NCBI RefSeq assembly: GCF_016806835.2
Contig: NZ_CP086111.1
Location: forward strand, 1,471,001 to 1,535,000
Reading direction: 5' to 3'
Source: Skermanella rosea
Lineage (GTDB): Bacteria; Pseudomonadota; Alphaproteobacteria; Azospirillales; Azospirillaceae
Length of the DNA: 64,000 nucleotides
In this document: piece by piece, positions 1 to 64,000 of the stretch
Numbering within the stretch: position 1 is the stretch's first letter
Layout of the letters: each line of letters opens with the position of its first letter
Made by a program: the position numbers and the translations under genes
The notes under the pieces: model-generated
What the model saw: only the letters and a program-made list of their open reading frames with translations
What the model was told of the DNA's origin: nothing
Database searches by the model: none

Positions 1-86
1 GCGCTCGCGTCGTCGAACTGGAAATCCTTGTTGAACTGAAGACGGTAGGTTGCCCGCGGAATGGGCGTGCCGCTGGAATCATTCAT
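1..86 (-). CDS. treY: Malto-oligosyltrehalose synthase, N-terminal fragment (cut by window edge)
   Basis: Only the first 28 or so codons are inside the window. The minus-strand translation begins MNDSSGTPIPRATYRLQF and continues into NKDFQFDDA, the characteristic opening of TreY, the GH13 enzyme that converts the reducing end of maltodextrins to a trehalosyl unit. Its ATG (86-84) overlaps the TGA of the upstream maltokinase/MalQ fusion as ATGA, so the two are probably translationally coupled and act in one alpha-glucan/trehalose pathway. The rest of the gene lies left of the window, so length and active site cannot be checked. Confidence 0.8.
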   Translation of the reverse strand, partial: MNDSSGTPIPRATYRLQFNKDFQFDDAS

Positions 87-3000
87 CGAATATCGGCCTT
101 CTTGGCGGAGGAAGAGAGCGGGCGGGCGTCCCGGAAGATCCGTGCCAGCGCGACAACGCGCGGGTTGCCGTTTAGTTCCTCAAGGCTCAGCGACTGCTTG
201 CGGCGCCAGTTGGGGTGCTGATCGGTGGTGCCGGGCAGGTTGACCTGGTGCGGCTCCTCGGTCAGGTCGTCGATCTGGACCATCGCGATGCCGGAGCGGG
301 TTCGCGCCAGGAACAGGTGGACCGCCTCCGACAGCGCGTCGTCATAGTCGGACTCCGCCGAGAAGCCCGACGGCAGGTCCAGCCCGGCCGCCTTCAGGGC
401 GTCGAGCAGCGCCTGCTTGTCGCGGGCGCGCAGGTCCCGCTGGTTCCGGGCCTCGTCGGCGCCGGGGTAGAGGCCATGGCGCTCCTTCAGGCCGATATCG
501 TGCTCCTCCCACCAGCCGCGCAGCGTCGCGAGGTCGTGGCTGCCCACGGTGGACAGCGCCAGGTGCGGATAGTCCTCCGGCCCGACGAAGCCGCCGCCCT
601 CGGCATATTCGAAGAAGACCACCCGGTACGACAGGATGCCGGCCTCGGTCATGCGCTCGCGGAAGCCTTCCGGCACGGTGCCCAGGTCCTCGCCGACCAC
701 CAGGCAGCGGTTGCGCTGGCTCTCCAGCGCCAGGATGCCGACCATGTCGTCCATCGGATAGGAGACGTAGACCCCCTCCGACGCGGGCTTGCCCTCCGGG
801 ATCCAGTAGAGATGCTGGAGCGCCATGACATGGTCGATCCGCAGGCCGCCGGCATGGCGCATGTTGGCCCGCACCAGGTCGATGAAGCCGGCATAGGCCT
901 GCTCGCGCAGCGCCTGCGGGTCGAACGGCGGCAGTCCCCAATCCTGCCCGGCCGGGTTGAACAGGTCGGGCGGCGCCCCGACATGGGCCGACGACACCAC
1001 CAGCCCGGGGTTCGCCCAGGTTTCCGCGCCGCTGCTGTCGGCCCCGACCGCCAAGTCGCGGTAGAGGCCGACCGCCATGCCGCGCGCCCCGGCCTCCGCG
1101 GCGGCTTCGGCCAGCTGCTCGTCGGCGACCCACTGGGCCCAGGCGTGGAAGTCGATCCGGTCGGCGTTTTCGCGGGCGAAACGATCGACGGCCTCGCCGT
1201 CGGGCTTCCGGTATTCCGGCGGCCAAGTGCGCCAGTCCGCCTTGTCCGGCGCGAAATGCGCCCGCAGCGCCAGGAACCGGCAGAGCCGCTCCAGCGGCTC
1301 GCCCTGCTCGCGGCGGAACCGGGCGAAGGCGTCCCGGCGCTCCGCCGAGGCCCGCTCCTTGAACTGCTGGAACAGTACCTCCAGCACGGGCAGCTTCAGG
1401 GCCGTCGCCTCGGCGTAATCGACCAGGTCGGCGTCGCGGGCGGCCTGGAGCCTGCGCTTGAACTCCGGCGCCTCCATCAGCACCCGGCACCGTTCGCATC
1501 CGGCATAGTCCGGGACCTTGGCCGGATCGATGTAGAGGATGTTCAGGTAAAGCCGGCTCGCCGGGGAGTAGGGGCTGGCATGGTCCGGGTTGTCCGGGAA
1601 CATGGTGTGCAGCGGGTTCAGCCCGATCACCGACGCGCCCAGGTCGGCGGACTTGCCGACGAAGCTCTTGAGGTCGGCGAAATCGCCGATGCCCCAGTCG
1701 TCACGGGAGCGCAACAGATAGAGCTGGGCGGAGATGCCCCAGATCCCGTTGCCCTGCGACACCTCCGGCGGCAGGTAACAGCGGTCCGGGGTCACGATCA
1801 GCGGCATGGTCGCCTCATCCATCCCGCCGCCGCCCACGGCCAGGGTATGGTATCCGGGCGGAAGCTCCTGCTCGATCACCAGCCGCCGACGCTCCACCGC
1901 GCGTCCGGCATGCTCGCCGGTATGCAGCAGTTCCAGGTCGGAGAACTTGACGGTCCCCTCGTGCCGCCGGCCGCCTTCCTCCGATACATGCCAGCGCAGC
2001 TGGGCGGCGCTGGGGGTGAAGGAGAGCGGCACCTCGATCCGCCGCCGGCTGGCCCGGACCACCGCGACCGGCGGCAGCGGCCGGCCCAGGTCGGCCTGTT
2101 CCAGGGCCTCCAGCCGCGCGCCCGCGGCGCGCTCGTCGGGCACGTCGTGGCCTAGGGCGGCCAGCATGTTGCGCTTGGCGCTCTCCGACATGCGCACCAT
2201 CTGCCCGGTGGCGCTCTTGTATTCCAGCTCGATGCCGGCCCGCTCGGCCAGCTTGTCGAGCGCCGGCGTGGCCGATGGGGCGGGGGAGGATGAGGCCCCG
2301 TCCAGCAGCTCCACCACGCCCTTCAGCGGGATCGCGACCCAGTCCGGCCGGTTCGCCAGCTCGTAGCCGACCTCGTAGAGCGCCTTCTCGAACAGGAACA
2401 GCCGGAGCAGGCTGTCGGCGTGGGCGGGGTTTTCGGGATGGCCCGGCGCGCCTTTCACCGCCTCGCGATAGGCGGTCAGGAAGGTCTCGGTCACCGTCCG
2501 CGTCCAGTCCTCCGGCCGGTCCGGCTTGGCGGTCGCCGCGGCATAGGCGAAGGAGCGCAGCATGCCCGCCACGTCGCGCAGCGGCGAATGCTTGGCGCGC
2601 CGCTCCGCCAAGGGGCGCATCGGTTCGCCTTCGAAATCGATGATGAAGACGTCGCCGCGCGACACCAGGACCTGACCCAGGTGATAGTCGCCGTGCAGCC
2701 GGGTGCGGCTCACCTCCAAATCCTTGGGCGCCAGCGCGTCGAACCGTCCCATCAGCTCGTCCCGCCGGGCCAGCAGTTTCTCGGCATCGCCGCGCACCTC
2801 CGGGGACAGGCCGGGCAGGGCGCGTTCCAGCGACGCCAGGGTGGTCCGGGCCATGGTCCGCACCGCCTCGACCCACTCGCCGATCGTTTCGCCGCCGACC
2901 GGCTCGGCCCGGAAGGCCGGGTCGTCGGTCCGCGCTGCCAGCGCGTGGTGCATCTCGGCGGTGCGCTGCCCCAGCCGGCCGACCAGCGCCAGCAGCTCCG

Positions 3001-3760
3001 GGCCGGGCGGCGTCTTCGCCCGCTCCAGCACGTGCCCCCAGGCGTCCTCCGCGTCCGGCACCAGAGCCTGGAGGACGCACAGCGCGATCGGCCGGCCGGA
3101 CTCGTCGGTCTGCTCGATCGTGCCGAGCAGGGCGGGGGTATTGGCGAACTTGGCCGTTCCGGTCAGGAAACGACCGACCTCCACCTCGGGATGGATGCCC
3201 GGCTCCAGCTTGCGGAAGCCCTTCAGCATCGCGCTGCCGCCGATCCGGATCGAGGTGTTGGACTGTTCCGTCCGGGAGCGCTGGATCGCAGGCGCCGCTT
3301 CCGCCGTGACGGTTTTCCCGCCGCCGCTCTCCGCCGCCATCCGCGCCAGCAGGGCCCGCACGAAGGCGTCGCGGGCGAAGGCGTCGATCAGCACGCCGGC
3401 GCGCCCGTCCTGGCGGATGCTCGCCAGGACAGCCGGGTCGCCGGGGTCGGCCGCGTCGCCCCATATCAGCATGAGCGGCAGGAAGTAGCGCTGCTCGGCC
3501 GCGCCCGGCGGCTGCACGCGGAGCGTCGCCAGCAGCGCCGGCCCGTCTTCGGTCGGCAGCTCCTCGCCCGCCGCCAGGGCGACGGCAGGCGTGCCGGCAT
3601 CCTTGGCGCCGTACCAGCGGTGGCGCAGGAGATATGCCGGAAGCACATCCCTCTGGAGAATCTGCAAGGCCTCGCCGCGCAGCACGGCCATCACGGTACG
3701 TTCGGAAGAAGCCAGTTCGATCGAGGTCGGAGCGGCGGCTGAGGTCGCCATCGGATGCAC
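83..3760 (-). CDS. malQ: Maltokinase / 4-alpha-glucanotransferase fusion
   Basis: The 1225-residue protein joins two enzymes. Roughly residues 1-540 are a maltokinase (Mak/Pep2 type, ATP-dependent maltose 1-phosphate formation) with the kinase motif HGDYHLGQ at about 356-363 and a following IIDFEGEP. Roughly residues 555-1220 are a GH77 amylomaltase (MalQ): GIWGISAQLYLL, a nucleophile D976 in GLRIDH, acid/base E1024 in VGEDLGT, and D1076 in GSHDLATL. All three GH77 carboxylates are therefore present and both halves look active. Maltokinase is usually fused to trehalose synthase (TreS) or free-standing, so the MalQ partner is unusual. The stop codon overlaps the treY start (ATGA). The start MHPMATS is the first in-frame ATG; MATSAAAP three codons later is also possible. 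Confidence 0.9.
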   Translation of the reverse strand: MHPMATSAAAPTSIELASSERTVMAVLRGEALQILQRDVLPAYLLRHRWYGAKDAGTPAVALAAGEELPTEDGPALLATLRVQPPGAAEQRYFLPLMLIWGDAADPGDPAVLASIRQDGRAGVLIDAFARDAFVRALLARMAAESGGGKTVTAEAAPAIQRSRTEQSNTSIRIGGSAMLKGFRKLEPGIHPEVEVGRFLTGTAKFANTPALLGTIEQTDESGRPIALCVLQALVPDAEDAWGHVLERAKTPPGPELLALVGRLGQRTAEMHHALAARTDDPAFRAEPVGGETIGEWVEAVRTMARTTLASLERALPGLSPEVRGDAEKLLARRDELMGRFDALAPKDLEVSRTRLHGDYHLGQVLVSRGDVFIIDFEGEPMRPLAERRAKHSPLRDVAGMLRSFAYAAATAKPDRPEDWTRTVTETFLTAYREAVKGAPGHPENPAHADSLLRLFLFEKALYEVGYELANRPDWVAIPLKGVVELLDGASSSPAPSATPALDKLAERAGIELEYKSATGQMVRMSESAKRNMLAALGHDVPDERAAGARLEALEQADLGRPLPPVAVVRASRRRIEVPLSFTPSAAQLRWHVSEEGGRRHEGTVKFSDLELLHTGEHAGRAVERRRLVIEQELPPGYHTLAVGGGGMDEATMPLIVTPDRCYLPPEVSQGNGIWGISAQLYLLRSRDDWGIGDFADLKSFVGKSADLGASVIGLNPLHTMFPDNPDHASPYSPASRLYLNILYIDPAKVPDYAGCERCRVLMEAPEFKRRLQAARDADLVDYAEATALKLPVLEVLFQQFKERASAERRDAFARFRREQGEPLERLCRFLALRAHFAPDKADWRTWPPEYRKPDGEAVDRFARENADRIDFHAWAQWVADEQLAEAAAEAGARGMAVGLYRDLAVGADSSGAETWANPGLVVSSAHVGAPPDLFNPAGQDWGLPPFDPQALREQAYAGFIDLVRANMRHAGGLRIDHVMALQHLYWIPEGKPASEGVYVSYPMDDMVGILALESQRNRCLVVGEDLGTVPEGFRERMTEAGILSYRVVFFEYAEGGGFVGPEDYPHLALSTVGSHDLATLRGWWEEHDIGLKERHGLYPGADEARNQRDLRARDKQALLDALKAAGLDLPSGFSAESDYDDALSEAVHLFLARTRSGIAMVQIDDLTEEPHQVNLPGTTDQHPNWRRKQSLSLEELNGNPRVVALARIFRDARPLSSSAKKADIR

Positions 3761-3931
3761 CCTTGGTTTGTACGGTGTCCGCCCAACCCTCAGGGTGCGG
3801 TTAAGTTCCGGGCGTCAACCTCTACTCCTACCCGACCTCTACTCCTTCGTTGTCATCGACCGGAGGCTTTCGGCGTTAGAGTGTGCTGTCGCGGCGCGCC
3901 CCGGGGCAGCGCCGGTGAGCGGGAGGCTTTT

Positions 3932-4321
3932 ATGACGGAAGGCTGCAAGATTCTGATCGTCGAGGATCAGATGCTGATCGCGATGGATCTGGAGCGGCTG
4001 ATCGAGGGAATGGACTATACGGTATGCGGACTGGCGCGTACCCGGACCGAGGCCCTGCGCCTCGCCGAGGAGCATCGTCCCGACTTGGTGGTGATGGATG
4101 TCCGGCTGGCCGACGGCAGCGACGGCATCGCCGCCGCGCGCGAGCTTCGCCAGCGCTTCAACATCGGCGCTCTGATGATCTCCGGCCAGATCGACGCCGC
4201 CCAGGCGGAGGAGGCCGAGGCGGAGATCTTCCTGCGCAAACCCTTCGAGCCGCGCCAGCTTCGCCGCGCCATCGCCGACGCGCTCCGCCTGCGCCGGGTC
4301 GATCCGGGCTCGGCGGCCTGA
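3932..4321 (+). CDS. Single-domain response regulator (CheY-like receiver)
   Basis: A 129-residue receiver domain without an output domain. The acidic pocket E11-D12 (LIVEDQ), phospho-acceptor D56 (VVMDVRL), S84 and K103 (FLRKPF) are all in place, so it should be phosphorylatable by a histidine kinase. The start at 3932 is chosen because GGGAGG (3921-3926) sits 5 bases upstream; the reading frame is open further 5' but lacks family similarity there. It stands alone between divergent and convergent neighbours, so its partner kinase is not identifiable from context. It could act as a phosphorelay shuttle or by protein contact. Confidence 0.85.
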   Translation: MTEGCKILIVEDQMLIAMDLERLIEGMDYTVCGLARTRTEALRLAEEHRPDLVVMDVRLADGSDGIAAARELRQRFNIGALMISGQIDAAQAEEAEAEIFLRKPFEPRQLRRAIADALRLRRVDPGSAA

Positions 4322-4339
4322 CGCTTCCTTTTCGCGGAG

Positions 4340-4358
4340 GGGCGGCGTCCCGCCGCCC
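4340..4358. terminator. Hairpin between convergent genes
   Basis: An 8-bp perfect stem, GGGCGGCG (4340-4347) and CGCCGCCC (4351-4358), with a 3-base loop, lies between two convergent genes. There is no T-run, so factor-independent termination is only a possibility. Confidence 0.45.
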
Positions 4359-4397
4359 GTGGTGCGCGGGACGCGCACCCTCCCGAATCCGGCGTGC

Positions 4398-4694
4398 CTA
4401 CCGCTCCAGCGCCCTGTCCATCCGACGTGACTCGTCCCGCAGGTCCAGCAGCTCGCGCCGGTCCAGGATGTCCGCCTTGCCTTGGCGGTCCAGCAACTCG
4501 CGGCGCTCCTGGCTTTCGCGGAGCTGGTCCCGGTATAGCTCTGCCCGTCCCCGGTCGGACGGGTCGATCCGTTCGCCCGGCACAGGGGTGCGGTGGGGAG
4601 AAATGACGTTGCGTTCCCCCGGCACCTGAGCCGCCGCCGTGCCGATGGGCAGCAGCAGGGCGGCCATGATGATCAGTTTTCTCATGACAGGCAT
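4398..4694 (-). CDS. Small exported protein of unknown function
   Basis: 98 residues. The N-terminus (MRKLIIMAALLLPIGTAAA) is a typical signal peptide with cleavage expected after AAA/AQ. The mature part of about 75 residues is highly charged, rich in Arg, Asp, Glu and Leu (repeated RRELLD, ILDRRELLDL), and likely an alpha-helical or coiled periplasmic protein. An alternative start is the second Met at 4685, which gives a cleaner signal peptide. No family is recognised. Confidence 0.6.
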   Translation of the reverse strand: MPVMRKLIIMAALLLPIGTAAAQVPGERNVISPHRTPVPGERIDPSDRGRAELYRDQLRESQERRELLDRQGKADILDRRELLDLRDESRRMDRALER

Positions 4695-4804
4695 GTGGGG
4701 TGCTGGGGGACGCCGGTCCAGGCTGCTATTCCGGAAGCGTAATGATCGTGGCGCCGGCCTGGGCGGCGGCTGAGGGTTCCGTTTCGGCCCAGCAGGCGCC
4801 CCGG

Positions 4805-5071
4805 CTATTGCAGCCGGTTGACCGAGCCGCCGCCGACCACGAGCATAGCCCGGAAGATGGTCCGGACCTGTTCGGCACTGTTGCCGGCCACGGCCATCCC
4901 GGCCCTTAGCATGGCGTCGGTCGGTTCCAACTCGGTGACGGTGACGCCGCTGTCCTTCAGGACGGCCAGTACGTCGAGGGCGTGGTTCATCAGGGCGGAG
5001 CCCAGGACGGAGTCGCCCGTTCGCTCCCCGCCGGGGGGATCGTCGTTCTTCATGTCGAAGGATGCCTTCAC
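4805..5071 (-). CDS. Conserved-looking hypothetical protein
   Basis: 88 residues, no signal peptide or membrane span. After a hydrophilic start (MKNDDPPGGERTGDS) it has a helix-rich body with hydrophobic spacing (ALMNHALDVLAVLKDSG, MLRAGMAVAGNSAEQVRTIF) suggesting a small folded helical protein. The start at 5071 or the internal Met at 5053 are both possible. Not recognised as a named family; codon composition matches neighbouring genes, so it is probably real. Confidence 0.55.
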   Translation of the reverse strand: MKASFDMKNDDPPGGERTGDSVLGSALMNHALDVLAVLKDSGVTVTELEPTDAMLRAGMAVAGNSAEQVRTIFRAMLVVGGGSVNRLQ

Positions 5072-5486
5072 GCTGCCATGGAATCGCGAACGGTCATGGC
5101 CTGGGCTGACGCCCGATCATGGTCCCGTTCAGGCGCATGCATGCCTGTCGATGCCGGCGGCGGTCAGGAATCGGGAACGGGTGTTCCCGCCGCCGCAGGG
5201 ATCGAAACCCCTGCGGCGGCGGAGAACAAAGATTGGCGCAACAAGGCGCCGGGTGTGGTATGGGCTTGGGTAGCCATCGATTTGGTCCTTAGACGGTCGG
5301 ATCGGTGGTTAGGCCGGGTGGGGAGCTGGTAACTCCTTGCTCGGCCGCCTCGCGGGGTACGACGGCGTGCGAAGAGTGCGCCGAATGCACGTGTGTTGTC
5401 AATTGCGCTGAAATAGCAGTATGCGGGCGTGCGATGCCATCTGTAGTGGATGCCTCGCCGAGCTTCGCCCTTTCGTGGTGCTATAT
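5072..5486. other. 415-base stretch without a convincing gene
   Basis: No frame has coding character. The one notable structure is a perfect 14-bp stem (5187-5200 with 5209-5222, loop 8 bases, CCGCCGCCGC-type arms). It has no T-run and no gene ends into it, so it may mark the end of a lost gene. The right end runs into the eroded insertion sequence at 5487. Confidence 0.5.
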
Positions 5487-5567
5487 GTGCCCGTTTGAAG
5501 AATCATGAATGGGTGATTCTTCTGAGCATGAGTGCGCCCATGGCAAGGTATGTCATGCTGCCCGAGA

Positions 5568-7329
5568 CGAGAGTGTCAGGAATTTCGGTTCTCCCGCACT
5601 TTGCGTGGATCAGGCGGCCAGGAGGACACGGCGGCGGATGAGATCGAAGTTTCCGCGCCCGTACATCTGCCTCTTGATGAGCTTGAGCTTGTTGATCTGT
5701 CCTTCCGCTTGGCCGCTGCTCCACGGCAGGGTCAGAGCGGCCTGGATCGCCGCTTGATCCTGACGCAGGCCGGCGGCAAAGGTTTCGACGACCGGGGTGC
5801 CGCAGGCCTCCGCTTCATCCAGCCAGCGCGCCAGGATCGCCGGAGAATCCTCCGGGGCTTTTCCCCGAGTGACGCCGCAGGCGCGCACCAGGTCGCCAAA
5901 CCGGGCGATCAGAGGATTGAGGCGCGCAACCTCGGCATCCTGGGCGATCCACGCCAGTGTCGCCTTCCCGGTTTCGTCCAGGGCGTCCGGGGAACGTACC
6001 AGAAGCCAGGCAAGCTGCCGGGCCGACGCCAGTATGGGCTTGCGCTCCGACGGCCGGCCGGATGGTGCCGGAACCTCGCGTCGCCGGTCCACCCACCGAT
6101 GCAGTTGCTGGACCGATCCGGGATAGCCCCTTTCCCTGATGTCACGCCACAGCTCCGCCACGTTCGCACATCCCTCCGCGAGCCGGCTTTCCAAATGATC
6201 GAGCCAGGGATCCAGAGCGCTCGTGACAGGACGCCTTTCGGCGTGCTCGGGGAAGCTCTGCGCGGAGGCGAAGGATCGAACCGTCTGCCGGGAGATCCCC
6301 ATGGCGCGGCTGATCGCCAGGATCGTCTCGCCGGCCTGGAGACGTCTATGCACCTCCTCATGCCGGGCCAGGCGCCGGGCACGGCTATCTTGCGTGCGGG
6401 CCGTCTCGCTTCGGGTCCGCGAGAAGGTTCCGCGCCGTTGCCGCGGTGACAACTCGCCGGTGTGCACCGGAGGCAGTTGGCGCAGGCGGTCGTGAATGCC
6501 CGCCAGCCAGCGCTCGATCATCTCCCGCAGGTTTCGAAGCAGGTGCCAGCGGTCCACGACCTGAGTCGCGCCCGGCGCGCCGAGGTTGGCACCGCGGGCA
6601 TACTCGGTGGACCGGTCCCGCGCGATCACGCTGACCGTGTCGTGCTCGCGGAGCCATGCCGCCAGGGTCTGCGCCGTGCGATCAGGCAGCAGGTCGACGA
6701 CATGGTGCTCCTCCAGGTCGACCAGGATGGTGCCGTAGGTCTGCCCTTTCCGGCGCGCCCAGTCGTCAACACCCAGGACCCGCGGCGGGGCACGGACTGG
6801 AAGGGGAACGGCGCGCACGAGCCGGACAACGGTGTCGGCACTGACGGGCATGCCCAGGAACCGCATCAGGCGAGCACCGGTTTCCCCGCCGCAGGCGATG
6901 CCGATCCGCCCTTGGGTAGCGGCAAGCCGCCGTGTCCGTCGTGCTTTCGGCGCCAGCAGATCCGGTATGGTTTCGGCAAAGGTCAGGCGAGCGCAGGCCG
7001 GGTTCCGGCAATAGAACCGGCGGACGCTGAGAAGCAGGCGAACCTCGCCGCCCAGGCTTGGCAGATCGGCAGGATGACGCTGGTATCGGCTGTGGACCGC
7101 CTGGCTGGCAGTGCCGCAGTCGGGGCAGATCGCCTCGTGCCGTACAACCTGGGCTGAAATCTGGATGCTCGTTGGGCTGATCCGCGTCACATGCTCAACG
7201 CAGCAGCCCGGAACTGGGAAGAACTCATTCACATCATGATATGTGATCTCGGCCGGAAGGTTTGCGAGACGGTCTCAGACCAGACGTTCCACGCAAAGTG
7301 CGGGAGAACCGAAATTCCTGACACTCTCG
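5568..7329 (-). mobile_element. Complete ISL3-family insertion sequence
   Basis: The element is bounded by perfect 42-bp inverted repeats (5568-5609 and 7288-7329, inner core beginning CGAGAGTGTCAGGAATTTCG), is 1762 bases long and carries one intact transposase. The perfect repeats suggest a recent arrival. The flanks share GCCCGA (5560-5565 and 7329-7334), a possible imperfect trace of the 8-bp target duplication expected for ISL3; a clean duplication is not seen. Confidence 0.85.
5610..7232 (-). CDS. ISL3-family transposase
   Basis: 540 residues, full length for the family. An N-terminal zinc-finger-like segment (CPDCGTA near residue 36 and RRFYCRNPACARLTF near 70) is followed by helix-turn-helix regions. 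The DDE catalytic part starts LGVDDWARRKGQTYGTILVD, continues VIARDRSTEYARGA and VVDRWHLLRNLREM, and ends with a typical C-terminal LPWSSGQAEGQINKLKLIKR. It catalyses movement of its own element; no frameshift or stop is seen. The gene fills the element between the inverted repeats. Confidence 0.92.
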   Translation of the reverse strand: MNEFFPVPGCCVEHVTRISPTSIQISAQVVRHEAICPDCGTASQAVHSRYQRHPADLPSLGGEVRLLLSVRRFYCRNPACARLTFAETIPDLLAPKARRTRRLAATQGRIGIACGGETGARLMRFLGMPVSADTVVRLVRAVPLPVRAPPRVLGVDDWARRKGQTYGTILVDLEEHHVVDLLPDRTAQTLAAWLREHDTVSVIARDRSTEYARGANLGAPGATQVVDRWHLLRNLREMIERWLAGIHDRLRQLPPVHTGELSPRQRRGTFSRTRSETARTQDSRARRLARHEEVHRRLQAGETILAISRAMGISRQTVRSFASAQSFPEHAERRPVTSALDPWLDHLESRLAEGCANVAELWRDIRERGYPGSVQQLHRWVDRRREVPAPSGRPSERKPILASARQLAWLLVRSPDALDETGKATLAWIAQDAEVARLNPLIARFGDLVRACGVTRGKAPEDSPAILARWLDEAEACGTPVVETFAAGLRQDQAAIQAALTLPWSSGQAEGQINKLKLIKRQMYGRGNFDLIRRRVLLAA

Positions 7330-7805
7330 CCCGACGTCGCAACGGACCTCGTAGTTGTGGACCGGCCTGCGCCAGCGTGTCATCCAGCCGAAGGATCGTT
7401 CGACCACCCATCGCCGTGGCAGCACCTGGAAGCCCTTCTGTTCCGCCACCTTGTGCACGACCTCGAGGGTGAAGTCCTGGTAGTCTGCGGCACTCATCAG
7501 CTTGCCGCGATCGTAGGCGCCATCGGCGAAGAAGTGCCGGCAGCATGCGCCAGCCGCAGCCCGTCCGGGCCAGATAGCGCAACGCGTTCAGGATCTCCCG
7601 AAGATCAACCTTGATCTTCCGGCCCCGGCTTGCCGCTCCGGGCAGCAACGGCTGGATGTACGCCCACTCCGCATCACTCAAATCCGTCGCATAACGCCGG
7701 CGTTCGAACTGCTTCTGACGATCACGATGTTCTTGGGTCTACATACCCTTTGGGTAGGTGACTTTACCTCAAGCCTACACCCCCACGCATTTCTCAAACG
7801 GGCAC

Positions 7806-8010
7806 TAAAGCGAATTAGAGATTTAAGATAGTTTTAATACATCGGGGCAATAATTGCATTGCCTTCGCAGAAGTATAGAATTCTTAGTTTTGTGCACTCC
7901 GCTGAAGCAATAAGTACTTTGTATTTCTATTAAAAAATATAGACAATTGTGATGGAAGACAGACTTTTTTGATAATTACCTGATAACAGCCATCCCAAAA
8001 GGAAATTAAC
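7806..8010. other. AT-rich leader of the EcsC gene
   Basis: 205 bases of strikingly AT-rich sequence, unlike the surrounding chromosome. It ends in a good ribosome-binding site (AAAAGGAA, 7997-8004) 6 bases before ATG 8011. The promoter cannot be assigned with confidence because AT-rich matches are frequent here. Composition indicates the same foreign origin as the gene that follows. Confidence 0.6.
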
Positions 8011-8232
8011 ATGGAAGAATCAATGAACGAATATGAGAAAAATCAACACTGTGGTATTCAGGCTTGGAAGTCTCAGAAGCCAAGCATTATTGATAATGCT
8101 ATTGGCGTAGCTTTCACTCCTGTAACTTGGGTGGTCGGGAGGGTCGTTCCGACATCGGCTATAGAAGGAGCCCTTCATGCATCTGACTGGATTGCCCAGC
8201 AAACAATTCCATCTAGTGGCTCGGCACAGTGA

Positions 8233-8520
8233 TTATGATGAGCTGGCTTCGGGCCTTTGAAGGACCGGCAGGCTCTCCGGTGGCACGAGCAGCCTGATGC
8301 TGCGGGCGGCACCGGGGGTGCGCTGGATGAGGCCGGTGCGTTCGAGGGCGAGGACCATCTGGTGGATGGTGGGCGGGGTGACGCCGAAGAAGCGCTGCAG
8401 GTCGGCCTCGGCGGGCGGTCGGGCATTGATGCAGGTGTAGGCGTGGATGAACGCCAAATACTGCCCTTGCTTGGGCGTGAAATTCGGTTCCGGGTGGGGC
8501 TGTGACATCGCGGCGGCCAT
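8233..8520 (-). CDS. Winged-helix DNA-binding protein carried by the IS630 element
   Basis: 95 residues (91 if the second Met at 8508 is used). The central segment FTPKQGQYLAFIHAYTCINA, FFGVTPPTIHQMVLALERTG and LIQRTPGAARSIRLLVPPE has the layout of the LexA/MarR-like winged helix: a helix, a recognition helix, then a wing. There is no protease domain. It is transcribed away from the transposase, with starts only about 40 bases apart, so it may autoregulate the shared promoter region and hence transposition. This role is inference from position and fold. Confidence 0.65.
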   Translation of the reverse strand: MAAAMSQPHPEPNFTPKQGQYLAFIHAYTCINARPPAEADLQRFFGVTPPTIHQMVLALERTGLIQRTPGAARSIRLLVPPESLPVLQRPEASSS

Positions 8521-8555
8521 CGGGTTGTCGGGGCTTTGAGCGTCGAGGAGGCCCG

Positions 8556-9689
8556 ATGACTGTACGCTACCGCGTGGATCTGAGCGAAGCCGAGCGGACC
8601 GAGCTGCAGGCCCTGGTCAGCGGGGGTCGGCAAGCCGTGCGCAAGGTCAAGCGGGCGCAGATCCTGCTGGCGGCCGACGCGGGCCACGGCGACGAGGCGA
8701 TCGCCGCCACCCTGGCGGTCGGCACGGCCACGGTGCACCGGACCCGGCGCCGCTTCGTCGCGGGCAACCTGGACGCCGCGCTGGGCGAACGGCCGCGGCC
8801 GGGGGCGCCGCGCAAGCTGTCGGGCAAGGAGGAGGCCCTGCTGGTGGCGACCGCCTGTTCCGAGCCGCCCGAGGGCCGGGCGCGCTGGACGCTCGACCTG
8901 CTGGCGGGAGCGCTGGTCGCGTTGACCGGGCACGACGCCGTGTCCGGCGAGACGGTCCGGCGGCGGCTGGCCGAGAACGACCTGAAGCCGTGGCGCCGGG
9001 ACATGTGGTGCATCCCGCGCGTCGACGCCGAGTACGTCGCGCGCATGGAGGACGTGCTCGACCTCTACGCCGAGGCGCCCGACCCGGCGCGCCCGGTGGT
9101 GTGCTTCGACGAGAGCCCGACCCAGCTGATCGGCGAGGCGCGCGAGCCGGTCCCGGCCGCGCCGGGGCAGCCGGAGCGGTTCGATTATGAGTACCGGCGC
9201 AACGGCACCGCCAACCTGTTCGTGTTCCTCGACGCGCACCGCCCCTGGCGCGCGGTCAAGGTCACCGACCGGCGCACGGGGCGCGACTTCGCCGCGTGCA
9301 TGCGCGACCTGGTCGACGTCCACTACCCCGAGGCCGAGCGGATCCGCGTGGTGCTGGACAATTTGTCAACCCATTCGGCCGGGGCGCTCTACGAGGCGTT
9401 CCCGGCGTGCGAGGCGCGCCGGGTGCTGCGCCGGCTGGACTTCCACTTCGTGCCCAAGCACGCGAGTTGGCTGAACATGGTCGAGATCGAGATCGGCGTG
9501 CTGCGCTCCCAGTGCCTGGACCGCCGCATCGCCGAGCGCGAGCGCCTCGAGGCCGAGGTGGCAGCCTGGCAGCGCCGGCGCAACGCCGAGGGCGCCCGCA
9601 TTACCTGGATGTTCACCACCGAGCGGGCGCGTGAGAAGATGGGCCATGCCTATCCCGATCCGGAGCCCTCCCTCAAGCAAGCCGCCTGA
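8556..9689 (+). CDS. IS630-family transposase
   Basis: 377 residues from ATG 8556; an upstream in-frame extension to 8502 is unlikely because it enters the divergent promoter region. It has an N-terminal helix-turn-helix (IAATLAVGTATVHRTRRRF, GRPG-like GERPRPGAPRKLS), then the DDE triad: D in VVCFDES, D in VVLDNLSTHSA, and E in WLNMVEIEIG. All catalytic residues are present and no lesion is seen. It inserts at TA, matching the flanking TA copies. Confidence 0.92.
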   Translation: MTVRYRVDLSEAERTELQALVSGGRQAVRKVKRAQILLAADAGHGDEAIAATLAVGTATVHRTRRRFVAGNLDAALGERPRPGAPRKLSGKEEALLVATACSEPPEGRARWTLDLLAGALVALTGHDAVSGETVRRRLAENDLKPWRRDMWCIPRVDAEYVARMEDVLDLYAEAPDPARPVVCFDESPTQLIGEAREPVPAAPGQPERFDYEYRRNGTANLFVFLDAHRPWRAVKVTDRRTGRDFAACMRDLVDVHYPEAERIRVVLDNLSTHSAGALYEAFPACEARRVLRRLDFHFVPKHASWLNMVEIEIGVLRSQCLDRRIAERERLEAEVAAWQRRRNAEGARITWMFTTERAREKMGHAYPDPEPSLKQAA

Positions 9690-10380
9690 ACTCATCAAAA
9701 CCACTGTGCCGAGCCACTAGTAATGTCTGCGTAAAGGAGTTCAATGATTTAGAAATTGCGGATGCGCAAGCAGACTCGATCCAAAATTGGGCAATAGGCT
9801 ATGCTGTAACTGAAGGCAGTCTGGCGGGTGCTGCTGGAATATACGGAATTCCTGTAGATGTCCCGGCAGTTATTACTTTATCTCTTAGGACTATTAGAAG
9901 CATTGGGAATGCCTATGGATATGATAGAAAAGACGATATTGAAAAGAAATTTGTAATGTCTGTTCTTGGGGCGGCAGGAGCGAATACTATGGCAGAAAAG
10001 ACGGCAGCTGTAACGACTTTGCGAAGCTTGCAGGTAACTCTTCTTCGTCAAAGCTGGAAGAAAATGGCGGAAATAGCCGCTGAGCAGACTTTAAGCCGCG
10101 AAGCTGCGCTGATTGCCATTCGTACATTAGCAAGTCAACTTGGAATCAATCTAACAAAAAGAAAAGCATTGCAAGCAATTCCCTTTATTGGTGCTGGTGT
10201 GGGAGCGGCTGTTAATGGCACATACATGCGAGATGTTGGATGGGCAGCTCGTAGAGCCTACCAGGAACGGTGGCTTATTGATCGTGGCAAATTGATTCTA
10301 GAGGGTGCGGATCGATGACTACGATAGTCTTTGGTTGGCTGATCGCCTTACGGTCGATCGCTCCTACCCGCGGAGGTCCG

Positions 10381-10596
10381 ATGGTTGCCAGCAAGCTTAC
10401 TCGCAAGTGAAAGACGACCATTCGGCAGCGGGTGCGTGCCGCACTCGGGCTGCGCGAAGGCGATAGGATTGCTTACAGCCTTGAAGAAGGCCGCGTGATC
10501 CTGAGGCGCGCCGTCCCCGAACAGGTCGATGATCCCTTCCATGTCTTCCACGAATGGAATTTGGAGGCGGATCGGCGGGCCTATGCTGGGCTGTAG
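10381..10596 (+). pseudogene. PrlF/AbrB-type antitoxin relic with an in-frame stop
   Basis: The frame reads MVASKLTRK, then TGA at 10408-10410, then KTTIRQRVRAALGLREGDRI and FHVFHEWNLEADRRAYAGL before its natural stop at 10596. This is the SpoVT/AbrB swapped-hairpin antitoxin fold of the PrlF family, which normally neutralises a YhaV-type toxin. With a stop at codon 10 only a short re-initiated product could form. No toxin gene follows: the next 100 bases have no recognisable YhaV sequence. It looks like the remains of a toxin-antitoxin pair in the decaying region. Confidence 0.7.
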
Positions 10597-10695
10597 TATT
10601 CGGGATGCCGGCATGTCGAATATCGAGCCGGGACGATCGCGCGGACTATGCTTCCCGTCTCCTGTCCAACCACCAATCCGATGGGGAAGAAGCCG

Positions 10696-11115
10696 ATGCT
10701 GTCCCATGTCTATGTCGGGATCACCGATTTTCAGCGCGCCTTCACCTTCTACAGTGCCCTGATGGCGGAACTCGGATATCCGCTGAAGTTCCGCGAGCCC
10801 GAGAATTCCTGGGCAGGCTGGATGCCGAAGGCGGGCGGGCGGCCGTTGTTCCTGATCGGCGCGCCTTATGACGGGCAGCGGGCCGATTCGGGCAACGGGC
10901 ACATGGTCGCTCTTCTCGCCCCGAGCCGGGAAGCCGTCGATCGGTGTCACGCCATCGCCATGGCCGCCGGAGCGAGGGACGAGGGAAAGCCGGGTCTCCG
11001 GCCCCATTATCATCCCGATTACTACGGTGCGTATTTCCGCGACCCCGACGACAATAAGATCTGCATCTGCTGCCATGATCCCGTCCCGGCTTCGGGTACT
11101 GACCGGCCGGCCTGA
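10696..11115 (+). CDS. VOC-superfamily (glyoxalase/dioxygenase-fold) protein
   Basis: 139 residues, one vicinal-oxygen-chelate module. It starts MLSHVYVGITDFQRAFTFYSALM and ends with AYFRDPDDNKICICCHD, the typical second metal-ligand strand of VOC proteins; HPDYYGAYFRDPDDN is the diagnostic segment. The putative ligands are H4 and a C-terminal acidic or histidine residue. The start at 10696 is preferred over 10648 or 10681 because GGGGAAG (10682-10688) is correctly spaced. The substrate is unknown; related small proteins include lactoylglutathione-lyase-like and resistance proteins. Confidence 0.8.
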   Translation: MLSHVYVGITDFQRAFTFYSALMAELGYPLKFREPENSWAGWMPKAGGRPLFLIGAPYDGQRADSGNGHMVALLAPSREAVDRCHAIAMAAGARDEGKPGLRPHYHPDYYGAYFRDPDDNKICICCHDPVPASGTDRPA

Positions 11116-11159
11116 TCCCCAGCCGGTCGGCACGGTAATCGCTCGTTCATCAGGAAAAT

Positions 11160-11239
11160 GTAGGTCAGGTAGAGCGAAGCGGCACCCGACACAAGCCGAA
11201 GCGTCGCTGTCGGGTGCCGCTTCGCTCTACCCGACCTAC
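11160..11239. repeat. Long palindromic (REP-like) repeat unit
   Basis: Two 32-base arms, 11160-11191 and 11208-11239, are complementary with one mismatch and enclose a 16-base loop. The arm reads GTAGGTCAGGTAGAGCGAAG onward. In RNA it would form a very stable hairpin just after the VOC gene and so may protect or terminate that transcript. Only one copy lies in this window. Confidence 0.7.
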
Positions 11240-11357
11240 GTGCCATCCATTTGTCTCTTTCTGCGGGAAGGGCCCGGCCATGGCAAACGAGAGGGCGCCG
11301 GGCGGACCGATCCAGGACATACCCCCTCCTGAAGAGCGTAAAATTTTCTCCACCGCC

Positions 11358-11396
11358 TTGACCTCCTTCCGCGTCTAGTGTGTTCTTGTTTTGTTC
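11358..11396 (+). promoter_or_regulatory. LexA (SOS) box and promoter of imuB-dnaE2
   Basis: GTTC (11382-11385), 7 bases, GTTC (11393-11396) is an exact match to the alphaproteobacterial LexA operator GTTC-N7-GTTC. A candidate -35 TTGACC (11358-11363) is about 17 bases from a -10 region overlapping the box, so bound LexA would block RNA polymerase. It lies 50 bases before imuB, the expected place for DNA-damage control of this operon. Confidence 0.85.
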
Positions 11397-11445
11397 TGAG
11401 CGTGATGGCGCCACATGGCAAGAGGACTGACGGAGTGGAGTATCG

Positions 11446-12975
11446 ATGGCGCGGCGGGTTCTCTCCCTATGGCTTCCCGGCCTGGCAACCGACCGGCTGG
11501 CCCGCCGCAAGCCGGAATTGCGGGATCGGCCGCTCGTCACCATCCTCGGGGACCACGGGCGGATGATCGTCGCGGCGGTCAACGGGCATGCCGAGTCGGC
11601 CGGCATCCAGCCGGGCATGACGCTGGCCGACGCCCGCGCGCTGGAACCCTCCGTCCATCCCGTCGATGCCGATCCCGCCGCCGACGCCCAGGCGCTGGAC
11701 GGGCTGGCGGACTGGTGCGGGCGCTATACGCCCTGGGTCGGGCTGGACGCGCCGGACGGCATCTTCCTCGACATATCGGGCTGCGCGCACCTGTTCGGCG
11801 GCGAGCCGGCGCTGCTCCGCGACGTGGTCGGCCGGCTGAAAGGGTTCGGCTATCAGGCCGGGGCGGCGGTCGCCGATTCGGCGGGGGCCGCCTGGGCGGT
11901 GGCGCGGCACGGCGGGGAGCGGATCGTTGCCGTGCCGCCGGGACGCGGGCGGCAGGCGCTGGCCGGGCTGCCGGTGGAAGCGCTGCGCCTGCCGGCCGAG
12001 ACGGCGGCCGGGCTGCGCCGGGTCGGCATGCGGCGGGTCGGCGACCTCTACGGCATGCCGCGCGCCGCGATCACCGCGCGATTCGGCGTGGTCGTCACCC
12101 GGCGGCTCGACCTCGCGCTCGGCGTGTCGCCGGAGCCGATCTCGCCGCGCCGGCCGGTCCCGCCCCACGTCGCGCGCGCCGCCTTCGCCGAGCCCATCTC
12201 CACGCCGGAGAACTTGGCGGACGCCACCCGGCGCCTGCTGGACGACCTGTGCGCCGGGCTGGAGCGGGCGGGCAGGGGAGCCCGGCGGCTGGAGCTCCGC
12301 TTCTTCCGGGTGGACGGGCGGGTCGAGCGCTCCACCGTCGGGACCAGCCGGCCGGTGCGGGCTCCCGCCCATCTGGCCCGCCTGTTCGCCGAAAAGCTGG
12401 ACCGGGTGGCGCCCGGCCCCGGCATCGAGATCATGATCCTTTCCGCCACCGCAGAACCGCTCGGCCCGGAGCAGATCGAGATGCCGGTCGGCGACTCCCG
12501 GCCTGCCTCTGCTGCCTCCGGGGAGGTCGCGGATCTGGTGGATCGGCTGGGCAGCCGCCTGGGCCTGTCGCGGGTCCGGCGCCTGCTGCCGCGCGAGAGC
12601 TGGTGGCCGGAGAACGCTGTCGAGCCGGCCCCCGCGCTGTCCGGCCCGTCCCCCGGATCGAAGGATGCCGCTGCCCCCTGGCCGGCGGACCGCGCCCGCC
12701 CGCTCCGCCTGCTGCCCCGGCCCGAGGCGATCGACGTGATCGCCCCCGTCCCGGACGACCCGCCCCTGGCGTTCCGCTGGCGGGACGGGATGCACAAGGT
12801 CGTCCATGCCGAGGGGCCGGAGCGGCTGGAGCCGGAATGGTGGCGCCAGCTCGACGAACTGCGCGACTATTACCGGGTCGAGGATGCGGACGGCCAACGC
12901 TTCTGGGTCTACCGCGCCGGCCTGTACCAGCCGGGCCGGGCGGCGCGCTGGTATCTCCACGGGTTCTTTCCATGA
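11446..12975 (+). CDS. imuB: ImuB, Y-family polymerase-like mutagenesis protein
   Basis: 509 residues beginning [20 protein letters not shown]. It follows the Y-family polymerase order but lacks the DxD metal site: the first strand is LWLPGL and the palm carries [16 protein letters not shown], the ImuB signature. A finger/thumb-like domain ([20 protein letters not shown]) and a long C-terminal half follow. ImuB is thought to be a non-catalytic adaptor linking DnaE2 to the beta clamp during error-prone lesion bypass. It overlaps dnaE2 as ATGA, and a LexA box lies upstream. The usual first gene of the cassette, imuA, is absent here. GGAG upstream of ATG 11446 supports the start. Confidence 0.9.
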
Positions 12976-15900
12976 CCCCGGTTTCCCGGCCCAGCCCTGC
13001 GGCGGTCTATGCCGAGCTCCAGGTCTCGACCAATTTCAGCTTCCTGCGCGGCGCCTCCCACGCGGAGGAGCTGGCGACGACCGCCGCGGCGCTGGGCCAT
13101 TCGGCCATCGCGGTGACCGACCGCAACAGCCTTGCCGGGGTGGTGCGCGCCCATGTCGCGGCCAAGGGGGCCGGCATCCGGCTGGTGGTCGGCTGCCGGC
13201 TGGACCTCACCGACGGGCCGAGCCTGCTCTGCCTGCCGACCGACCGCGCCGCCTATGGCAGGCTGTCGCGGCTGCTCACCGCCGGGCGGCTGCGGGCGCC
13301 CAAGGGGCAGTGCCACCTGACCCGGGCCGACCTGCACGACCATGCCGAGGGGCAGGTCCTGATCGCCCTGGCGCCGGACCATCCCGGGCCGGATTTCGCC
13401 GACGCGCTGCGCGCCTATCGCGAGCTGTTCCGCAGGCGCCTGCACCTCGCCGCCAGCCATCTCTACCGGGGCGACGACGCGAGGCGGCTCGCCCGGCTCG
13501 CGTCGCTGGCGGCCGACGTCCGAGTGCCGCTGGTCGCCACCAACGACGTGCATTACCACGCGCCGCACCGCCGGGTGCTCCAGGACGTGCTGACCTGCAT
13601 CCGCGAGCACCGCACCGTCCACGAGGCCGGCTACCTGCTGGCGGCCAACGCCGAGCGCCACCTGAAGGCGCCGGAGGAGATGGCCCGCCTGTTCCGCCGT
13701 CATCCCGACGCCGTCGCCCGCACGGTCGAGATCGCGGAGGCCTGCACCTTCTCCCTGGACGAGCTGCGCTACGAATATCCCGACGAGATCACCACCGGGG
13801 GCCGCACCCCCCAGCAGGAGCTGGCCCGCCTGACGGAGATCGGCGCCGCCGAGCGCTATCCGCCAGACCTGCATCCCGGTGGCATCCCGGCCAAGGTCCG
13901 GGCCGCCATCGACCACGAGCTGCCGCTGATCGAGCAGCTGGGCTACGCGCCCTATTTCCTGACCGTCCACGACATCGTCCGCTACGCCCGCTCGCGCGGG
14001 ATCCTGTGCCAGGGCAGGGGGTCGGCGGCCAACTCGGCGGTGTGCTACTGCCTGGGCATCACGGCGGTGGACCCGGCGCGCTCCGACCTGCTGTTCGAGC
14101 GGTTCGTCTCCGCCGCCCGCAACGAGCCGCCCGACATCGACGTGGATTTCGAGCACGAGCGGCGCGAGGAGGTGATCCAGTACATCTACGCCAAGTACGG
14201 CCGCGACCGCGCCGGCATCGCCGCCACGGTCAGCCGCTACCGGGCGCGCGGCGCGATCCGCGAGGTCGGCAAGGCGCTGGGCCTGTCGGAGGACACGGTC
14301 GCCCGGCTGGCCGGCTCGATCTGGGGCTGGGGTCGGGACGGCATCGACGAGGACCGCGCGAGGGAGCACGGGCTGGACCCGGCCGACCCGACGCTTCGCA
14401 TGGTGCTGGACCTCTCCGGCGAGCTGATCAACTTCCCCCGCCACCTGGGCCAGCATGTCGGCGGCTTCGTGATTACCCGCGGTCCCCTGTCGGAGCTGTG
14501 CCCGATCGTCAACGCCGCCATGCCCGACCGCACCACGATCGAGTGGGACAAGGACGACATCGACGCCCTGGGCATCCTCAAGGTGGACGTGCTGGCGCTC
14601 GGCATGCTGACCTGCCTGCGCAAGGGCTTCGACCTGCTGCGCGACCACCGCGGCATCGACCTGGCGCTTGCCACCGTCCCGGCCGAGGATCCCGACGTGT
14701 ACGAGATGCTGTGCAAGGCCGACAGCCTGGGGGTGTTCCAGGTGGAGAGCCGGGCGCAGATGTCCATGCTGCCGCGCCTCAAGCCCCGCACCTTCTACGA
14801 CCTGGTGGTCGAGGTCGCGATCGTCCGCCCCGGCCCGATCCAGGGCGACATGGTCCATCCCTATCTGCGCCGCCGCCAGGGCAAGGAGAAAGTCGAATAC
14901 CCCTCGGACGAGTTGCGCCGGGTGCTGGAGAAGACCCTGGGCGTGCCCCTGTTCCAGGAGCAGGCGATGAAGATCGCCATCGTCGCGGCGGGCTTCACCC
15001 CATCGGAGGCCGACCAGCTCCGCCGCGCCATGGCGACCTTCCGCAAGGTCGGCCTCATCCACACCTTCGAGGCCAAGATGATCGAGGGCATGGTCGGGCG
15101 CGGCTACGACCGCGCCTTCGCCGAGCGCTGCTTCCGCCAGATCGAGGGCTTCGGCACCTATGGCTTTCCCGAGAGCCACGCCGCCAGCTTCGCGCTGCTG
15201 GTCTATGTCTCGGCCTGGATGAAGTGCCACCATCCCGACGTGTTCGCCTGCGCCCTGCTCAACAGCCAGCCCATGGGATTCTACGCCCCGGCCCAGATCG
15301 TGCGCGACGCCCGCGACCACGGGGTGACCGTGCTGGGGCCGGACGTCAACCGGTCCGACTGGGACTGCACGCTGGAGCCGGCGGGCACCGGGTATCATGC
15401 CCTGCGCCTGGGGCTCCGGCAGATCAAGAGCTTCCGGCAGGCCGACGCCGCGGCCCTGGTCGCGGCGCGGTTCGAGGCGCCGTTCCGCGATCCCCACGAT
15501 GTCCGGCGCCGCGCCCGGCTGTCGGCGCCGGCGCTGGAACTGCTCGCCCAGGCCGACGCCTGGCGGTCGCTCGGCCTGGACCGGCGGGCGGCCCTGTGGG
15601 CCGTGCAGGCGCTGGGGCCGGAGCCGCTGCCGCTGTTCGCCCGGCTCGACGGGCCGGCGGCGCCGGAGCCAGAGGTGACGCTGCCCGACATGGCGCTGGG
15701 CGAACACGTGGTCGAGGACTATGCCAGCCTGTCCCTGTCGCTGAAGTGCCACCCGCTCCACCTGTTGCGGCCGGGACTGGAACAGGCCGGCGTCGCCCCT
15801 TCGAGCCGCCTCGACGAGGCGCGGCACAACACGCGGCTGACCGTCGCCGGACTGGTGCTGGTGCGCCAGCGGCCGGGCAGCGCCGCCGGGGTGGTCTTCA

Positions 15901-16226
15901 TCACGCTGGAAGACGAGCACGGCGTCGCCAACCTGATCGTCGTGCCGCCCGTGTTCGAGCGGTTCCGCCGGATCGTCCTGACCGCCCGGCTGATCGCCGC
16001 CACCGGCCGGGTCGAGCGCCACGACGGGGTGATCCACCTGCTGGTCGACCACCTGTCCGACCAGAGCGCGCGCCTGCGCGAGCTGACCGACGGCACCGCC
16101 CCCGGTCTTGTCGACGCCCCCGGATTCGCCGGCGCCATCGCCCGCGCCGACGAGGTCAGGCGGCCCCCGCCGGAAAAGGGGCCGGAGGTGACCAGGGTCT
16201 TCCCCGACGGCCGGAATTTCCGGTGA
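12972..16226 (+). CDS. dnaE2: Error-prone DNA polymerase DnaE2 (ImuC)
   Basis: 1084 residues, normal for DnaE2. An N-terminal PHP domain ([37 protein letters not shown]) is followed by the C-family polymerase core: [21 protein letters not shown], then [20 protein letters not shown] with the catalytic aspartates, [12 protein letters not shown] and [17 protein letters not shown]. An OB-fold domain ([18 protein letters not shown]) lies near the C-terminus. It performs mutagenic translesion synthesis with ImuB. Its ATG overlaps the imuB stop (12972-12975), indicating coupling. The frame stays open far upstream across imuB, but that part has no coding similarity. Confidence 0.94.
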
Positions 16227-16248
16227 GGCCCGGGGAACCCGCCCCGAC

Positions 16249-17958
16249 CTACCGCCCTGCCAGCCCCGACGACTTCAGCAGGCTGCGCAGCGACAGCAGC
16301 GCCTGCTTGCGCTCGGCCTCCGCCTTGAACCGCTTCAGGAACGGCTCCAGGAACTCCGGGCTGTTGACCGCGCGGCCGACCGCCTCCACCGCGCAGGCGC
16401 GAGCCTTCCCCTCGGGCAGGGGGGAACCGGCGCACAGCTTCATCAGCTGAAGGATCCTGTCGGTGAAGCTGCGGTTGGGCGCGTTCAGCACGTCCAGGCG
16501 GACGATGTCCAGCATCGTGTTGTCCAGGTCGGCCAGCAGTTTGGACTTGGTGTCCTCGTCCATCTCCGCGCCGGCCACGTCGCGGTGCATGCCGACCAGG
16601 ACGGGCAGGGCGGCGGGCCGGTCCTTGCCGCCGCTCTCGCGGATCAGGTCCTCGGGCGACCAGGCGGCGCGGACGAACTCCGTCATCTTCGCCTTACTGG
16701 CGACATAGGGCATCAGGTCGACGATGCGCACCAGCGTCCGCACCTTCTCCGACGGCAGCTTGCACTGGCCGATCGCCTCCGCCACGCTTTCCGGGTTGAT
16801 CAGGCGCAGCGCCCGCTGCTCCAGCGTCTCGAGCATCTCGATGTCGTCGGCCAGCGGCGGGGTCGCCTTGAACAGCTCCATCAGCAGGTGGAGCGTCTGC
16901 GCCTGGTTCCACAGCGCCCGCTCGGCCTTCAGCGGGGCGATGTTGGTCAGCTCCCGGATCACCCGGCGCTCGATCGTGCTGCGGGTGCGCGGGCAGCGGC
17001 CCTGCCGGATCAGCCAGTTCAGCGCCATGATGCCATCCGAGGCGCGGTTCGACGGCGGCTCGTAGCGGCCGGCATGCAGGTCCAGCAGCGCCCGGATCTG
17101 GGTCAGCCGGTCGGCATGGTCCGGGCCGGTCAGGTCGGCGGTGGCGTTGGTCGCGTTGGCGATCTCCGCCATGATCGCGTCCAGCGGCATGGCGTGGCGC
17201 GCCGGCAGGTCCTCCTCCACCAGGTGGCCCAGCGCGTCGAGCTTGCCGATCCAGCCCTTGGCGTCGGCCAGGTAGAGCGCCAGGGCGCGGAAGATGTGGT
17301 ACTGGGCCGAGCCGGGATGCTTCGACTCCAGCGCCGCGCACTGGGCGCCGTATCCGCCGGGGGCGCAGGCGCGGACGGGAGCCCGCTTGGCGTCGGCCCG
17401 GAGATCGTTCAGCAACTGGTCGGTCAGCGCCAGCAGCTCCTTGAAGCGGCGCTGGACCGGCACGTCCGACCCCTGGACCTGGGCGATCGCGGCCTTCTGC
17501 AAGGCACCCTGCAAGGTGGTGCCCGCGTCGTTGAGACGCAGGGCGTGGGCTTCGGAATGGAGAAGCTCCAGCGGGGTCAGCCGGTTGTCGTCCAGATAGC
17601 GCTGCAGGGCCGCGGCGATGGCCTCCCGAGCCCGGTCCCCGCGCAGGTCGGCGGGGGTCCGGCAGATCCCGTCGCCGCCCGGGACGGGCATGATCAGCGG
17701 CGCGGACGGATCGACCGCGCCGTCGCGCCACAGCGCGCGGAGCAGGATGGTCCGGCTGACATGGCCGTAATCCTCGTATTCCGTGCAGAGTGCCACCCGC
17801 GCGCCCATGCCGACCTTGTCCGCCTGCGCGTTGCGCGCGCCGATCTCCGCCTCCTCGCGGTCCTGCGTGGTCTTCGCGCACATCCAGTAGCTGCCGTGAT
17901 AGGTGTGCAGCTCGTAGTAGACGCGGGTTGTCCCGATCGCTTGAGAACTTTCAGACAC
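16249..17958 (-). CDS. Large hypothetical protein
   Basis: About 569 residues from the GTG at 17958 (the frame is open to 18087, but the extra 43 residues lack good sequence character). No signal peptide or membrane segment. The N-terminal part has GTTRVYYELHTYHGSYWMCA and a Cys/Trp-rich strand pattern; the remainder is helical with repeating Leu/Ala spacing, for example ALNWLIRQGRCPRTRSTIER and LRSLLKSSG at the end. I do not recognise a catalytic motif or domain family. It is convergent with dnaE2 and divergent from a small gene, so probably monocistronic. Codon use matches the host. Confidence 0.7.
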   Translation of the reverse strand: MSESSQAIGTTRVYYELHTYHGSYWMCAKTTQDREEAEIGARNAQADKVGMGARVALCTEYEDYGHVSRTILLRALWRDGAVDPSAPLIMPVPGGDGICRTPADLRGDRAREAIAAALQRYLDDNRLTPLELLHSEAHALRLNDAGTTLQGALQKAAIAQVQGSDVPVQRRFKELLALTDQLLNDLRADAKRAPVRACAPGGYGAQCAALESKHPGSAQYHIFRALALYLADAKGWIGKLDALGHLVEEDLPARHAMPLDAIMAEIANATNATADLTGPDHADRLTQIRALLDLHAGRYEPPSNRASDGIMALNWLIRQGRCPRTRSTIERRVIRELTNIAPLKAERALWNQAQTLHLLMELFKATPPLADDIEMLETLEQRALRLINPESVAEAIGQCKLPSEKVRTLVRIVDLMPYVASKAKMTEFVRAAWSPEDLIRESGGKDRPAALPVLVGMHRDVAGAEMDEDTKSKLLADLDNTMLDIVRLDVLNAPNRSFTDRILQLMKLCAGSPLPEGKARACAVEAVGRAVNSPEFLEPFLKRFKAEAERKQALLSLRSLLKSSGLAGR

Positions 17959-18193
17959 GCAGGAGGCCCTTTTCCGGATCTTGAATCGTTGGGAACCGCC
18001 CGGATCGAACCGGCCGGCCCGGCGGCACCCAGCCGTTCCATAACTTTCGTATGATGCTAGTGGACAACAAGTTAAAACTTTAGGCAAAAGAATCGTACCG
18101 AATATGGCGCGACAATGTCGCCCATCTTCGTTGACCTGTTCGATCTAAAGGGTTAACATGTTTTCGCAATCACGCAAAATGCGGAGCGGAACC

Positions 18194-18379
18194 ATGGAAG
18201 TCGGTCAATATCCTTCGCCCCTCGGCGTCGTCGGCCTGAAAATCGGGCAGAAGAGCCAGCAGACCCAGGCCCAGGTGGTCACCCAGGCGCTGGAAAGCAC
18301 CAAGGAACTCGTCCAGAACTCGGCCCAGGCCTCGGGCGGGGCGAACGGCGGCGGCAAGCTGCTCGACATCAAGGCCTGA
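18194..18379 (+). CDS. Small hypothetical protein, possibly YjfB-like
   Basis: 61 residues starting MEVGQYPSPLGVVGLKIG, preceded by GGAG (18183-18186). A central Gln/Thr/Val-rich helix (QKSQQTQAQVVTQALESTK) and a glycine-rich linker resemble small motility-associated YjfB-type proteins, but the similarity is weak. An upstream in-frame ATG at 18158 is possible. A likely terminator follows, so the gene seems to be its own unit. Confidence 0.5.
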   Translation: MEVGQYPSPLGVVGLKIGQKSQQTQAQVVTQALESTKELVQNSAQASGGANGGGKLLDIKA

Positions 18380-18469
18380 TCCCATCAAGGCCTGATCCCG
18401 GCCCGGACACCGCTCTTCCAATCCGCCGCGGGATCGTCCAAGAATTCCCCGAGCCCCCGCCGGAGGGGC

Positions 18470-18491
18470 ACGGCCCGTCGGGACGGGCCGT
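18470..18491. terminator. Hairpin between the small gene and the patatin gene
   Basis: Perfect 9-bp stem ACGGCCCGT (18470-18478) with ACGGGCCGT (18483-18491), loop of 4 bases, 90 bases after the preceding stop codon and just before the next gene. No T-run follows. Confidence 0.45.
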
Positions 18492-18508
18492 CAGGATCGG
18501 GGATCGCC

Positions 18509-19435
18509 TTGAAGATCGGTCTCGCACTGGGCAGCGGAGCCGCGCGCGGCTGGGCGCATATCGGCGTGCTCCGCTCGCTGGAAGCCTCGGGCATCAGGCC
18601 CGACATCGTCTGCGGCACCTCGGTCGGTGCCCTGGTCGGCGGCGCGTGGTTGACCGGCCAGCTCGACGCGCTCCAGGAATGGGCCTCCACCATGGGCCTG
18701 TTCGGCGTGCTCAAGCTGCTGGACGTGACCTTCTCCCGCGGCGGCCTCGTCTCCATCACCAAGGCCTTCGAGCAGTTCCGCAACGACCGGACCGACGTAC
18801 TGATCGAGCATCTGCCCACGGTCTTCGCGACCGTCGCGACCGACCTGGCGACCGGCCGGGAGGTCTGGCTGAGGGAAGGGCATCTGCTCGACGTGGTCAG
18901 GGCCTCCGCCGCGATGCCGGGACTGTTCCCCGCCGTCCTGCACGACGGCCAGTGGCTCGTCGACGGCGCGTTGGTCAACCCGGTACCCGTATCGCTGTGC
19001 CGGGCGCTGGGCGCCGACGTGGTGATCGCGGTCAACCTCAACGGCGACCTCGCGACCCTGCCACGGCTGGCCAAGGGCTCAGGCTCCCCGGAGGAAAAGC
19101 CGCCCGCCGAGAAGCCCCCCGTGCTGGCCGCCCTGCTGAACACCCGGATCGGCAGCCATCTCAGCGACAAGACCCGGTTCCTCGCCAGCCAGCTGACCGC
19201 GGCGCGCGAGCCCGTCCCCAACGTGCTGGAGATCCTGGCCGGCTCGATCGACATCATGCAGGACCGCATCACCCGCTCCCGGCTGGCGGGAGAACCGCCC
19301 GACGTCCTGATCGCGCCCCGGCTGGGCCATATCGGCATCCTGGACTTCGACCGCTCCGACGAGTTGATCGAGCTGGGCCGGACCTCGACCGACGCGATGG
19401 GACCGGCGATCAGGCTCGCCGTGAGGCGCGCCTGA
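18509..19435 (+). CDS. Patatin-like phospholipase (RssA-type)
   Basis: 308 residues, the usual size for bacterial single-domain patatins. The oxyanion-hole glycine stretch is ALGSGAARGWAHIGV, the nucleophile elbow is CGTSVGA (S38), and the second catalytic residue is D152 in LVDGALVNPVPV. The Ser-Asp dyad is thus complete, predicting lipid acyl hydrolase activity in the cytoplasm or at the inner membrane. The start is TTG at 18509, giving the family-typical MKIGLALGSGAARG opening. It is followed by a 126-base gap and a DUF2336 gene. The physiological substrate is unknown. Confidence 0.88.
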   Translation: MKIGLALGSGAARGWAHIGVLRSLEASGIRPDIVCGTSVGALVGGAWLTGQLDALQEWASTMGLFGVLKLLDVTFSRGGLVSITKAFEQFRNDRTDVLIEHLPTVFATVATDLATGREVWLREGHLLDVVRASAAMPGLFPAVLHDGQWLVDGALVNPVPVSLCRALGADVVIAVNLNGDLATLPRLAKGSGSPEEKPPAEKPPVLAALLNTRIGSHLSDKTRFLASQLTAAREPVPNVLEILAGSIDIMQDRITRSRLAGEPPDVLIAPRLGHIGILDFDRSDELIELGRTSTDAMGPAIRLAVRRA

Positions 19436-19561
19436 AGGCATATGCACGACGTGCAGGGGGCAGCGGCGATGTTGTGGCATCTACCCTTTAGTGCTAATGA
19501 TACTCCATAAAGATGAAACAATAAGTCTCGTATCTGCGGCCGTCCCTTCGGGCGGGAGGGA

Positions 19562-20758
19562 ATGATGACCGGATCAGGCCTTTCGGAACAGGATGTGAAG
19601 CGTCTGCTGGTGGATCGGTCGCCGCAGGCCCGCATCGAAACCATGTCGAAGGTGATCGCCGATTTCGAATCCGGGCGGTTCTCCGACAAGGAGCAGGACC
19701 TGGTCCGCCAGATCCTCCAGCGTCTCGCGATCGACGCGGAGATGGCGGTCCGCGAGGCGGTCGCCTGGCAGATCTACAACAGCCCGCTGCTGAACGCCGA
19801 TCTGGCGAAACGCCTGGCCCAGGACGTCGCGGAGGTGGCCTTCCCCGTGCTGCGCCACGCCACGGTGCTGCCGGACGACTTCCTGGTCGAGGTGGTGCAG
19901 CAGCGCGACAGCAAGAAGCAGGTGGCGATCGCCGCCCGCGACGAGGTGTCGGCCCGCCTGTCCGACGCCATCGTGGACACCGCCAACATCACCGCCATCG
20001 AGCGGCTGGTGCGCAATCCCGGCGCCATCCTGGCCGAGCCGACCCTGCACCGCACCCTGGACCGCTTCGGCGCGATCGAGACGATCAGCGAATCCATGGC
20101 CGGGCGGGACGACCTGCCGATCACCGTGATCGAGAAGCTGATCCACTACGTCTCGGAGGAGATCCGCGACGAGCTGGCGGCGCGCCACGACCTTCCCGCC
20201 GGACTGCTCGGCGGGCTGGTCGAGCATGGCCGGGAGGCGGCGACGCTGCTCCTGCTCAAGCCCATGGCCGGCCGCTTCCGGGACGTCGAGCTGTTCGTCA
20301 AGCACCTGCACGCCAACAACAGGCTCAGCCCGTCGCTGCTGTTCCGCTCGCTGTGCTGCGGCGACGTGGACCTCTTCGTGGCCGGGGTCGCCGTCCGCTG
20401 CAACCTCAGCATGGCGAACGCCCGGCTGCTGGTGTTCGACGAGGGCCAGCTCGGCCTGCGCGCCGCCTTCGAGCGGTCCAGGATCCCCTTGAGCCTGCTG
20501 CCGCCGTTCCGCTCGGCCCTGGCCGTGGTCCGGGAAACCGGCTACCGGGGGGAGGAGGCCCACCGGGCCGATTTCCAGAGGAAGGCGGTGGCGCGCGTCT
20601 TCAACGACTGCGCCGGCAAGGGCGACAGGGATATCGAGGAGCTTCTGCTCCAGCTCTTCGACCACAAGACCGACATCCACCTGAAGGACGTCGTCCCGGC
20701 CCCGCCGTCGGCCGATGGGCTCGGCGGCGCGGCGGCGATGCGCCGCACCATGCCGTGA
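19562..20758 (+). CDS. DUF2336-domain protein
   Basis: 398 residues with the all-helical DUF2336 pattern common in Rhodospirillales-type alphaproteobacteria: an N-terminal SEQDVKRLLVDRSPQARIE, HEAT-like helices with LAEPTLHRTLDRF and LAARHDLPAGLLGGLVEHGR, and a C-terminal helical region with FQRKAVARVFNDCA. No enzymatic motif is visible; family members are often encoded beside signal-transduction genes. The neighbour 130 bases downstream is a hybrid histidine kinase, which fits. ATG ATG at 19562/19565 gives two starts; GGGAGGGA (19552-19559) favours the second slightly. Confidence 0.8.
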   Translation: MMTGSGLSEQDVKRLLVDRSPQARIETMSKVIADFESGRFSDKEQDLVRQILQRLAIDAEMAVREAVAWQIYNSPLLNADLAKRLAQDVAEVAFPVLRHATVLPDDFLVEVVQQRDSKKQVAIAARDEVSARLSDAIVDTANITAIERLVRNPGAILAEPTLHRTLDRFGAIETISESMAGRDDLPITVIEKLIHYVSEEIRDELAARHDLPAGLLGGLVEHGREAATLLLLKPMAGRFRDVELFVKHLHANNRLSPSLLFRSLCCGDVDLFVAGVAVRCNLSMANARLLVFDEGQLGLRAAFERSRIPLSLLPPFRSALAVVRETGYRGEEAHRADFQRKAVARVFNDCAGKGDRDIEELLLQLFDHKTDIHLKDVVPAPPSADGLGGAAAMRRTMP

Positions 20759-20889
20759 GCTCCTGACGCGGGAAAATGCCTCCCGCGATACTGCCTGGGG
20801 CGACGCAAGCCTGTATTCGGTCGCCTTGGAAGATCAGTCTTGTTATCAATTGCGAGCATCCGCTCTTCGATCCTCGGGTCCATTCGGGA

Positions 20890-23790
<2,901 letters not shown>

Positions 23791-23886
23791 CCGTTCCCGG
23801 CGTGGGCCCGGACGGGCTTGTAACGATACGGCGCGGGGCCATCTGCAAGGCAGCGAATTTTGGACATCGGCCGGAGGATGACGATC

Positions 23887-24222
23887 ATGTTCGACTCTGA
23901 TACCAACCGGCGCCGCGACCCGGAACCCGTGGACCCCAACGCGCGCAGCATGATGCGCTTCGCGCTGCTGAGCGGGTTGTCCCTGGTCCTCGCCCTGCTG
24001 TGGCCGCCGCACCTGTTTCCGGTGATGCTGGCCGGGTTCCTGTTCATCAATGCCATGACCAGCGCCGCCGTGGCGGCGATTCAGCGCCAGCCGCTCTGGG
24101 GCCCGACCCTGACGCGCTGGGACGAAGGGGCGGCATTCTATGTCTTCGGCTTCATCGCCGGCCTTTTCATCGATCCTGCGGTGGTTGAGGAGACCCTGAA
24201 CCTCACCCGCGCCGCGGACTGA
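23887..24222 (+). CDS. Small inner-membrane protein
   Basis: 111 residues. A hydrophilic N-terminus (MFDSDTNRRRDPEPVDPN) is followed by hydrophobic segments (MMRFALLSGLSLVLALLW, LFPVMLAGFLFINAMTSAAV, AAFYVFGFIAGLFI) giving two or three membrane spans. GGAGG at 23872-23876 serves ATG 23887 (10 bases) better than ATG 23878. No family is recognised. It lies about 100 bases after the kinase and could be co-transcribed with it. Confidence 0.65.
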   Translation: MFDSDTNRRRDPEPVDPNARSMMRFALLSGLSLVLALLWPPHLFPVMLAGFLFINAMTSAAVAAIQRQPLWGPTLTRWDEGAAFYVFGFIAGLFIDPAVVEETLNLTRAAD

Positions 24223-24361
24223 CATACCGGGGTCTGGCGGGACGCTGAAAAAGCGCAAACCCGTTTTTGGAAGATTGTCCAAAGTTGTGATCCGCGTCAC
24301 TATGGCGGTGCGCCCGTGGTGGTAGGGTGCGCTCTTGTCTTGATTCCGGTACGGGTTTGCC

Positions 24362-25186
24362 ATGGCGTTCAGTGCGACCTTCTGGGGGGTGCGCGGCACG
24401 ATTCCCTGTCCATCTCCGACACATGTCCTGTTCGGCGGGAACACGAGCTGTGTCGAGGTGGCGGTGGGTGACCACACCGTCATCCTGGATTGCGGCACCG
24501 GGTTCCGCGGCCTGGGCAAGCACCTGATGAAGCGGACGACGCGGCGGGCGACCATCCTGCTCAGCCATTTCCACCTGGACCATATCGCGGGCTTCCCGTT
24601 CTTCCATCCCGCCTACAGCCAGGATTTCTCCTTCAGGATCATGGCGGCGCGTTTCCAGGGCTGCCCGAACATCCGCTCGATCCTGGCCAGCCAGATGGAG
24701 CCGCCGCTGTTCCCGGTGCCCATGCGCACCATGAAGGCGGACATGACGTTCGAGAATTTCAGCCCGGCCGACACCCTGACGCTGGACGGCGGCATCCGGG
24801 TCCGAACCGCCGCGCTCAACCACCCCGACGGCGCCTGCGGCTACAGGATCGACCACGAGGGCCGCTCGCTGGCCTACGTCACCGACACCGAACATGTGCC
24901 GGGGGCACCCGACCGCAACATCCTCGACCTGATCGCGGGAGCCGACCTCGTGATCTACGACGCGACCTACACGGAGCAGGAGTTCGCCTGCAAGGCCGGC
25001 TGGGGCCATTCGACCTGGGTGGAGGGCGTCAAGCTGTGCCGGGAGGCGGGAGCTCGCCGCCTTGCCCTGTTCCACCACGAGCCCGACCATGACGACGCCT
25101 TCATGGCCGGGCTGGAGGCCGAGGCGCAGTCCGCCTGGGCCCCCGTCTTCGCGGCGCGCGAAGGCACGACCGTCACGCTGGAGTGA
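24362..25186 (+). CDS. MBL-fold metallo-hydrolase
   Basis: 274 residues. It starts MAFSATFWGVRGTIPCPSP, as in the cAMP-phosphodiesterase/RNase Z-like group of cytoplasmic metallo-beta-lactamase-fold enzymes. The first metal motif is H69-F-H71-L-D73-H74 (SHFHLDHIAGF). A second-site histidine is in ALNHPDGACGY, an aspartate in YVTDTEHVPG, and a late histidine in LFHHEPDHDD. All five to six ligands appear present, predicting a binuclear Zn hydrolase. The substrate could be a cyclic nucleotide, RNA or another phosphodiester. Confidence 0.85.
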   Translation: MAFSATFWGVRGTIPCPSPTHVLFGGNTSCVEVAVGDHTVILDCGTGFRGLGKHLMKRTTRRATILLSHFHLDHIAGFPFFHPAYSQDFSFRIMAARFQGCPNIRSILASQMEPPLFPVPMRTMKADMTFENFSPADTLTLDGGIRVRTAALNHPDGACGYRIDHEGRSLAYVTDTEHVPGAPDRNILDLIAGADLVIYDATYTEQEFACKAGWGHSTWVEGVKLCREAGARRLALFHHEPDHDDAFMAGLEAEAQSAWAPVFAAREGTTVTLE

Positions 25187-25211
25187 CGGCCGACTCCCGG
25201 CCCCGCTGCCC

Positions 25212-25739
25212 CTATCGTGCCTGGACGAACCGGACCTGCGAGTCGTCGCGGCGGATGATCCTGATGACGTAGGGCGACGTGAGCACCTGGGCGGTCATGG
25301 CCCCGGGCGCAGGCGCCCGCTCGCCGTAGGAGACCACCAGTTCACGGCTGCTCGGCAGCCCCTGTTCGATGAACTGGCGGTCGGTCGTCACCTGTTCGGC
25401 GATGTTCTCGATCGCCACGCCGTAGCCGGCCGTCTGCCGCATGCCGAGGAAGACGCCGATTCCCATCCAGCCCCGGGGGAGCGGACCCGGCGCCGGGGTG
25501 CCGGTGAGCTGCCAGAGGTTTTCCCACTGCTCCTGGGTGCGGGCGACGATCGTGGTGCGGCCCTGCACGGACGCCTGGGTGCCGCTCCACTCGAACTGGC
25601 CGTCGATGCCGGGTGTCTGGGCGGTCAGGGCGCCCTCCGGGTTGGAGAGGGGTTCGCCGGCCAGCAGGTTCATCGCCGTGGTGCAGCCGGTGGCGGACAT
25701 CAGGGCGGCGCCGAGGGCCGCCAGAAGGATCCTGCGCAT
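25212..25739 (-). CDS. PrcB-like lipoprotein
   Basis: 175 residues. A lipoprotein signal MRRILLAALGAALMSATGC makes C19 the likely lipidated cysteine. The body carries a PrcB C-terminal-type pattern: FLGMRQTAGYGVAIENI, then LVVSYGERAPAPGAM and LTSPYVIRII, a domain found in protease-complex accessory proteins. It is therefore an envelope-anchored protein, function unproven. Its start is 3 bases after the M20 amidohydrolase stop, so the two are surely co-transcribed. Confidence 0.7.
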   Translation of the reverse strand: MRRILLAALGAALMSATGCTTAMNLLAGEPLSNPEGALTAQTPGIDGQFEWSGTQASVQGRTTIVARTQEQWENLWQLTGTPAPGPLPRGWMGIGVFLGMRQTAGYGVAIENIAEQVTTDRQFIEQGLPSSRELVVSYGERAPAPGAMTAQVLTSPYVIRIIRRDDSQVRFVQAR

Positions 25740-25742
25740 CGG

Positions 25743-26924
25743 TCAGGCAGCCCGCGGCAGCGCTGATTCGACCAGTTTGGCCCAGTAGCTGGCGCCGACC
25801 GGCAGGATCTCGTCGTTGAAGTCGTAGCGCGGGTTGTGGACCATGCAGGCGCTGGGTCCGCCCGCCTGGCCGATCCAGACATAGGAGCCGGGCCGCTCCT
25901 TCAGCATGAAGGCGAAATCCTCCGCCCCCATGCTGGGCGCGGGATCATGGATCACCTGGGCCTCGCCGACCACCTGGGCCGCGACGCGGGCGGCGAAATC
26001 GGTCTCGGCGGCGGTATTGACCGTGGCCGGGTAGTTCCGCCGGTAATCGACCTCCGCCGCCGCGCCGAAGGCTTCCGCCGTGGCCGTCGCGACGCGCTTC
26101 AGGCCGGCCTCCACGCTGTCCTGCACCGCAGGCTCGAAGGTCCTGACGGTGCCGCTCAGGACCACCTCCGCCGGGATCACGTTGTACGCGGCGCCGCCGT
26201 GGATCTGGGTCACGCTGACCACGGCCGAGCGCAGCGGGTCGGTGTTGCGGCTGACCAGGCTCTGCAGCGCCGTGACGATGTGGGCGGCGACCACCACCGG
26301 GTCGACGCCGTGGTGGGGCATGGCGCCGTGCGCGCCGTGGCCGCGCACCCGGATGTCGAACTGGTCGGCCGCGGCCATGATCGGCCCGGTGCGGACCGCG
26401 ATCGAGCCGGCCGGCATCTCCGGCCAGTTGTGCATGCCGTAGACTTCCCGGGCCGGGAACAGGTCGAACAGCCCCTCCTGCACCATCTTCTGGGCGCCGC
26501 CCTTGCCCTCTTCCGCGGGCTGGAAGATGAAATGCACCGTGCCGTCGAAGTTGCGGGTCTCCGCCAGGTACCGTGCCGCCCCCAGCAGCATGGTGGTGTG
26601 GCCGTCATGGCCGCAGCCATGCATCTTCCCCGGGACCCTGGACGCATGCGGGAAGTCGTTCTGCTCCTGCATGTTCAGCGCGTCCATGTCGGCGCGCAGT
26701 GCTATCACCCTGTCCGACCCGGCGGCGCTCCCCGCCGTCAGCGTGCCGACGACCCCGGTGCCGCCCAGCCCCCGATGGACCGCGATGCCCCATTCCTCCA
26801 GCTTCGCCGCGACGATGCCGGAGGTGCGGAATTCCTCGAAGGCGGTCTCCGGATGGGCATGAAGATCGCGCCGCCAGGCGGTCATCTCGTCATGGAAATC
26901 GGCGATGCGATTGATGATCGGCAT
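25743..26924 (-). CDS. M20-family amidohydrolase (hippurate-hydrolase type)
   Basis: 393 residues. Zn-binding motifs are GCGHDGHTTMLLGAARYL and FIFQPAEEGKGGAQKMV (catalytic and ligand glutamates), with HGAHGAMPHHGVDP in the lid domain and PSMGAEDFAFMLKERPGSY near the C-terminus. This is the M20D signature of enzymes releasing amino acids from N-acyl or N-carbamoyl compounds in the cytoplasm. It begins MPIINRIADFHDEMTAWRRD. It lies 58 bases after ribokinase and 3 bases before the PrcB-like gene, on the same strand. The exact acyl substrate cannot be told from sequence. Confidence 0.88.
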   Translation of the reverse strand: MPIINRIADFHDEMTAWRRDLHAHPETAFEEFRTSGIVAAKLEEWGIAVHRGLGGTGVVGTLTAGSAAGSDRVIALRADMDALNMQEQNDFPHASRVPGKMHGCGHDGHTTMLLGAARYLAETRNFDGTVHFIFQPAEEGKGGAQKMVQEGLFDLFPAREVYGMHNWPEMPAGSIAVRTGPIMAAADQFDIRVRGHGAHGAMPHHGVDPVVVAAHIVTALQSLVSRNTDPLRSAVVSVTQIHGGAAYNVIPAEVVLSGTVRTFEPAVQDSVEAGLKRVATATAEAFGAAAEVDYRRNYPATVNTAAETDFAARVAAQVVGEAQVIHDPAPSMGAEDFAFMLKERPGSYVWIGQAGGPSACMVHNPRYDFNDEILPVGASYWAKLVESALPRAA

Positions 26925-26982
26925 GTATCGTCTCGGTTCGAATCAGGGAGTCCGCACCCGCACGTTAGCAGAGAGAAGCGGG

Positions 26983-27909
26983 TCAGGACAGTCGCAGCGG
27001 CGCCGAAACCTCCGCCAGCCGCGCGTCGATCGCCTCGGCGGTCGGCAGGCTCTCCTGCGCGCCCAGGCCCAGGCAGGCGATCGAGGCGCCGACGCTGGCC
27101 CGGTGCAGCGCCTCGTCCGGGCTGGCGCCGCCGTCGAGCGCCGCCGTGAGGATGCCGCAGAAGGCGTCGCCCGCACCGGTGGTGTCGACCGGGTGTATCT
27201 TCAGCGGCGCCGCCGTCCACAGCGCGCCGCCCGATTCGGCCATCAGCGCGCCGGCGCCGCCCAGGGTCACGACGCAGGTGACGCCGCAGGTGCGGGCGAG
27301 GTCGCGGGCGAGTCCGGTCGCCGAACTGGCGGAAAGCTCCAGGCGCTCGGCGATCTCGGCGGCCTCGATCTCGTTGACCACCAGGATGTCGATCAGCTTG
27401 AGGATGTCCGGCGGGACGTCGGCGGCCGGCGCGACGTTCAGGACCGTACGGGCGCCCAGCGCATGGGCACGCCGGATCAGCGCCCAGTTCTGCTCCGCCG
27501 GGACCTCCATCTGCATCAGCACGGTGGTGCCGGCGCCGAGCCTGTCGTCGGGGATGCTGTCGGCCGACGCCGACAGGTTGGCGCCGCTGGCGACCGAGAT
27601 GAAGTTCTCGCCGTCGCCGTCGACGCAGATCATGGCGCAGCCGGTCGCCGTCTCCGCCACCTGGATGCCAGACGTGTCGACCCCGTCGCGCACCAAGTTC
27701 TCGACCAGCGTCGAGCCGAAGGCGTCGGGGCCGATACAGCCGGCCATGGCGACCGCGGCACCGGCGCGGGCCGCCGCGATCGCCTGGTTATTGCCCTTGC
27801 CCCCCGGTTTCAGCTGGTACGCGGGGCAAAGGACCGTCTCTCCTGGTTTCGGAAGCGAGGGGACCGTCATGACGAGGTCCATGTTGAGCGAGCCGAAAAC
27901 CAGAATCAT
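26983..27909 (-). CDS. rbsK: Ribokinase (PfkB family)
   Basis: 308 residues. The N-terminal signature is VFGSLNMDLVMTVPSLPKPG, then LKPGGKGNNQAIAAARAGA (substrate Gly-Gly motif) and the C-terminal ATP motif DTTGAGDAFCGIL with the catalytic Asp. This arrangement is diagnostic for ribokinase-like PfkB kinases, which phosphorylate D-ribose or a related sugar/nucleoside. No ribose transporter or rbs regulator is nearby; it lies instead between a universal stress protein and an amidohydrolase, so nucleoside salvage or another sugar is possible. Confidence 0.85.
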   Translation of the reverse strand: MILVFGSLNMDLVMTVPSLPKPGETVLCPAYQLKPGGKGNNQAIAAARAGAAVAMAGCIGPDAFGSTLVENLVRDGVDTSGIQVAETATGCAMICVDGDGENFISVASGANLSASADSIPDDRLGAGTTVLMQMEVPAEQNWALIRRAHALGARTVLNVAPAADVPPDILKLIDILVVNEIEAAEIAERLELSASSATGLARDLARTCGVTCVVTLGGAGALMAESGGALWTAAPLKIHPVDTTGAGDAFCGILTAALDGGASPDEALHRASVGASIACLGLGAQESLPTAEAIDARLAEVSAPLRLS

Positions 27910-27952
27910 CGTTGTCCCAATCCGAAATGCGCCGGTGCGGAACCGGCGCCGC

Positions 27953-28792
27953 TCAGTGGGAGAACAGCACCGGTATGGTCATGTGCTGCATAATATGACG
28001 CGTGACGCCGCCCAACACCAGTTCGCGCAGCCGCGACCGGCCGTAGGCTCCCATGACCAGCAGGTCGGCCGACATGTCGGTCGCATAATTCAGGATCATG
28101 TCGCCGGGATCCATCCCGCGGGCATTGACGTGGTCCGCCGTGACCGGCACGCCGTGGCGCGCCAGGTGCAGGCTGATGTCGGCGCCGGGCTCGTCGCCCA
28201 GCCCGTTGATGCCGGTCTTCGGGTTGACCGCTAGGACGCTGACCTTCTTCGCGGTCTCCAGGAACGGCAGGGCGTCGTTGACCGCGCGCGCCGCCTCGCG
28301 GCTGGCGTTCCAGCCGACCACCACCTGCTCGCCGATGGTCGGGAACCTGCCTGCATAGGGCACCATCAGCACCGGCCGGCCGCAGTCGAACAGGACGTCC
28401 TCCGGATGGACCGGCGGGACGTCGCGGTTCCGGTCGGGGTCGATCTGGCCCAGGATCACCAGGTCGGCATAGCGGCCGACGATCCCGGCGACTTCGGTCG
28501 GATCGCCGCGCAAGGGCCGCCATTCCGCCCGGGAGCCGATGCCGGCCAGCTCGACCCGCTGGCGGAACAGGCCGGCGGCCTCGTCGGCGATCTCCTGCGC
28601 CATGCGCCGCTGGAGGGCGATCACGCTGTCGCCCAGCTCGCCGGCGACATAGCTCGGCAGCGCCGGCGGCGCCGACACGAACAGGCCCGTCAGGTGGGCG
28701 TCGTGCCGCGCGGCCAGCATGGCCGCGGCGTCGATCCGCGCGGCGGCAGGCTTGCTGGTGTCGACGACGACCATCAGGTTCTTGAGCGCCAT
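27953..28792 (-). CDS. Universal stress protein, tandem-domain
   Basis: 279 residues, two Usp domains. Domain 1 starts MALKNLMVVVDTSKPAAARI; domain 2 ends with LLVMGAYGRSRLRELVLGGV and MTIPVLFSH, containing the G-2X-G-9X-G ATP-binding loop. Tandem Usp proteins of this type help survival under energy limitation or low oxygen. A perfect FNR box lies about 92 bases upstream. Ribokinase starts 43 bases after its stop, so the run uspA-rbsK-M20-prcB may be one operon. Confidence 0.88.
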   Translation of the reverse strand: MALKNLMVVVDTSKPAAARIDAAAMLAARHDAHLTGLFVSAPPALPSYVAGELGDSVIALQRRMAQEIADEAAGLFRQRVELAGIGSRAEWRPLRGDPTEVAGIVGRYADLVILGQIDPDRNRDVPPVHPEDVLFDCGRPVLMVPYAGRFPTIGEQVVVGWNASREAARAVNDALPFLETAKKVSVLAVNPKTGINGLGDEPGADISLHLARHGVPVTADHVNARGMDPGDMILNYATDMSADLLVMGAYGRSRLRELVLGGVTRHIMQHMTIPVLFSH

Positions 28793-28883
28793 GGAATTTC
28801 TCCCCCTCTTCTGGTTCCGTCACGAATCGGCGTGACCGGCTTTCCTGTCGCATGCAGCATCCCCCCATGGACGGACCTGTTCA

Positions 28884-28897
28884 TTGATCAGGATCAA
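28884..28897. promoter_or_regulatory. FNR/FixK-type box
   Basis: TTGAT-CAGG-ATCAA is an exact match to the FNR consensus TTGAT-N4-ATCAA and is palindromic. It sits upstream of the minus-strand universal stress protein, whose homologues are often oxygen-regulated. FixK-type regulators share the site. Confidence 0.75.
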
Positions 28898-29050
28898 GAC
28901 GGGGTGATCGTCCGGCGCGGTCGGTCTCTCTCATGGCTCTTGGGGCCGGCAGGGCAGCGGCACCGGCCTCGTGCCCTGCGAGATTGATGCAAGTGCGCTA
29001 ACAGCGTATGGTGGGATCATCACCTGTCGCTGGCGTCTGGAAAGCGGGTC

Positions 29051-29230
29051 ATGGCCGGTCGGGTCTTCGAATTTTCCGATACCCGATTCGCCTACGGCGA
29101 AGAGCGACGCGTATGTTTTGGCTATGTCGAGGGCCGGCTGCATGTGTGCGTCTATACCGTCCGCGAAGATACGGTTCGGATAGTCTCCGTTCGCAAGGCG
29201 AATGACCGGGAGATCAGGAAATATGGCTGA
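29051..29230 (+). CDS. brnT: BrnT-family toxin, N-terminally short
   Basis: The 59-residue frame MAGRVFEFSDTRFAYGEERR, then VCFGYVEGRLHVCVYT and RIVSVRKANDREIRKYG is the C-terminal two thirds of a BrnT RNase-like toxin (normally about 90-100 residues). The first helix and KHG segment are missing: upstream, the same frame has only degenerate sequence (an in-frame TGA at about 28986) and no start codon. Either the toxin is a truncated remnant or a frameshift hides the N-terminus. Its stop overlaps the start of the antitoxin gene by 8 bases, the usual toxin-antitoxin coupling. Confidence 0.6.
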   Translation: MAGRVFEFSDTRFAYGEERRVCFGYVEGRLHVCVYTVREDTVRIVSVRKANDREIRKYG

Positions 29231-29495
29231 CACTCTGCCGAACGACGACAATCCCGACTGGAGCGGGCTCGATCCCGCGCCGCTGGATTATGCCGCCAAG
29301 CTCAAGGCGACGAGGACCCGTCTTTCCCTGAGCCAGGACAGTTTCTCGGCGCTTCTCCACATTCCGCGCTCGACCCTGCAAAACTGGGAGCAGCGCCGGA
29401 CCGAACCGGACGCATTCGCCCAGACCATGATCGACGTGATCTACGACGATCCGGAGGGGATGGCCGAAAGGCTGAAGCGCAGGCTTGTCGCCTGA
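29223..29495 (+). CDS. HTH antitoxin partner of BrnT
   Basis: 90 residues from ATG 29223. After MADTLPNDDNPDWSGLDPAP comes a helix-turn-helix of the XRE/HigA type, TRTRLSLSQDSFSALLHIP followed by RSTLQNWEQRRTEPDA, where the LQNWEQ recognition helix is typical. It likely binds the toxin and represses the pair. Unlike classical BrnA (ribbon-helix-helix), this partner is an XRE-type HTH, as in some BrnT modules. The 8-base overlap with the toxin frame argues for co-translation. Confidence 0.75.
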   Translation: MADTLPNDDNPDWSGLDPAPLDYAAKLKATRTRLSLSQDSFSALLHIPRSTLQNWEQRRTEPDAFAQTMIDVIYDDPEGMAERLKRRLVA

Positions 29496-29621
29496 ATTCG
29501 ACGTGACGCGAGACAGCCGGGGTGGAAGCGCCGACATGGATTGCCGACGCTCACCCTCGGCGACGGCCGGACTATGGTCGCGCCATGGAACCCTGCCGTC
29601 GGCGTGCGGAGTCCCGCCTGG

Positions 29622-30680
29622 TCAAGGCTTCGACATCGCTTCCGGCGGTTCGACGCCGAACCGGGCCGCCCAGGGCTCCAGCGCCTCGCCGACGCCGGCG
29701 TAGAGGTCGACGCCGTTGCGCAGCTGCTCCGAGCGGCGCTTCAGCCCGCCCTCGCCGGGCAGGCGGACCGGCGGAGCGCCGGGGCGCGGCGGGATCGAAT
29801 GGGCCTTGTCGGCCAGCCAGCCCGTCTCGCGCAGGAAGGCGTCGCGCCCGCCGAACGCGTCCGGGTCGAACACCTGCAGGAACACCGAGGCGCCCCAGCC
29901 GGTGGCGCCGTCGGCCCGGCCGTAGCCGCCCAGCGCGGAGGTCATCATCTCGATCATCAGCCCCAGCGCGTAGCCCTTGTGCCCGAGATCGAGACCGCCG
30001 AGCGGCAGGATCGCGCCGGGCGGATCGGCGAAATAGGCCGAGGCGTCGGCGGTCGGCTCGCCGTGCCCGTCGATCAGCCAGGGGTGGGGCAGGGGCTTGC
30101 CCTCCGCGTGGCAGCGGTTGGTCAGGCCGTTGGTGGTGGTCGACATGCTGACGTCCAGCAGCACCGGCGCGCCCGTGGTGGGCCAGCCCGCGGCCAGCGG
30201 GTTCGGGGTCATCAGCCGGCCGATGCCGCCGTGCGGCGTGACGCTGGCGCCCGCCGGGTCGGAGCTGGCCAGGATGATCGCGAGGCCCCGGTCGGTTGCG
30301 CGCTTCAGGTACGCGGCGAGGCAGGCGATATGGTGGCTGCGGCGGATGACCACCGTGGCCGTGCCGTACTGCACCGCCCGCTGGCTGGCGAGGTCGAGCG
30401 CCTGGACGACCAGCCAGGGGCCGGGCAGGCGGCGGCCGTCCCAGGTGACGGCGGGGCCGGTGTCGGCCAGGGTTTCCGGATCGCCCGACACCGCCATGGC
30501 GCCGGAGTCGATCTCCTTGAGGTAACCGGGCAGCAGTTGCAGGCCGTGGGTGGTGTGGCCGAAAAGGTCCCCTTCCACCAGGATCTCGGCGACGGTCCGG
30601 GCGCGGGCGGGCGCCAGGCCGGCGGCCTGAAGCAGGGCGGCGGCGTAGCCGACCAGTTTGTCCGCGGCGAAGCGGGGCAT
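29622..30680 (-). CDS. Malate/lactate/ureidoglycolate dehydrogenase family (Ldh_2) oxidoreductase
   Basis: 352 residues from ATG 30680, which has AGGAGG eight bases upstream; a further upstream ATG (30752) lacks such a site. The fold signature is LFGHTTHGLQLLPGYLKEI (substrate and NAD region), IRRSHHIACLAAYLKRA, MTPNPLAAGWPTTGAPVLLD and DLGHKGYALGLMIEMMTSAL. This is the MDH/LDH type-2 NAD(P)-dependent 2-hydroxyacid dehydrogenase family. Divergent from a lactonase/hydroxyacid dehydrogenase pair, suggesting a role in a sugar-acid or 2-hydroxyacid pathway. The exact substrate is not deducible. Confidence 0.85.
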   Translation of the reverse strand: MPRFAADKLVGYAAALLQAAGLAPARARTVAEILVEGDLFGHTTHGLQLLPGYLKEIDSGAMAVSGDPETLADTGPAVTWDGRRLPGPWLVVQALDLASQRAVQYGTATVVIRRSHHIACLAAYLKRATDRGLAIILASSDPAGASVTPHGGIGRLMTPNPLAAGWPTTGAPVLLDVSMSTTTNGLTNRCHAEGKPLPHPWLIDGHGEPTADASAYFADPPGAILPLGGLDLGHKGYALGLMIEMMTSALGGYGRADGATGWGASVFLQVFDPDAFGGRDAFLRETGWLADKAHSIPPRPGAPPVRLPGEGGLKRRSEQLRNGVDLYAGVGEALEPWAARFGVEPPEAMSKP

Positions 30681-30799
30681 GACAGTTCCTCCTGGATATC
30701 CTGCGTTTTTCGAGGGTTGACGGGACCCATGGGGCAGCGGATCGTTCGCCATGACAACTAAAAACCGACATCGGAACCGACATTAGGGGGGATCAGGCC

Positions 30800-31708
30800 A
30801 TGGATCGGGCTTTCGAAATCATCGACGAGCGCTTCAAGCGCTACGCGCTCGGCAACGTCTTCGTGGAGCGCCTGCACACCGGGATGCGCTGGGCGGAAGG
30901 GCCGGTCTGGTTCGGCGACGCCGGGCAGCTCCTGTGGAGCGACATCCCGAACAACCGGATCATGCGCTGGGTCGAGGGCGGCGGCGTCAGCGTCTTCCGC
31001 AGCCCGTCCAACTTTTCCAACGGCAATACCCGCGACCGGCAGGGCCGGCTGGTCACCTGCGAGCACGGCGCGCGGCGGGTCACCCGGACCGAGCATGACG
31101 GCACGGTGACCGTGCTGGCCGACAGCTACCAGGGGCGCCGGCTGAACTCGCCCAACGACGTGGTGGTGAAGTCGGACGGCTCGGTCTGGTTCACCGACCC
31201 GCCCTACGGCATCCTGACCGACTACGAGGGCCACCGGTCCGAGATGGAGCAGGACGGCTGCCACGTCTACCGGATCGACGCGGAGACGGGGCAGGTGACG
31301 GTGGCGGCGGACGATTTCGACAAGCCCAACGGCATCGCCTTCTCCCCCGACGAGCAGATCCTCTACGTCGCCGATACCGGCGCTTCGCACCGCAAGGACG
31401 GCCCGCACCATATCCGGGCCTTCGCCGTGTCGCAGTCCGGCACCCTGTCCGGCGGGGAGGTTTTCGCCACCATCCAGCCGGGACTGGCCGACGGCTTCCG
31501 GCTTGACACCGACGGCAACGTCTGGACCAGCGCCGGCGACGGGGTCCATTGCTACTCGCCCAACGGCGACCTGATCGGCAAGGTGCTGGTTCCGGAGGTG
31601 GTCTCCAACCTGGCGTTCGGCGGACCGAAGCGGAACCGGCTCTTCATCACCGCCACGACATCGCTCTACAGCGTCTATGTCGGGGCGAACGGCGCCGGGC
31701 CGTTCTGA
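30800..31708 (+). CDS. SMP-30/gluconolactonase family protein
   Basis: 302 residues, a six-bladed beta-propeller lactonase. Diagnostic pieces are RWAEGPVWFGDAGQLLWSDI, SPNDVVVKSDGSVWFTDPPY and FDKPNGIAFSPDEQILYVAD, with the metal-binding Glu/Asn/Asp. It would hydrolyse a sugar lactone to the acid; soluble, no signal peptide. It is followed after 17 bases by a D-2-hydroxyacid dehydrogenase, forming a two-gene operon, and faces the Ldh_2 gene divergently. Pathway: probably aldonate or uronate catabolism (inference). Confidence 0.87.
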   Translation: MDRAFEIIDERFKRYALGNVFVERLHTGMRWAEGPVWFGDAGQLLWSDIPNNRIMRWVEGGGVSVFRSPSNFSNGNTRDRQGRLVTCEHGARRVTRTEHDGTVTVLADSYQGRRLNSPNDVVVKSDGSVWFTDPPYGILTDYEGHRSEMEQDGCHVYRIDAETGQVTVAADDFDKPNGIAFSPDEQILYVADTGASHRKDGPHHIRAFAVSQSGTLSGGEVFATIQPGLADGFRLDTDGNVWTSAGDGVHCYSPNGDLIGKVLVPEVVSNLAFGGPKRNRLFITATTSLYSVYVGANGAGPF

Positions 31709-31725
31709 GGGAAGGAGGGATCGGG

Positions 31726-32736
31726 ATGCGTATCCTCATTCCAGACGCGCAGTTCCTCGACGATGCCGAGATCGAGCGGGCCGCCGCCGGCCCAGGGGTC
31801 ACGTTCGACGTCCATCGGGCCGTGCGGGAGACCGACGTGCCCGAGGCGAGCTGGCGCGCCTGCGACGCCGTGATCTGCTACCATGTCATCCAGTACCGCG
31901 GCCCCTGGCTGGAGTGGCTGGAGCGTTGCCGGGTGATGGTGCGGGCCGGGGTCGGCTTCGACAACATCGACGTCACGGCGGCCGCCGCGCGCGGCATCCC
32001 GGTCTGCAACGTGCCGGACTACGGCACGACCGACGTTGCCGACCACGCCATCGCCATGATGATGACCCTGACCCGCGGCGTCGCGGCCTATGACGCCCAA
32101 CTCCGCGCCGACCCGGTGGGGGCTTGGCGGTTCGACACGCCACCCCTGGTCCGCCGCATGCGCGGCCAGACATTCGGAGTCGTCGGGCTGGGGCGGATCG
32201 GGACGGCGGCGGCGCTGCGCGCCCGCGCCTTCGGCATGGAGGTGCTGTTCTACGATCCGGCGCTGCCCTCCGGCGCCGAGCTGTCCTTCGGTTTCGGCCG
32301 TACCCGCTCCCTGGCCGACCTGATGGCGCGTTCCGACATCGTCAGCCTGCACTGCCCCCTGACCGGGGAGACGCGCGGGATGATCGGGGCGGAGGCGCTG
32401 ACGGCTTCCCGGCCCGGCCAGATCCTGGTGAATACGGCGCGCGGCGCGGTAGTCGACCTGGACGCCCTGTTCGGCGCCCTCAAGGACGGCAGGCTGGCCG
32501 GGGCCGCGCTCGACGTCCTGCCGGTCGAGCCGCCCGAACCGGACCATCCGCTGATGCGGGCCTGGAGGGCGCAGGAGCCCTGGATCGCCGGCCGCCTGCT
32601 GCTCAGCCCCCACGCCGCCTTCTACAGCCCGTCCAGCATCGTCGACCTGCGCCGGAAGTCGGCCGAGACGGTCATGGCGGCACTGGCGGGGGAGCCGGTC
32701 AACTGCGTCAACGGCGTGGTGCCGCGGCACGGCTGA
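31726..32736 (+). CDS. D-2-hydroxyacid dehydrogenase (CtBP/SerA-like)
   Basis: 336 residues. ATG 31726 is preferred because GAAGGAGG (31711-31718) lies just upstream. The catalytic-domain segment RVMVRAGVGFDNIDVTAA carries the conserved Arg-Gly region. The Rossmann motif is GVVGLGRIGTAAALRARAF, then LVNTARGAVVDLDAL, and the catalytic His is in LLLSPHAAFYSPSS. It reduces a 2-keto acid or oxidises a D-2-hydroxyacid with NAD(P). Co-transcribed with the lactonase upstream. Confidence 0.87.
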   Translation: MRILIPDAQFLDDAEIERAAAGPGVTFDVHRAVRETDVPEASWRACDAVICYHVIQYRGPWLEWLERCRVMVRAGVGFDNIDVTAAAARGIPVCNVPDYGTTDVADHAIAMMMTLTRGVAAYDAQLRADPVGAWRFDTPPLVRRMRGQTFGVVGLGRIGTAAALRARAFGMEVLFYDPALPSGAELSFGFGRTRSLADLMARSDIVSLHCPLTGETRGMIGAEALTASRPGQILVNTARGAVVDLDALFGALKDGRLAGAALDVLPVEPPEPDHPLMRAWRAQEPWIAGRLLLSPHAAFYSPSSIVDLRRKSAETVMAALAGEPVNCVNGVVPRHG

Positions 32737-32752
32737 GGGCGCCGGCCGGCGA

Positions 32753-32914
32753 TCAGGACCGCGGTTCGGCAGGCGCTGCCGGTTCATACCGGTCGCGCTC
32801 GTCGGACGGGTCGGTTTCCTGCGGGTCCGACATCGACGAGGCGTCGCGGCCCAGTTCGGACTGGACCTGTTCAAGGCTGCGCAAAGGGTTCAGGAGATAA
32901 CTGCTGACGGGCAT
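32753..32914 (-). CDS. Small acidic hypothetical protein
   Basis: 53 residues, MPVSSYLLNPLRSLEQVQSE and then a Asp/Glu/Pro-rich tail. It is too short to judge by similarity, but has AAGGAG nine bases before the ATG and no competing gene on the other strand. Unknown function; no membrane segment. Confidence 0.45.
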   Translation of the reverse strand: MPVSSYLLNPLRSLEQVQSELGRDASSMSDPQETDPSDERDRYEPAAPAEPRS

Positions 32915-33099
32915 TCAAAACGGCTCCTTGGCGATAGGCAAAAATATCGAGCAGCCGGTGAATGACTGGTTAATGACAGAGATTTAATAATCGTCCCTGC
33001 TGCAGGCCATGAAATAGTCACCATCTGCAGACCAGATCAGGGACCCCACCCTGGTGGGCGGTTCTACTACTATCGATAACGGGATTGGACAAGACTAGG

Positions 33100-33252
33100 A
33101 TGTGGAAATTACTGGCTCTCTCCCTGGCGACCGTCGCGCTGGTGGTGTTCCATACGCCGATCGCGGCGCTCGCGTTCTTCGGCGTGATCGTGGCCGTCTT
33201 CATCGCCGCGGTCTTCGCGTCGACGCCGAACTCCGGCCAGCGTGAGGTCTGA
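33100..33252 (+). CDS. Small membrane protein
   Basis: 50 residues, MWKLLALSLATVALVVFHTP followed by hydrophobic LAFFGVIVAVFIAAVFAS: two membrane spans with a short polar tail. ATG 33100 has only a weak upstream TAGGA. It is convergent with another membrane-protein gene across a hairpin terminator. Confidence 0.45.
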   Translation: MWKLLALSLATVALVVFHTPIAALAFFGVIVAVFIAAVFASTPNSGQREV

Positions 33253-33268
33253 GAGGGAAAGGCCGGGT

Positions 33269-33290
33269 GGGGCCGTCCCGTCACGGCCCC
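33269..33290. terminator. Bidirectional hairpin terminator
   Basis: Perfect 8-bp stem GGGGCCGT (33269-33276) with ACGGCCCC (33283-33290), loop of 6 bases, between two convergent genes. Confidence 0.5.
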
Positions 33291-33321
33291 CGCTTCCGCG
33301 ATCCTGACCGATCCGCCGCCG

Positions 33322-33630
33322 CTACTCCGCCGGATGGTGCGACAGCGCGCCCGGCTTGGCGGCCGAAACCTGCCGGGCCTGTTGCGGCATTCCGGCGCGC
33401 AGCACGATCGACGTGCCGAACATGATCAGCCCGACCATGAAGATCAGGACCGATGACAGGGCCGCGAAAGCCGAACGCGTCTGATCCATCCACAGCATCA
33501 GTCCGGCCGCCGCGAAGCAGGCGAAACCTCCCAGGCCGATCAGGTCCGCCGCCGGGCCGATATTGAAGGGAGTGTTCCTCAACCGCTGCTTGATATCCTG
33601 TGCCCAGGTGCTTGCCGTTGCGTAAATCAT
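33322..33630 (-). CDS. Hypothetical two-span membrane protein
   Basis: About 102 residues from ATG 33630 (MIYATASTWAQDIKQRLRN). Two hydrophobic segments (LIGLGGFACFAAAGLMLWM, FAALSSVLIFMVGLIMFGTS) flank a short loop. The C-terminal tail is basic and proline-containing. The frame extends upstream to 33705 but without a signal. Family not recognised; it may be a small regulator or structural membrane protein. Confidence 0.55.
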   Translation of the reverse strand: MIYATASTWAQDIKQRLRNTPFNIGPAADLIGLGGFACFAAAGLMLWMDQTRSAFAALSSVLIFMVGLIMFGTSIVLRAGMPQQARQVSAAKPGALSHHPAE

Positions 33631-33849
33631 GATCTCTGCCCGACCCGTTCCTTGATTTGATTTGCTGTTGACCAGAGTAAGCGCGGTTCGCCGCGCCAGC
33701 GTCAAGCCTGTCGGCCGGTAAAGCCTCGATGGAAAATGCGGCGGGAACGAGACGCCGAAAAGCCCTGTGTTTAACCGCTTATTGACTAAGCGGGCCTAAA
33801 ATTGTCTCGAACAGGCGGAGGCTCCGCCGCACGGGTATTGGAGAACAAG

Positions 33850-34356
33850 GTGTCTGGCAGTTTCGAAATCCGCCCTCGCGGGGTTGATCTGGATGGTGGA
33901 ACTTCCGGGGTGCGGCGCCCGGCGGAGTACCAGCGCGGCGGCGACGACGCCCTGTTCGACGAGTTCAACAACACCCTGGCTCGCCTCGAGGGCGCCGGGC
34001 GGGACCGGCCCGGCAACAGCGGACTGATCACCCAGATCGAGACCCTCGCCGCGGTGGTGGAGCGCCAAGCGCAGGAGCTTCGCGTCGCCCGCTCCGCCGC
34101 ATCCAAGCTCGAGGCCGAGAACGAACGCATGCGCCAGATGCTGCGGGCACTGCTTGCCGCGATCGACGCCGGCGAGACCCGGATCTTCAGCACCGTGGAG
34201 CGCGCCGAACGCCGCCTGCGGGAGCTGATCGACACCGGCACCGCCTTGCCCGATCCCTCTCTCAGCCAGCAGGCGCCGCGCTCACGCAACCCGCGCCCGG
34301 TCCGCGAACAGGAACCGGGCTTGCCGAGCAGGCCGTCGATCCGGGTGATCGAGTAG
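33850..34356 (+). CDS. Coiled-coil hypothetical protein
   Basis: 168 residues from GTG 33850, with GGAG at 33840-33843. The core (ITQIETLAAVVERQAQELRV, then SKLEAENERMRQMLRALLA) has a clear heptad pattern of about 70 residues, followed by a short helix TVERAERRLRELIDTG and a low-complexity Pro/Arg tail. No enzymatic motif. It could be a scaffold or adaptor protein; function unknown. Confidence 0.65.
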   Translation: MSGSFEIRPRGVDLDGGTSGVRRPAEYQRGGDDALFDEFNNTLARLEGAGRDRPGNSGLITQIETLAAVVERQAQELRVARSAASKLEAENERMRQMLRALLAAIDAGETRIFSTVERAERRLRELIDTGTALPDPSLSQQAPRSRNPRPVREQEPGLPSRPSIRVIE

Positions 34357-34380
34357 CCCGGTCCCGGGCGCCCGGGGGAA

Positions 34381-35283
34381 TCACCCCAGGCCGAGTTTCT
34401 TGCGGACGTCGTAGCTGCGGTCCTTGGACCAGCGTTCCAGGAAGCTGGCCAGTTCGCTGTCAGGCGGTTCGGGCAGCACGACCTTCAGCTTGACATATTG
34501 GTCGCCGGCCAGTCCGGTCTTCGGATCGACGATCCCCTTGCCCTTCAGCCGCAGTGTTCCGCCGGTGTTTGAGCCGCGCGGCACCTTAACGGCGACATGC
34601 CCGTCCAGGGTCGGCACCTTGATGGTGGCGCCCAGCACCGCCTCGGGCAGGCTGATCGGCAGTTCCAGATGGATGTCCCCGTCCTTGCGCACGAAGAAGG
34701 GGTGCGCCTCGACATGGACCTCGACGATCGCGTCGCCGGCCGGGCCGCCGCCGATCCCGTTCATCCCCTGGCCCTTGAGCCGCAGCTTCTGCTGATCCTC
34801 GGTCCCCGGCGGGATCGCCACGTCGATGCTCTTGCCGGTCGACAGGTTGATCCGCCGCTTGGTCCCCAGCGCCGCCTCGGTGAAGGGGACGGTGACGGAA
34901 TAGGCGATATCGGTGCCCCGCGACTTGAAGCCGCCGTGGCCGGCGCCGCCCCGCCGGCGCCCGGCGCCGAACAGGTCGGAGAAGATGTCGTCGGCGTCGA
35001 ATCCGCCGAAGTCGGCTCCGCCGCGTCCGCCACCGGCATAGGCGCGGTGCAGCGGGCGCTCGTTGCCGTTGGCGTCGATCTCGCCGCGGTCGAACCTGGC
35101 GCGCTTCTCCGCGTCGGACAGAAGGTTGTAAGCGCCGGAAACATCCTTGAAGCGCTGCTCGATATCGGGCCTGCCCGGGTTGAGATCGGGGTGGAACTGC
35201 TTGGCGAGGCGCCGGTAAGCCTGCTTGATCTCTTCGGCGGAGGCCGACTTGGTCAATCCCAGAACCTGATAAGGGTCGCGCAT
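34381..35283 (-). CDS. DnaJ/CbpA-type co-chaperone
   Basis: 300 residues. The J domain begins MRDPYQVLGLTKSASAEEIK and contains the HPD tripeptide (AKQFHPDLNPG) for DnaK stimulation. A Gly/Phe-rich linker (about 75-130) follows, then a two-part C-terminal substrate-binding domain with KRRINLSTGKSIDVAIPPG and VRKDGDIHLELPISLPEAV. The zinc-finger domain of true DnaJ is absent, so it is a type-II J protein similar to CbpA. It acts in the cytoplasm with DnaK. The upstream in-frame codons to 35325 lack J-domain character. Confidence 0.88.
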   Translation of the reverse strand: MRDPYQVLGLTKSASAEEIKQAYRRLAKQFHPDLNPGRPDIEQRFKDVSGAYNLLSDAEKRARFDRGEIDANGNERPLHRAYAGGGRGGADFGGFDADDIFSDLFGAGRRRGGAGHGGFKSRGTDIAYSVTVPFTEAALGTKRRINLSTGKSIDVAIPPGTEDQQKLRLKGQGMNGIGGGPAGDAIVEVHVEAHPFFVRKDGDIHLELPISLPEAVLGATIKVPTLDGHVAVKVPRGSNTGGTLRLKGKGIVDPKTGLAGDQYVKLKVVLPEPPDSELASFLERWSKDRSYDVRKKLGLG

Positions 35284-35335
35284 CACGGCCACGAGATAGC
35301 GTATCCTGTAAAAAAGGGTCGGCACTACGGCGGAC

Positions 35336-35361
35336 GCCCGCCGGCCGGTACGGCGGCGGGC
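35336..35361 (-). terminator. Hairpin after the glycine-zipper lipoprotein gene
   Basis: GCCCGCCG (35336-35343) pairs with CGGCGGGC (35354-35361). It lies just downstream of the minus-strand lipoprotein gene and upstream of dnaJ. A T-run occurs only about 30 bases further, so it is a moderate candidate. Confidence 0.4.
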
Positions 35362-35402
35362 GCCTGGTCAGTGCCTCGGGCTGGATGGCCGATCGGTGGC
35401 GT

Positions 35403-35876
35403 TCAGCTCACGATCTTCCAGGTGCCGTCCGGTTGCTGGCAAGCCTGACCAAAGGCCTGTTGGGTTCTGCCCCCGACAGTAACCGTTTGCTGGTATTCTC
35501 GGCAATAGGCGTTGGTGCCGGGCTGGCGGCCCTCTCGCGTCGGCACGATGACGCCGGAGTTGCCGCTCTTGGGATTGCTCCAGACGATCTCTTCGCCGAT
35601 CGGGGCCTCGTAAGCCTGCTGAACCGCCCGGCCGGCGTAAACCTGGTCGGCCCGGTCGAGCGAGGAGCCGATCTCGCTGCCGAGGAAGGCGCCCAGCAGG
35701 GTGCCGGCGCCGACCGCGACCAGCTTGCCGGTGCCGCCGCCGATGGTCGAGCCGAGCAGCCCGCCGGCCGCGGCGCCGCCCAGCGTTCCGAGGCCCTGCT
35801 TGGGGCCGAGCCCGTCCGTCGTGCAGCCCGAAAGCAGTGCGAGCGCGACCAGCGCGGGAGCCACTCTCTTCAGCAT
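35403..35876 (-). CDS. Glycine-zipper outer-membrane lipoprotein
   Basis: 157 residues. The signal MLKRVAPALVALALLSGC sets C18 as the lipidation site. Glycine-zipper repeats (GTLGGAAAGGLLGSTIGGG, then VGAGTLLGAFLGSEIGSS) are followed by a compact domain ending with AYCREYQQTVTVGGRTQ and PDGTWKIVS. This is the 17-kDa surface-antigen/SmpA-like organisation. An envelope structural role is likely. A good AGGAAG precedes the ATG; the 42 extra upstream codons are not supported. Confidence 0.75.
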   Translation of the reverse strand: MLKRVAPALVALALLSGCTTDGLGPKQGLGTLGGAAAGGLLGSTIGGGTGKLVAVGAGTLLGAFLGSEIGSSLDRADQVYAGRAVQQAYEAPIGEEIVWSNPKSGNSGVIVPTREGRQPGTNAYCREYQQTVTVGGRTQQAFGQACQQPDGTWKIVS

Positions 35877-36001
35877 CTTCCTCAAAACCTCGTCGAAATG
35901 TACCAGTGCGCCGGCATGAAGCGGCGGCCAAGCTGGCACTCGGTATCCACGAGAATGATGTATATTGTGTTGTCGCCCGAAAAATATGACCGGCATCACA
36001 C

Positions 36002-36622
36002 ATGATCGAATTTAAAGAGAATGATCCCTATGGCCTGTTCCGGACCTGGATGGCCGAGGCCGAGAAATCGGAACCCGAGGACCCCAATGCCATGGCGCTG
36101 GCGACCGCCGATGCCGCGGGCGTGCCGTCGGTCCGCATGGTCCTGCTCAAGGGATTGGACCCGCGCGGGTTCGTCTTCTACACCAACCTGGAGAGCCGGA
36201 AAGGCGTCCAGCTGGCGGCCAACCCCAATGCCGCCCTGTGCTTCCACTGGAAATCCCTGAGGCGCTCCGTCCGGGTCGAAGGACCGGTCGAGCAGGTCTC
36301 CGACGCGGAGGCCGACGAATACTACCACAGCCGCCCGCGCGGCAGTCAGATCGGTGCCTGGGCGTCCCGGCAGTCGCGCCCGCTGGAAGGCCGGTGGGAG
36401 CTGGAGAAGCGGGTGGCGGAGTTCACCGCGCGGCATGCCGTCGGCACGATCCCGCGTCCGGAATTCTGGTCCGGATTCCGCGTGCTGCCCAGGCGCATCG
36501 AGTTCTGGGCCGACCGCCCGTTCCGTCTCCACGACCGGGTGGTCTTCCACCGGGTCCAGGAGGGCGGCGACGGCGCGGCGGATGCCGCGCCGGGGTGGAC
36601 AACGGAACGCCTGTTTCCCTAA
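36002..36622 (+). CDS. pdxH: Pyridoxine/pyridoxamine 5'-phosphate oxidase
   Basis: 206 residues, standard length. FMN and substrate motifs are [59 protein letters not shown] and the C-terminal [15 protein letters not shown] ... RLHDR ... ERLFP. It oxidises PNP or PMP to pyridoxal 5'-phosphate with FMN and O2. It is divergent from the lipoprotein gene and followed by a cation transporter; there is no obvious vitamin B6 cluster. Confidence 0.93.
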
Positions 36623-36667
36623 AGGTGTTGCCGTCAGCATTCTGAAGGCGGCAGATAGGGAACCGGG

Positions 36668-37624
36668 ATGGCAGAGACCATCGGAGACGATGCGGAACGG
36701 GATGACGACGGCCGTCTCCGCCGCGCCGCGACCTATGCCAGCGTAGGCGTCGCGCTGACGCTGATCGCGGCGAAGCTGGCGGCCTATCTCTACACCGAGT
36801 CGGTCAGCATCCTGTCCTCCCTTATCGACAGCTCGTCCGACCTCCTGGCTTCCGTGGTCACGCTGCTGGGGGTCAGGGTCGCCCTGCGGCCGCCCGACCG
36901 GTCCCACCGCTACGGGCACGGGAAGGCCGAGCCGCTGGCGGCTCTGGCCCAGGCCGCCTTCGTCGCCGGGTCGGCCGTCTTCCTCACCTACGAGGCGATC
37001 AACCGGCTGTTCAACCCCGTGGCGCTCCAGGAAAGCTCCGCCGGCATCGCGGTGATGGTCTTCTCGATCGTGCTGACCGTCGGGCTGGTCGCGTTCCAGC
37101 GCCGGGTGATCCGGCGGACCGGCTCCATGGCGATCGGGGCCGACAGTCTCCATTACAGCGGCGACCTGTTCATGAACCTGGCGGTCATCGCGGCGCTGGT
37201 CCTGACCGGCATGACCGGCATCCCGATCCTGGACCCCCTGTTCGCGCTGGGCATCGCCGCCTTCCTGATCGTCGGGGCCTTCCGCATCGCCAAGGGATCG
37301 CTGGACACCCTGATGGACCGCGAGCTTCCCCACGGCGACCGCAAGCGCATCCGCGAGATCGTCATGGCCCATCCCGCGACGCGCGGCATGCACGACCTGC
37401 GCACCCGCAACGCCGGGATCACGCTGTTCATCGAGCTTCATCTGGAACTGGACAGCGAGCTGACCCTGGCCGAGGCGCACGACATCACCGACGAGGTCGA
37501 GTGCCGGCTGACCGATGCCTTTCCCCAGGCCGAGGTGATCGTCCACCAGGAGCCTTTCGGCTTGTCCGACGACCGCCTCGACACCCGCATCGCCGAGGCC
37601 GGGCGGCTGCGCCGCGGATCGTGA
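36668..37624 (+). CDS. Cation diffusion facilitator (FieF-type efflux protein)
   Basis: 318 residues with six predicted membrane spans. The metal-site residues are in ILSSLIDSSSDLLASVVTLL and the matching transmembrane pattern LHYSGDLFMNLAVIAALV (HxxxD). The cytoplasmic C-terminal domain carries HGDRKRIREIVMAHPATRG and FIELHLELDSELTLAEAHDI, with the final HQEP. It exports divalent metals (Zn/Fe/Mn/Cd class) by proton antiport. Specificity cannot be told. It starts 45 bases after pdxH and is likely co-transcribed. Confidence 0.9.
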   Translation: MAETIGDDAERDDDGRLRRAATYASVGVALTLIAAKLAAYLYTESVSILSSLIDSSSDLLASVVTLLGVRVALRPPDRSHRYGHGKAEPLAALAQAAFVAGSAVFLTYEAINRLFNPVALQESSAGIAVMVFSIVLTVGLVAFQRRVIRRTGSMAIGADSLHYSGDLFMNLAVIAALVLTGMTGIPILDPLFALGIAAFLIVGAFRIAKGSLDTLMDRELPHGDRKRIREIVMAHPATRGMHDLRTRNAGITLFIELHLELDSELTLAEAHDITDEVECRLTDAFPQAEVIVHQEPFGLSDDRLDTRIAEAGRLRRGS

Positions 37625-37711
37625 ACCGCTCCGCTTCGGCGATTTCTTAACCGCGCCCCTTCATGATGTCGGCGGTTCGGGCCCAGGAGGGGCCCCAGGA
37701 GGGGGATTGGG

Positions 37712-38074
37712 GTGCTGAAGCGTCTGGCCGTACTCGCGCTGCCGATCCTGGCGCTCGCCGCCTGCCTGGACGAAGTCCCGTCGAACGAGGTCATCGCGAA
37801 CCTGCTCGAAGCCTCGGCCAACCAGGAACTGGCCGTCGTCAGGGCCGCCGGCACCCTGCCGCCGCCCGGCCAGTTGGTGCCCGACGCCGTCCGCATCGTG
37901 AACCTCAGGACGATCGGCGGCGTCACCGACAGCAAGGGCATCCATGTCGCTTCCATCCAGTTCGACCTGATGGTCGAGCTGAACGGCGCCCGCATGCTGA
38001 GCCAGCGCGGCGCCAAGGCGCGCCTCAAGCTTGCCCGGGAGGGCTCCGGCTGGCGCATCGTCGAGAAGCAGTAG
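37712..38074 (+). CDS. Small lipoprotein of unknown function
   Basis: 120 residues. Signal MLKRLAVLALPILALAAC makes C18 the lipid site. The mature domain (VRIVNLRTIGGVTDSKG, FDLMVELNGARMLSQRGAKA) is a small beta-rich fold ending GSGWRIVEKQ. Start is GTG 37712, preceded by GGAGG (37695-37700). Family not named; it is an inner- or outer-membrane-anchored protein. Confidence 0.65.
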   Translation: MLKRLAVLALPILALAACLDEVPSNEVIANLLEASANQELAVVRAAGTLPPPGQLVPDAVRIVNLRTIGGVTDSKGIHVASIQFDLMVELNGARMLSQRGAKARLKLAREGSGWRIVEKQ

Positions 38075-38300
38075 CGGGGATTCCCGGCTGCGGCCCACTG
38101 TCACGTCCCGCGCTCGCGAAGTCGTTTCGCCCGATCCCTTCGCTCGACCGACCTATACGGAAGAGCAGTGCTGAAAGACGCGGCCATTCCGGCGCATTCA
38201 AGTTTGAATGCTCTTGCATCCATTTCAAGGATGACATCCGAACCCCTCCCAGGTTACCGGGTTTTTACGCAGTTTGTTCAATGGGACCGATTAGGTATAT

Positions 38301-39842
38301 GTGACCCCCGTCGGCTTTGACCGATTTGATCCCGTGGATACTTCGATCGGATCGTCATTCGGGGTTTGGATGTCGATTTTTTCTTCCCTCTCCCATATCC
38401 GGTTGCCTCGCCCTCCCGGACCTTTCCGGTCCCGGCGGCTGGGAACGGTTCGGCCCGACGGCGGCGGCGATGCCCCGGATACCGGTTCCGTCGACCCGCT
38501 CCAGGTCGGCCAGGGCGAGATCTTCCACGAGGTGGGCGAGTTCGGCGGCGACGTGCTGGAGGCGCTGATCGCCGAGGCCGGCGGCGGCAGCGGTGGCGGC
38601 GGGGACCTGGAGTTCGACAGGGATATCCGCCGGCAGGGCGCGGACGCCGAGACCGGTCCGCGCGACTGGGGTCCGGACTATGGCGCCGCCGGTTCGGTCG
38701 CCTCCGGGCTGGATGTCAGGACGCTCGCCACCCGGATGATGATGGCGTTCGGCGTGGCCGATGGCGATTTCGGCAGCGCCGACCCGTTCTTCGATGCGGA
38801 CGGCGCCGACGGCTGGTCCGATCTCCTCCAGGGGGATGCCGGCCCGGCCGGCGGAGTACGGTTCGGCGGCGGTGGCGCGGGCATCGAGGCTGCGGAGGAA
38901 CCCGACCCACCGCACTCCGCCGGCCTGGGCGCGTTGCCGACGCTGCCCGGGCGCGGATGCCTTCCGGACCTGGGCGACGCGCTGGCGGCGAACTCGGGGC
39001 TGCGCGACCGTGCCGCCGCATTCTCGGCCGCGGGGACCGCCGGCGCCGACGCCGGCCTGCTCACCGCGCTGGAGGACGAGGTCACCGGAGTGCTGTACGG
39101 CTGGGCCGGGCTGGACGCCGCTCCCGGCGACGGCCGGGAGGCCGCCTTCCTGGAGAAGTATTTCGGTGTCCATGCCGCCGGCGGGATCGCCGAGGCGCTG
39201 TCGCCCGACGCGATCTCGGAAGTCTTCGGACAAGTCCGCGATGCCGCTATCCTCAAGCTGACCGGGCAGGGCTGCCTGTCCGGCCTGTTCCGCGACCTGG
39301 CCTACGACCCGAAGGCCGATCGGCTGACCGGCAGCGCCGTCATCGACCATGACGGGCTGGCGGCCTTCGGCAACAGCGCGGCGGCCCTGGGTCCGGAAGG
39401 GGAGGCCGGTGCCTGGCAGGCCTTGGCGGCCCTGACCCGCGGATTCGAGGAGGCCCTGGGAGAGGCGGACTCCCTGCCGTCCCTGCTGGGCGCCGTCCTC
39501 GACCGCGGGGCCGACCTCGCCGGCCGCGTCGGGCAGGGGCTCCGGACGCTCGGCATCGACGTCGACAGCGTCAAGCTGAAGCTTCCCGGCGGCGACGAGG
39601 AGGAGACCGCCGAGGCTTCGTCCGAGGAGTTCGGCCCCGGACCGCAGGAGGACGCCGAAACCGCCGAGACCCTGGACTGGAGCCGCCACGATGCCCGCCA
39701 CGACTGGTCCGATCTCGGCGCCGCGCATTCCGGCGAGCGGCACGATGCGGGCGCCTTCATGCTCCACCCCGCCATACCCGACATGTTCGCCTTCACCGGC
39801 ATGCCGATCTTCGACGGCTTTTTCCAGCCCCAGGCGGCCTGA
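38301..39842 (+). CDS. Large acidic hypothetical protein
   Basis: 513 residues from GTG 38301 (an ATG at 38370 is an alternative). Very Asp/Glu/Gly/Ala-rich with almost no lysine, few hydrophobic spans, and a glycine stretch (AGGGSGGGGDLEFDRD). The centre has a helical repeat-like part (LTALEDEVTGVLYGWAGLD, SPDAISEVFGQVRDAAILKL), and the C-terminus is Phe/His-rich (HDARHDWSDLGAAHSGERHD, AIPDMFAFTGMPIFDGFF). I see no known domain. The composition resembles extracellular or calcium-binding secreted proteins, but no signal peptide is clear. It directly precedes the chemotaxis receptor. Confidence 0.6.
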   Translation: MTPVGFDRFDPVDTSIGSSFGVWMSIFSSLSHIRLPRPPGPFRSRRLGTVRPDGGGDAPDTGSVDPLQVGQGEIFHEVGEFGGDVLEALIAEAGGGSGGGGDLEFDRDIRRQGADAETGPRDWGPDYGAAGSVASGLDVRTLATRMMMAFGVADGDFGSADPFFDADGADGWSDLLQGDAGPAGGVRFGGGGAGIEAAEEPDPPHSAGLGALPTLPGRGCLPDLGDALAANSGLRDRAAAFSAAGTAGADAGLLTALEDEVTGVLYGWAGLDAAPGDGREAAFLEKYFGVHAAGGIAEALSPDAISEVFGQVRDAAILKLTGQGCLSGLFRDLAYDPKADRLTGSAVIDHDGLAAFGNSAAALGPEGEAGAWQALAALTRGFEEALGEADSLPSLLGAVLDRGADLAGRVGQGLRTLGIDVDSVKLKLPGGDEEETAEASSEEFGPGPQEDAETAETLDWSRHDARHDWSDLGAAHSGERHDAGAFMLHPAIPDMFAFTGMPIFDGFFQPQAA

Positions 39843-39846
39843 GCGA

Positions 39847-39861
39847 TTAAGCCTCGTTTAA
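39847..39861. promoter_or_regulatory. Candidate CtrA site upstream of the chemotaxis receptor
   Basis: TTAA (39847-39850), 7 bases, TTAA (39858-39861) is an exact match to the CtrA consensus TTAA-N7-TTAA. It is 74 bases before the receptor gene; CtrA commonly controls motility and chemotaxis in this class. Confidence 0.5.
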
Positions 39862-39934
39862 TAAAATGCGCCGAAGATTTCGAAACGGATACGTTGCCGC
39901 CTGAAACAATCAAGAAATACGGGCTTGCCGGCTG

Positions 39935-41326
39935 ATGGACACCATGATGAACGAAAAGTCGTTCCTGATCGGCGCGGTCGCGCAGGAGGCGGGAACGCTC
40001 GGCATCGAGATCGCCGATGTCGCCGGCAGCGTGGAGGACGTCAGCTCGCGCATGACCAAGAAGGCGGCGGTCTTCGTCGACCTGCGCGACGCCGCGGCCG
40101 GCATGTCGGAAAGCAGCGCCGGCATCCAGTCCGCGGCCAAGGCCACCCGCTCCGTCGCCCGGGACGCCCTCTCCGAGGTCGAGGGCTCGCGCGGCCGGCT
40201 GCGCGAGTCCCTGGAGGACATCGGCGCGCTAGTAGAGGGCGTCACCGGCATGGAGCGCCAGCTCGGCGGGCTGCGGGAGGCCCTGATCCGGATCGGCAAG
40301 GTAGCCCAGGAGATCAATGCCATCGCCAAGCGGACCAACCTGCTGGCGCTGAACGCGACGATCGAGGCGGCGCGCGCGGGAGAGGCCGGCCGGGGCTTCG
40401 CCGTGGTCGCCGGGGAAGTCAAGGCGCTCGCCTCCAAGACGGGCGAGGCCACCGCCGACATCGACGCCACCCTGCGCTTCCTCAACGAGCAGGCCCGCCT
40501 GCTGCTCGCCGAGAGTTCCGAGAGCATGGAGAAGGCGAAGGCCGTGGGAACGGGCACCAAGGCGCTCGGCACCATGATCGACACCGTGGGGTCAGCGATG
40601 GTCCAGGTCGACCGCGAGACCACGCGGATCGACGACGCCGCCACGGCCATCCGCGAAAGCTCCCGCCGGGTAGAGGAGCAGATCGCCGACATGGCGGGCG
40701 ACGTGGAACTGTCCAGCGGCGACCTCAACGCGACCCGCGACCGGGTGATCCGGCTGCTGGGCGTCAGCGAGCGGCTGATCGGGATCACCGCCGAACTGGA
40801 CGTGGAGACGATCGACACCCCCTTCATCCGCCATGCCCGGAACGCCGCGGCGCGGATCTCGGCCCTGTTCGAGGACGCCGTCCGCTCCGGGCGCCTGAGC
40901 GCCGACGCCCTGTTCGACGAGAGCTACCAGCCGATCCCGGGGACCAATCCCCAGCAGGTCCGAACCCGCTTCACGGAGTTCACCGACCTTGTCCTGCCCG
41001 GGATACAGGAGGCGATGCTGACCGCAGACCCCCGCATCGTGTTCTGCGTGACGGTCGACCGCAACGGCTACCTGCCGACCCACAATGCCAAGTTCTCCAA
41101 GCCGCACGGCTCCGACGTCGCCTGGAACACCGCCAACGGCCGCAACCGGCGCATGTTCAACGACCGCGTCGGCCTCGCCGCCGGCCGCAACACGCGGCCC
41201 TTCCTGCTCCAGACCTACCGCCGCGACATGGGCGGCGGACAGTATTGCCTGATGAAGGACGTCTCCGCCCCGGTCACCGTCCTGGGCCGGCACTGGGGCG
41301 GCCTGCGGCTGGCCTACACGGTCTGA
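39935..41326 (+). CDS. Cytoplasmic methyl-accepting chemotaxis receptor with C-terminal sensor
   Basis: 463 residues, no membrane span. The signalling hairpin is N-terminal: [20 protein letters not shown], then [20 protein letters not shown] and [20 protein letters not shown], the diagnostic MCP tip binding CheA/CheW, flanked by Ala/Glu/Asp-rich coiled coil. The C-terminal about 150 residues form a small sensor domain: [60 protein letters not shown] and [20 protein letters not shown]. This reversed order suggests a soluble receptor sensing a cytosolic signal. A 9-bp hairpin terminator follows. Confidence 0.87.
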
Positions 41327-41327
41327 G

Positions 41328-41361
41328 GAGCCCGGCACGCTGATTCGTCCGCGCCGGGCTC
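41328..41361. terminator. Hairpin terminator after the chemotaxis receptor
   Basis: GAGCCCGGC (41328-41336) pairs perfectly with GCCGGGCTC (41353-41361); the stem begins 2 bases after the stop codon. There is no T-run. Confidence 0.5.
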
Positions 41362-41412
41362 GCAAAGCACTGGAATCTAGGCTAGATTTCCTTAAGCTCT
41401 GGTCCTTGGTCC

Positions 41413-41495
41413 TATAATTGCCGCTGCATCATGCGAAAACGCAGGAATATCCGCTGATCTCTTCCTGTTCTCGGGCGCTTCCTTGCGAATTTGCA
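41413..41495 (+). promoter_or_regulatory. Promoter and paired operators of the S24-like regulator
   Basis: A perfect TATAAT (41413-41418) with a weak CTTAAG -35 (41391-41396) lies upstream of two similar palindromes, TGCGAAAACGCA (41432-41443) and TGCGAATTTGCA (41484-41495). The same TGCG-N4-CGCA pattern occurs in pairs at two downstream promoters, so this looks like autoregulation. Confidence 0.7.
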
Positions 41496-41544
41496 TGATT
41501 GTCATCATGGTGCCGCGGTTTTTCGCAGTCGGGGAAATTGGCCA

Positions 41545-42195
41545 ATGCAGCAGATCAGGGAGTCGCTCCACCGCTGGCTTCGGTCCGTGATGGAGGAGCG
41601 GGGCTGGACGGCTGCCACCTGGGCCAAGCGCGCCGACGTGACCGCGACCAACCTGACCCGCTTCCTCAAGGACCCCGAGGGGGCCAGCCTGCCCAGCGCC
41701 GAGACCATCGGACGGCTCGCCTTCGCCGCCGGGTCGGAGCCGCGCTTCCTGTCCAGCAACCAGCCCTCGACCTCCTCCTGCCGGGTCCCCGTGCTCAGCC
41801 ACGAGCAGATCCGGACCGTCATGGACCTGCCGCGCGCCGGGGCGGCGGAGTACCTGGCCGATGCCCTGCGCCGGGGCGCCCCGTGCGTCCTGATGGACCG
41901 GCCGACCTCCCCCCGCGCCTTCGGGCTCCAGATCACCTCGCTGCACATGAACGCGGGCGGACTGCTGCCCCAGGACCAGATCGTGATCGAGCCGGTCGAC
42001 CATGTCCCGCCGCGCAAGGGCGACATGGTGATCACGATCGACGGCACGTCGCTGTGCGCCTACCGCTATTACCACCCCCAGCTCGTCCCGATCAGCACCG
42101 ATCCCCATTGCTGCCCGATGGTCATCGACGGCGCCGAGATGGTCGGCGTCGCGATCCTCGTGGTACGCCCCCTGAGGGTCGAACTGATGAGTTGA
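41545..42195 (+). CDS. LexA/CI-like regulator with a degenerate S24 domain
   Basis: 216 residues from ATG 41545 (GGGGAA at 41531-41536). An N-terminal helix-turn-helix of about 60 residues (ERGWTAATWAKRADVTATNL, TRFLKDPEGASLPSAETI) leads, via a linker, to a C-terminal LexA/CI-type S24 fold: FGLQITSLHMNAGGLLPQDQ, VPPRKGDMVITIDG, LCAYRYY and VGVAILVV. The serine of VxGxSM aligns with H134 and the lysine of VKR aligns with Y173, so the catalytic Ser-Lys dyad is missing. It therefore should not self-cleave, unlike LexA or phage CI. It most likely binds the TGCG-N4-CGCA palindromes in its own and the next two promoters; the effector is unknown. Confidence 0.75.
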   Translation: MQQIRESLHRWLRSVMEERGWTAATWAKRADVTATNLTRFLKDPEGASLPSAETIGRLAFAAGSEPRFLSSNQPSTSSCRVPVLSHEQIRTVMDLPRAGAAEYLADALRRGAPCVLMDRPTSPRAFGLQITSLHMNAGGLLPQDQIVIEPVDHVPPRKGDMVITIDGTSLCAYRYYHPQLVPISTDPHCCPMVIDGAEMVGVAILVVRPLRVELMS

Positions 42196-42253
42196 CCGGG
42201 CGCCGCCGGCCCCTCTGAAACCCTCCCTCGGGCCTGCAAGATTCCTCCCCGCA

Positions 42254-42268
42254 GTTCTCATTTTGTTC
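42254..42268 (+). promoter_or_regulatory. LexA (SOS) box upstream of the exonuclease operon
   Basis: GTTC (42254-42257), TCATTTT, GTTC (42265-42268) is an exact GTTC-N7-GTTC LexA operator. It is about 95 bases before the exonuclease start, next to the operator pair described separately. Confidence 0.8.
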
Positions 42269-42277
42269 TTTGTTAAA

Positions 42278-42343
42278 TGCGAAATCGCAGTTAACATTGG
42301 CGGAGCTATGCCCATATAGGGATGACTCAAATGCGAAGCTGCA
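42278..42343 (+). promoter_or_regulatory. Promoter flanked by paired palindromic operators
   Basis: TGCGAAATCGCA (42278-42289) and TGCGAAGCTGCA (42332-42343) bracket a candidate promoter, -35 TTAACA (42291-42296) and -10 TATAGG (42315-42320), 18 bases apart. A protein binding both sites would cover the polymerase site. Confidence 0.7.
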
Positions 42344-42362
42344 GCGGGTCAGGGATCGACAG

Positions 42363-43271
42363 ATGGCTTTGTCCAAGGATCAGGTAGAATTCCGGGCCCG
42401 CCGCCTGGGCTCCAGCGACGCGGTCCGCGTGATGGCGGGCCACTGGGTGGAGCTGTGGCGCGAGAAGACCGGCCGGGCCGCCCCGCCCCGGCTGGACTTC
42501 GTGCCCGCCGTCCAGATCGGGATCGCGACCGAGCCGCTGCACGCCCGCTTCTATACCTATCGCACTGGGATCGGAGCCTATCCGGCCGGCCACCGCACCC
42601 ACGTGCATCCCGACCACGACCATATCGTCGCCAACCTGGACTTCCTGACCTGGAGCGTCCCGCCGGCCGACCCGGCGATGGCCCCGGACACGATCCTGGA
42701 AGCCAAGTTCCATTCCGGCTTCAAGACCGACGAGGATCTGGCGGAACAATATTACTGGCAGATGCAGCACCAGATGATGGTGTCGGGCCTGGCCCGGTGC
42801 GTCCTCTCCGTGCTCCGCCCGTCCGGCTATTCCTTCCTGACCGTCGACCGGAACGAGGTGGACGCCGCCCTGCTGCTGGAGACCATCCAGGCCTTCTGGT
42901 GGCACGTCGAGAACGACCTGGAGCCGGCCGACCCGCTGCCGGTGGAGGCACCCGACTTCGACGACATGGGCGTGCTCGACATGTCCATGCACAACCGGTT
43001 CGTCGCGGTCGGCGACGTCCTGGTCAGCAACCACGACGGCGTCCAGGCCTACCGCGCGGCCGAGGCCGAGCTGAAGGCTCTGATGCCCGAGCGGGCCAAG
43101 GTCGCCTACGTCCCGGCCGCCGCCGAAGCCCGGGGCATCGTGATCAGCCGCTCGCGCGACGGCAGGCTGTCGATCCGCGTCGGCGAACTGCCGAGGAAGT
43201 ACCGGGCCCGGGCGCGCACATGGCTGCCGGACCACGCGCCCGACTTTCTGCCCGACCTGATGAACGACTGA
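42363..43271 (+). CDS. YqaJ-type viral exonuclease/recombinase
   Basis: 302 residues from ATG 42363 (upstream codons to 42270 lie over the operators). It starts FRARRLGSSDAVRVMAGHWV, the typical GxSD opening of YqaJ/lambda-exonuclease-family nucleases. Then IGIATEPLHARFYTYRTGIG, HPDHDHIVANLDFLTWSV (catalytic Asp region), ILEAKFHSGFK (the E-x-K motif) and EQYYWQMQHQMMVSG (the Q residue). The active-site set D, E-x-K, Q is complete. It degrades one strand of dsDNA 5'-3' for single-strand annealing; the C-terminal tail is divergent. It is first in an operon with the annealing protein and SSB. Confidence 0.82.
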   Translation: MALSKDQVEFRARRLGSSDAVRVMAGHWVELWREKTGRAAPPRLDFVPAVQIGIATEPLHARFYTYRTGIGAYPAGHRTHVHPDHDHIVANLDFLTWSVPPADPAMAPDTILEAKFHSGFKTDEDLAEQYYWQMQHQMMVSGLARCVLSVLRPSGYSFLTVDRNEVDAALLLETIQAFWWHVENDLEPADPLPVEAPDFDDMGVLDMSMHNRFVAVGDVLVSNHDGVQAYRAAEAELKALMPERAKVAYVPAAAEARGIVISRSRDGRLSIRVGELPRKYRARARTWLPDHAPDFLPDLMND

Positions 43272-43290
43272 GCGTTGGAGAAACCGTCCC

Positions 43291-44061
43291 ATGCCACGAG
43301 CAAGGAGGCCGGCCGACGGGCCGGAAACGGAGACCATGACCACCGGGATGCCGGGCGACACCATCGTGCGCGACAACCTTGAATTCTGGAACGCGCTGAA
43401 GCGCACGGACCCCAAGGCGACCAAGCCGTTCCAGCGCGCCGGCGGCTTCCGCGGCACCCAGATCGACCCGGCCTGGCGGCTCCAGATGATGACCGAGGTG
43501 TTCGGCCCGGTCGGCAAGGGCTGGGGCTACGAGCAGCTGGAATGGACCATCGCCGAGCGCATGGTCTTCATCTGCTGCCGCGTCTGGTACGTCGATCCGG
43601 AGACCGGCGAGAAGCATTTCACCGGCCCGCAATGGGGCGGCACCGAGATGGTCCGGCGCAACCGCGACGGCACCGAGCGCCCGGACGACGAGTGCTTCAA
43701 GATGTCGATGACCGACGCCATCGGCAAATGCATGCTCCAGATCGGCCTGGCCGCCGACATCTATCTCGGCCAGTTCGACGACAGCAAGTACCGCGAGGAG
43801 TCCGAGACAATCTACGCCGTCAAGGCCAACCCCGACCTGCAGCCCGCCGGGATCGCCAAGCTGGAGGCGGAGATCCGGGACAAGCTGGCGGAGGTCGAGG
43901 ACCTGGAAGCCCTGGACGACCTGTGGCGCAGCGGGATCAACGCCCGCATCCGCGAGATCGGCGCGGTCGACAAGGCGGCGCAGAACCGCATGATCACCTG
44001 CTTCTCGCAGAAGAAGAACGAAATCCTGAAACGAGAGGAGAGCGACCGCGAGGCGGCCTGA
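43291..44061 (+). CDS. Putative Rad52/Sak-like single-strand annealing protein
   Basis: 256 residues. The conserved core reads TKPFQRAGGFRGTQIDPAW, TEVFGPVGKGWGYEQLEW and CFKMSMTDAIGKCMLQIG, AADIYLGQFDDSKY. I recognise this as the pattern of a group of phage-encoded Rad52-superfamily/Sak-like recombination proteins, but it is not a textbook family. Between exonuclease and SSB an annealase (Red-beta/RecT equivalent) is expected, which strengthens the call. The C-terminal 80 residues are helical (LEAEIRDKLAEVEDLEALDD). Two possible starts: 43291 or 43336. Confidence 0.6.
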   Translation: MPRARRPADGPETETMTTGMPGDTIVRDNLEFWNALKRTDPKATKPFQRAGGFRGTQIDPAWRLQMMTEVFGPVGKGWGYEQLEWTIAERMVFICCRVWYVDPETGEKHFTGPQWGGTEMVRRNRDGTERPDDECFKMSMTDAIGKCMLQIGLAADIYLGQFDDSKYREESETIYAVKANPDLQPAGIAKLEAEIRDKLAEVEDLEALDDLWRSGINARIREIGAVDKAAQNRMITCFSQKKNEILKREESDREAA

Positions 44062-44093
44062 GGCAGCACTCCCGGTCCCCGAAGAGGCAAGCC

Positions 44094-44495
44094 ATGTACC
44101 AACGTTTCATCGCCGTCGGCCGCCTGGGCCGCGATCCCGAGATCACCACGACGGCCGGCGGCGCCCGCATGGCGAGCTTCAGCCTGGCTACCAGCGAAGT
44201 CGCCAAGGGCGAGGAGCGGGCGGAGTGGCACCGCTGCGTCGTCTGGGACGAGAAGCTGGTCGACGTGATCGCCCGGCGTGCCCGCAAGGGCACCCTGGTG
44301 GCCCTGGAAGGCCAGGTCCGGACCCGCCGCTGGAACAGCAAGGACGGCCGCGAGAACCACACGACGGAGGTCGTGCTGGACCGCTTCACCAGCCGGTTCC
44401 AGATCCTGTCCGGCGCCAAGCCGCAGGACGACGTGGTCGAAGCGAACCAGCCGGTTTTCGACAAGAGATTCGCCTTCGACGAGCTGCCATTTTGA
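44094..44495 (+). CDS. ssb: Single-stranded DNA-binding protein (SSB), phage-like
   Basis: 133 residues, shorter than the housekeeping SSB. OB-fold signature: MYQRFIAVGRLGRDPEITTT, MASFSLATSE, EWHRCVVWDEKLVDVIARRA, GTLVALEGQVRTRRW. It ends FDKRFAFDELPF, the acidic-tip motif (DELPF) that recruits RecO, PriA, Exo I and other partners. Its position after the annealase completes a nuclease-annealase-SSB module. Start 44094 is set by the OB-fold; GAAGAGGC precedes it. Confidence 0.88.
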   Translation: MYQRFIAVGRLGRDPEITTTAGGARMASFSLATSEVAKGEERAEWHRCVVWDEKLVDVIARRARKGTLVALEGQVRTRRWNSKDGRENHTTEVVLDRFTSRFQILSGAKPQDDVVEANQPVFDKRFAFDELPF

Positions 44496-44499
44496 TGAC

Positions 44500-44554
44500 T
44501 GCGATATCGCAATTTTCGGCGGCGACACCATCTATAATCGGCTGCGCAAGCGCA
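44500..44554 (+). promoter_or_regulatory. Promoter flanked by paired operators, small-gene operon
   Basis: Perfect palindromes TGCGATATCGCA (44500-44511) and TGCGCAAGCGCA (44543-44554) bracket a perfect TATAAT (44533-44538). This is the third promoter of the window with the same site pair. The -35 is not clear. Confidence 0.75.
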
Positions 44555-44594
44555 GCTCCCCGCTAGGGGAAGCCGCACCGGAGTATCCTCCGCC

Positions 44595-44933
44595 ATGACG
44601 ATGATAGCTTCTTCCAACAAGATCGACTCCACCCCCGGCGAGCTGTTCCGCTCCCCCAGCGGGCTGCTGACCCGCACCGCCTGGGAAGACGAACTGGAAA
44701 GCACGTTCGACCAGATGCCGCGCTGGTACCGTTCCGCGGCGGAGCGAGACCGCCGGTTCGCCCGCTGGGTCCATGCGGAGGCCAAGGGCCTCGCCTGCCA
44801 TCTCGACCGCCTGCTGCGCCCGGACACCAAGCCCGCGCTGGCGCGCCATCTCAGGGCGGTCTCCGAAGCCCTGTGGGCCGACGCCGAATGGGCGCGCCAC
44901 CGGATCGACGGCAGCCTGGACGAGGCGGCGTAA
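44595..44933 (+). CDS. Hypothetical protein of the operator-controlled operon
   Basis: 112 residues from ATG 44595, MTMIASSNKIDSTPGELFRS. The rest is helical and rich in Arg, Trp, Ala (WEDELESTFDQMPRWYRSA, HLDRLLRPDTKPALARHLR, SLDEAA end). No known domain. It is the first gene after a promoter with two regulator operators, so its expression is likely tied to the recombination genes. It may be a DNA-binding or adaptor protein; no evidence for either. Confidence 0.55.
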   Translation: MTMIASSNKIDSTPGELFRSPSGLLTRTAWEDELESTFDQMPRWYRSAAERDRRFARWVHAEAKGLACHLDRLLRPDTKPALARHLRAVSEALWADAEWARHRIDGSLDEAA

Positions 44934-44952
44934 GATGCGAAGGAAGTCTGAA

Positions 44953-45258
44953 ATGACCATAGAGCAATTGCAGAAGCGCCTACGCGAGGCCCACGCCCGC
45001 ATCGGTTTCGAGGGCCGCTTCGCCTTCACCATCGGACAGCAGGCCGCCGATGGCTGCTATATCACGCACTGGTTCCGGCCGACGCCCTACGCCTTCGAGG
45101 ACTGCAGGTCGGTCGGGGCCGGCACGGTCGCTGACTGCATCGCGGCGCTGGACCGCTACGTCGCGGATTATCCCAGGCCCATGACCAACGAGGAAGTCGG
45201 CATGACCCTGGGTATCATCCCGCCCCACGAGGAGCGTTACAAGGTCGCGGCGGAATGA
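44953..45258 (+). CDS. Hypothetical protein
   Basis: 101 residues from ATG 44953, chosen because AAGGAAG (44939-44945) is correctly spaced; ATG 44935 (overlapping the preceding stop) is an alternative. It starts MTIEQLQKRLREAHARIGFE, with later SVGAGTVADCIAALDRYVAD. Small alpha/beta protein, no recognised family, second gene of the same operon. Its last codons overlap a convergent gene. Confidence 0.55.
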   Translation: MTIEQLQKRLREAHARIGFEGRFAFTIGQQAADGCYITHWFRPTPYAFEDCRSVGAGTVADCIAALDRYVADYPRPMTNEEVGMTLGIIPPHEERYKVAAE

Positions 45259-45557
45259 CCGCCGCCCTCGTAACGGTACCGGCCGGGCCGGGCCGGCCTC
45301 AGCCCCTCGTAGCGTGACGCGTACTTGCCCACGTAACCCTTCATGCAGGCGCGGTGGAACCGCTGCGACTGGGTCTTCCAGTCGTCGCCGGGCCGGACCC
45401 AGCTGACATAGGTCGTGCCGGTCCTCCGGTCGGTCCGCAGGTAGCGGCCCATTCCCTTGTCGCCCGCCACCCACTGGCCCGGCTGCAGATGCAGGGCTCC
45501 GGCGGACAGCAGCAGGGAAACCTGCGGCGTCATGTCGATGGTCGGTAGGTATCTCAT
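45237..45557 (-). CDS. Hypothetical protein, convergent to the previous gene
   Basis: 106 residues, MRYLPTIDMTPQVSLLLSAG with later LQPGQWVAGDKGMGRYLRTD, YVSWVRPGDDWKTQSQRFHR. Basic and Trp/Tyr/Arg-rich, as in small DNA- or RNA-binding proteins, but no family is recognised. The 3' ends of this gene and its neighbour overlap by 22 bases. Its start lies close to the LexA box at 45709, in the divergent gap. Confidence 0.5.
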   Translation of the reverse strand: MRYLPTIDMTPQVSLLLSAGALHLQPGQWVAGDKGMGRYLRTDRRTGTTYVSWVRPGDDWKTQSQRFHRACMKGYVGKYASRYEGLRPARPGRYRYEGGGHSAATL

Positions 45558-45703
45558 CTATAGTGCCTCTCCTGGAAATGTCCACGGAACAGGCATGCCC
45601 AAGGCCGACGGCCATGGCGGCGCGCCAAGGCGGTCGGGACGGAAACGGCAGCTTTCGGGGACGGCTTATATGTGGTGTTTCTTGTGCATATTTCAAGAAG
45701 CAT

Positions 45704-45732
45704 TGTCAGAACAAAGCATGAACTTGTAAGCT
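45704..45732 (+). promoter_or_regulatory. LexA box between divergent genes, upstream of the recD2 operon
   Basis: GAAC (45709-45712), 7 bases, GAAC (45720-45723) is an exact GTTC-N7-GTTC LexA box on the minus strand. It falls between a candidate -35 TTGTCA (45704-45709) and a -10-like region (45725-45732) for the rightward gene, so LexA should repress it. Confidence 0.75.
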
Positions 45733-45770
45733 GCCCGAAGGCCCCTTTCGAGATTTTGGAACAGGAAAAC

Positions 45771-46103
45771 ATGGCAGTTTCAAAGAACCGTGCATCGGAC
45801 ACAGTGACCGCCCGAGTGGAGCACGCCCTCAACCTGACGCGGGGCCGCCTGAAGCTTTGGCTGGTCTTCGAGGATGACGCCGCCGTGGCGGAGGCCCGCT
45901 CCCTGATACAGCTCAAGAAGGCCCGCAACCTGCTGGCGCTCTCCCGCTCCGACCTGGAGCACCGCCACGAGAAGGCGGTCCGCCAAATCCTGGAACGCTA
46001 CGCCGGCCACACGCCCCCTCCGGTCGAAACGGCGGAGGAACCGAAGCCGGCTCCCCGCCGCCGTGCCGCCTCCCGGCAGCCCGCCGAAGCGGTTTCCGGA
46101 TAG
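45771..46103 (+). CDS. Hypothetical protein upstream of RecD2
   Basis: 110 residues from ATG 45771 (AGGA at 45763-45766). N-terminal half is helical (TARVEHALNLTRGRLKLWLV, SLIQLKKARNLLALSRSDLE); the C-terminal 30 residues are a basic, proline-rich tail (PKPAPRRRAASRQPAEAV) suitable for DNA contact. No recognised family. It sits 30 bases before recD2 under a LexA box, so probably an accessory of the helicase. Confidence 0.55.
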   Translation: MAVSKNRASDTVTARVEHALNLTRGRLKLWLVFEDDAAVAEARSLIQLKKARNLLALSRSDLEHRHEKAVRQILERYAGHTPPPVETAEEPKPAPRRRAASRQPAEAVSG

Positions 46104-46133
46104 GGCCTGCCGGGTTAGACTGAGGAACCAGCG

Positions 46134-48368
46134 GTGGCAATGACAGCGGTCCAGCACAGGGTGGAACAGCCCAACAGGCCGGCGTCGCCCGCGCCGGACC
46201 GGGAAGTCCTTGCCGGTCTGGTCGAGCGGGTGACCTTCCACAATGCGGAGAACGGCTTCTGCGTTCTCCGCATCAAGGCGCGCGGCCATCGCGACCTGAT
46301 CACCGTCGTCGGCCATGCCGCCTCGATCTCGGCGGGCGAATTCGTCCAGGCCAGCGGCGCTTGGCACAACGACCGCACCCACGGCCTCCAGTTCAAGGCC
46401 GGGTTCCTGCGCACGACCATGCCGACCACCGTTGAAGGGATCGAGAAATATCTCGGCTCCGGCATGATCCGCGGCATCGGGCCGGTCTATGCCAAGAAGC
46501 TGGTGCGGGCCTTCGGCGCGGACGTGTTCGACGTGATCGAGCAGCAGGCCGACCGGCTGCGCGAGGTGGCCGGGATCGGGCCGGTGCGGGCCAAGCGGAT
46601 CATCGCCGGCTGGGCCGACCAGAAGGTGATCCGCGAGATCATGCTGTTCCTGCATTCCCACGGCGTCGGCACCTCGCGGTCGGTCCGCATCTTCAAGACC
46701 TACGGACCCGACGCGATCCAGCTCATCTCGGAGAATCCCTACCGCCTCGCCCGCGACATCCGCGGCATCGGCTTCGTCACGGCGGATGCCATCGCGGCCC
46801 GCCTCGGCATCGAGAAGACCGCCATGGTCAGGGCGCGGGCCGGCATCGCCTATGCCCTGGCGGAGGCCATGGACGAGGGGCATTGCGGCCTGCCGCGTGG
46901 CGACCTGCTGGCGCTCGCGGAAAAGCTGCTCGACATCCCATCGCCGCTGATCGAGGAAGCCATCGACCTCGAGCTGGCGGACGGCACCGTGGTGGCCGAC
47001 CGGCTCGACGGGGCGGAGGCCGTGTTCCTGGCGGGCCTCTACCGCTCCGAACGCAACATCGCCACCCGCCTGCTGGGCCTCGCCGCGGGCCGGCCGCCGT
47101 GGGGCGCCATCGACGCCGCCACCGCGATTCCCTGGGTCGAGCAGCGCACTGGCCTGACCCTGGCCGAGAGCCAGCGAGCCGCTGTCCGGCTCGCGGTCTC
47201 GTCCAAGCTTCTGGTCGTCACCGGCGGCCCCGGGGTCGGCAAGACCACGCTGGTCAACTCGATCCTGAAGATCCTGGCGGTCAAGGGCCTCGCCATAGCG
47301 CTCGCCGCCCCCACCGGCCGGGCGGCCAAGCGCCTGTCCGAGAGCACAGGGATGGAGGCCAAGACCATCCATCGCCTGCTGGAGACCGATCCCGCCGCCG
47401 GCGGCTTCAAGCGGACCGAAACGAATCCGCTGGAGTGCGAGCTGCTGGTGGTGGACGAGACCTCCATGGTCGACGTGCCCCTGATGAACGCCCTGCTGCG
47501 CGCCGTGCCCAACGGCGCCGCCGTGCTGCTGGTCGGAGACGTCGACCAGCTTCCCTCCGTGGGGCCGGGGCAGGTGCTGGCCGACGTGATCAATTCCGGC
47601 GCCGTGCCGGTGGTCCGGCTGACCGAGGTGTTCCGCCAAGCCGCCGAGAGCCGGATCATCGTCAACGCCCACCGGGTGAACAAGGGCCTGATGCCGGAGC
47701 CCTACGCCGGCGAGGGCCTGACCGATTTCTACTTCGTGGATGCCGCCGACCCGAAGGACGGGGTGCGCAAGGTGCTCCACATGGTCAAGCACCGAATCCC
47801 CGACCGCTTCGGCCTCGACCCCGTGCGCGACATCCAGGTGCTGTGCCCGATGAACCGGGGCGGGCTGGGCGCCCGATCGCTCAATATCGAGCTTCAGAAG
47901 GTGCTGAACCCCCCGCGCGATCCCCGCGTCGAACGGTTCGGCTGGACCTTCTGCGAGGGCGACAAGGTGATGCAGATCGAGAACGACTACGACAAGGAGG
48001 TCTATAACGGCGACCTCGGCGTGGTCGCCCGCATCGATCCCGACGACAATTCCCTGCTGATCGAGTTCGACGGCCGCGAGGTCGCGTATGACGCCGGCGA
48101 GCTGGACCAGGTGGTCCTGGCCTACGCCACCACGATCCACAAGTCCCAGGGGTCGGAGTACCCGGCGGTGATCCTGCCGGTCACCACCCAGCACTACGCG
48201 ATGCTCCAGCGCAACCTGGTCTATACGGGCATCACGCGCGGCAAGCGCCTGGTCGTCGTCGTCGGCCAGCGCAAGGCCATGGCTATCGCCGTCAAGGGCC
48301 AGCAGAGCCGCCGCCGCTGGTCGAAGCTGCGGGACTGGCTGGGCGGCGGAGCGGGTAACGCGCCGTAG
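46134..48368 (+). CDS. recD2: RecD2-type ATP-dependent DNA helicase
   Basis: 744 residues. N-terminal OB-like domain (LVERVTFHNAENGFCVLRIK), then helix-hairpin-helix segments typical of RecD2 (YLGSGMIRGIGPVYAKKLVR, LREVAGIGPVRAKRIIAGW). The SF1 helicase core has Walker A GGPGVGKTT at about 365-373, motif Ia LAAPTGRAAKRLSE, Walker B VVDETSMVD, DVDQLPSVGPG, LTEVFRQA and C-terminal YATTIHKSQGSEYPAVIL. This unaccompanied RecD2 type unwinds DNA 5'-3' independently of RecBC. The start is GTG 46134 with TGAGGA eight bases upstream; ATG 46140 is an alternative. The upstream LexA box suggests damage induction. Confidence 0.9.
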   Translation: MAMTAVQHRVEQPNRPASPAPDREVLAGLVERVTFHNAENGFCVLRIKARGHRDLITVVGHAASISAGEFVQASGAWHNDRTHGLQFKAGFLRTTMPTTVEGIEKYLGSGMIRGIGPVYAKKLVRAFGADVFDVIEQQADRLREVAGIGPVRAKRIIAGWADQKVIREIMLFLHSHGVGTSRSVRIFKTYGPDAIQLISENPYRLARDIRGIGFVTADAIAARLGIEKTAMVRARAGIAYALAEAMDEGHCGLPRGDLLALAEKLLDIPSPLIEEAIDLELADGTVVADRLDGAEAVFLAGLYRSERNIATRLLGLAAGRPPWGAIDAATAIPWVEQRTGLTLAESQRAAVRLAVSSKLLVVTGGPGVGKTTLVNSILKILAVKGLAIALAAPTGRAAKRLSESTGMEAKTIHRLLETDPAAGGFKRTETNPLECELLVVDETSMVDVPLMNALLRAVPNGAAVLLVGDVDQLPSVGPGQVLADVINSGAVPVVRLTEVFRQAAESRIIVNAHRVNKGLMPEPYAGEGLTDFYFVDAADPKDGVRKVLHMVKHRIPDRFGLDPVRDIQVLCPMNRGGLGARSLNIELQKVLNPPRDPRVERFGWTFCEGDKVMQIENDYDKEVYNGDLGVVARIDPDDNSLLIEFDGREVAYDAGELDQVVLAYATTIHKSQGSEYPAVILPVTTQHYAMLQRNLVYTGITRGKRLVVVVGQRKAMAIAVKGQQSRRRWSKLRDWLGGGAGNAP

Positions 48369-48415
48369 GGCGTCATTGACAACGCCGCCCCGGGCTGCTT
48401 CCTATCGCGGAGGCT

Positions 48416-49465
48416 GTGAAACGAATCTCCAAACCCAGGGCCGGCCGGTTGAAGAAGCGCGTCGATACCGGCCAGGGCGATCTTTTCGCGCAAGGGCAGG
48501 GGACTCCGGTTTCCGCCGATCCGCCGCCCGTCCCGGCGGCGGAAACGCCGCCCCCGCGCCCCATCGGGGACTGGCCGACGGGTCATCTGCTCGACGCCCT
48601 GAACCTTCATCTGCACGCCGAACCACCCGAGCATCCCTCCCTCGTCGCCACGATCGAGGAGCTGGCGAAGCGCCGCGAACCCGAGGCCGTCCGGCACCTG
48701 ATCACGGCCTGCCGCCGCTTCGCCGCCTTCGACCAGCAGCAGCCGGCCCCGGAGGTCGTGGCCGCCCTCAACGCCCTTGCCCATATCGGCCCGCCCTCGG
48801 CCGCCGTCCCGCTGATCGACCTGATCCGGCGCGGCCTGTTCGGTCCGGCCTCGACCGCCGCGGCGCTCGACTGCTTCGGCGCCTTGCGCTGCCGTCCCGC
48901 CGCCGACCTGATCCGCCCGAACCTTCAGCACCCCGACCCTCAAGTGCGCCAGTCCGCCTGCGGACTCGCCGCCGCCCTGGACCGCCGCGACGACGCATCG
49001 CTCCTGGCGCCCCTGCTCAACGACCCGGACCGGGGCGTCGCCAAGGCCGCCCGGCTGGCGCTGGGCGAACTGGGACATGTCCCGGCGCGTGAACCGCTCG
49101 AGGAGCTTCTCGACCGCGCCACGCCGATCGACATCCCGCGGGTCGCCCGCGCCCTGGTCGGCGTCGCCGATGACGACACGCCGGTCAAGCTGGCCCGCGC
49201 CGCCGACCGCTGCGACGAGGAGGGACGGTGCGCCATCGTCGCGGCCCTCGGCGCCATGGAGCAGCCCGGCGCCGTCACGCAGCTGATCCGGCTGTCCCGC
49301 GACACCCGTCCGGCGGTCCGCCTCGCCGTGATCGAGGCGCTGTCGAACCATGAGGATCAGCGCATACCGGCGGCGCTGGGAGCCCTGTCGCACGATGCCG
49401 ATCCGGCCGTCCGCGACGCCGCCGAAGCGGCGCTGCGATCGTTCGACGCAACGCCCGACTGGTAG
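48416..49465 (+). CDS. HEAT-repeat protein
   Basis: 349 residues from GTG 48416. After a basic N-terminus (MKRISKPRAGRLKKRVDTGQ) come about seven HEAT/PBS-lyase-like repeats, for example VVAALNALAHIGPPSAAVPL, AALDCFGALRCRPAADLIRP, AARLALGELGHVPAREPLEE and RPAVRLAVIEALSNHEDQRI. A solenoid scaffold for protein or nucleic-acid contacts; no catalytic residues. It begins 47 bases after recD2, likely the same transcript, so a link to that helicase is plausible. Confidence 0.75.
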   Translation: MKRISKPRAGRLKKRVDTGQGDLFAQGQGTPVSADPPPVPAAETPPPRPIGDWPTGHLLDALNLHLHAEPPEHPSLVATIEELAKRREPEAVRHLITACRRFAAFDQQQPAPEVVAALNALAHIGPPSAAVPLIDLIRRGLFGPASTAAALDCFGALRCRPAADLIRPNLQHPDPQVRQSACGLAAALDRRDDASLLAPLLNDPDRGVAKAARLALGELGHVPAREPLEELLDRATPIDIPRVARALVGVADDDTPVKLARAADRCDEEGRCAIVAALGAMEQPGAVTQLIRLSRDTRPAVRLAVIEALSNHEDQRIPAALGALSHDADPAVRDAAEAALRSFDATPDW

Positions 49466-49787
49466 ATCAAGGAAGATGGCTGGTGGCTTTCAGGTAAAGC
49501 CGTATGAAAAGACCGCCGGGCCACCAGGACCCGGCGAGTCGAACAGGGAGGCTTCACGTCATGAGGACGTTGCGTCAAGACTGATCCCGGCCACCGGCTG
49601 GGACTATAGTGAATGCTGAGACAGAGCACTCACGGTTACAGCATAAACCCAGTTCTCCAATGGGCAAGATTACTTTGGATCAGTGCCCGAACGCACATGG
49701 CCTTTACCCGCCTATGCCCCAGGTTCCGTCATTCGACAAGGTGACGGAGGCGGGTTCACGACCGTTCTTCCGGGGGTGGGGCTGCGG
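49466..49787. other. 322-base stretch without a supported gene
   Basis: No frame with credible coding character and no clear promoter. A GCCGGG/CCCGGC inverted repeat around 49515-49535 could form a weak hairpin. It separates the HEAT gene from a convergent cell wall hydrolase. Confidence 0.4.
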
Positions 49788-50630
49788 TCAGGCGGTCCGG
49801 ACGCGGCGGGCGCCCGAGCGGATGCGCCGGTCCGCGGTGGTTCCGGCGACATGGCTCCAACTCCAAGGTTGGGGCTTCGGGTGGCGGTCTCCTTGCCGGT
49901 GCGGCGTCCGAACATCGGCTCCTTCCGAGTCGAGAGCCAACGCCGCCTCGACCTTGATCGTGGGAAGTACGTACAGGGTGCCGCAACGGCTCCTGGAAGT
50001 GCCGGCCTCCACTGCGCGATAGGCTTCCGCAATTCCCGCGGCCATCGCGACGCGCTTCGAGTCGCCGCTTTTCCGATCCTCGCCGGCCGCTGCAAGGACC
50101 GGGCGGGGCGCGTTTCGGCGCGGTCCTGCCGCCGAGGCCGCCTTGACGGCTCGCCGTTCCGAGAAGAACACATGACCGTCGATGCGGTGGCTGACCGCCA
50201 TGGCGGCGGTCCAGACCGGCATGCGGCGCAGGCGCTTGGGTGCGACATAATGTGTCGCCCCACGGCTGTAATCCGGCGCCAGACCGACCAGCGACAGCAC
50301 CGCGACCTCGGCCGCGCGCTGCCAGGCGGCGCGGTCGTCGATCACGGTCGGCCGCGACATCGGGCGAGAGATGGTCCAGGAGAACTGCTTGCTCTGATAG
50401 ACCACCCCGCAGATGCCGCCCGGCCAGCGCTTCTCCCGCACCCGGTTGAGGGTCACGGCGGCGACGGCGTACTGGCCGCGCGAGCTTTCGCCGCGCGCTT
50501 CGAAATAGATGTTCCGGGCGAGGCACAGGGCATCGTTCCGGTCGACCGCCGCCGCCTGGGGGTGCCATGAGGCGATTGCCGAGATCATCTGGATCACGGT
50601 GAGCAGGGGTGTCCACTCGGGTATCGGCAT
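49788..50630 (-). CDS. SleB/CwlJ-type cell wall hydrolase
   Basis: 280 residues. The conserved hydrolase domain (about 30-160) contains LCLARNIYFEARGESSRGQY with the catalytic Glu of YFEARGE, then AVAAVTLNRVREKRWPGGIC and YQSKQFSWT, DDRAAWQRAAEVA and ATHYVAPKRLRRMPVW. This family cleaves peptidoglycan. The N-terminal 28 residues (MPIPEWTPLLTVIQMISAIA) form a hydrophobic anchor or signal. The C-terminal 110 residues are not conserved. Likely a housekeeping or cell-separation murein hydrolase; non-sporulating bacteria have several. Confidence 0.85.
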   Translation of the reverse strand: MPIPEWTPLLTVIQMISAIASWHPQAAAVDRNDALCLARNIYFEARGESSRGQYAVAAVTLNRVREKRWPGGICGVVYQSKQFSWTISRPMSRPTVIDDRAAWQRAAEVAVLSLVGLAPDYSRGATHYVAPKRLRRMPVWTAAMAVSHRIDGHVFFSERRAVKAASAAGPRRNAPRPVLAAAGEDRKSGDSKRVAMAAGIAEAYRAVEAGTSRSRCGTLYVLPTIKVEAALALDSEGADVRTPHRQGDRHPKPQPWSWSHVAGTTADRRIRSGARRVRTA

Positions 50631-50876
50631 CGCACCACCTCCGGCTGGGTTGACCGTCGGGACGACGCGCGTTCCTGGGCAACCGGGTCGTCAACCGTGT
50701 CCAGAACAACGGCGGGGAGGGGCTTGTTCCTCTATCACAAGGGGTGCGACGATTCGCGACTCCGGCGCGGGAACAGTCCGGGCCGGTGGTTTCCTTTGAT
50801 GTGCGGTGCGGATCAAGCTATCATAAATTTTCCATAAGTCACAGCGTGTCACAACTTCCACACCCTGGAGGTCACG

Positions 50877-50987
50877 ATGAAAACCGACAAAAATCGCACC
50901 CGGGATGGGCTTTCGCCAGTTTATTTGATGGCTGGTACGGTTACCGCGATTTTGGTGTTCATGCTGCTGTCGGTTGGCATGGGCTGA
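50877..50987 (+). CDS. 36-residue membrane protein
   Basis: ATG at 50877 has GGAGG at 50867-50871 (5-base spacer). The product MKTDKNRTRDGLSPVYLMAG continues with a hydrophobic TVTAILVFMLLSVGMG: a charged head and one membrane helix. The Shine-Dalgarno sequence and the lack of any competing gene support it. Function unknown. Confidence 0.5.
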   Translation: MKTDKNRTRDGLSPVYLMAGTVTAILVFMLLSVGMG

Positions 50988-51342
50988 ATCGGAGCCTTCC
51001 GAAGCCCCGCCGTACCCATCTGGAAGGCACCCGTTCGAGACGACCGCATGCCGCGGCCGCCAGGCCGTTCGGCCTGCCCAGCGCTGCCTTGGTGTTAGTT
51101 CCCGGCCAAGTCATAGGCCGCGGGGATTAGGTATTGCGGAACGGTTCTATCCGATAAATCGGTTAAAAAGCCGTTAAACAAATGTTGACCGCAACAAGGA
51201 CTGCAAGCATTATGCGCTCAAGAGAGGTAGGGACCCCTCGGAGTGAGCGGATCCGAATGCCTCCAAAGGCCGCCTCAGGAACTTTCTTGTGGCAGCCGGC
51301 AAGCTGACGCCAAACCAATGCGCTGAATTGAGGGAATTCGAG
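50988..51342. other. Non-coding gap with a CtrA-type site
   Basis: 355 bases without a recognisable gene. It contains TTAA-N7-TTAA at 51163-51177 (TTAA 51163-51166, AAAGCCG, TTAA 51174-51177), an exact CtrA consensus, 166 bases before the LuxR-type regulator. Otherwise nothing notable. Confidence 0.45.
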
Positions 51343-52023
51343 ATGACCGAACACGACACCATTCTCATCGAGCCGAATCGTTTGTTCCGCGAGGGTATCA
51401 AGCATCTCCTGGCAGGTAGCCCCTTTCGTCTTGTCAGCGAGTACGCTTCGATCGAACAGGCCGTCGCCGGCGAGGCCCCAGCGGCCAAGCTGGTGATCGT
51501 GGACTACCCCGTCGATGCCGACGAGACCCTGTCCGACCTGCGCGCCGGATTCCCGGACACGCGCATCGTCGTCCTGGCGTCCGAGCTGTCCGCCGACCGC
51601 CTCAAGGCCGCCATGGGCGCCGGGGCCGACGGCTACCTGCTGAAGGACGTTTCTCCGGAAGCGCTGATCCAGTCGCTCCAGCTCGTCCTGATCGGCGAGA
51701 AGGTGTTCCCGACCAACCTCGCCAGCCTGCTGCTGAACCAGATCGCCCCCCAGGCTCCGCAGGGCTCCTGGCGTGGGCTGTCCGGCCGCGAGCGGGAGAT
51801 CCTCCAGCATTTGGTGATGGGCGCCAGCAACAAGCTGATCGCCAACAAGCTCGGCATCACGGAAGCGACGGTCAAGGTCCACCTGAAGACGCTGCTGCGC
51901 AAGATCGACGTCAACAACCGCACCCAGGCCGCGATCTGGGCGATGAACAACGGCATCACGCCTGACCAGTCCATGTCCGGCGACATCCCGGCCACGCGCC
52001 GCCTGCAGGCCGTTCCGGCCTGA
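51343..52023 (+). CDS. LuxR-family response regulator with an atypical receiver
   Basis: 226 residues from ATG 51343 (AGGGA at 51331-51335). Receiver (about 5-120) with D54 in VIVDYP and K in YLLKDVSP. The usual two-Asp acidic pocket is reduced to ILIEPNR, only E10. DNA-binding GerE-type domain (about 150-210) with GLSGREREILQHLVMGASNK, LGITEATVKVHLKTLLRK. It is thus a NarL/FixJ-type transcription regulator; with only one acidic metal ligand, phosphorylation may be weak or replaced by another control. No partner kinase adjacent. Confidence 0.85.
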   Translation: MTEHDTILIEPNRLFREGIKHLLAGSPFRLVSEYASIEQAVAGEAPAAKLVIVDYPVDADETLSDLRAGFPDTRIVVLASELSADRLKAAMGAGADGYLLKDVSPEALIQSLQLVLIGEKVFPTNLASLLLNQIAPQAPQGSWRGLSGREREILQHLVMGASNKLIANKLGITEATVKVHLKTLLRKIDVNNRTQAAIWAMNNGITPDQSMSGDIPATRRLQAVPA

Positions 52024-52075
52024 CCGGACCCGCCCTCGGTTCGGCTCCGGCCATCTCGTTCCCCATCGGCTCGCT

Positions 52076-52122
52076 CCCCGGCCGGCTCGGCCCCGATCCC
52101 ATCGGGTCCGGCCGGTCCGGGG
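52076..52122. terminator. Complex hairpin after the LuxR-type regulator
   Basis: An inverted-repeat-rich segment (CCCCGGCCGG at 52076-52085 against CCGGCCGG-TCCGGGG at 52108-52122, with an inner CCCGAT/ATCGGG stem) lies between the regulator and the channel gene and is followed by CTTCTTCTC. Confidence 0.4.
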
Positions 52123-52209
52123 CCGTCTTCTTCTCGTCACCATAAAATCCCCGCCGTTCCCCGGGAGGCATGCTAAACCTGCGCATCCGGCCTGGCCGGA
52201 TTTTCCGCC

Positions 52210-54732
52210 ATGGGTTTATCGGTCCAGATGCGCCAATCGCTTTCCGCGTGGTTCGGCCGCTCGCAGCATCTTCTGCGGACGGCCTTTCTCCTGTTCCTTG
52301 TGTGCCTCCCGCCGTTGCCGGCGGGCGCTCAGGCCACGCCTCCCGATTTCAGGGCGGCCCTGGCCGGCTGGCAGTCATCGCTCGACAAGGCCGCGGCTCG
52401 GCTGGCGCGCGGCGATCTCGAGGAGGCCGAGTACCAGGCCCTGCGCTCGGACCTGTCATCGCTGTACGACTCCGCGCGGGGTGCGGCATCGGCCGCCACC
52501 GCCGAGCAGGAGGTGAACCGCCAGCTCGCCGACGCCCTGGGGGCTCCGCCGGCCGAAGGGGCACCGCCCGAGGCGCCGGCCGTCGCCGCCGACCGTCAGC
52601 GGCTGTCAAAGATCATCGCCGAACTCGACGGGCGGGCCCGGCAGGCCGAACTGATCGCCACGCGCGCCGACATCCTGATGCGGACCGCCACCGACAAGCG
52701 GATGCAGCAGTTCACCGACGCGCTGTTCCAGCGCGGTCCCCTGCCCCTGGAGCGGGGGACCTGGAACAGCCTGCCGGTCCAGGCCGACTATCTGCGCGAC
52801 CGCGTGGTCCAGGCGGTCGCCGTCACCGCCGCCGATCGGGCCTGGCGCGACCGCGGCTTCGAACTGGCCGCCGCCTTCCTGGTGGCGCTGGGCGTCGCCT
52901 GGCCGCTTCGGCGCTGGCTGCTCCGCCGCTTCGGGCATCGGCCCGTCGAGACCCATCCCGGCTACCGGCAGAGGGTCGTCGCGATGGCGGTGGAAGCCGT
53001 CGGGCGCTGCCTTATGACGGTGCTGCCGACCGTGGCGGTGGCGGTGGCCCTCCATCACATCATCGGAGGCGACGTCCGGACCCTGCCGCTGCAGGCGCTG
53101 ATCATCGCCGCGGCCGGCGGGCTGGCGTTCTTCCTATTCTTTTCCGGGCTGGCGCGGGCGACCCTGGCACCCGACCATTCCGCCTGGCAGCTGACCGGGC
53201 TGGAGCCCGCCTCGGCGCGGGCGCTGGTCCGCCGCATCACCCTGTTCGCCGGCGGCCTCGCGGTGGCCGGCGGCGCGGTCGTGCTTCAGAACCGCATGCT
53301 GTCCCCGCCGGAACTCCAGGCCGTCACCGGCTTCGCCGCCATGCTGCTGGCGACGGCGGCGCTGATGTTCCTGCTGCCCGGCCGGCTGTGGCGAACCGTG
53401 CCGCCGGTGCAGGAACCGGCCCAGCCGCCGCCGGGCGACGCGGCGGCGGAAGCGCCGGCTGCCGCCGGGGGCTCCTGGGTGCATCTGCGCTTCCTCGGCG
53501 GCGCCGTCGCCCTGGCGGCGCTCGGCGCCTCGGCGGCGGGCTACCATAACCTGTCCGTCTATGTCGGCATGCTGTCGCTCGCCGCCGTGGCGGTCGGCGG
53601 ACTGCTCCTGCTGGTGCGCGGCGTCGCGCGCGAACTGCTGACCATGGTGATGGAGCGCGAGCAGGGTCCGGTCGCCGAGCTGCGCCGGCTCCTGGTCCGG
53701 TCCGAGCGGGGAGTGCAGGCGGCGGACTGGTGCGGCAGGGTGGCGATCGACTTCGCGCTGATCACCCTGGCGGCGGCGATCCTGCTGCCGCTCAGCGGCA
53801 TCGACTGGTCGGAACTGCGCAGCCTGTTCGACACCTTCATGAGGGGGGTCACGATCGGCGGGGTCCGGCTGGCGCCGGCCGACATCATCGCCGCCATCCT
53901 GCTGTTCAGCGCCGCGGTCATGGTCACCCGCTACGTCCAGCGGACGCTGGACGTCCGGGTGCTCCAGCGGCTCCAGATCGACCGGGGCGTCCAGAACTCG
54001 ATCAAGACCGGCATCGGCTATTTCGGCTTCATGGTGGCCCTGCTGGTGGCGATCGGCGCGCTCGGGCTTGATCTGTCCAACCTGGCGCTGATCGCCGGCG
54101 CGCTCTCGGTCGGCATCGGCTTCGGCCTGCAGAACGTCGTCAGCAACTTCGTCTCCGGCTTGATCCTGCTGGTCGAGCGGCCGATCAAGGTCGGCGACTG
54201 GGTCGTGGTCGGCGACAAGGAGGGCGTGGTCAAGCGCATCAGCGTGCGCGCGACCGAGATCCAGACCTTCCAGCGCGCCTCGGTGATCATCCCGAACTCC
54301 GAGCTGGTGTCGTCGGCGGTGGTCAACTGGACCTTCAAGGACAAATTCGGCCGGATCGACATCAAGGTCGGGGTCGAGTACGGCTCGGACCTGAAGCTGG
54401 TCCGGGAGACCCTGCTGGCCTGCGCCAACGCCCATCCCCGGGTGGCCCGGATGCCCGGGCCCATGGTGGTGTTCCGCGACTTCGGCCAGAGCTCCCTGGA
54501 TTTCGAACTGCGCTGCTTCATCCCGGACGTGGATTTCTTCCTGTCCACCGCCAGCGACCTGCGGTTCGCCATCGCCGAGGCGTTCGAACGCAACGGCATC
54601 GCGATCCCGTTCAACCAGCAGGTCATGCATATTCCGCAGCTCGACGGGCTGCGCGACCTGATCGAGCGACGGGGCGCCCCGGCGGCACCCTCCTCGGCGC
54701 CTCCCGCACCGCGGCTGGAGACCATTACGTAG
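52210..54732 (+). CDS. Large MscS-family mechanosensitive channel
   Basis: 840 residues. An N-terminal signal (LLRTAFLLFLVCLPPLPAGA) and a periplasmic helical region with a DUF3772-like part (about 30-210) precede about ten membrane spans (215-620). The MscS pore and beta domains are C-terminal: LALIAGALSVGIGFGLQNVV (pore-lining TM3), SNFVSGLILLVERPIKVGDW, GVVKRISVRATEIQTFQRAS, IPNSELVSSAVVNWTFKDK. This architecture resembles MscK/YbiO-type channels protecting against hypo-osmotic shock. ATG 52210 (MGLSVQM) or the Met at 52228 could be the start. Confidence 0.9.
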   Translation: MGLSVQMRQSLSAWFGRSQHLLRTAFLLFLVCLPPLPAGAQATPPDFRAALAGWQSSLDKAAARLARGDLEEAEYQALRSDLSSLYDSARGAASAATAEQEVNRQLADALGAPPAEGAPPEAPAVAADRQRLSKIIAELDGRARQAELIATRADILMRTATDKRMQQFTDALFQRGPLPLERGTWNSLPVQADYLRDRVVQAVAVTAADRAWRDRGFELAAAFLVALGVAWPLRRWLLRRFGHRPVETHPGYRQRVVAMAVEAVGRCLMTVLPTVAVAVALHHIIGGDVRTLPLQALIIAAAGGLAFFLFFSGLARATLAPDHSAWQLTGLEPASARALVRRITLFAGGLAVAGGAVVLQNRMLSPPELQAVTGFAAMLLATAALMFLLPGRLWRTVPPVQEPAQPPPGDAAAEAPAAAGGSWVHLRFLGGAVALAALGASAAGYHNLSVYVGMLSLAAVAVGGLLLLVRGVARELLTMVMEREQGPVAELRRLLVRSERGVQAADWCGRVAIDFALITLAAAILLPLSGIDWSELRSLFDTFMRGVTIGGVRLAPADIIAAILLFSAAVMVTRYVQRTLDVRVLQRLQIDRGVQNSIKTGIGYFGFMVALLVAIGALGLDLSNLALIAGALSVGIGFGLQNVVSNFVSGLILLVERPIKVGDWVVVGDKEGVVKRISVRATEIQTFQRASVIIPNSELVSSAVVNWTFKDKFGRIDIKVGVEYGSDLKLVRETLLACANAHPRVARMPGPMVVFRDFGQSSLDFELRCFIPDVDFFLSTASDLRFAIAEAFERNGIAIPFNQQVMHIPQLDGLRDLIERRGAPAAPSSAPPAPRLETIT

Positions 54733-54838
54733 AGTTCATCTGCAGGAAATGATGGCGCAAGGGCGATTGCCCCAGTTTGGCCATATGGGAGTCACCATAT
54801 ATCCCGTGATAATCGCCAAGAAAGAGGATCCGCCCGCC

Positions 54839-55135
54839 ATGTACGCTTCCGAGCACTTTTTCCGCCAAGCCCCTGGACGACCGGCCGTACCCGCCTGGTT
54901 CAAGGGCCTGATGGTGCCGTTGCTCATCCTCGTGGCGTTGCCGCTGACCCTGCTGGTGATGGCCTTCGTCCTGGCGCTGGCGGCGGTGCGCGTGCTGCTG
55001 CGGCTCGTCCTGCCGCGGCAGGCCCGGCCCCGGGCGCAGCGCGCCGGGCATTCCGGCCCCAGGCCCACGGGCCGGCCGGAGATCCTGACCGACGTGGACT
55101 ACGTCGTCCTCGACGACACCGCGCCGCGCCGCTGA
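54839..55135 (+). CDS. Small single-span membrane protein
   Basis: 98 residues from ATG 54839 (AGAGGA at 54823-54828). After MYASEHFFRQAPGRPAVPAW comes one strong membrane helix (LMVPLLILVALPLTLLVMAF, then VLALAAVRVLL) and a basic tail (RPRAQRAGHSGPRPTGRPE). The polar C-terminus ends DVDYVVLDDTAPRR. The family is not recognised; it probably sits in the inner membrane with a cytosolic tail. Confidence 0.6.
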   Translation: MYASEHFFRQAPGRPAVPAWFKGLMVPLLILVALPLTLLVMAFVLALAAVRVLLRLVLPRQARPRAQRAGHSGPRPTGRPEILTDVDYVVLDDTAPRR

Positions 55136-55153
55136 TCTCCGGCGGCATTCACC

Positions 55154-56206
55154 TCAGAGCGCGTCCGCGACCGCCTGGCCCAGCCCGGCAGTCGTGGCCT
55201 TGCCGCCCATGTCGGGCGTCAGCAGGTCGGGCTGGACCAGGACCTTCTCGATCGCGCTGACGATCGCCTGTCCCGCATCGGGATGGCCCAGATGGTCCAG
55301 CATCATCGCCCCGGACCAGATCTGCCCGATCGGGTTGGCGATGCCCTTGCCCGCGATGTCGGGGGCGGAGCCGTGGACCGGCTCGAACATCGACGGGAAA
55401 TCCCGTTCCGGATTGATGTTGGCCGACGGCGCGATGCCGATGGTGCCGGTGACCGCCGGCCCCAGGTCGGACAGGATGTCGCCGAACAGGTTGCTGCCGA
55501 CCACCACGTCGAACCGCGACGGGTTGCGGACGAAATGGGCGGTCAGGATGTCGATGTGGTACTGGTCGGTGCGGACGTCGGGGTAGGCCTCGCCCATCGC
55601 CTTGAAGCGCTCGTCCCAGAACGGCATCGTATGGATGATCCCGTTGGACTTGGTCGCCGAAGTCAGGTGCTTCTCCGGCCGCGAGCGGGCCAGCTCGAAG
55701 GCGTAGCGCAGCACGCGGTCGGTCCCGCGCCGGGTGAAGACGTTCTCCTGGACCGCCATCTCGGCGTCGGTCCCGGCATAGAGGCGCCCGCCGATCTCGG
55801 AATATTCGCCCTCGTTGTTCTCCCGCACGATCCAGAAATCGATCTCCGGCCGGCCGGCGAGCGGGCAGGGGACCCCGTCGAACAGGCGCACCGGGCGCAG
55901 GTTCACATATTGCTGGAAGTTGCGCCGGATCGGGATCAGCAGTTCCCAAAGCGAGACATGGTCCGGCACCGTCGGCCAGCCGACGGCGCCCAGATAGATC
56001 GCGTCATGGTTCCTGATCCGATCCAGCCCGTCGGCGGGCATCATGCCGCCCGCGCTGTGGTAGCGGTCGCAGCTCCAGTCCAGGTGCTCCCACTCGAATT
56101 CGATCCCGAACCGGGCGCCCACCGTATCGAGCACCCGGATGCCTTCCGGCATCACCTCCTTGCCGATGCCGTCCCCGGGGATCACGGCAATCCTGTACTT
56201 CGCCAT
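55154..56206 (-). CDS. dmlA: Tartrate / D-malate dehydrogenase (isopropylmalate-dehydrogenase family)
   Basis: 350 residues from ATG 56206 (MAKYRIAVIPGDGIGKEVMP). Substrate and NAD motifs are RRNFQQYVNLRPVRLFDGVP, RENNEGEYSEIGGRLY, TSATKSNGIIHTMPFWD and VVVGSNLFGDILSDLGPAVT, ending in the GSAPDIAGKGIANPIG motif. The NNEGEYSEIG form with this spacing is that of tartrate/D-malate dehydrogenases (TtuC/DmlA), which decarboxylate D-malate or tartrate with NAD and Mg/Mn, rather than 3-isopropylmalate dehydrogenase. Divergent from nadQ. Confidence 0.85.
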   Translation of the reverse strand: MAKYRIAVIPGDGIGKEVMPEGIRVLDTVGARFGIEFEWEHLDWSCDRYHSAGGMMPADGLDRIRNHDAIYLGAVGWPTVPDHVSLWELLIPIRRNFQQYVNLRPVRLFDGVPCPLAGRPEIDFWIVRENNEGEYSEIGGRLYAGTDAEMAVQENVFTRRGTDRVLRYAFELARSRPEKHLTSATKSNGIIHTMPFWDERFKAMGEAYPDVRTDQYHIDILTAHFVRNPSRFDVVVGSNLFGDILSDLGPAVTGTIGIAPSANINPERDFPSMFEPVHGSAPDIAGKGIANPIGQIWSGAMMLDHLGHPDAGQAIVSAIEKVLVQPDLLTPDMGGKATTAGLGQAVADAL

Positions 56207-56355
56207 ATCGCTTGTTCCCTTGTTCTTCTTGCGATGCATATGAACCCTTCACAACCCGTCCGGTAAAGCCGGAATTCCCTTCGGCGCTTGTAAATCCTTC
56301 GCTGCACTGCCACACACGGGGCCTGTATCGTGACGAATTTCGGGATTGTTCGGGG

Positions 56356-57378
56356 ATGAATGCCACCGTGGTCGGACTGACGGCCGTCGTGGTCGCCGTG
56401 ACCGGCGAGACGCCGCGCATCCTGGTCGTGCGGACGCAGCAGCCCACGGCGGCGGAAGGCGTGCCGGCGCCCCACCGCGACGCGCTGCCGTTCGGCCCGT
56501 TCGAACCCGGGCACCACCGCACGCTGGAAAGCGCCCTGCGCAGCCGGGTCGAGCGGCAGACCGGGCTGCCGCTCCGCTATGTCGAGCAGCTCTACACCTT
56601 CGGCGACCGCTACCGCGACCATGGCGAACTGGCCGGCGGCCCCCGCGTGGTGTCGGTCGGGTACCTGGCCCTGGTGCGGGAAGCGCCGCTGTCCGGCGCC
56701 GGCGAGGCCGAATGGCGCGACTGGTACGAGTTCCTCCCCTGGGAGGATTGGCGCGGCGGCCGCCCGCCGCTGGTCGAGCGGGTGATCCGCCCGGCGTTGC
56801 GGCGATGGATCGGTGCGGCGGCCGACGATGCCGAGACCGGCCGACGGGCCGAGCGGGTCGGCCTGAGCTTCGGGCCGGAGGCGGACGACGCCGCCTGGGA
56901 TTTCGAGCGCGCCCTGGAACGGTACGAGCTCCTCTACGAGGCGGGGCTGCTGGTCGAGGCGCAGCGCGACCGCGACGCGATCCGGGCGGCCGGGCTGCAC
57001 GATCCGGTCGCGATGCGCGGCGCCGAGACCCCGAGGGCGCTGGGCAAGCCGATGGCGTCAGACAACCGGCGCATCCTGGCATCCGCCCTCGGCCGTCTGC
57101 GCGGCAAGCTGAAGTACCGGCCGCTGGTGTTCGAGCTGCTGCCGCCGACCTTCACGCTGTTCCGGCTGCAGCAGGTGGTCGAGGCGCTGTCGGGCGTGGG
57201 GCTGCACAAGCAGAACTTCCGCCGTCTGGTGATCGCGGGCGGCCTCGTCGAGCCCACGGGCCAAGTGGAGAGCCGCACCGGCGGCAGGCCCGCGGAACTC
57301 TTCCGCTTCCGCCGTGATGTCCTGCGCGAGCGCGCCTCGCCGGGCGTGGGGGTGCCCGCCGTCCGGGTGACGGACTGA
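56356..57378 (+). CDS. nadQ: NadQ-type NAD-biosynthesis regulator (Nudix-like plus winged helix)
   Basis: 340 residues from ATG 56356. An N-terminal Nudix-like fold (MNATVVGLTAVVVAVTGETP, LLQ-like RVERQTGLPLRYVEQLYTFG) lacks the catalytic Nudix box. The C-terminal portion (about 230-330) is a winged helix (LFRLQQVVEALSGVGLHKQN, FRRLVIAGGLVEPTGQ). This architecture matches the COG4111 NadQ regulator of nadABC in alphaproteobacteria. It lies one gene upstream of nadA-nadB-nadC and would sense an NAD-related metabolite. The start has a poor ribosome-binding site. Confidence 0.75.
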   Translation: MNATVVGLTAVVVAVTGETPRILVVRTQQPTAAEGVPAPHRDALPFGPFEPGHHRTLESALRSRVERQTGLPLRYVEQLYTFGDRYRDHGELAGGPRVVSVGYLALVREAPLSGAGEAEWRDWYEFLPWEDWRGGRPPLVERVIRPALRRWIGAAADDAETGRRAERVGLSFGPEADDAAWDFERALERYELLYEAGLLVEAQRDRDAIRAAGLHDPVAMRGAETPRALGKPMASDNRRILASALGRLRGKLKYRPLVFELLPPTFTLFRLQQVVEALSGVGLHKQNFRRLVIAGGLVEPTGQVESRTGGRPAELFRFRRDVLRERASPGVGVPAVRVTD

Positions 57379-57508
57379 CGGCGCCGCTGCGCCCCGCGCA
57401 TGACAGTGTGGCGCCTTGGCGCATGGTGCCGGCCCTCGATTTCGGGTAAGTTTTGTTGCGATGCAGCATAAGCCGCAGATGGCTTGACCGTAGCACGCAG
57501 GGCCGCCC

Positions 57509-58273
57509 ATGCCACCGTCCCCCATCCTTCCCGACCTCGACCGTCCGTTCCCGCTCTACCGCGTCGTCATCGCCGGCGTTTTCCTCCTGGTGCTTCTGAT
57601 CGTCGCCACGATCGGCTCCATGGCGCCTGCCGGCGAAGCCTCGGACCATGGCCGCTTGGCCGGGGTGCTCGACCCCGACCTGCGGGGCAAGCTGGAACGG
57701 TACGCCGAAAGCATGTCGGCCCCGCGGCCCCTGATCGAGGTTGAGACCCCGGACGGCCGCTACAAGACGGACAGTTGCGCCGGGTTCGTGGCCTTCTCCA
57801 GCCGTGACGGGCGCGGCAAGGCCCTGATGGAGCATCCGCTCGCCTCCGCCTACGAGGATTGCACCGTGATGCGGATCCTGCACAATGCCCGCCAGCCGGA
57901 GGAGCACGTGGCGCCGCTGGGCGGTCTCGGCCATGCCGTGTTCAGCCGCCTGGACCCCGCGACCCTCCAGGAGATGGCGCCGGCCTGGGCCGGCAAGGCG
58001 GCAAGGCTGTCCGGCATCGCCGCCGACCGGACCGAGGTGGACGGCCGCCGGATCGAACTGGCCCGCGGCAAAAGTGCCTGGGCGATGGAGATCGTCGCAT
58101 CGGTCGATGTCGCCGGTCCGCCGGTGGAGGATCTGGTCGTCCGGATCAGCCGGGATGGCAGGACCGCCGGCTTCATGGTGCTGATGACCCGCAACGACGG
58201 CAGCCTCACCGCCCTGCCGCTGGACGTCTTCGTGGTCGGCGGCGGCCTGGCGATGGCGCAGGCCGCCTACTGA
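57509..58273 (+). CDS. Membrane-anchored hypothetical protein
   Basis: 254 residues. One N-terminal membrane helix (VVIAGVFLLVLLIVATIGSM, about 20-40), the rest probably periplasmic, with a Cys-containing segment (YKTDSCAGFVAFSS; EDCTVMRILHNARQPEEHV) and a C-terminal beta-rich domain (DGRTAGFMVLMTRNDGSLTA). No catalytic family is recognised. It lies between nadQ and nadA, followed by a strong terminator, so it is not part of the nad operon. Confidence 0.65.
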   Translation: MPPSPILPDLDRPFPLYRVVIAGVFLLVLLIVATIGSMAPAGEASDHGRLAGVLDPDLRGKLERYAESMSAPRPLIEVETPDGRYKTDSCAGFVAFSSRDGRGKALMEHPLASAYEDCTVMRILHNARQPEEHVAPLGGLGHAVFSRLDPATLQEMAPAWAGKAARLSGIAADRTEVDGRRIELARGKSAWAMEIVASVDVAGPPVEDLVVRISRDGRTAGFMVLMTRNDGSLTALPLDVFVVGGGLAMAQAAY

Positions 58274-58291
58274 ACCCATTCTCCCTCCGGG

Positions 58292-58323
58292 CAGGCGGCC
58301 GCTTCGGCGGTCGCCTGTCTTTT
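58292..58323 (+). terminator. Rho-independent terminator
   Basis: An 11-bp stem with one mismatch (58292-58302 with 58307-58317), a TTCG tetraloop and a following TCTTTT (58318-58323). The textbook form ends the preceding gene before the nadA promoter. Confidence 0.8.
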
Positions 58324-58333
58324 GCGCCCAAAT

Positions 58334-58402
58334 ATACTCACATAGAGCATTACGTAATATACTCATTGAGATTATAAATACGATATGCTCATCTGGAGCA
58401 GA
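58334..58402 (+). promoter_or_regulatory. Candidate NadQ operators and promoter of nadABC
   Basis: Three related imperfect inverted repeats: ATACTC-N5-GAGCAT (58334-58350), ATACTCATTGAGATTAT (58359-58375), and ATGCTC-N5-GAGCA (58385-58400). The ATACTC/GAGTAT half-site repeats on both strands. They lie directly upstream of nadA and next to a NadQ-type regulator gene, so repression of nadABC is the natural reading. Confidence 0.6.
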
Positions 58403-58432
58403 AAAGCCATCCTGGAGAACTGGAGCCAAGCC

Positions 58433-59440
58433 ATGTCCGCAGCCGCCCAACTCGCCTATACGCCCGACGTCGCCGAGGCCACCGCGCCGATCTTCGAGCG
58501 CCTGAGTCGCGTCGTTCCCGCGGTCGAGTGGCCGTTCCATGCGCCGCTGGTCCATGCCATCAATACCCTGAAGCGGGAGCGCAACGCCGTCGTCCTGGCG
58601 CACAACTACCAGACGCCGGAGATCTTCCACGGCGTGGCGGACATCGTCGGCGACAGCCTTGCCCTGGCGCGGCAGGCGGCCTCCGTGGACGCCGACGTCA
58701 TCGTCATGGCCGGCGTGCACTTCATGGCGGAGACGGCGAAGCTGCTGAATCCGGGCAAGTTGGTCCTGATGCCCGACATGTCGGCCGGATGCTCGCTGGC
58801 CGACAGCATCACCGGGGCCGACATCCGCCTGCTGAGGCAGAAATATCCCGGCGTCCCGGTCGTCACCTACGTGAACACCTCGGCCGAGGTGAAGGCCGAG
58901 TCCGACATCTGCTGCACCTCCGGTAACGCGGTGCAGGTGGTGGAGAGCCTGGGCGTCGACCGCGTGCTGTTCCTGCCGGACGAATATCTCGCCAAATACG
59001 TGGCCTCCCAGACCAGGGTCGAGATCATCGCCTGGAAGGGCCACTGCGAGGTCCACGAGCGCTTCACCGGCGACCAACTCCGCGAGTACCGGGCGCGGTT
59101 CGACGGGCTGACCATCATCGCCCATCCGGAATGCCCGCCCGACGTGCTGGAAGCCGCCGACTTCGTCGGCTCCACCGCCCATATGATCGACTATGTCGGG
59201 AAGCGGCGCCCGGCCCGGGTCCTGATGGTCACGGAATGCTCCATGAGCGACAACGTCGCGGCCGGCCTGCCGGACGTGGAGTTCATTCGTCCCTGCAACC
59301 TGTGCCCGCACATGAAGCGCATCACCCTGTCGAACATCCTGGAAAGCCTCACCTCGCTGGAGCCGCGGGTCGAGATCGACCCCGCCGTCGCCGGCCGCGC
59401 GCGCCTCGCGGTCGAGCGCATGATCGCCGTCGGCCGGTGA
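58433..59440 (+). CDS. nadA: Quinolinate synthase
   Basis: 335 residues from ATG 58433 (GGAG 58424-58427), starting [20 protein letters not shown]. Three iron-sulfur cysteines are in [29 protein letters not shown] and [13 protein letters not shown]. Substrate-pocket motifs [20 protein letters not shown] and [19 protein letters not shown] are present. It condenses iminoaspartate with dihydroxyacetone phosphate to quinolinate. First gene of nadA-nadB-nadC, with 16 bases to nadB. An in-frame ATG at 58385 lies inside the operator and is unlikely to be the start. Confidence 0.94.
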
Positions 59441-59456
59441 GGGGGAGCGTTCCGCC

Positions 59457-61109
59457 ATGGCAAGCATCCGCGATGCCGGGACGGTGGTGGTCGGTTCCGG
59501 CCTGGCCGGGCTGACCGCCGCCCTGCGCCTCTCCCCCCGGCCGGTCACGCTGCTGACGAAGACCGGCCAACTGGCCGGCGGGTCGAGCCCCTATGCCCAA
59601 GGCGGCATCGCAGCGGCGATCGGCCCGGGTGACGATCCCGACGAGCATGCCGCCGACACCATGATGGCAGGGGCCGGCATCACCGACGCGCTGATGGCCC
59701 GCCTGCTCGCCGCCGAGGGGGCAGATCAGGTGCGCCGCCTGCTGGCGTCCGGCATGCCGTTCGACCGGGCGGCGGACGGGACGCCGAGGCTCGGCCGGGA
59801 GGCGGCCCACGGCCGCGCCCGGATCGTCCATGCCGGCGGCGACGCGACCGGGCGCGTCGTGGTCGACGAGTTGGCGGCCCGGGTCCGGCGGACGCCGTCG
59901 GTCGCCGTCATGACCCGGGCCTTCGCCCACGAACTCGTCGTCCGCGACGGGCGGGTCCAGGGCGTGCTCGCCTGTCACGCGGAGGAGGGCTGGGTCCTCC
60001 ATCGCGCTGAAAACGTGGTGCTGGCGACCGGGGGCATCGGAAGCGTCTATCTGCACACCACCAACCCGGTCGAGAATACCGGCGACGGGCTCGCCATGGC
60101 CGCGCGGGCCGGGGCGCGGCTCGGCGACCTGGAGTTCGTGCAGTTCCACCCCACGGCGCTCGCCGTCGGGGACGGCTCCGGCCGGCCGCTGCCGCTGCTG
60201 ACCGAGGCCCTGCGCGGGGCGGGGGCCGTGCTGCTCGACGGAGCCGGCCGGCGCTTCATGGTGGCCGAGCACCCCGACGCCGAACTGGCACCGCGCGACA
60301 TCGTCGCCCGCGCGGTCTGGCGCCGCATCGCCGCGGGCGAGCGGGTCACCCTTGACCTGCGCGCCGTGCTGGATCGCGAGCCGGACCATTTCCCGACCGT
60401 GCTGGGCCTGTGCGCCGAAGCCGGGCTCGATCCCGGGCGCGAGCCGGTCCCGGTCGCGCCGGCCGCCCACTACCACATGGGCGGCGTGGCGACCGACGTG
60501 GCGGGCAGGACCAGCATCGCGGGTCTCCATGCCTGCGGCGAAACCGCCGATACCGGAGTCCACGGGGCGAACCGGCTGGCCAGCAACTCGCTGCTGGAGG
60601 CGCTCGTGTTCGGGGACCGGGTCGCGCGGTCCATTTCGGCCACCCGTCCGGGCAGGCCGCCTCCGCCGGTCGCGGTGCCCTCGCTTCCCGAGGTTCCCGG
60701 CGGGTCCGAGGCCGCTCTCGCCCTGCTGCGCCACCGCCTGCGGTGCACGATGTACGACCGGGTCGGCCTGTCCCGCGATGCCGCGGGGCTGGCCGATGGG
60801 CTCGCCCGTATCCGCGATCTCCAGGCGGAGTTCGACCGGATCTCCGGCGGTCCGGCCGGTTTCGAGGAGACCGTCGCCTGGGGCGAGATGAGGAACCTGC
60901 TGCTGGTCGCCCGCTTGGTCACCCATGCGGCGAGCCTGCGGCAGGAAAGCCGGGGCGCCCATTTCCGCGCCGACTTCCCCCAGGCTTCCGAGGCGCTCCG
61001 GCGCCGGAGCTTCCTCACCCTGGCCGATCTCGGCCGGTTCGACGCTCTCCAGCCTGATTGCCGCCAGCCCCCGAAGGAGGCCCGCCATGCCGTACCCGCT
61101 GGTCTATGA
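59457..61109 (+). CDS. nadB: L-aspartate oxidase
   Basis: 550 residues. FAD dinucleotide motif [17 protein letters not shown], then [19 protein letters not shown] and the active-site region [16 protein letters not shown]-terminal part: [40 protein letters not shown], the fumarate-reductase-like conserved block. It oxidises L-aspartate to iminoaspartate for NadA. The nadC start lies inside its last codons (23-base overlap), so translation is coupled. Confidence 0.94.
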
Positions 61110-61923
61110 ACCCCTCGTCCGGGCCGCCCTGCTGGAGGACCTGGGGCGTGCCGGAGACCTGACGACCGATACCGTGGTCCCGGCCGAGGCGACCGCACGC
61201 GCCCGGCTGGTCGCCCGCCGTCCCGGCCGGGTCGCCGGACTGACGGTTTCCCTCTCCGCCTTCAGCCTGCTCGATCCTGGCCTGTCGGTGGAAGTCCAGG
61301 CGCCCGACGGCAGCGACGTGCTGCCGGGTGACACGCTGGCCGTGGTCGCCGGGGCGGCGCGTCCGATCCTGTCGGCCGAACGCACGGCGCTGAACCTGCT
61401 CGGCCGGATGTGCGGCATCGCGACGGCCACGCGCTCGCTGGTCCAGGCGGTCGAAGGATGCAAGGCGCGGATCACCTGCACGCGGAAGACGACGCCCGGA
61501 TTGCGGGCGCTGGAGAAGGAGGCCGTCCGCCAGGGCGGCGGAAGCAACCACCGCTTCGGGCTGGATGACGCCGTCCTGATCAAGGACAACCATCTGGTCG
61601 CCGCCGGCGGCATCCGGGCCGCCGTGGCCCGGGCCCGTGCCGGGCTCGGCCACATGGTCAAGATCGAGGTGGAGGTGGATACGCTGGCGCAACTCGCGGA
61701 ACTGCTGCCGCTGGGCGTCGACGCGGTGCTGCTCGACAACATGACCCCGGGACAGCTGCGCGAGGCGGTGCGGATGGTGGAGGGCCGCATGCTGACCGAG
61801 GCTTCCGGCAACATCAATGCCGATACGGTCCGCGCCGTGGCGGAAACCGGGGTCGACATGATCTCGGTCGGCTGGCTGACCCACAGCGTCACCAACTTCG
61901 ACGTCGGCCTCGACTTCGACTGA
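61087..61923 (+). CDS. nadC: Nicotinate-nucleotide pyrophosphorylase (quinolinate phosphoribosyltransferase)
   Basis: 278 residues from ATG 61087. Motifs [80 protein letters not shown] and the C-terminal [20 protein letters not shown] are all those of NadC. It makes nicotinate mononucleotide from quinolinate and PRPP, completing the three-step de novo route. Start overlaps the end of nadB; an inverted repeat terminator follows. Confidence 0.94.
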
Positions 61924-61942
61924 GACTGAGTCCGGGGGCCGG

Positions 61943-61968
61943 GGCGGAGTTCCGGAGGGAACCCCGCC
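61943..61968. terminator. Hairpin between convergent nadC and tex
   Basis: GGCGGAGTTCC (61943-61953) pairs with GGAACCCCGCC (61958-61968), one mismatch, loop of four bases. Placed between two convergent genes, so it can end both transcripts. Confidence 0.55.
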
Positions 61969-61974
61969 TGCGCT

Positions 61975-64000
61975 TCACTGCTTCTGCTTGGCAGCCTGGG
62001 CCCGGGCGAAGGCTTCGGCCAGGGCGCCGCCGAGGGCGGGACCGGCCGACATGACCGCCGGCTCGCGCTGCGGGCGCTTCTCCGTCCGGTCGGGACGCTT
62101 GCCGCCACCGCCGGCACCGCCGCCGTTCGGGCCGCCATGGGCCGGCCGCCGCTCCCGCGGCTGGTCGCTCCGCTTCTGGCCCTGGGCCGGCCGGGACTCG
62201 GGCGGACGCTCCGTCCGTTCGGTCCGTTCCGGGCGGCCCGCCGGCTTCGCCGCCGGTTCCTCCAGACGCATGGTCAGCGCGATGCGCTTCCGCTTGAGGT
62301 CGACCTCCAGGACCTTGACCTTCACCACGTCGCCCGCCTTGACCACCGTGTGGGGGTCCTTGACGAACTTGTTGGCGAGCTGGGAGATATGGACGAGGCC
62401 GTCCTGGTGGACCCCGATATCGACGAAGGCGCCGAACGCCGTCACGTTGGTCACGGCGCCTTCCAGCACCATGCCCGGCTCCAGGTCCTTCAGCTCGTTG
62501 ACGCCCTCCTTGAAGACGGCGGCGCGGAACTCCGGACGCGGGTCGCGGCCGGGCTTCTCCAGCTCGGCGATGATGTCCTTCACGGTCGGCAGGCCGAACT
62601 TGTCGTCGGTGAACTCCTCCGGGCTGAGCGAGCGCAGGAACGGCGCGTCGCCGATCAGCTGGTTCAGCGGCTTGCCGGCCTGGGCGAGGATGCGCTCGAC
62701 CACCGGATAGGCCTCGGGGTGGACGGCGGAGGCGTCCAGCGGATCGTCGCCGTTGGCGATGCGCAGGAAGCCGGCGGCCTGCTCGAACGCCTTCGGCCCA
62801 AGGCGGGCCACGTCGTTCAGCTGCTTGCGCGTGCGGAAGGCGCCGTTGCGATCCCGGAACTCGACGATGTTGCGGGCCACGCTCTCCGACAGGCCGGAGA
62901 CCCGGGCCAGCAGCGGCACCGAGGCGGTGTTGAGGTCGACGCCGACCGCGTTCACGCAGTCCTCGACCACGGCGTCCAGGCTGCGGGCCAGCTTGGAGGC
63001 GCCGACGTCATGCTGGTACTGCCCGACGCCGATCGACTTCGGCTCGATCTTGACCAGTTCGGCCAACGGGTCCTGGAGCCGGCGGGCGATCGACACGGCA
63101 CCGCGCAGCGACACGTCGAGGTTGGGGAATTCCAGCGCCGCCACTTCGGAGGCCGAGTAGACCGAGGCGCCGGCTTCGGAGACGACCAGCTTGGAGAGGT
63201 TCAGCTCCGGATGGCGCTTCATCAGGTCGGTGACCAGCTTGTCGGTCTCGCGGCTGGCGGTGCCGTTGCCGATGCTGACCAGCTCGATCTTGTGGCGGAT
63301 CGCCAGGGCGGCCAGCACGGCGATGGAGCCGTCCCAGTCGTTCTTCGGCTGGTGCGGATAGACCGTCGTCGTCTCCACCACCTTGCCGGTGGCGTCCACG
63401 ACGGCGACCTTGACGCCCGTCCGGATGCCCGGGTCGAGCCCGATGGTCGCGCGCGGGCCGGCGGGTGCCGCCAGCAGCAGGTCGTGCAGGTTGCGGGCGA
63501 AGACGCGGATCGCGTCGTCCTCCGCCCGGTCGCGCAGGTCGCCCAGCAGGTCCAACTCGACATGCAGGCCGATCTTGGTCTTCCAGGCCCAGCGCACCGT
63601 CTCCAGCAGCCATTTGTCGGCCGCGCGGCCGGCGTCCTGGATGCCGAGGTGGCGGGCGATCATGGCCTCGCAGGGGTGCTGAAGGTCGGTCGCGGGGTCG
63701 CCGACCTCGATCTTGAGGTCCAGCACGCCCTGGGTCCGACCGCGGAACATCGCGAGCGCCCGGTGGGACGGGATCTGCTTCAACGGTTCCGAGAATTCGA
63801 AATAGTCGGAGAACTTCGCCCCTTCGTCGCGCTTCGCCTCGACCACGCCGGAGACGACGCGGCCCTGCTCCGCGACATAGGCGCGCAGCCGGCCGACCAG
63901 CTCGGCATCCTCGCCGAACCGCTCCACCAGGATGTGGCGCGCACCTTCCAGCGCCGACTTGACGTCGGGCACGCCCTTCTCGAGATCGACGAAGGCGGTC
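61975..64000 (-). CDS. tex: Transcription accessory protein Tex, C-terminal part (window edge)
   Basis: The window holds the last about 675 residues (upstream [20 protein letters not shown] continues past 64000). Visible domains: YqgF-like RNase H fold ([39 protein letters not shown]), helix-hairpin-helix ([40 protein letters not shown]), and an S1 RNA-binding domain ([40 protein letters not shown]). A disordered Arg/Gly/Pro tail ([20 protein letters not shown]) ends the protein. Tex binds nucleic acids and affects transcription; length and order are normal for the family. Confidence 0.93.

Follow-up and report, generated by a model that had tools for sequence, protein, structure and literature searches.

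Paired operators beside a LexA box suggest a second, non-cleavable repressor at an SOS-inducible recombination module of Skermanella rosea

Operator pairs at three promoters of one locus

A 64,000-nucleotide stretch of Skermanella rosea DNA (contig NZ_CP086111.1, positions 1,471,001 to 1,535,000; hereafter the window) contains TGCG-N4-CGCA-like sites arranged in pairs at three promoters around the gene of a putative regulator (REG). This raises the question of whether REG binds these sites and what their pairing means. All six sites described in the initial annotation were confirmed (Table 1). Four are exact matches and two (41484 and 42332) have one altered half-site each (TGCA). The start-to-start distances within the pairs are 52, 54, and 43 bp at the regulator, exonuclease, and small-gene promoters, respectively, as had been stated.

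Table 1. Coordinates of the features of the locus, numbered from the first letter of the window.
Feature	Position	Strand	Basis or remark
Predicted -10 (TATAAT), regulator promoter	41413..41418	+	sequence only
Operator 1, regulator promoter, TGCGAAAACGCA	41432..41443	+	site and pair scans
Operator 2, regulator promoter, TGCGAATTTGCA	41484..41495	+	52 bp from operator 1
REG, regulator; Cro/CI-like HTH and LexA/CI-type C-terminal fold, catalytic Lys absent	41545..42195	+	profile searches, predicted model
LexA (SOS) box GTTCTCATTTTGTTC, exonuclease promoter	42254..42268	+	motif GTTC-N7-GTTC
Predicted -35 (TTTGTT), exonuclease promoter	42269..42274	+	inferred from Azospirillum TTGAAA/TTGAAT-N17-CATATT
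Operator 1, exonuclease promoter, TGCGAAATCGCA	42278..42289	+	within predicted -35/-10 spacer
Predicted -10 (TAACAT), exonuclease promoter	42292..42297	+	inferred by comparison
Operator 2, exonuclease promoter, TGCGAAGCTGCA	42332..42343	+	54 bp from operator 1
EXO, YqaJ/RecE-type recombination exonuclease	42363..43271	+	Pfam YqaJ 1.4e-14; phrog_434 9.2e-33
ANN, probable Rad52-fold single-strand annealing protein, ending -AA	43291..44061	+	phrog_7838 4.2e-45; Foldseek
SSB, single-strand DNA-binding protein	44094..44495	+	Pfam SSB 2.3e-25
Operator 1, small-gene promoter, TGCGATATCGCA	44500..44511	+	
Predicted -10 (TATAAT), small-gene promoter	44533..44538	+	sequence
Operator 2, small-gene promoter, TGCGCAAGCGCA	44543..44554	+	43 bp from operator 1
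sm1, conserved small protein, unknown function	44595..44933	+	
sm2, conserved small protein	44953..45258	+	
LexA box GTTCATGCTTTGTTC upstream of sm4-recD2	45709..45723	-	5/5 Skermanella
sm4, small protein upstream of recD2	45771..46103	+	
RecD2 helicase	46134..48368	+	TIGR01448 3.4e-264

Exact single sites number 6 in the window compared to 3.5 expected, a count reached or exceeded by 12 of 100 shuffles, and TGCGAANNYGCA gave 12 rows genome-wide compared to 11 for the reversed-pattern control. As both counts are at chance level, single-site enrichment was dropped as evidence. Besides six further isolated TGCGAANNYGCA places, there is one isolated perfect site (G000:C1:2626849), which has no obvious DNA-repair gene alongside, as judged by eye from frames of at least 110 aa. 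The pair pattern TGCGNNNNYGCA-N26-56-TGCGNNNNYGCA has three matches across the genome (7.76 Mb), exactly at these promoters; the scan gave 3 forward rows and 1 reverse row that repeats one of the three, and the reversed-pattern control gave one row on each strand. The initial annotation had considered the paired layout unlikely by chance, which is in agreement with this result, and the scan gave no further regulon member with the pair pattern in this genome. Because single sites are at chance and pairs occur only at the three promoters, the pairing and not the single site is special in S. rosea. Outside this genome the pattern alone is not specific, since a similar one was matched somewhere in at least 67 of 82 family genomes, at least 20 of which belong to the 35 without REG (reversed control, 13 of 82).

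Conservation of the operator pairs in Azospirillaceae

Our comparison set comprised 82 genomes of the family, and the order-level set consisted of the same 82. REG is present in 47 of them, ANN in 48, and both in 46. A lack of conservation in relatives would have spoken against the initial annotation; a pair 52-54 bp apart is found upstream of EXO in all 46 REG-bearing genomes with EXO, with spacings of 54 bp (28 genomes), 53 bp (13), and 52 bp (5), when at least 14 of 16 positions had to match and any spacing of 32-72 bp was permitted. Such a score was reached by 1.0% of 1920 shuffles and by 37 of 1646 real stretches of the same loci outside the module. The 46 genomes belong to five genera and differ in the gene order of the module. 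The spacing is conserved partly by descent, and the counts were not corrected by a tree. The pair at the small-gene promoter has a spacing of 43 bp in 5/5 Skermanella.

Neither of the two loci without REG has the exonuclease pair. They also lack the LexA box described below, and since their entire promoter differs, they are only weak evidence for a specific co-loss. ANN is absent from the other 33 of the 35 REG-less genomes. In G018, the EXO operon and REG are located on different contigs, and the operator pair and the LexA box are retained.

Could the sites be those of a different, global regulator, with REG being merely adjacent? There are no binding data for REG, and both the chance level of single sites and the pair-like matches in REG-less genomes would be compatible with this possibility. 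It can, however, hardly be reconciled with the restriction of the pairs to the module in S. rosea, their presence at the unlinked operon of G018, and the joint occurrence of REG and the module in 46 genomes, and we consider it very improbable. The same observations support the earlier assignment of the sites to the neighboring regulator: that REG is the predicted binder of the pairs is strongly supported, with binding itself inferred.

At the regulator promoter, the pair is retained in all 5 Skermanella; the TATAAT hexamer at 41413 varies in the other Skermanella. Among all 47 REG promoters, 31 reached a pair score of at least 14/16 and 16 remained below. The spacing was 52-53 bp in 11 of the 31; the pairs of the remaining 20, of which 11 have a spacing of 48 bp, are doubtful and were excluded from support. 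Most Azospirillum REG promoters have one clear site rather than two, located approximately between -90 and -131. With no more than one mismatch allowed, a site was present within 125 bp upstream of REG in 44/47 cases, compared to 2/48 for ANN, 2/48 for sm2, and 0/10 for RecD2; no clear site was found upstream of REG in G024 and G052.

The single strong site in many Azospirillum REG promoters would suit two sites bound independently by REG, without cooperation or looping, the second one only adding occupancy. In this case, retention of both sites at 52-54 bp in 46/46 exonuclease promoters would be difficult to understand, as the sequence between the operators varies among lineages. Moreover, 52-54 bp correspond to approximately 5.0-5.1 helical turns and the other spacing, 43 bp, to approximately 4.1, again close to a whole number. 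Independent binding thus appears unlikely to us, without being dismissed.

A LexA box next to the exonuclease operators

The key neighbor of the exonuclease operators, a LexA (SOS) box, had been missing from the initial annotation. As a control for the motif, the same box was found in S. rosea upstream of lexA, each of the two recA genes, and the imuB-dnaE2 cassette. With A or G accepted as first base, the box starts 23 bp (39) or 24 bp (5) upstream of the start of operator 1 in 44 of 46 exonuclease promoters. Of the 47 genomes with REG, 44 have this composite pattern at the promoter of EXO or of ANN; the latter is the case in G001 and G067, in which the two genes are separated. Outside the module it was matched in 10 genomes, four with REG and six without, five of these six having similar sequence; the reversed control gave 2 matches in 82 genomes. 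Its absence from REG-less genomes says little, because most of them lack ANN. REG has a LexA box of its own in an Azospirillum group including A. brasilense, a group defined by this common box and not by a tree.

The initial annotation had the two sites bracketing the exonuclease promoter. The sites exist, but this wording is imprecise: the first lies between the predicted -35 and -10 regions and the second about 30 bp past the predicted start. The position of operator 1 also bears on the possibility of activation by REG, either alone or in addition to repression as with CI at its own promoter, in which case SOS induction would depend on REG. CI-type proteins are capable of activation, and the single site upstream of REG in Azospirillum is at a distance that could suit this role. 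However, a dimer bound to operator 1, within a spacer of the normal 17 bp, should block RNA polymerase, provided that the promoter is predicted correctly, which makes activation quite unlikely.

REG resembles LexA and CI in its predicted fold and lacks the catalytic lysine

Profile and structure comparisons place REG near LexA and CI, with modest scores. HTH_31 was matched in 21/21 REG members at E-values up to 1 (best 9.3e-06); the window's REG, with 7.9e-4, is under the Pfam cut-off. Its predicted model has four N-terminal helices, and Foldseek returned LexA as the best match, with a lambda repressor fragment and a lambda-186 hybrid in the first 20. TM-scores to LexA were low by query (0.28-0.35), profile matches to LexA and UmuD were weak (E 0.07-0.16), and Pfam Peptidase_S24 was matched in just 1/21 members (E 0.015). 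With respect to the Ser-Lys dyad, the lysine is absent at positions 163-179 in 47/47 REG proteins, and the residue aligned to the catalytic serine is S in 37, H in 9, and T in 1. The LexA/CI-like fold, together with spacings near whole helical turns, makes it plausible that REG represses cooperatively or by looping, as the initial annotation had suggested; that it binds, represses, or loops DNA is inferred.

A lambda-Red-like module that is now chromosomal

The module is lambda-Red-like. The probable Rad52 fold of ANN is based on Foldseek, in which the first 15 matches were all RAD52 (E 2.8e-5), but on a model with a pLDDT of only 63.7; ANN has no Pfam match, and the PHROG family that it matches is labeled exonuclease. 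SSB is inside the module in 5/5 Skermanella, and RecD2 is adjacent either to REG or to the module in G001, G054, G055, G066, G067, and the 5 Skermanella. No match to sm1 and sm2 at E 0.1 was found in Pfam, PHROG, NCBIfam, and PADLOC. Their C-termini are AA in 39/47 (sm1) and AAE in 48/48 (sm2). A defense system was considered and rejected, as PADLOC gave helicase models for RecD2 and noise at E 0.02-0.04 for REG and EXO.

A phage origin of the module is likely. The viral contig L118, found via ANN, encodes REG-EXO-ANN-SSB at 36, 44, 74, and 50% identity, and relatives of ANN occur in 171 of 50,697 phage records. REG was found in none of these records, and viral contigs gave one partial REG match (L117). 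No TGCG operator pair was found in the L118 module. The module is also present in L086, titled 'Rhodospirillaceae bacterium'. Among 385 genomes of the class, with no more than eight candidates scored per genome, full-length REG matches were restricted to the two Skermanella in the sample; partial matches (best E 2.6e-14) came from 14 further genomes.

L118 and the phage relatives of ANN would also fit a decaying prophage remnant whose sites are relics of phage immunity. Yet the reading frames of both REG and ANN are open, and the layout of the operators has been retained across genera despite the differing gene orders. In A. ramasamyi, no phage structural gene is named in 10.6 kb around the module. 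Decay is therefore not likely, and a remnant of this kind seems scarcely credible. Nor does the module qualify as carried by a mobile element or phage, given the family-wide conservation and the absence of named phage genes alongside in A. ramasamyi. The replicon carrying the module in this species has a size of 0.92 Mb and is listed among plasmids.

A proposed second lock on an SOS-inducible operon

The reading that we prefer, with a probability of roughly three in four, is that an SOS-inducible recombination operon has a second lock, probably a cooperative one, in the form of a LexA/CI-type repressor that is non-cleavable. Its computed basis consists of the sites with their spacing and conservation, the co-occurrence, the geometry of the LexA box, the predicted folds, and the loss of the lysine; binding, repression, cooperativity, looping, and the pulse considered below are inferred, without expression data or a solved structure. 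REG would be a dedicated repressor with the structure of the CI/LexA type, binding TGCG-N4-CGCA-like sites as a dimer. Two dimers at a site spacing of 52-54 bp, and in Skermanella additionally of 43 bp, would bind cooperatively, probably joining via their C-terminal domains and looping the intervening DNA. With operator 1 between the predicted -35 and -10 regions and immediately adjacent to the LexA box, LexA and REG would form two locks on one operon. This operon would represent a host-adopted lambda-Red-like pathway with a RecE/YqaJ exonuclease, a Rad52-type annealase, and conserved small proteins, in Skermanella with SSB in the operon and RecD2 nearby. Since the catalytic lysine is absent, RecA-stimulated self-cleavage should not remove REG, which would then set the basal level and re-silence the operon rather than sense damage. 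Where REG has its own LexA box, as in the A. brasilense group, SOS should raise both operon and repressor, resulting in a pulse.

A broader and more tentative proposal, which we regard as possible rather than probable, is that a phage Rad52/RecE pathway was adopted by a bacterial family as an SOS repair branch behind LexA and a non-self-cleaving LexA-fold repressor with natural five-turn loops. Where REG is LexA-controlled, an incoherent feed-forward loop might restrict annealing-type recombination to a brief pulse after DNA breaks, aided by degradable -AA/-AAE C-termini.

The locus provides a sharply testable example of an SOS promoter shared by two probable repressors in fixed geometry, and of natural operator pairs near whole helical turns apart. 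It would also exemplify a phage recombination system that Skermanella and Azospirillum, as hosts, have apparently put to their own use, and may be relevant to genome editing by annealing in Azospirillum.

Comparison with known systems

A limited literature search gave no description of this system, which is not proof that none exists. No literature on Skermanella with YqaJ was found, and Azospirillum is not named among the matches listed for annealing proteins. For SOS and non-cleavable S24 proteins, the titles and abstract openings of the matches listed contain no description of this regulator.

Like lambda CI and LexA, REG combines an HTH with a LexA/CI-like C-terminal fold (in the model), and its putative operators are palindromic, with sites upstream of its own gene. 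In contrast to both, it lacks the catalytic lysine and adjoins a chromosomal recombination operon, and whereas the operator sites of lambda CI are adjacent, the sites here are 52-54 bp apart. With lambda Red and RecET, the module shares an exonuclease of the RecE/YqaJ kind, adjacent to what is probably an annealing protein of the Rad52 fold, and in Skermanella also SSB. It differs from them by its location on bacterial chromosomes or large replicons, its conservation in a bacterial family, its LexA box, and its dedicated regulator.

Lambda repressor has also been studied on separated sites, which were reportedly moved apart artificially, whereas the layout here is natural and conserved. In that work, near-whole-turn spacing suggests cooperation, as it does here, according to a citing article (Hochschild and Ptashne, 1986, cited in PMC4217526). 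Rco of plasmid pLS20 is, as far as the available portion of its description goes, an HTH regulator with two operators and a 75-bp loop, whose regulation is lost with a 5-bp insertion (PMC4207663). It resembles the proposal for REG in combining an HTH regulator and two operators with a short loop; the motif arrangement differs, conjugation genes are controlled, and that portion does not mention a LexA box. The alphaproteobacterial SOS regulon has in common with the module the LexA box GTTCN7GTTC, published for Caulobacter (PMC12700426), but here the predicted site of a second regulator is placed at a fixed start-to-start distance of 23-24 bp from this box.

Distribution of the paired operators

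All six TGCG-N4-CGCA-type sites that the initial annotation had placed before the regulator gene (REG), the gene for a YqaJ/RecE-type exonuclease (EXO) and the small genes were found in the window. Single operator sites were not more frequent than expected by chance, and a genome-wide scan for paired sites, suggested there as a check, returned exactly three places, all identical with these three promoters. The spacings correspond to about 5.0-5.1 and 4.1 helical turns (at 10.5 bp per turn). Since these values are close to whole turns, two REG dimers would face the same side of the DNA.

Among 82 genomes of the family Azospirillaceae, REG was present in 47, with one full copy each and an additional partial match in G067, and ANN, a probable Rad52-fold annealing protein, in 48. 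Both occurred together in 46 genomes, REG without ANN in G066, and ANN without REG in G054 and G055. A similar pair pattern was found somewhere in 67 genomes; among the matches listed, these comprised every one of the 47 REG-bearing genomes and 20 of the 35 lacking REG. The reversed pattern used as control matched in 13 of the 82. The pattern is thus less telling across the family than in the own genome.

The module genes were located by tblastn, covering the loci of all 47 REG-bearing genomes, an unlinked EXO locus of Azospirillum halopraeferens (G018) and two REG-less ANN loci. We then searched 260 bp upstream of EXO for the best pair with at least 14 of 16 matching positions at any spacing of 32-72 bp. 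Such a pair was present in 46 of 48 loci, i.e., in all 46 REG-bearing cases and in neither of the REG-less ones, with spacings of 54 bp (28 cases), 53 bp (13) and 52 bp (5). Its score was reached by 1% of 1920 shuffled sequences and by 37 of 1646 real stretches outside the module in the same loci. The pair of the small-gene promoter, at 43 bp, was found in all five Skermanella genomes and in no others. In the Azospirillum loci, the small genes directly follow ANN. Upstream of REG, the best-scoring pair was spaced 52-53 bp in 11 of 47 genomes, including the five Skermanella, and 44 of 47 had an individual site with no more than one mismatch in the 125 bp preceding the gene. G045 has its site at -131, and G024 and G052 showed none upstream of REG in this single-site test. 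The same test was positive for 2 of 48 ANN, 2 of 48 sm2 (a small protein) and 0 of 10 RecD2 genes.

In A. halopraeferens, REG and EXO-ANN-sm1-sm2 reside on different contigs (L040 and L135), each locus more than 45 kb from the nearer contig end, and each kept a pair, at 52 bp and 53 bp, respectively. ANN lies apart from EXO in G001 (Arenibaculum) and in G067 (Aerophototrophica), where a separate composite, made up of a LexA box and an operator, belongs to ANN itself.

Features of the window and of the genomes compared
Feature	Position	Strand	Remarks
Window	1,471,001-1,535,000		6.10-Mb contig; genome 7.76 Mb
LexA_DNA_bind-like frame	8302-8481	minus	127 aa; four equally scoring copies in genome
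DDE-type transposase gene	8502-9689		adjoins the preceding frame
LexA box	11382-11396		upstream of the polymerase cassette
Polymerase cassette	11446-16226		Y-family polymerase (IMS, 3.8e-13); error-prone DNA polymerase (PRK05672, over its cut-off)
GTTC-N7-GTTC	18305-18319	minus	fourth match in window
EXO promoter equivalent	42269-42274; 42292-42297		TTTGTT, 17 bp, TAACAT; by comparison, no transcript mapping
recA, two full copies	G000:C1:483342; G000:C3:464683		own genome; LexA box upstream of each
Distant second ANN relative	G000:C5:19979-20413 (L139)		own genome; with SSB on 100-kb contig
Palindrome cluster	G041:C74:17101-17316		four TGCGACGTCGCA in ~220 bp; contig differs from that of the module

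A LexA box adjoins the exonuclease operator

The sequence block shortly upstream of operator 1, the upstream operator, in the EXO promoters listed is GTTC-N7-GTTC, the published LexA motif of alphaproteobacteria, given for Caulobacter in PMC12700426. In the own genome it precedes both recA genes and lexA. The window contains four matches versus 1.33 expected (4 of 100 shuffles reached four), three of which precede the polymerase cassette, EXO and sm4-recD2. The cassette, putatively termed imuB-dnaE2 type from its sequence, serves as a convenient check on the SOS motif within the window itself. The LexA_DNA_bind-like frame and the adjoining transposase gene are probably an insertion element.

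The distance from the start of the LexA box to that of operator 1, counted with A or G allowed as first base, was 23 bp (39) or 24 bp (5) in 44 of 46 EXO promoters; G067 and G001 lacked a box at the expected place. An exact box was present within 300 bp upstream of EXO in 44 of 48 loci and absent there in G027, G067, G054 and G055. Of the 82 genomes, the composite was found on the module in 44 of the 47 with REG and in none of the 35 without it, but ANN is missing from 33 of these 35. Off the module it matched in ten genomes, four with REG (G011, G033, G037, G041) and six without (G054, G068, G070, G071, G073, G074), and its reversed control gave two matches. The last five of these REG-less genomes belong to one genus and show a similar arrangement of GTTC-N7-GTTC followed by a TGC-type sequence.

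In Azospirillum, the EXO promoter mostly reads TTGAAA or TTGAAT, 17 bp, CATATT; operator 1 occupies the spacer, and the LexA box lies immediately next to the -35 region. A REG dimer bound there should exclude RNA polymerase, although the promoter is assigned by comparison and binding data are lacking. Across the EXO promoters, the better-conserved half of each operator (TTCGCA in operator 1, TGCGAA in operator 2) points towards the other operator, an arrangement that a symmetric bridge might be expected to show.

REG's own promoter carries GTTC-N7-GTTC in 19 of 47 genomes. Eighteen of these boxes lie 54-74 bp upstream of the gene in a group of Azospirillum including A. brasilense; the nineteenth, in G066, occupies another position and is doubtful. 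The five Skermanella genomes including the own one have no such motif at the REG promoter.

Properties of REG and the operon products

The AlphaFold model of REG, based on 21 sequences, had a mean pLDDT of 86.3 and a pTM of 0.60. Its best Foldseek matches were LexA proteins, with lambda repressor fragments and a lambda-186 hybrid within the first 20; TM-scores to LexA were low by query (0.28-0.35) and up to 0.69 by target for single C-domains. Profile alignment to LexA and UmuD places the catalytic serine at position 134, which is S in 37, H in 9 and T in 1 of 47 sequences. The lysine expected near positions 171-173 was absent from all 47. Cys171, close to where the catalytic lysine of LexA would fall, is invariant (47/47), as is Cys189 in the 21 aligned sequences; both lie in the C-terminal domain, and a redox role is possible.

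EXO matched YqaJ (1.4e-14) and a RecE-like phage family (9.2e-33), and the identification of SSB and RecD2 was clear. ANN had no Pfam match. When its model was compared by Foldseek, the top 15 entries were all RAD52 (best 2.8e-5); because confidence in the model is low (pLDDT 63.7), this can only support and not prove the assignment. In A. ramasamyi the annotation of the module names an HTH regulator, a YqaJ recombinase and three hypothetical proteins. The viral contig L118 carries relatives of REG-EXO-ANN-SSB, which makes a phage origin likely. No TGCG pairs were found near the distant ANN relative on L139. Three unrelated operon proteins keep alanine C-termini (ANN, AA in 47/48; sm2, AAE in 48/48; sm1, AA in 39/47). 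Such termini resemble ClpXP-type degrons and may make the products short-lived.

Model of REG function

In the absence of experimental data, the most likely role for REG is that of a second repressor of an SOS-inducible recombination operon. We put the probability of this overall explanation at roughly three in four; the family-wide pair matches count slightly against it. As RecA-stimulated self-cleavage cannot plausibly remove REG, it would set a threshold or act in shut-off. In those Azospirillum genomes whose REG gene is preceded by a LexA box, its control by LexA would produce a pulse. The idea that the dimers cooperate by looping rests on the spacing alone, again without experiments. For a short in-phase loop formed by an HTH regulator, Rco of pLS20 offers a precedent (PMC4207663), and lambda repressor at integral turns (1986 work) is cited in PMC4217526. 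REG resembles LexA and CI in fold but is without one defining feature of the self-cleaving members.
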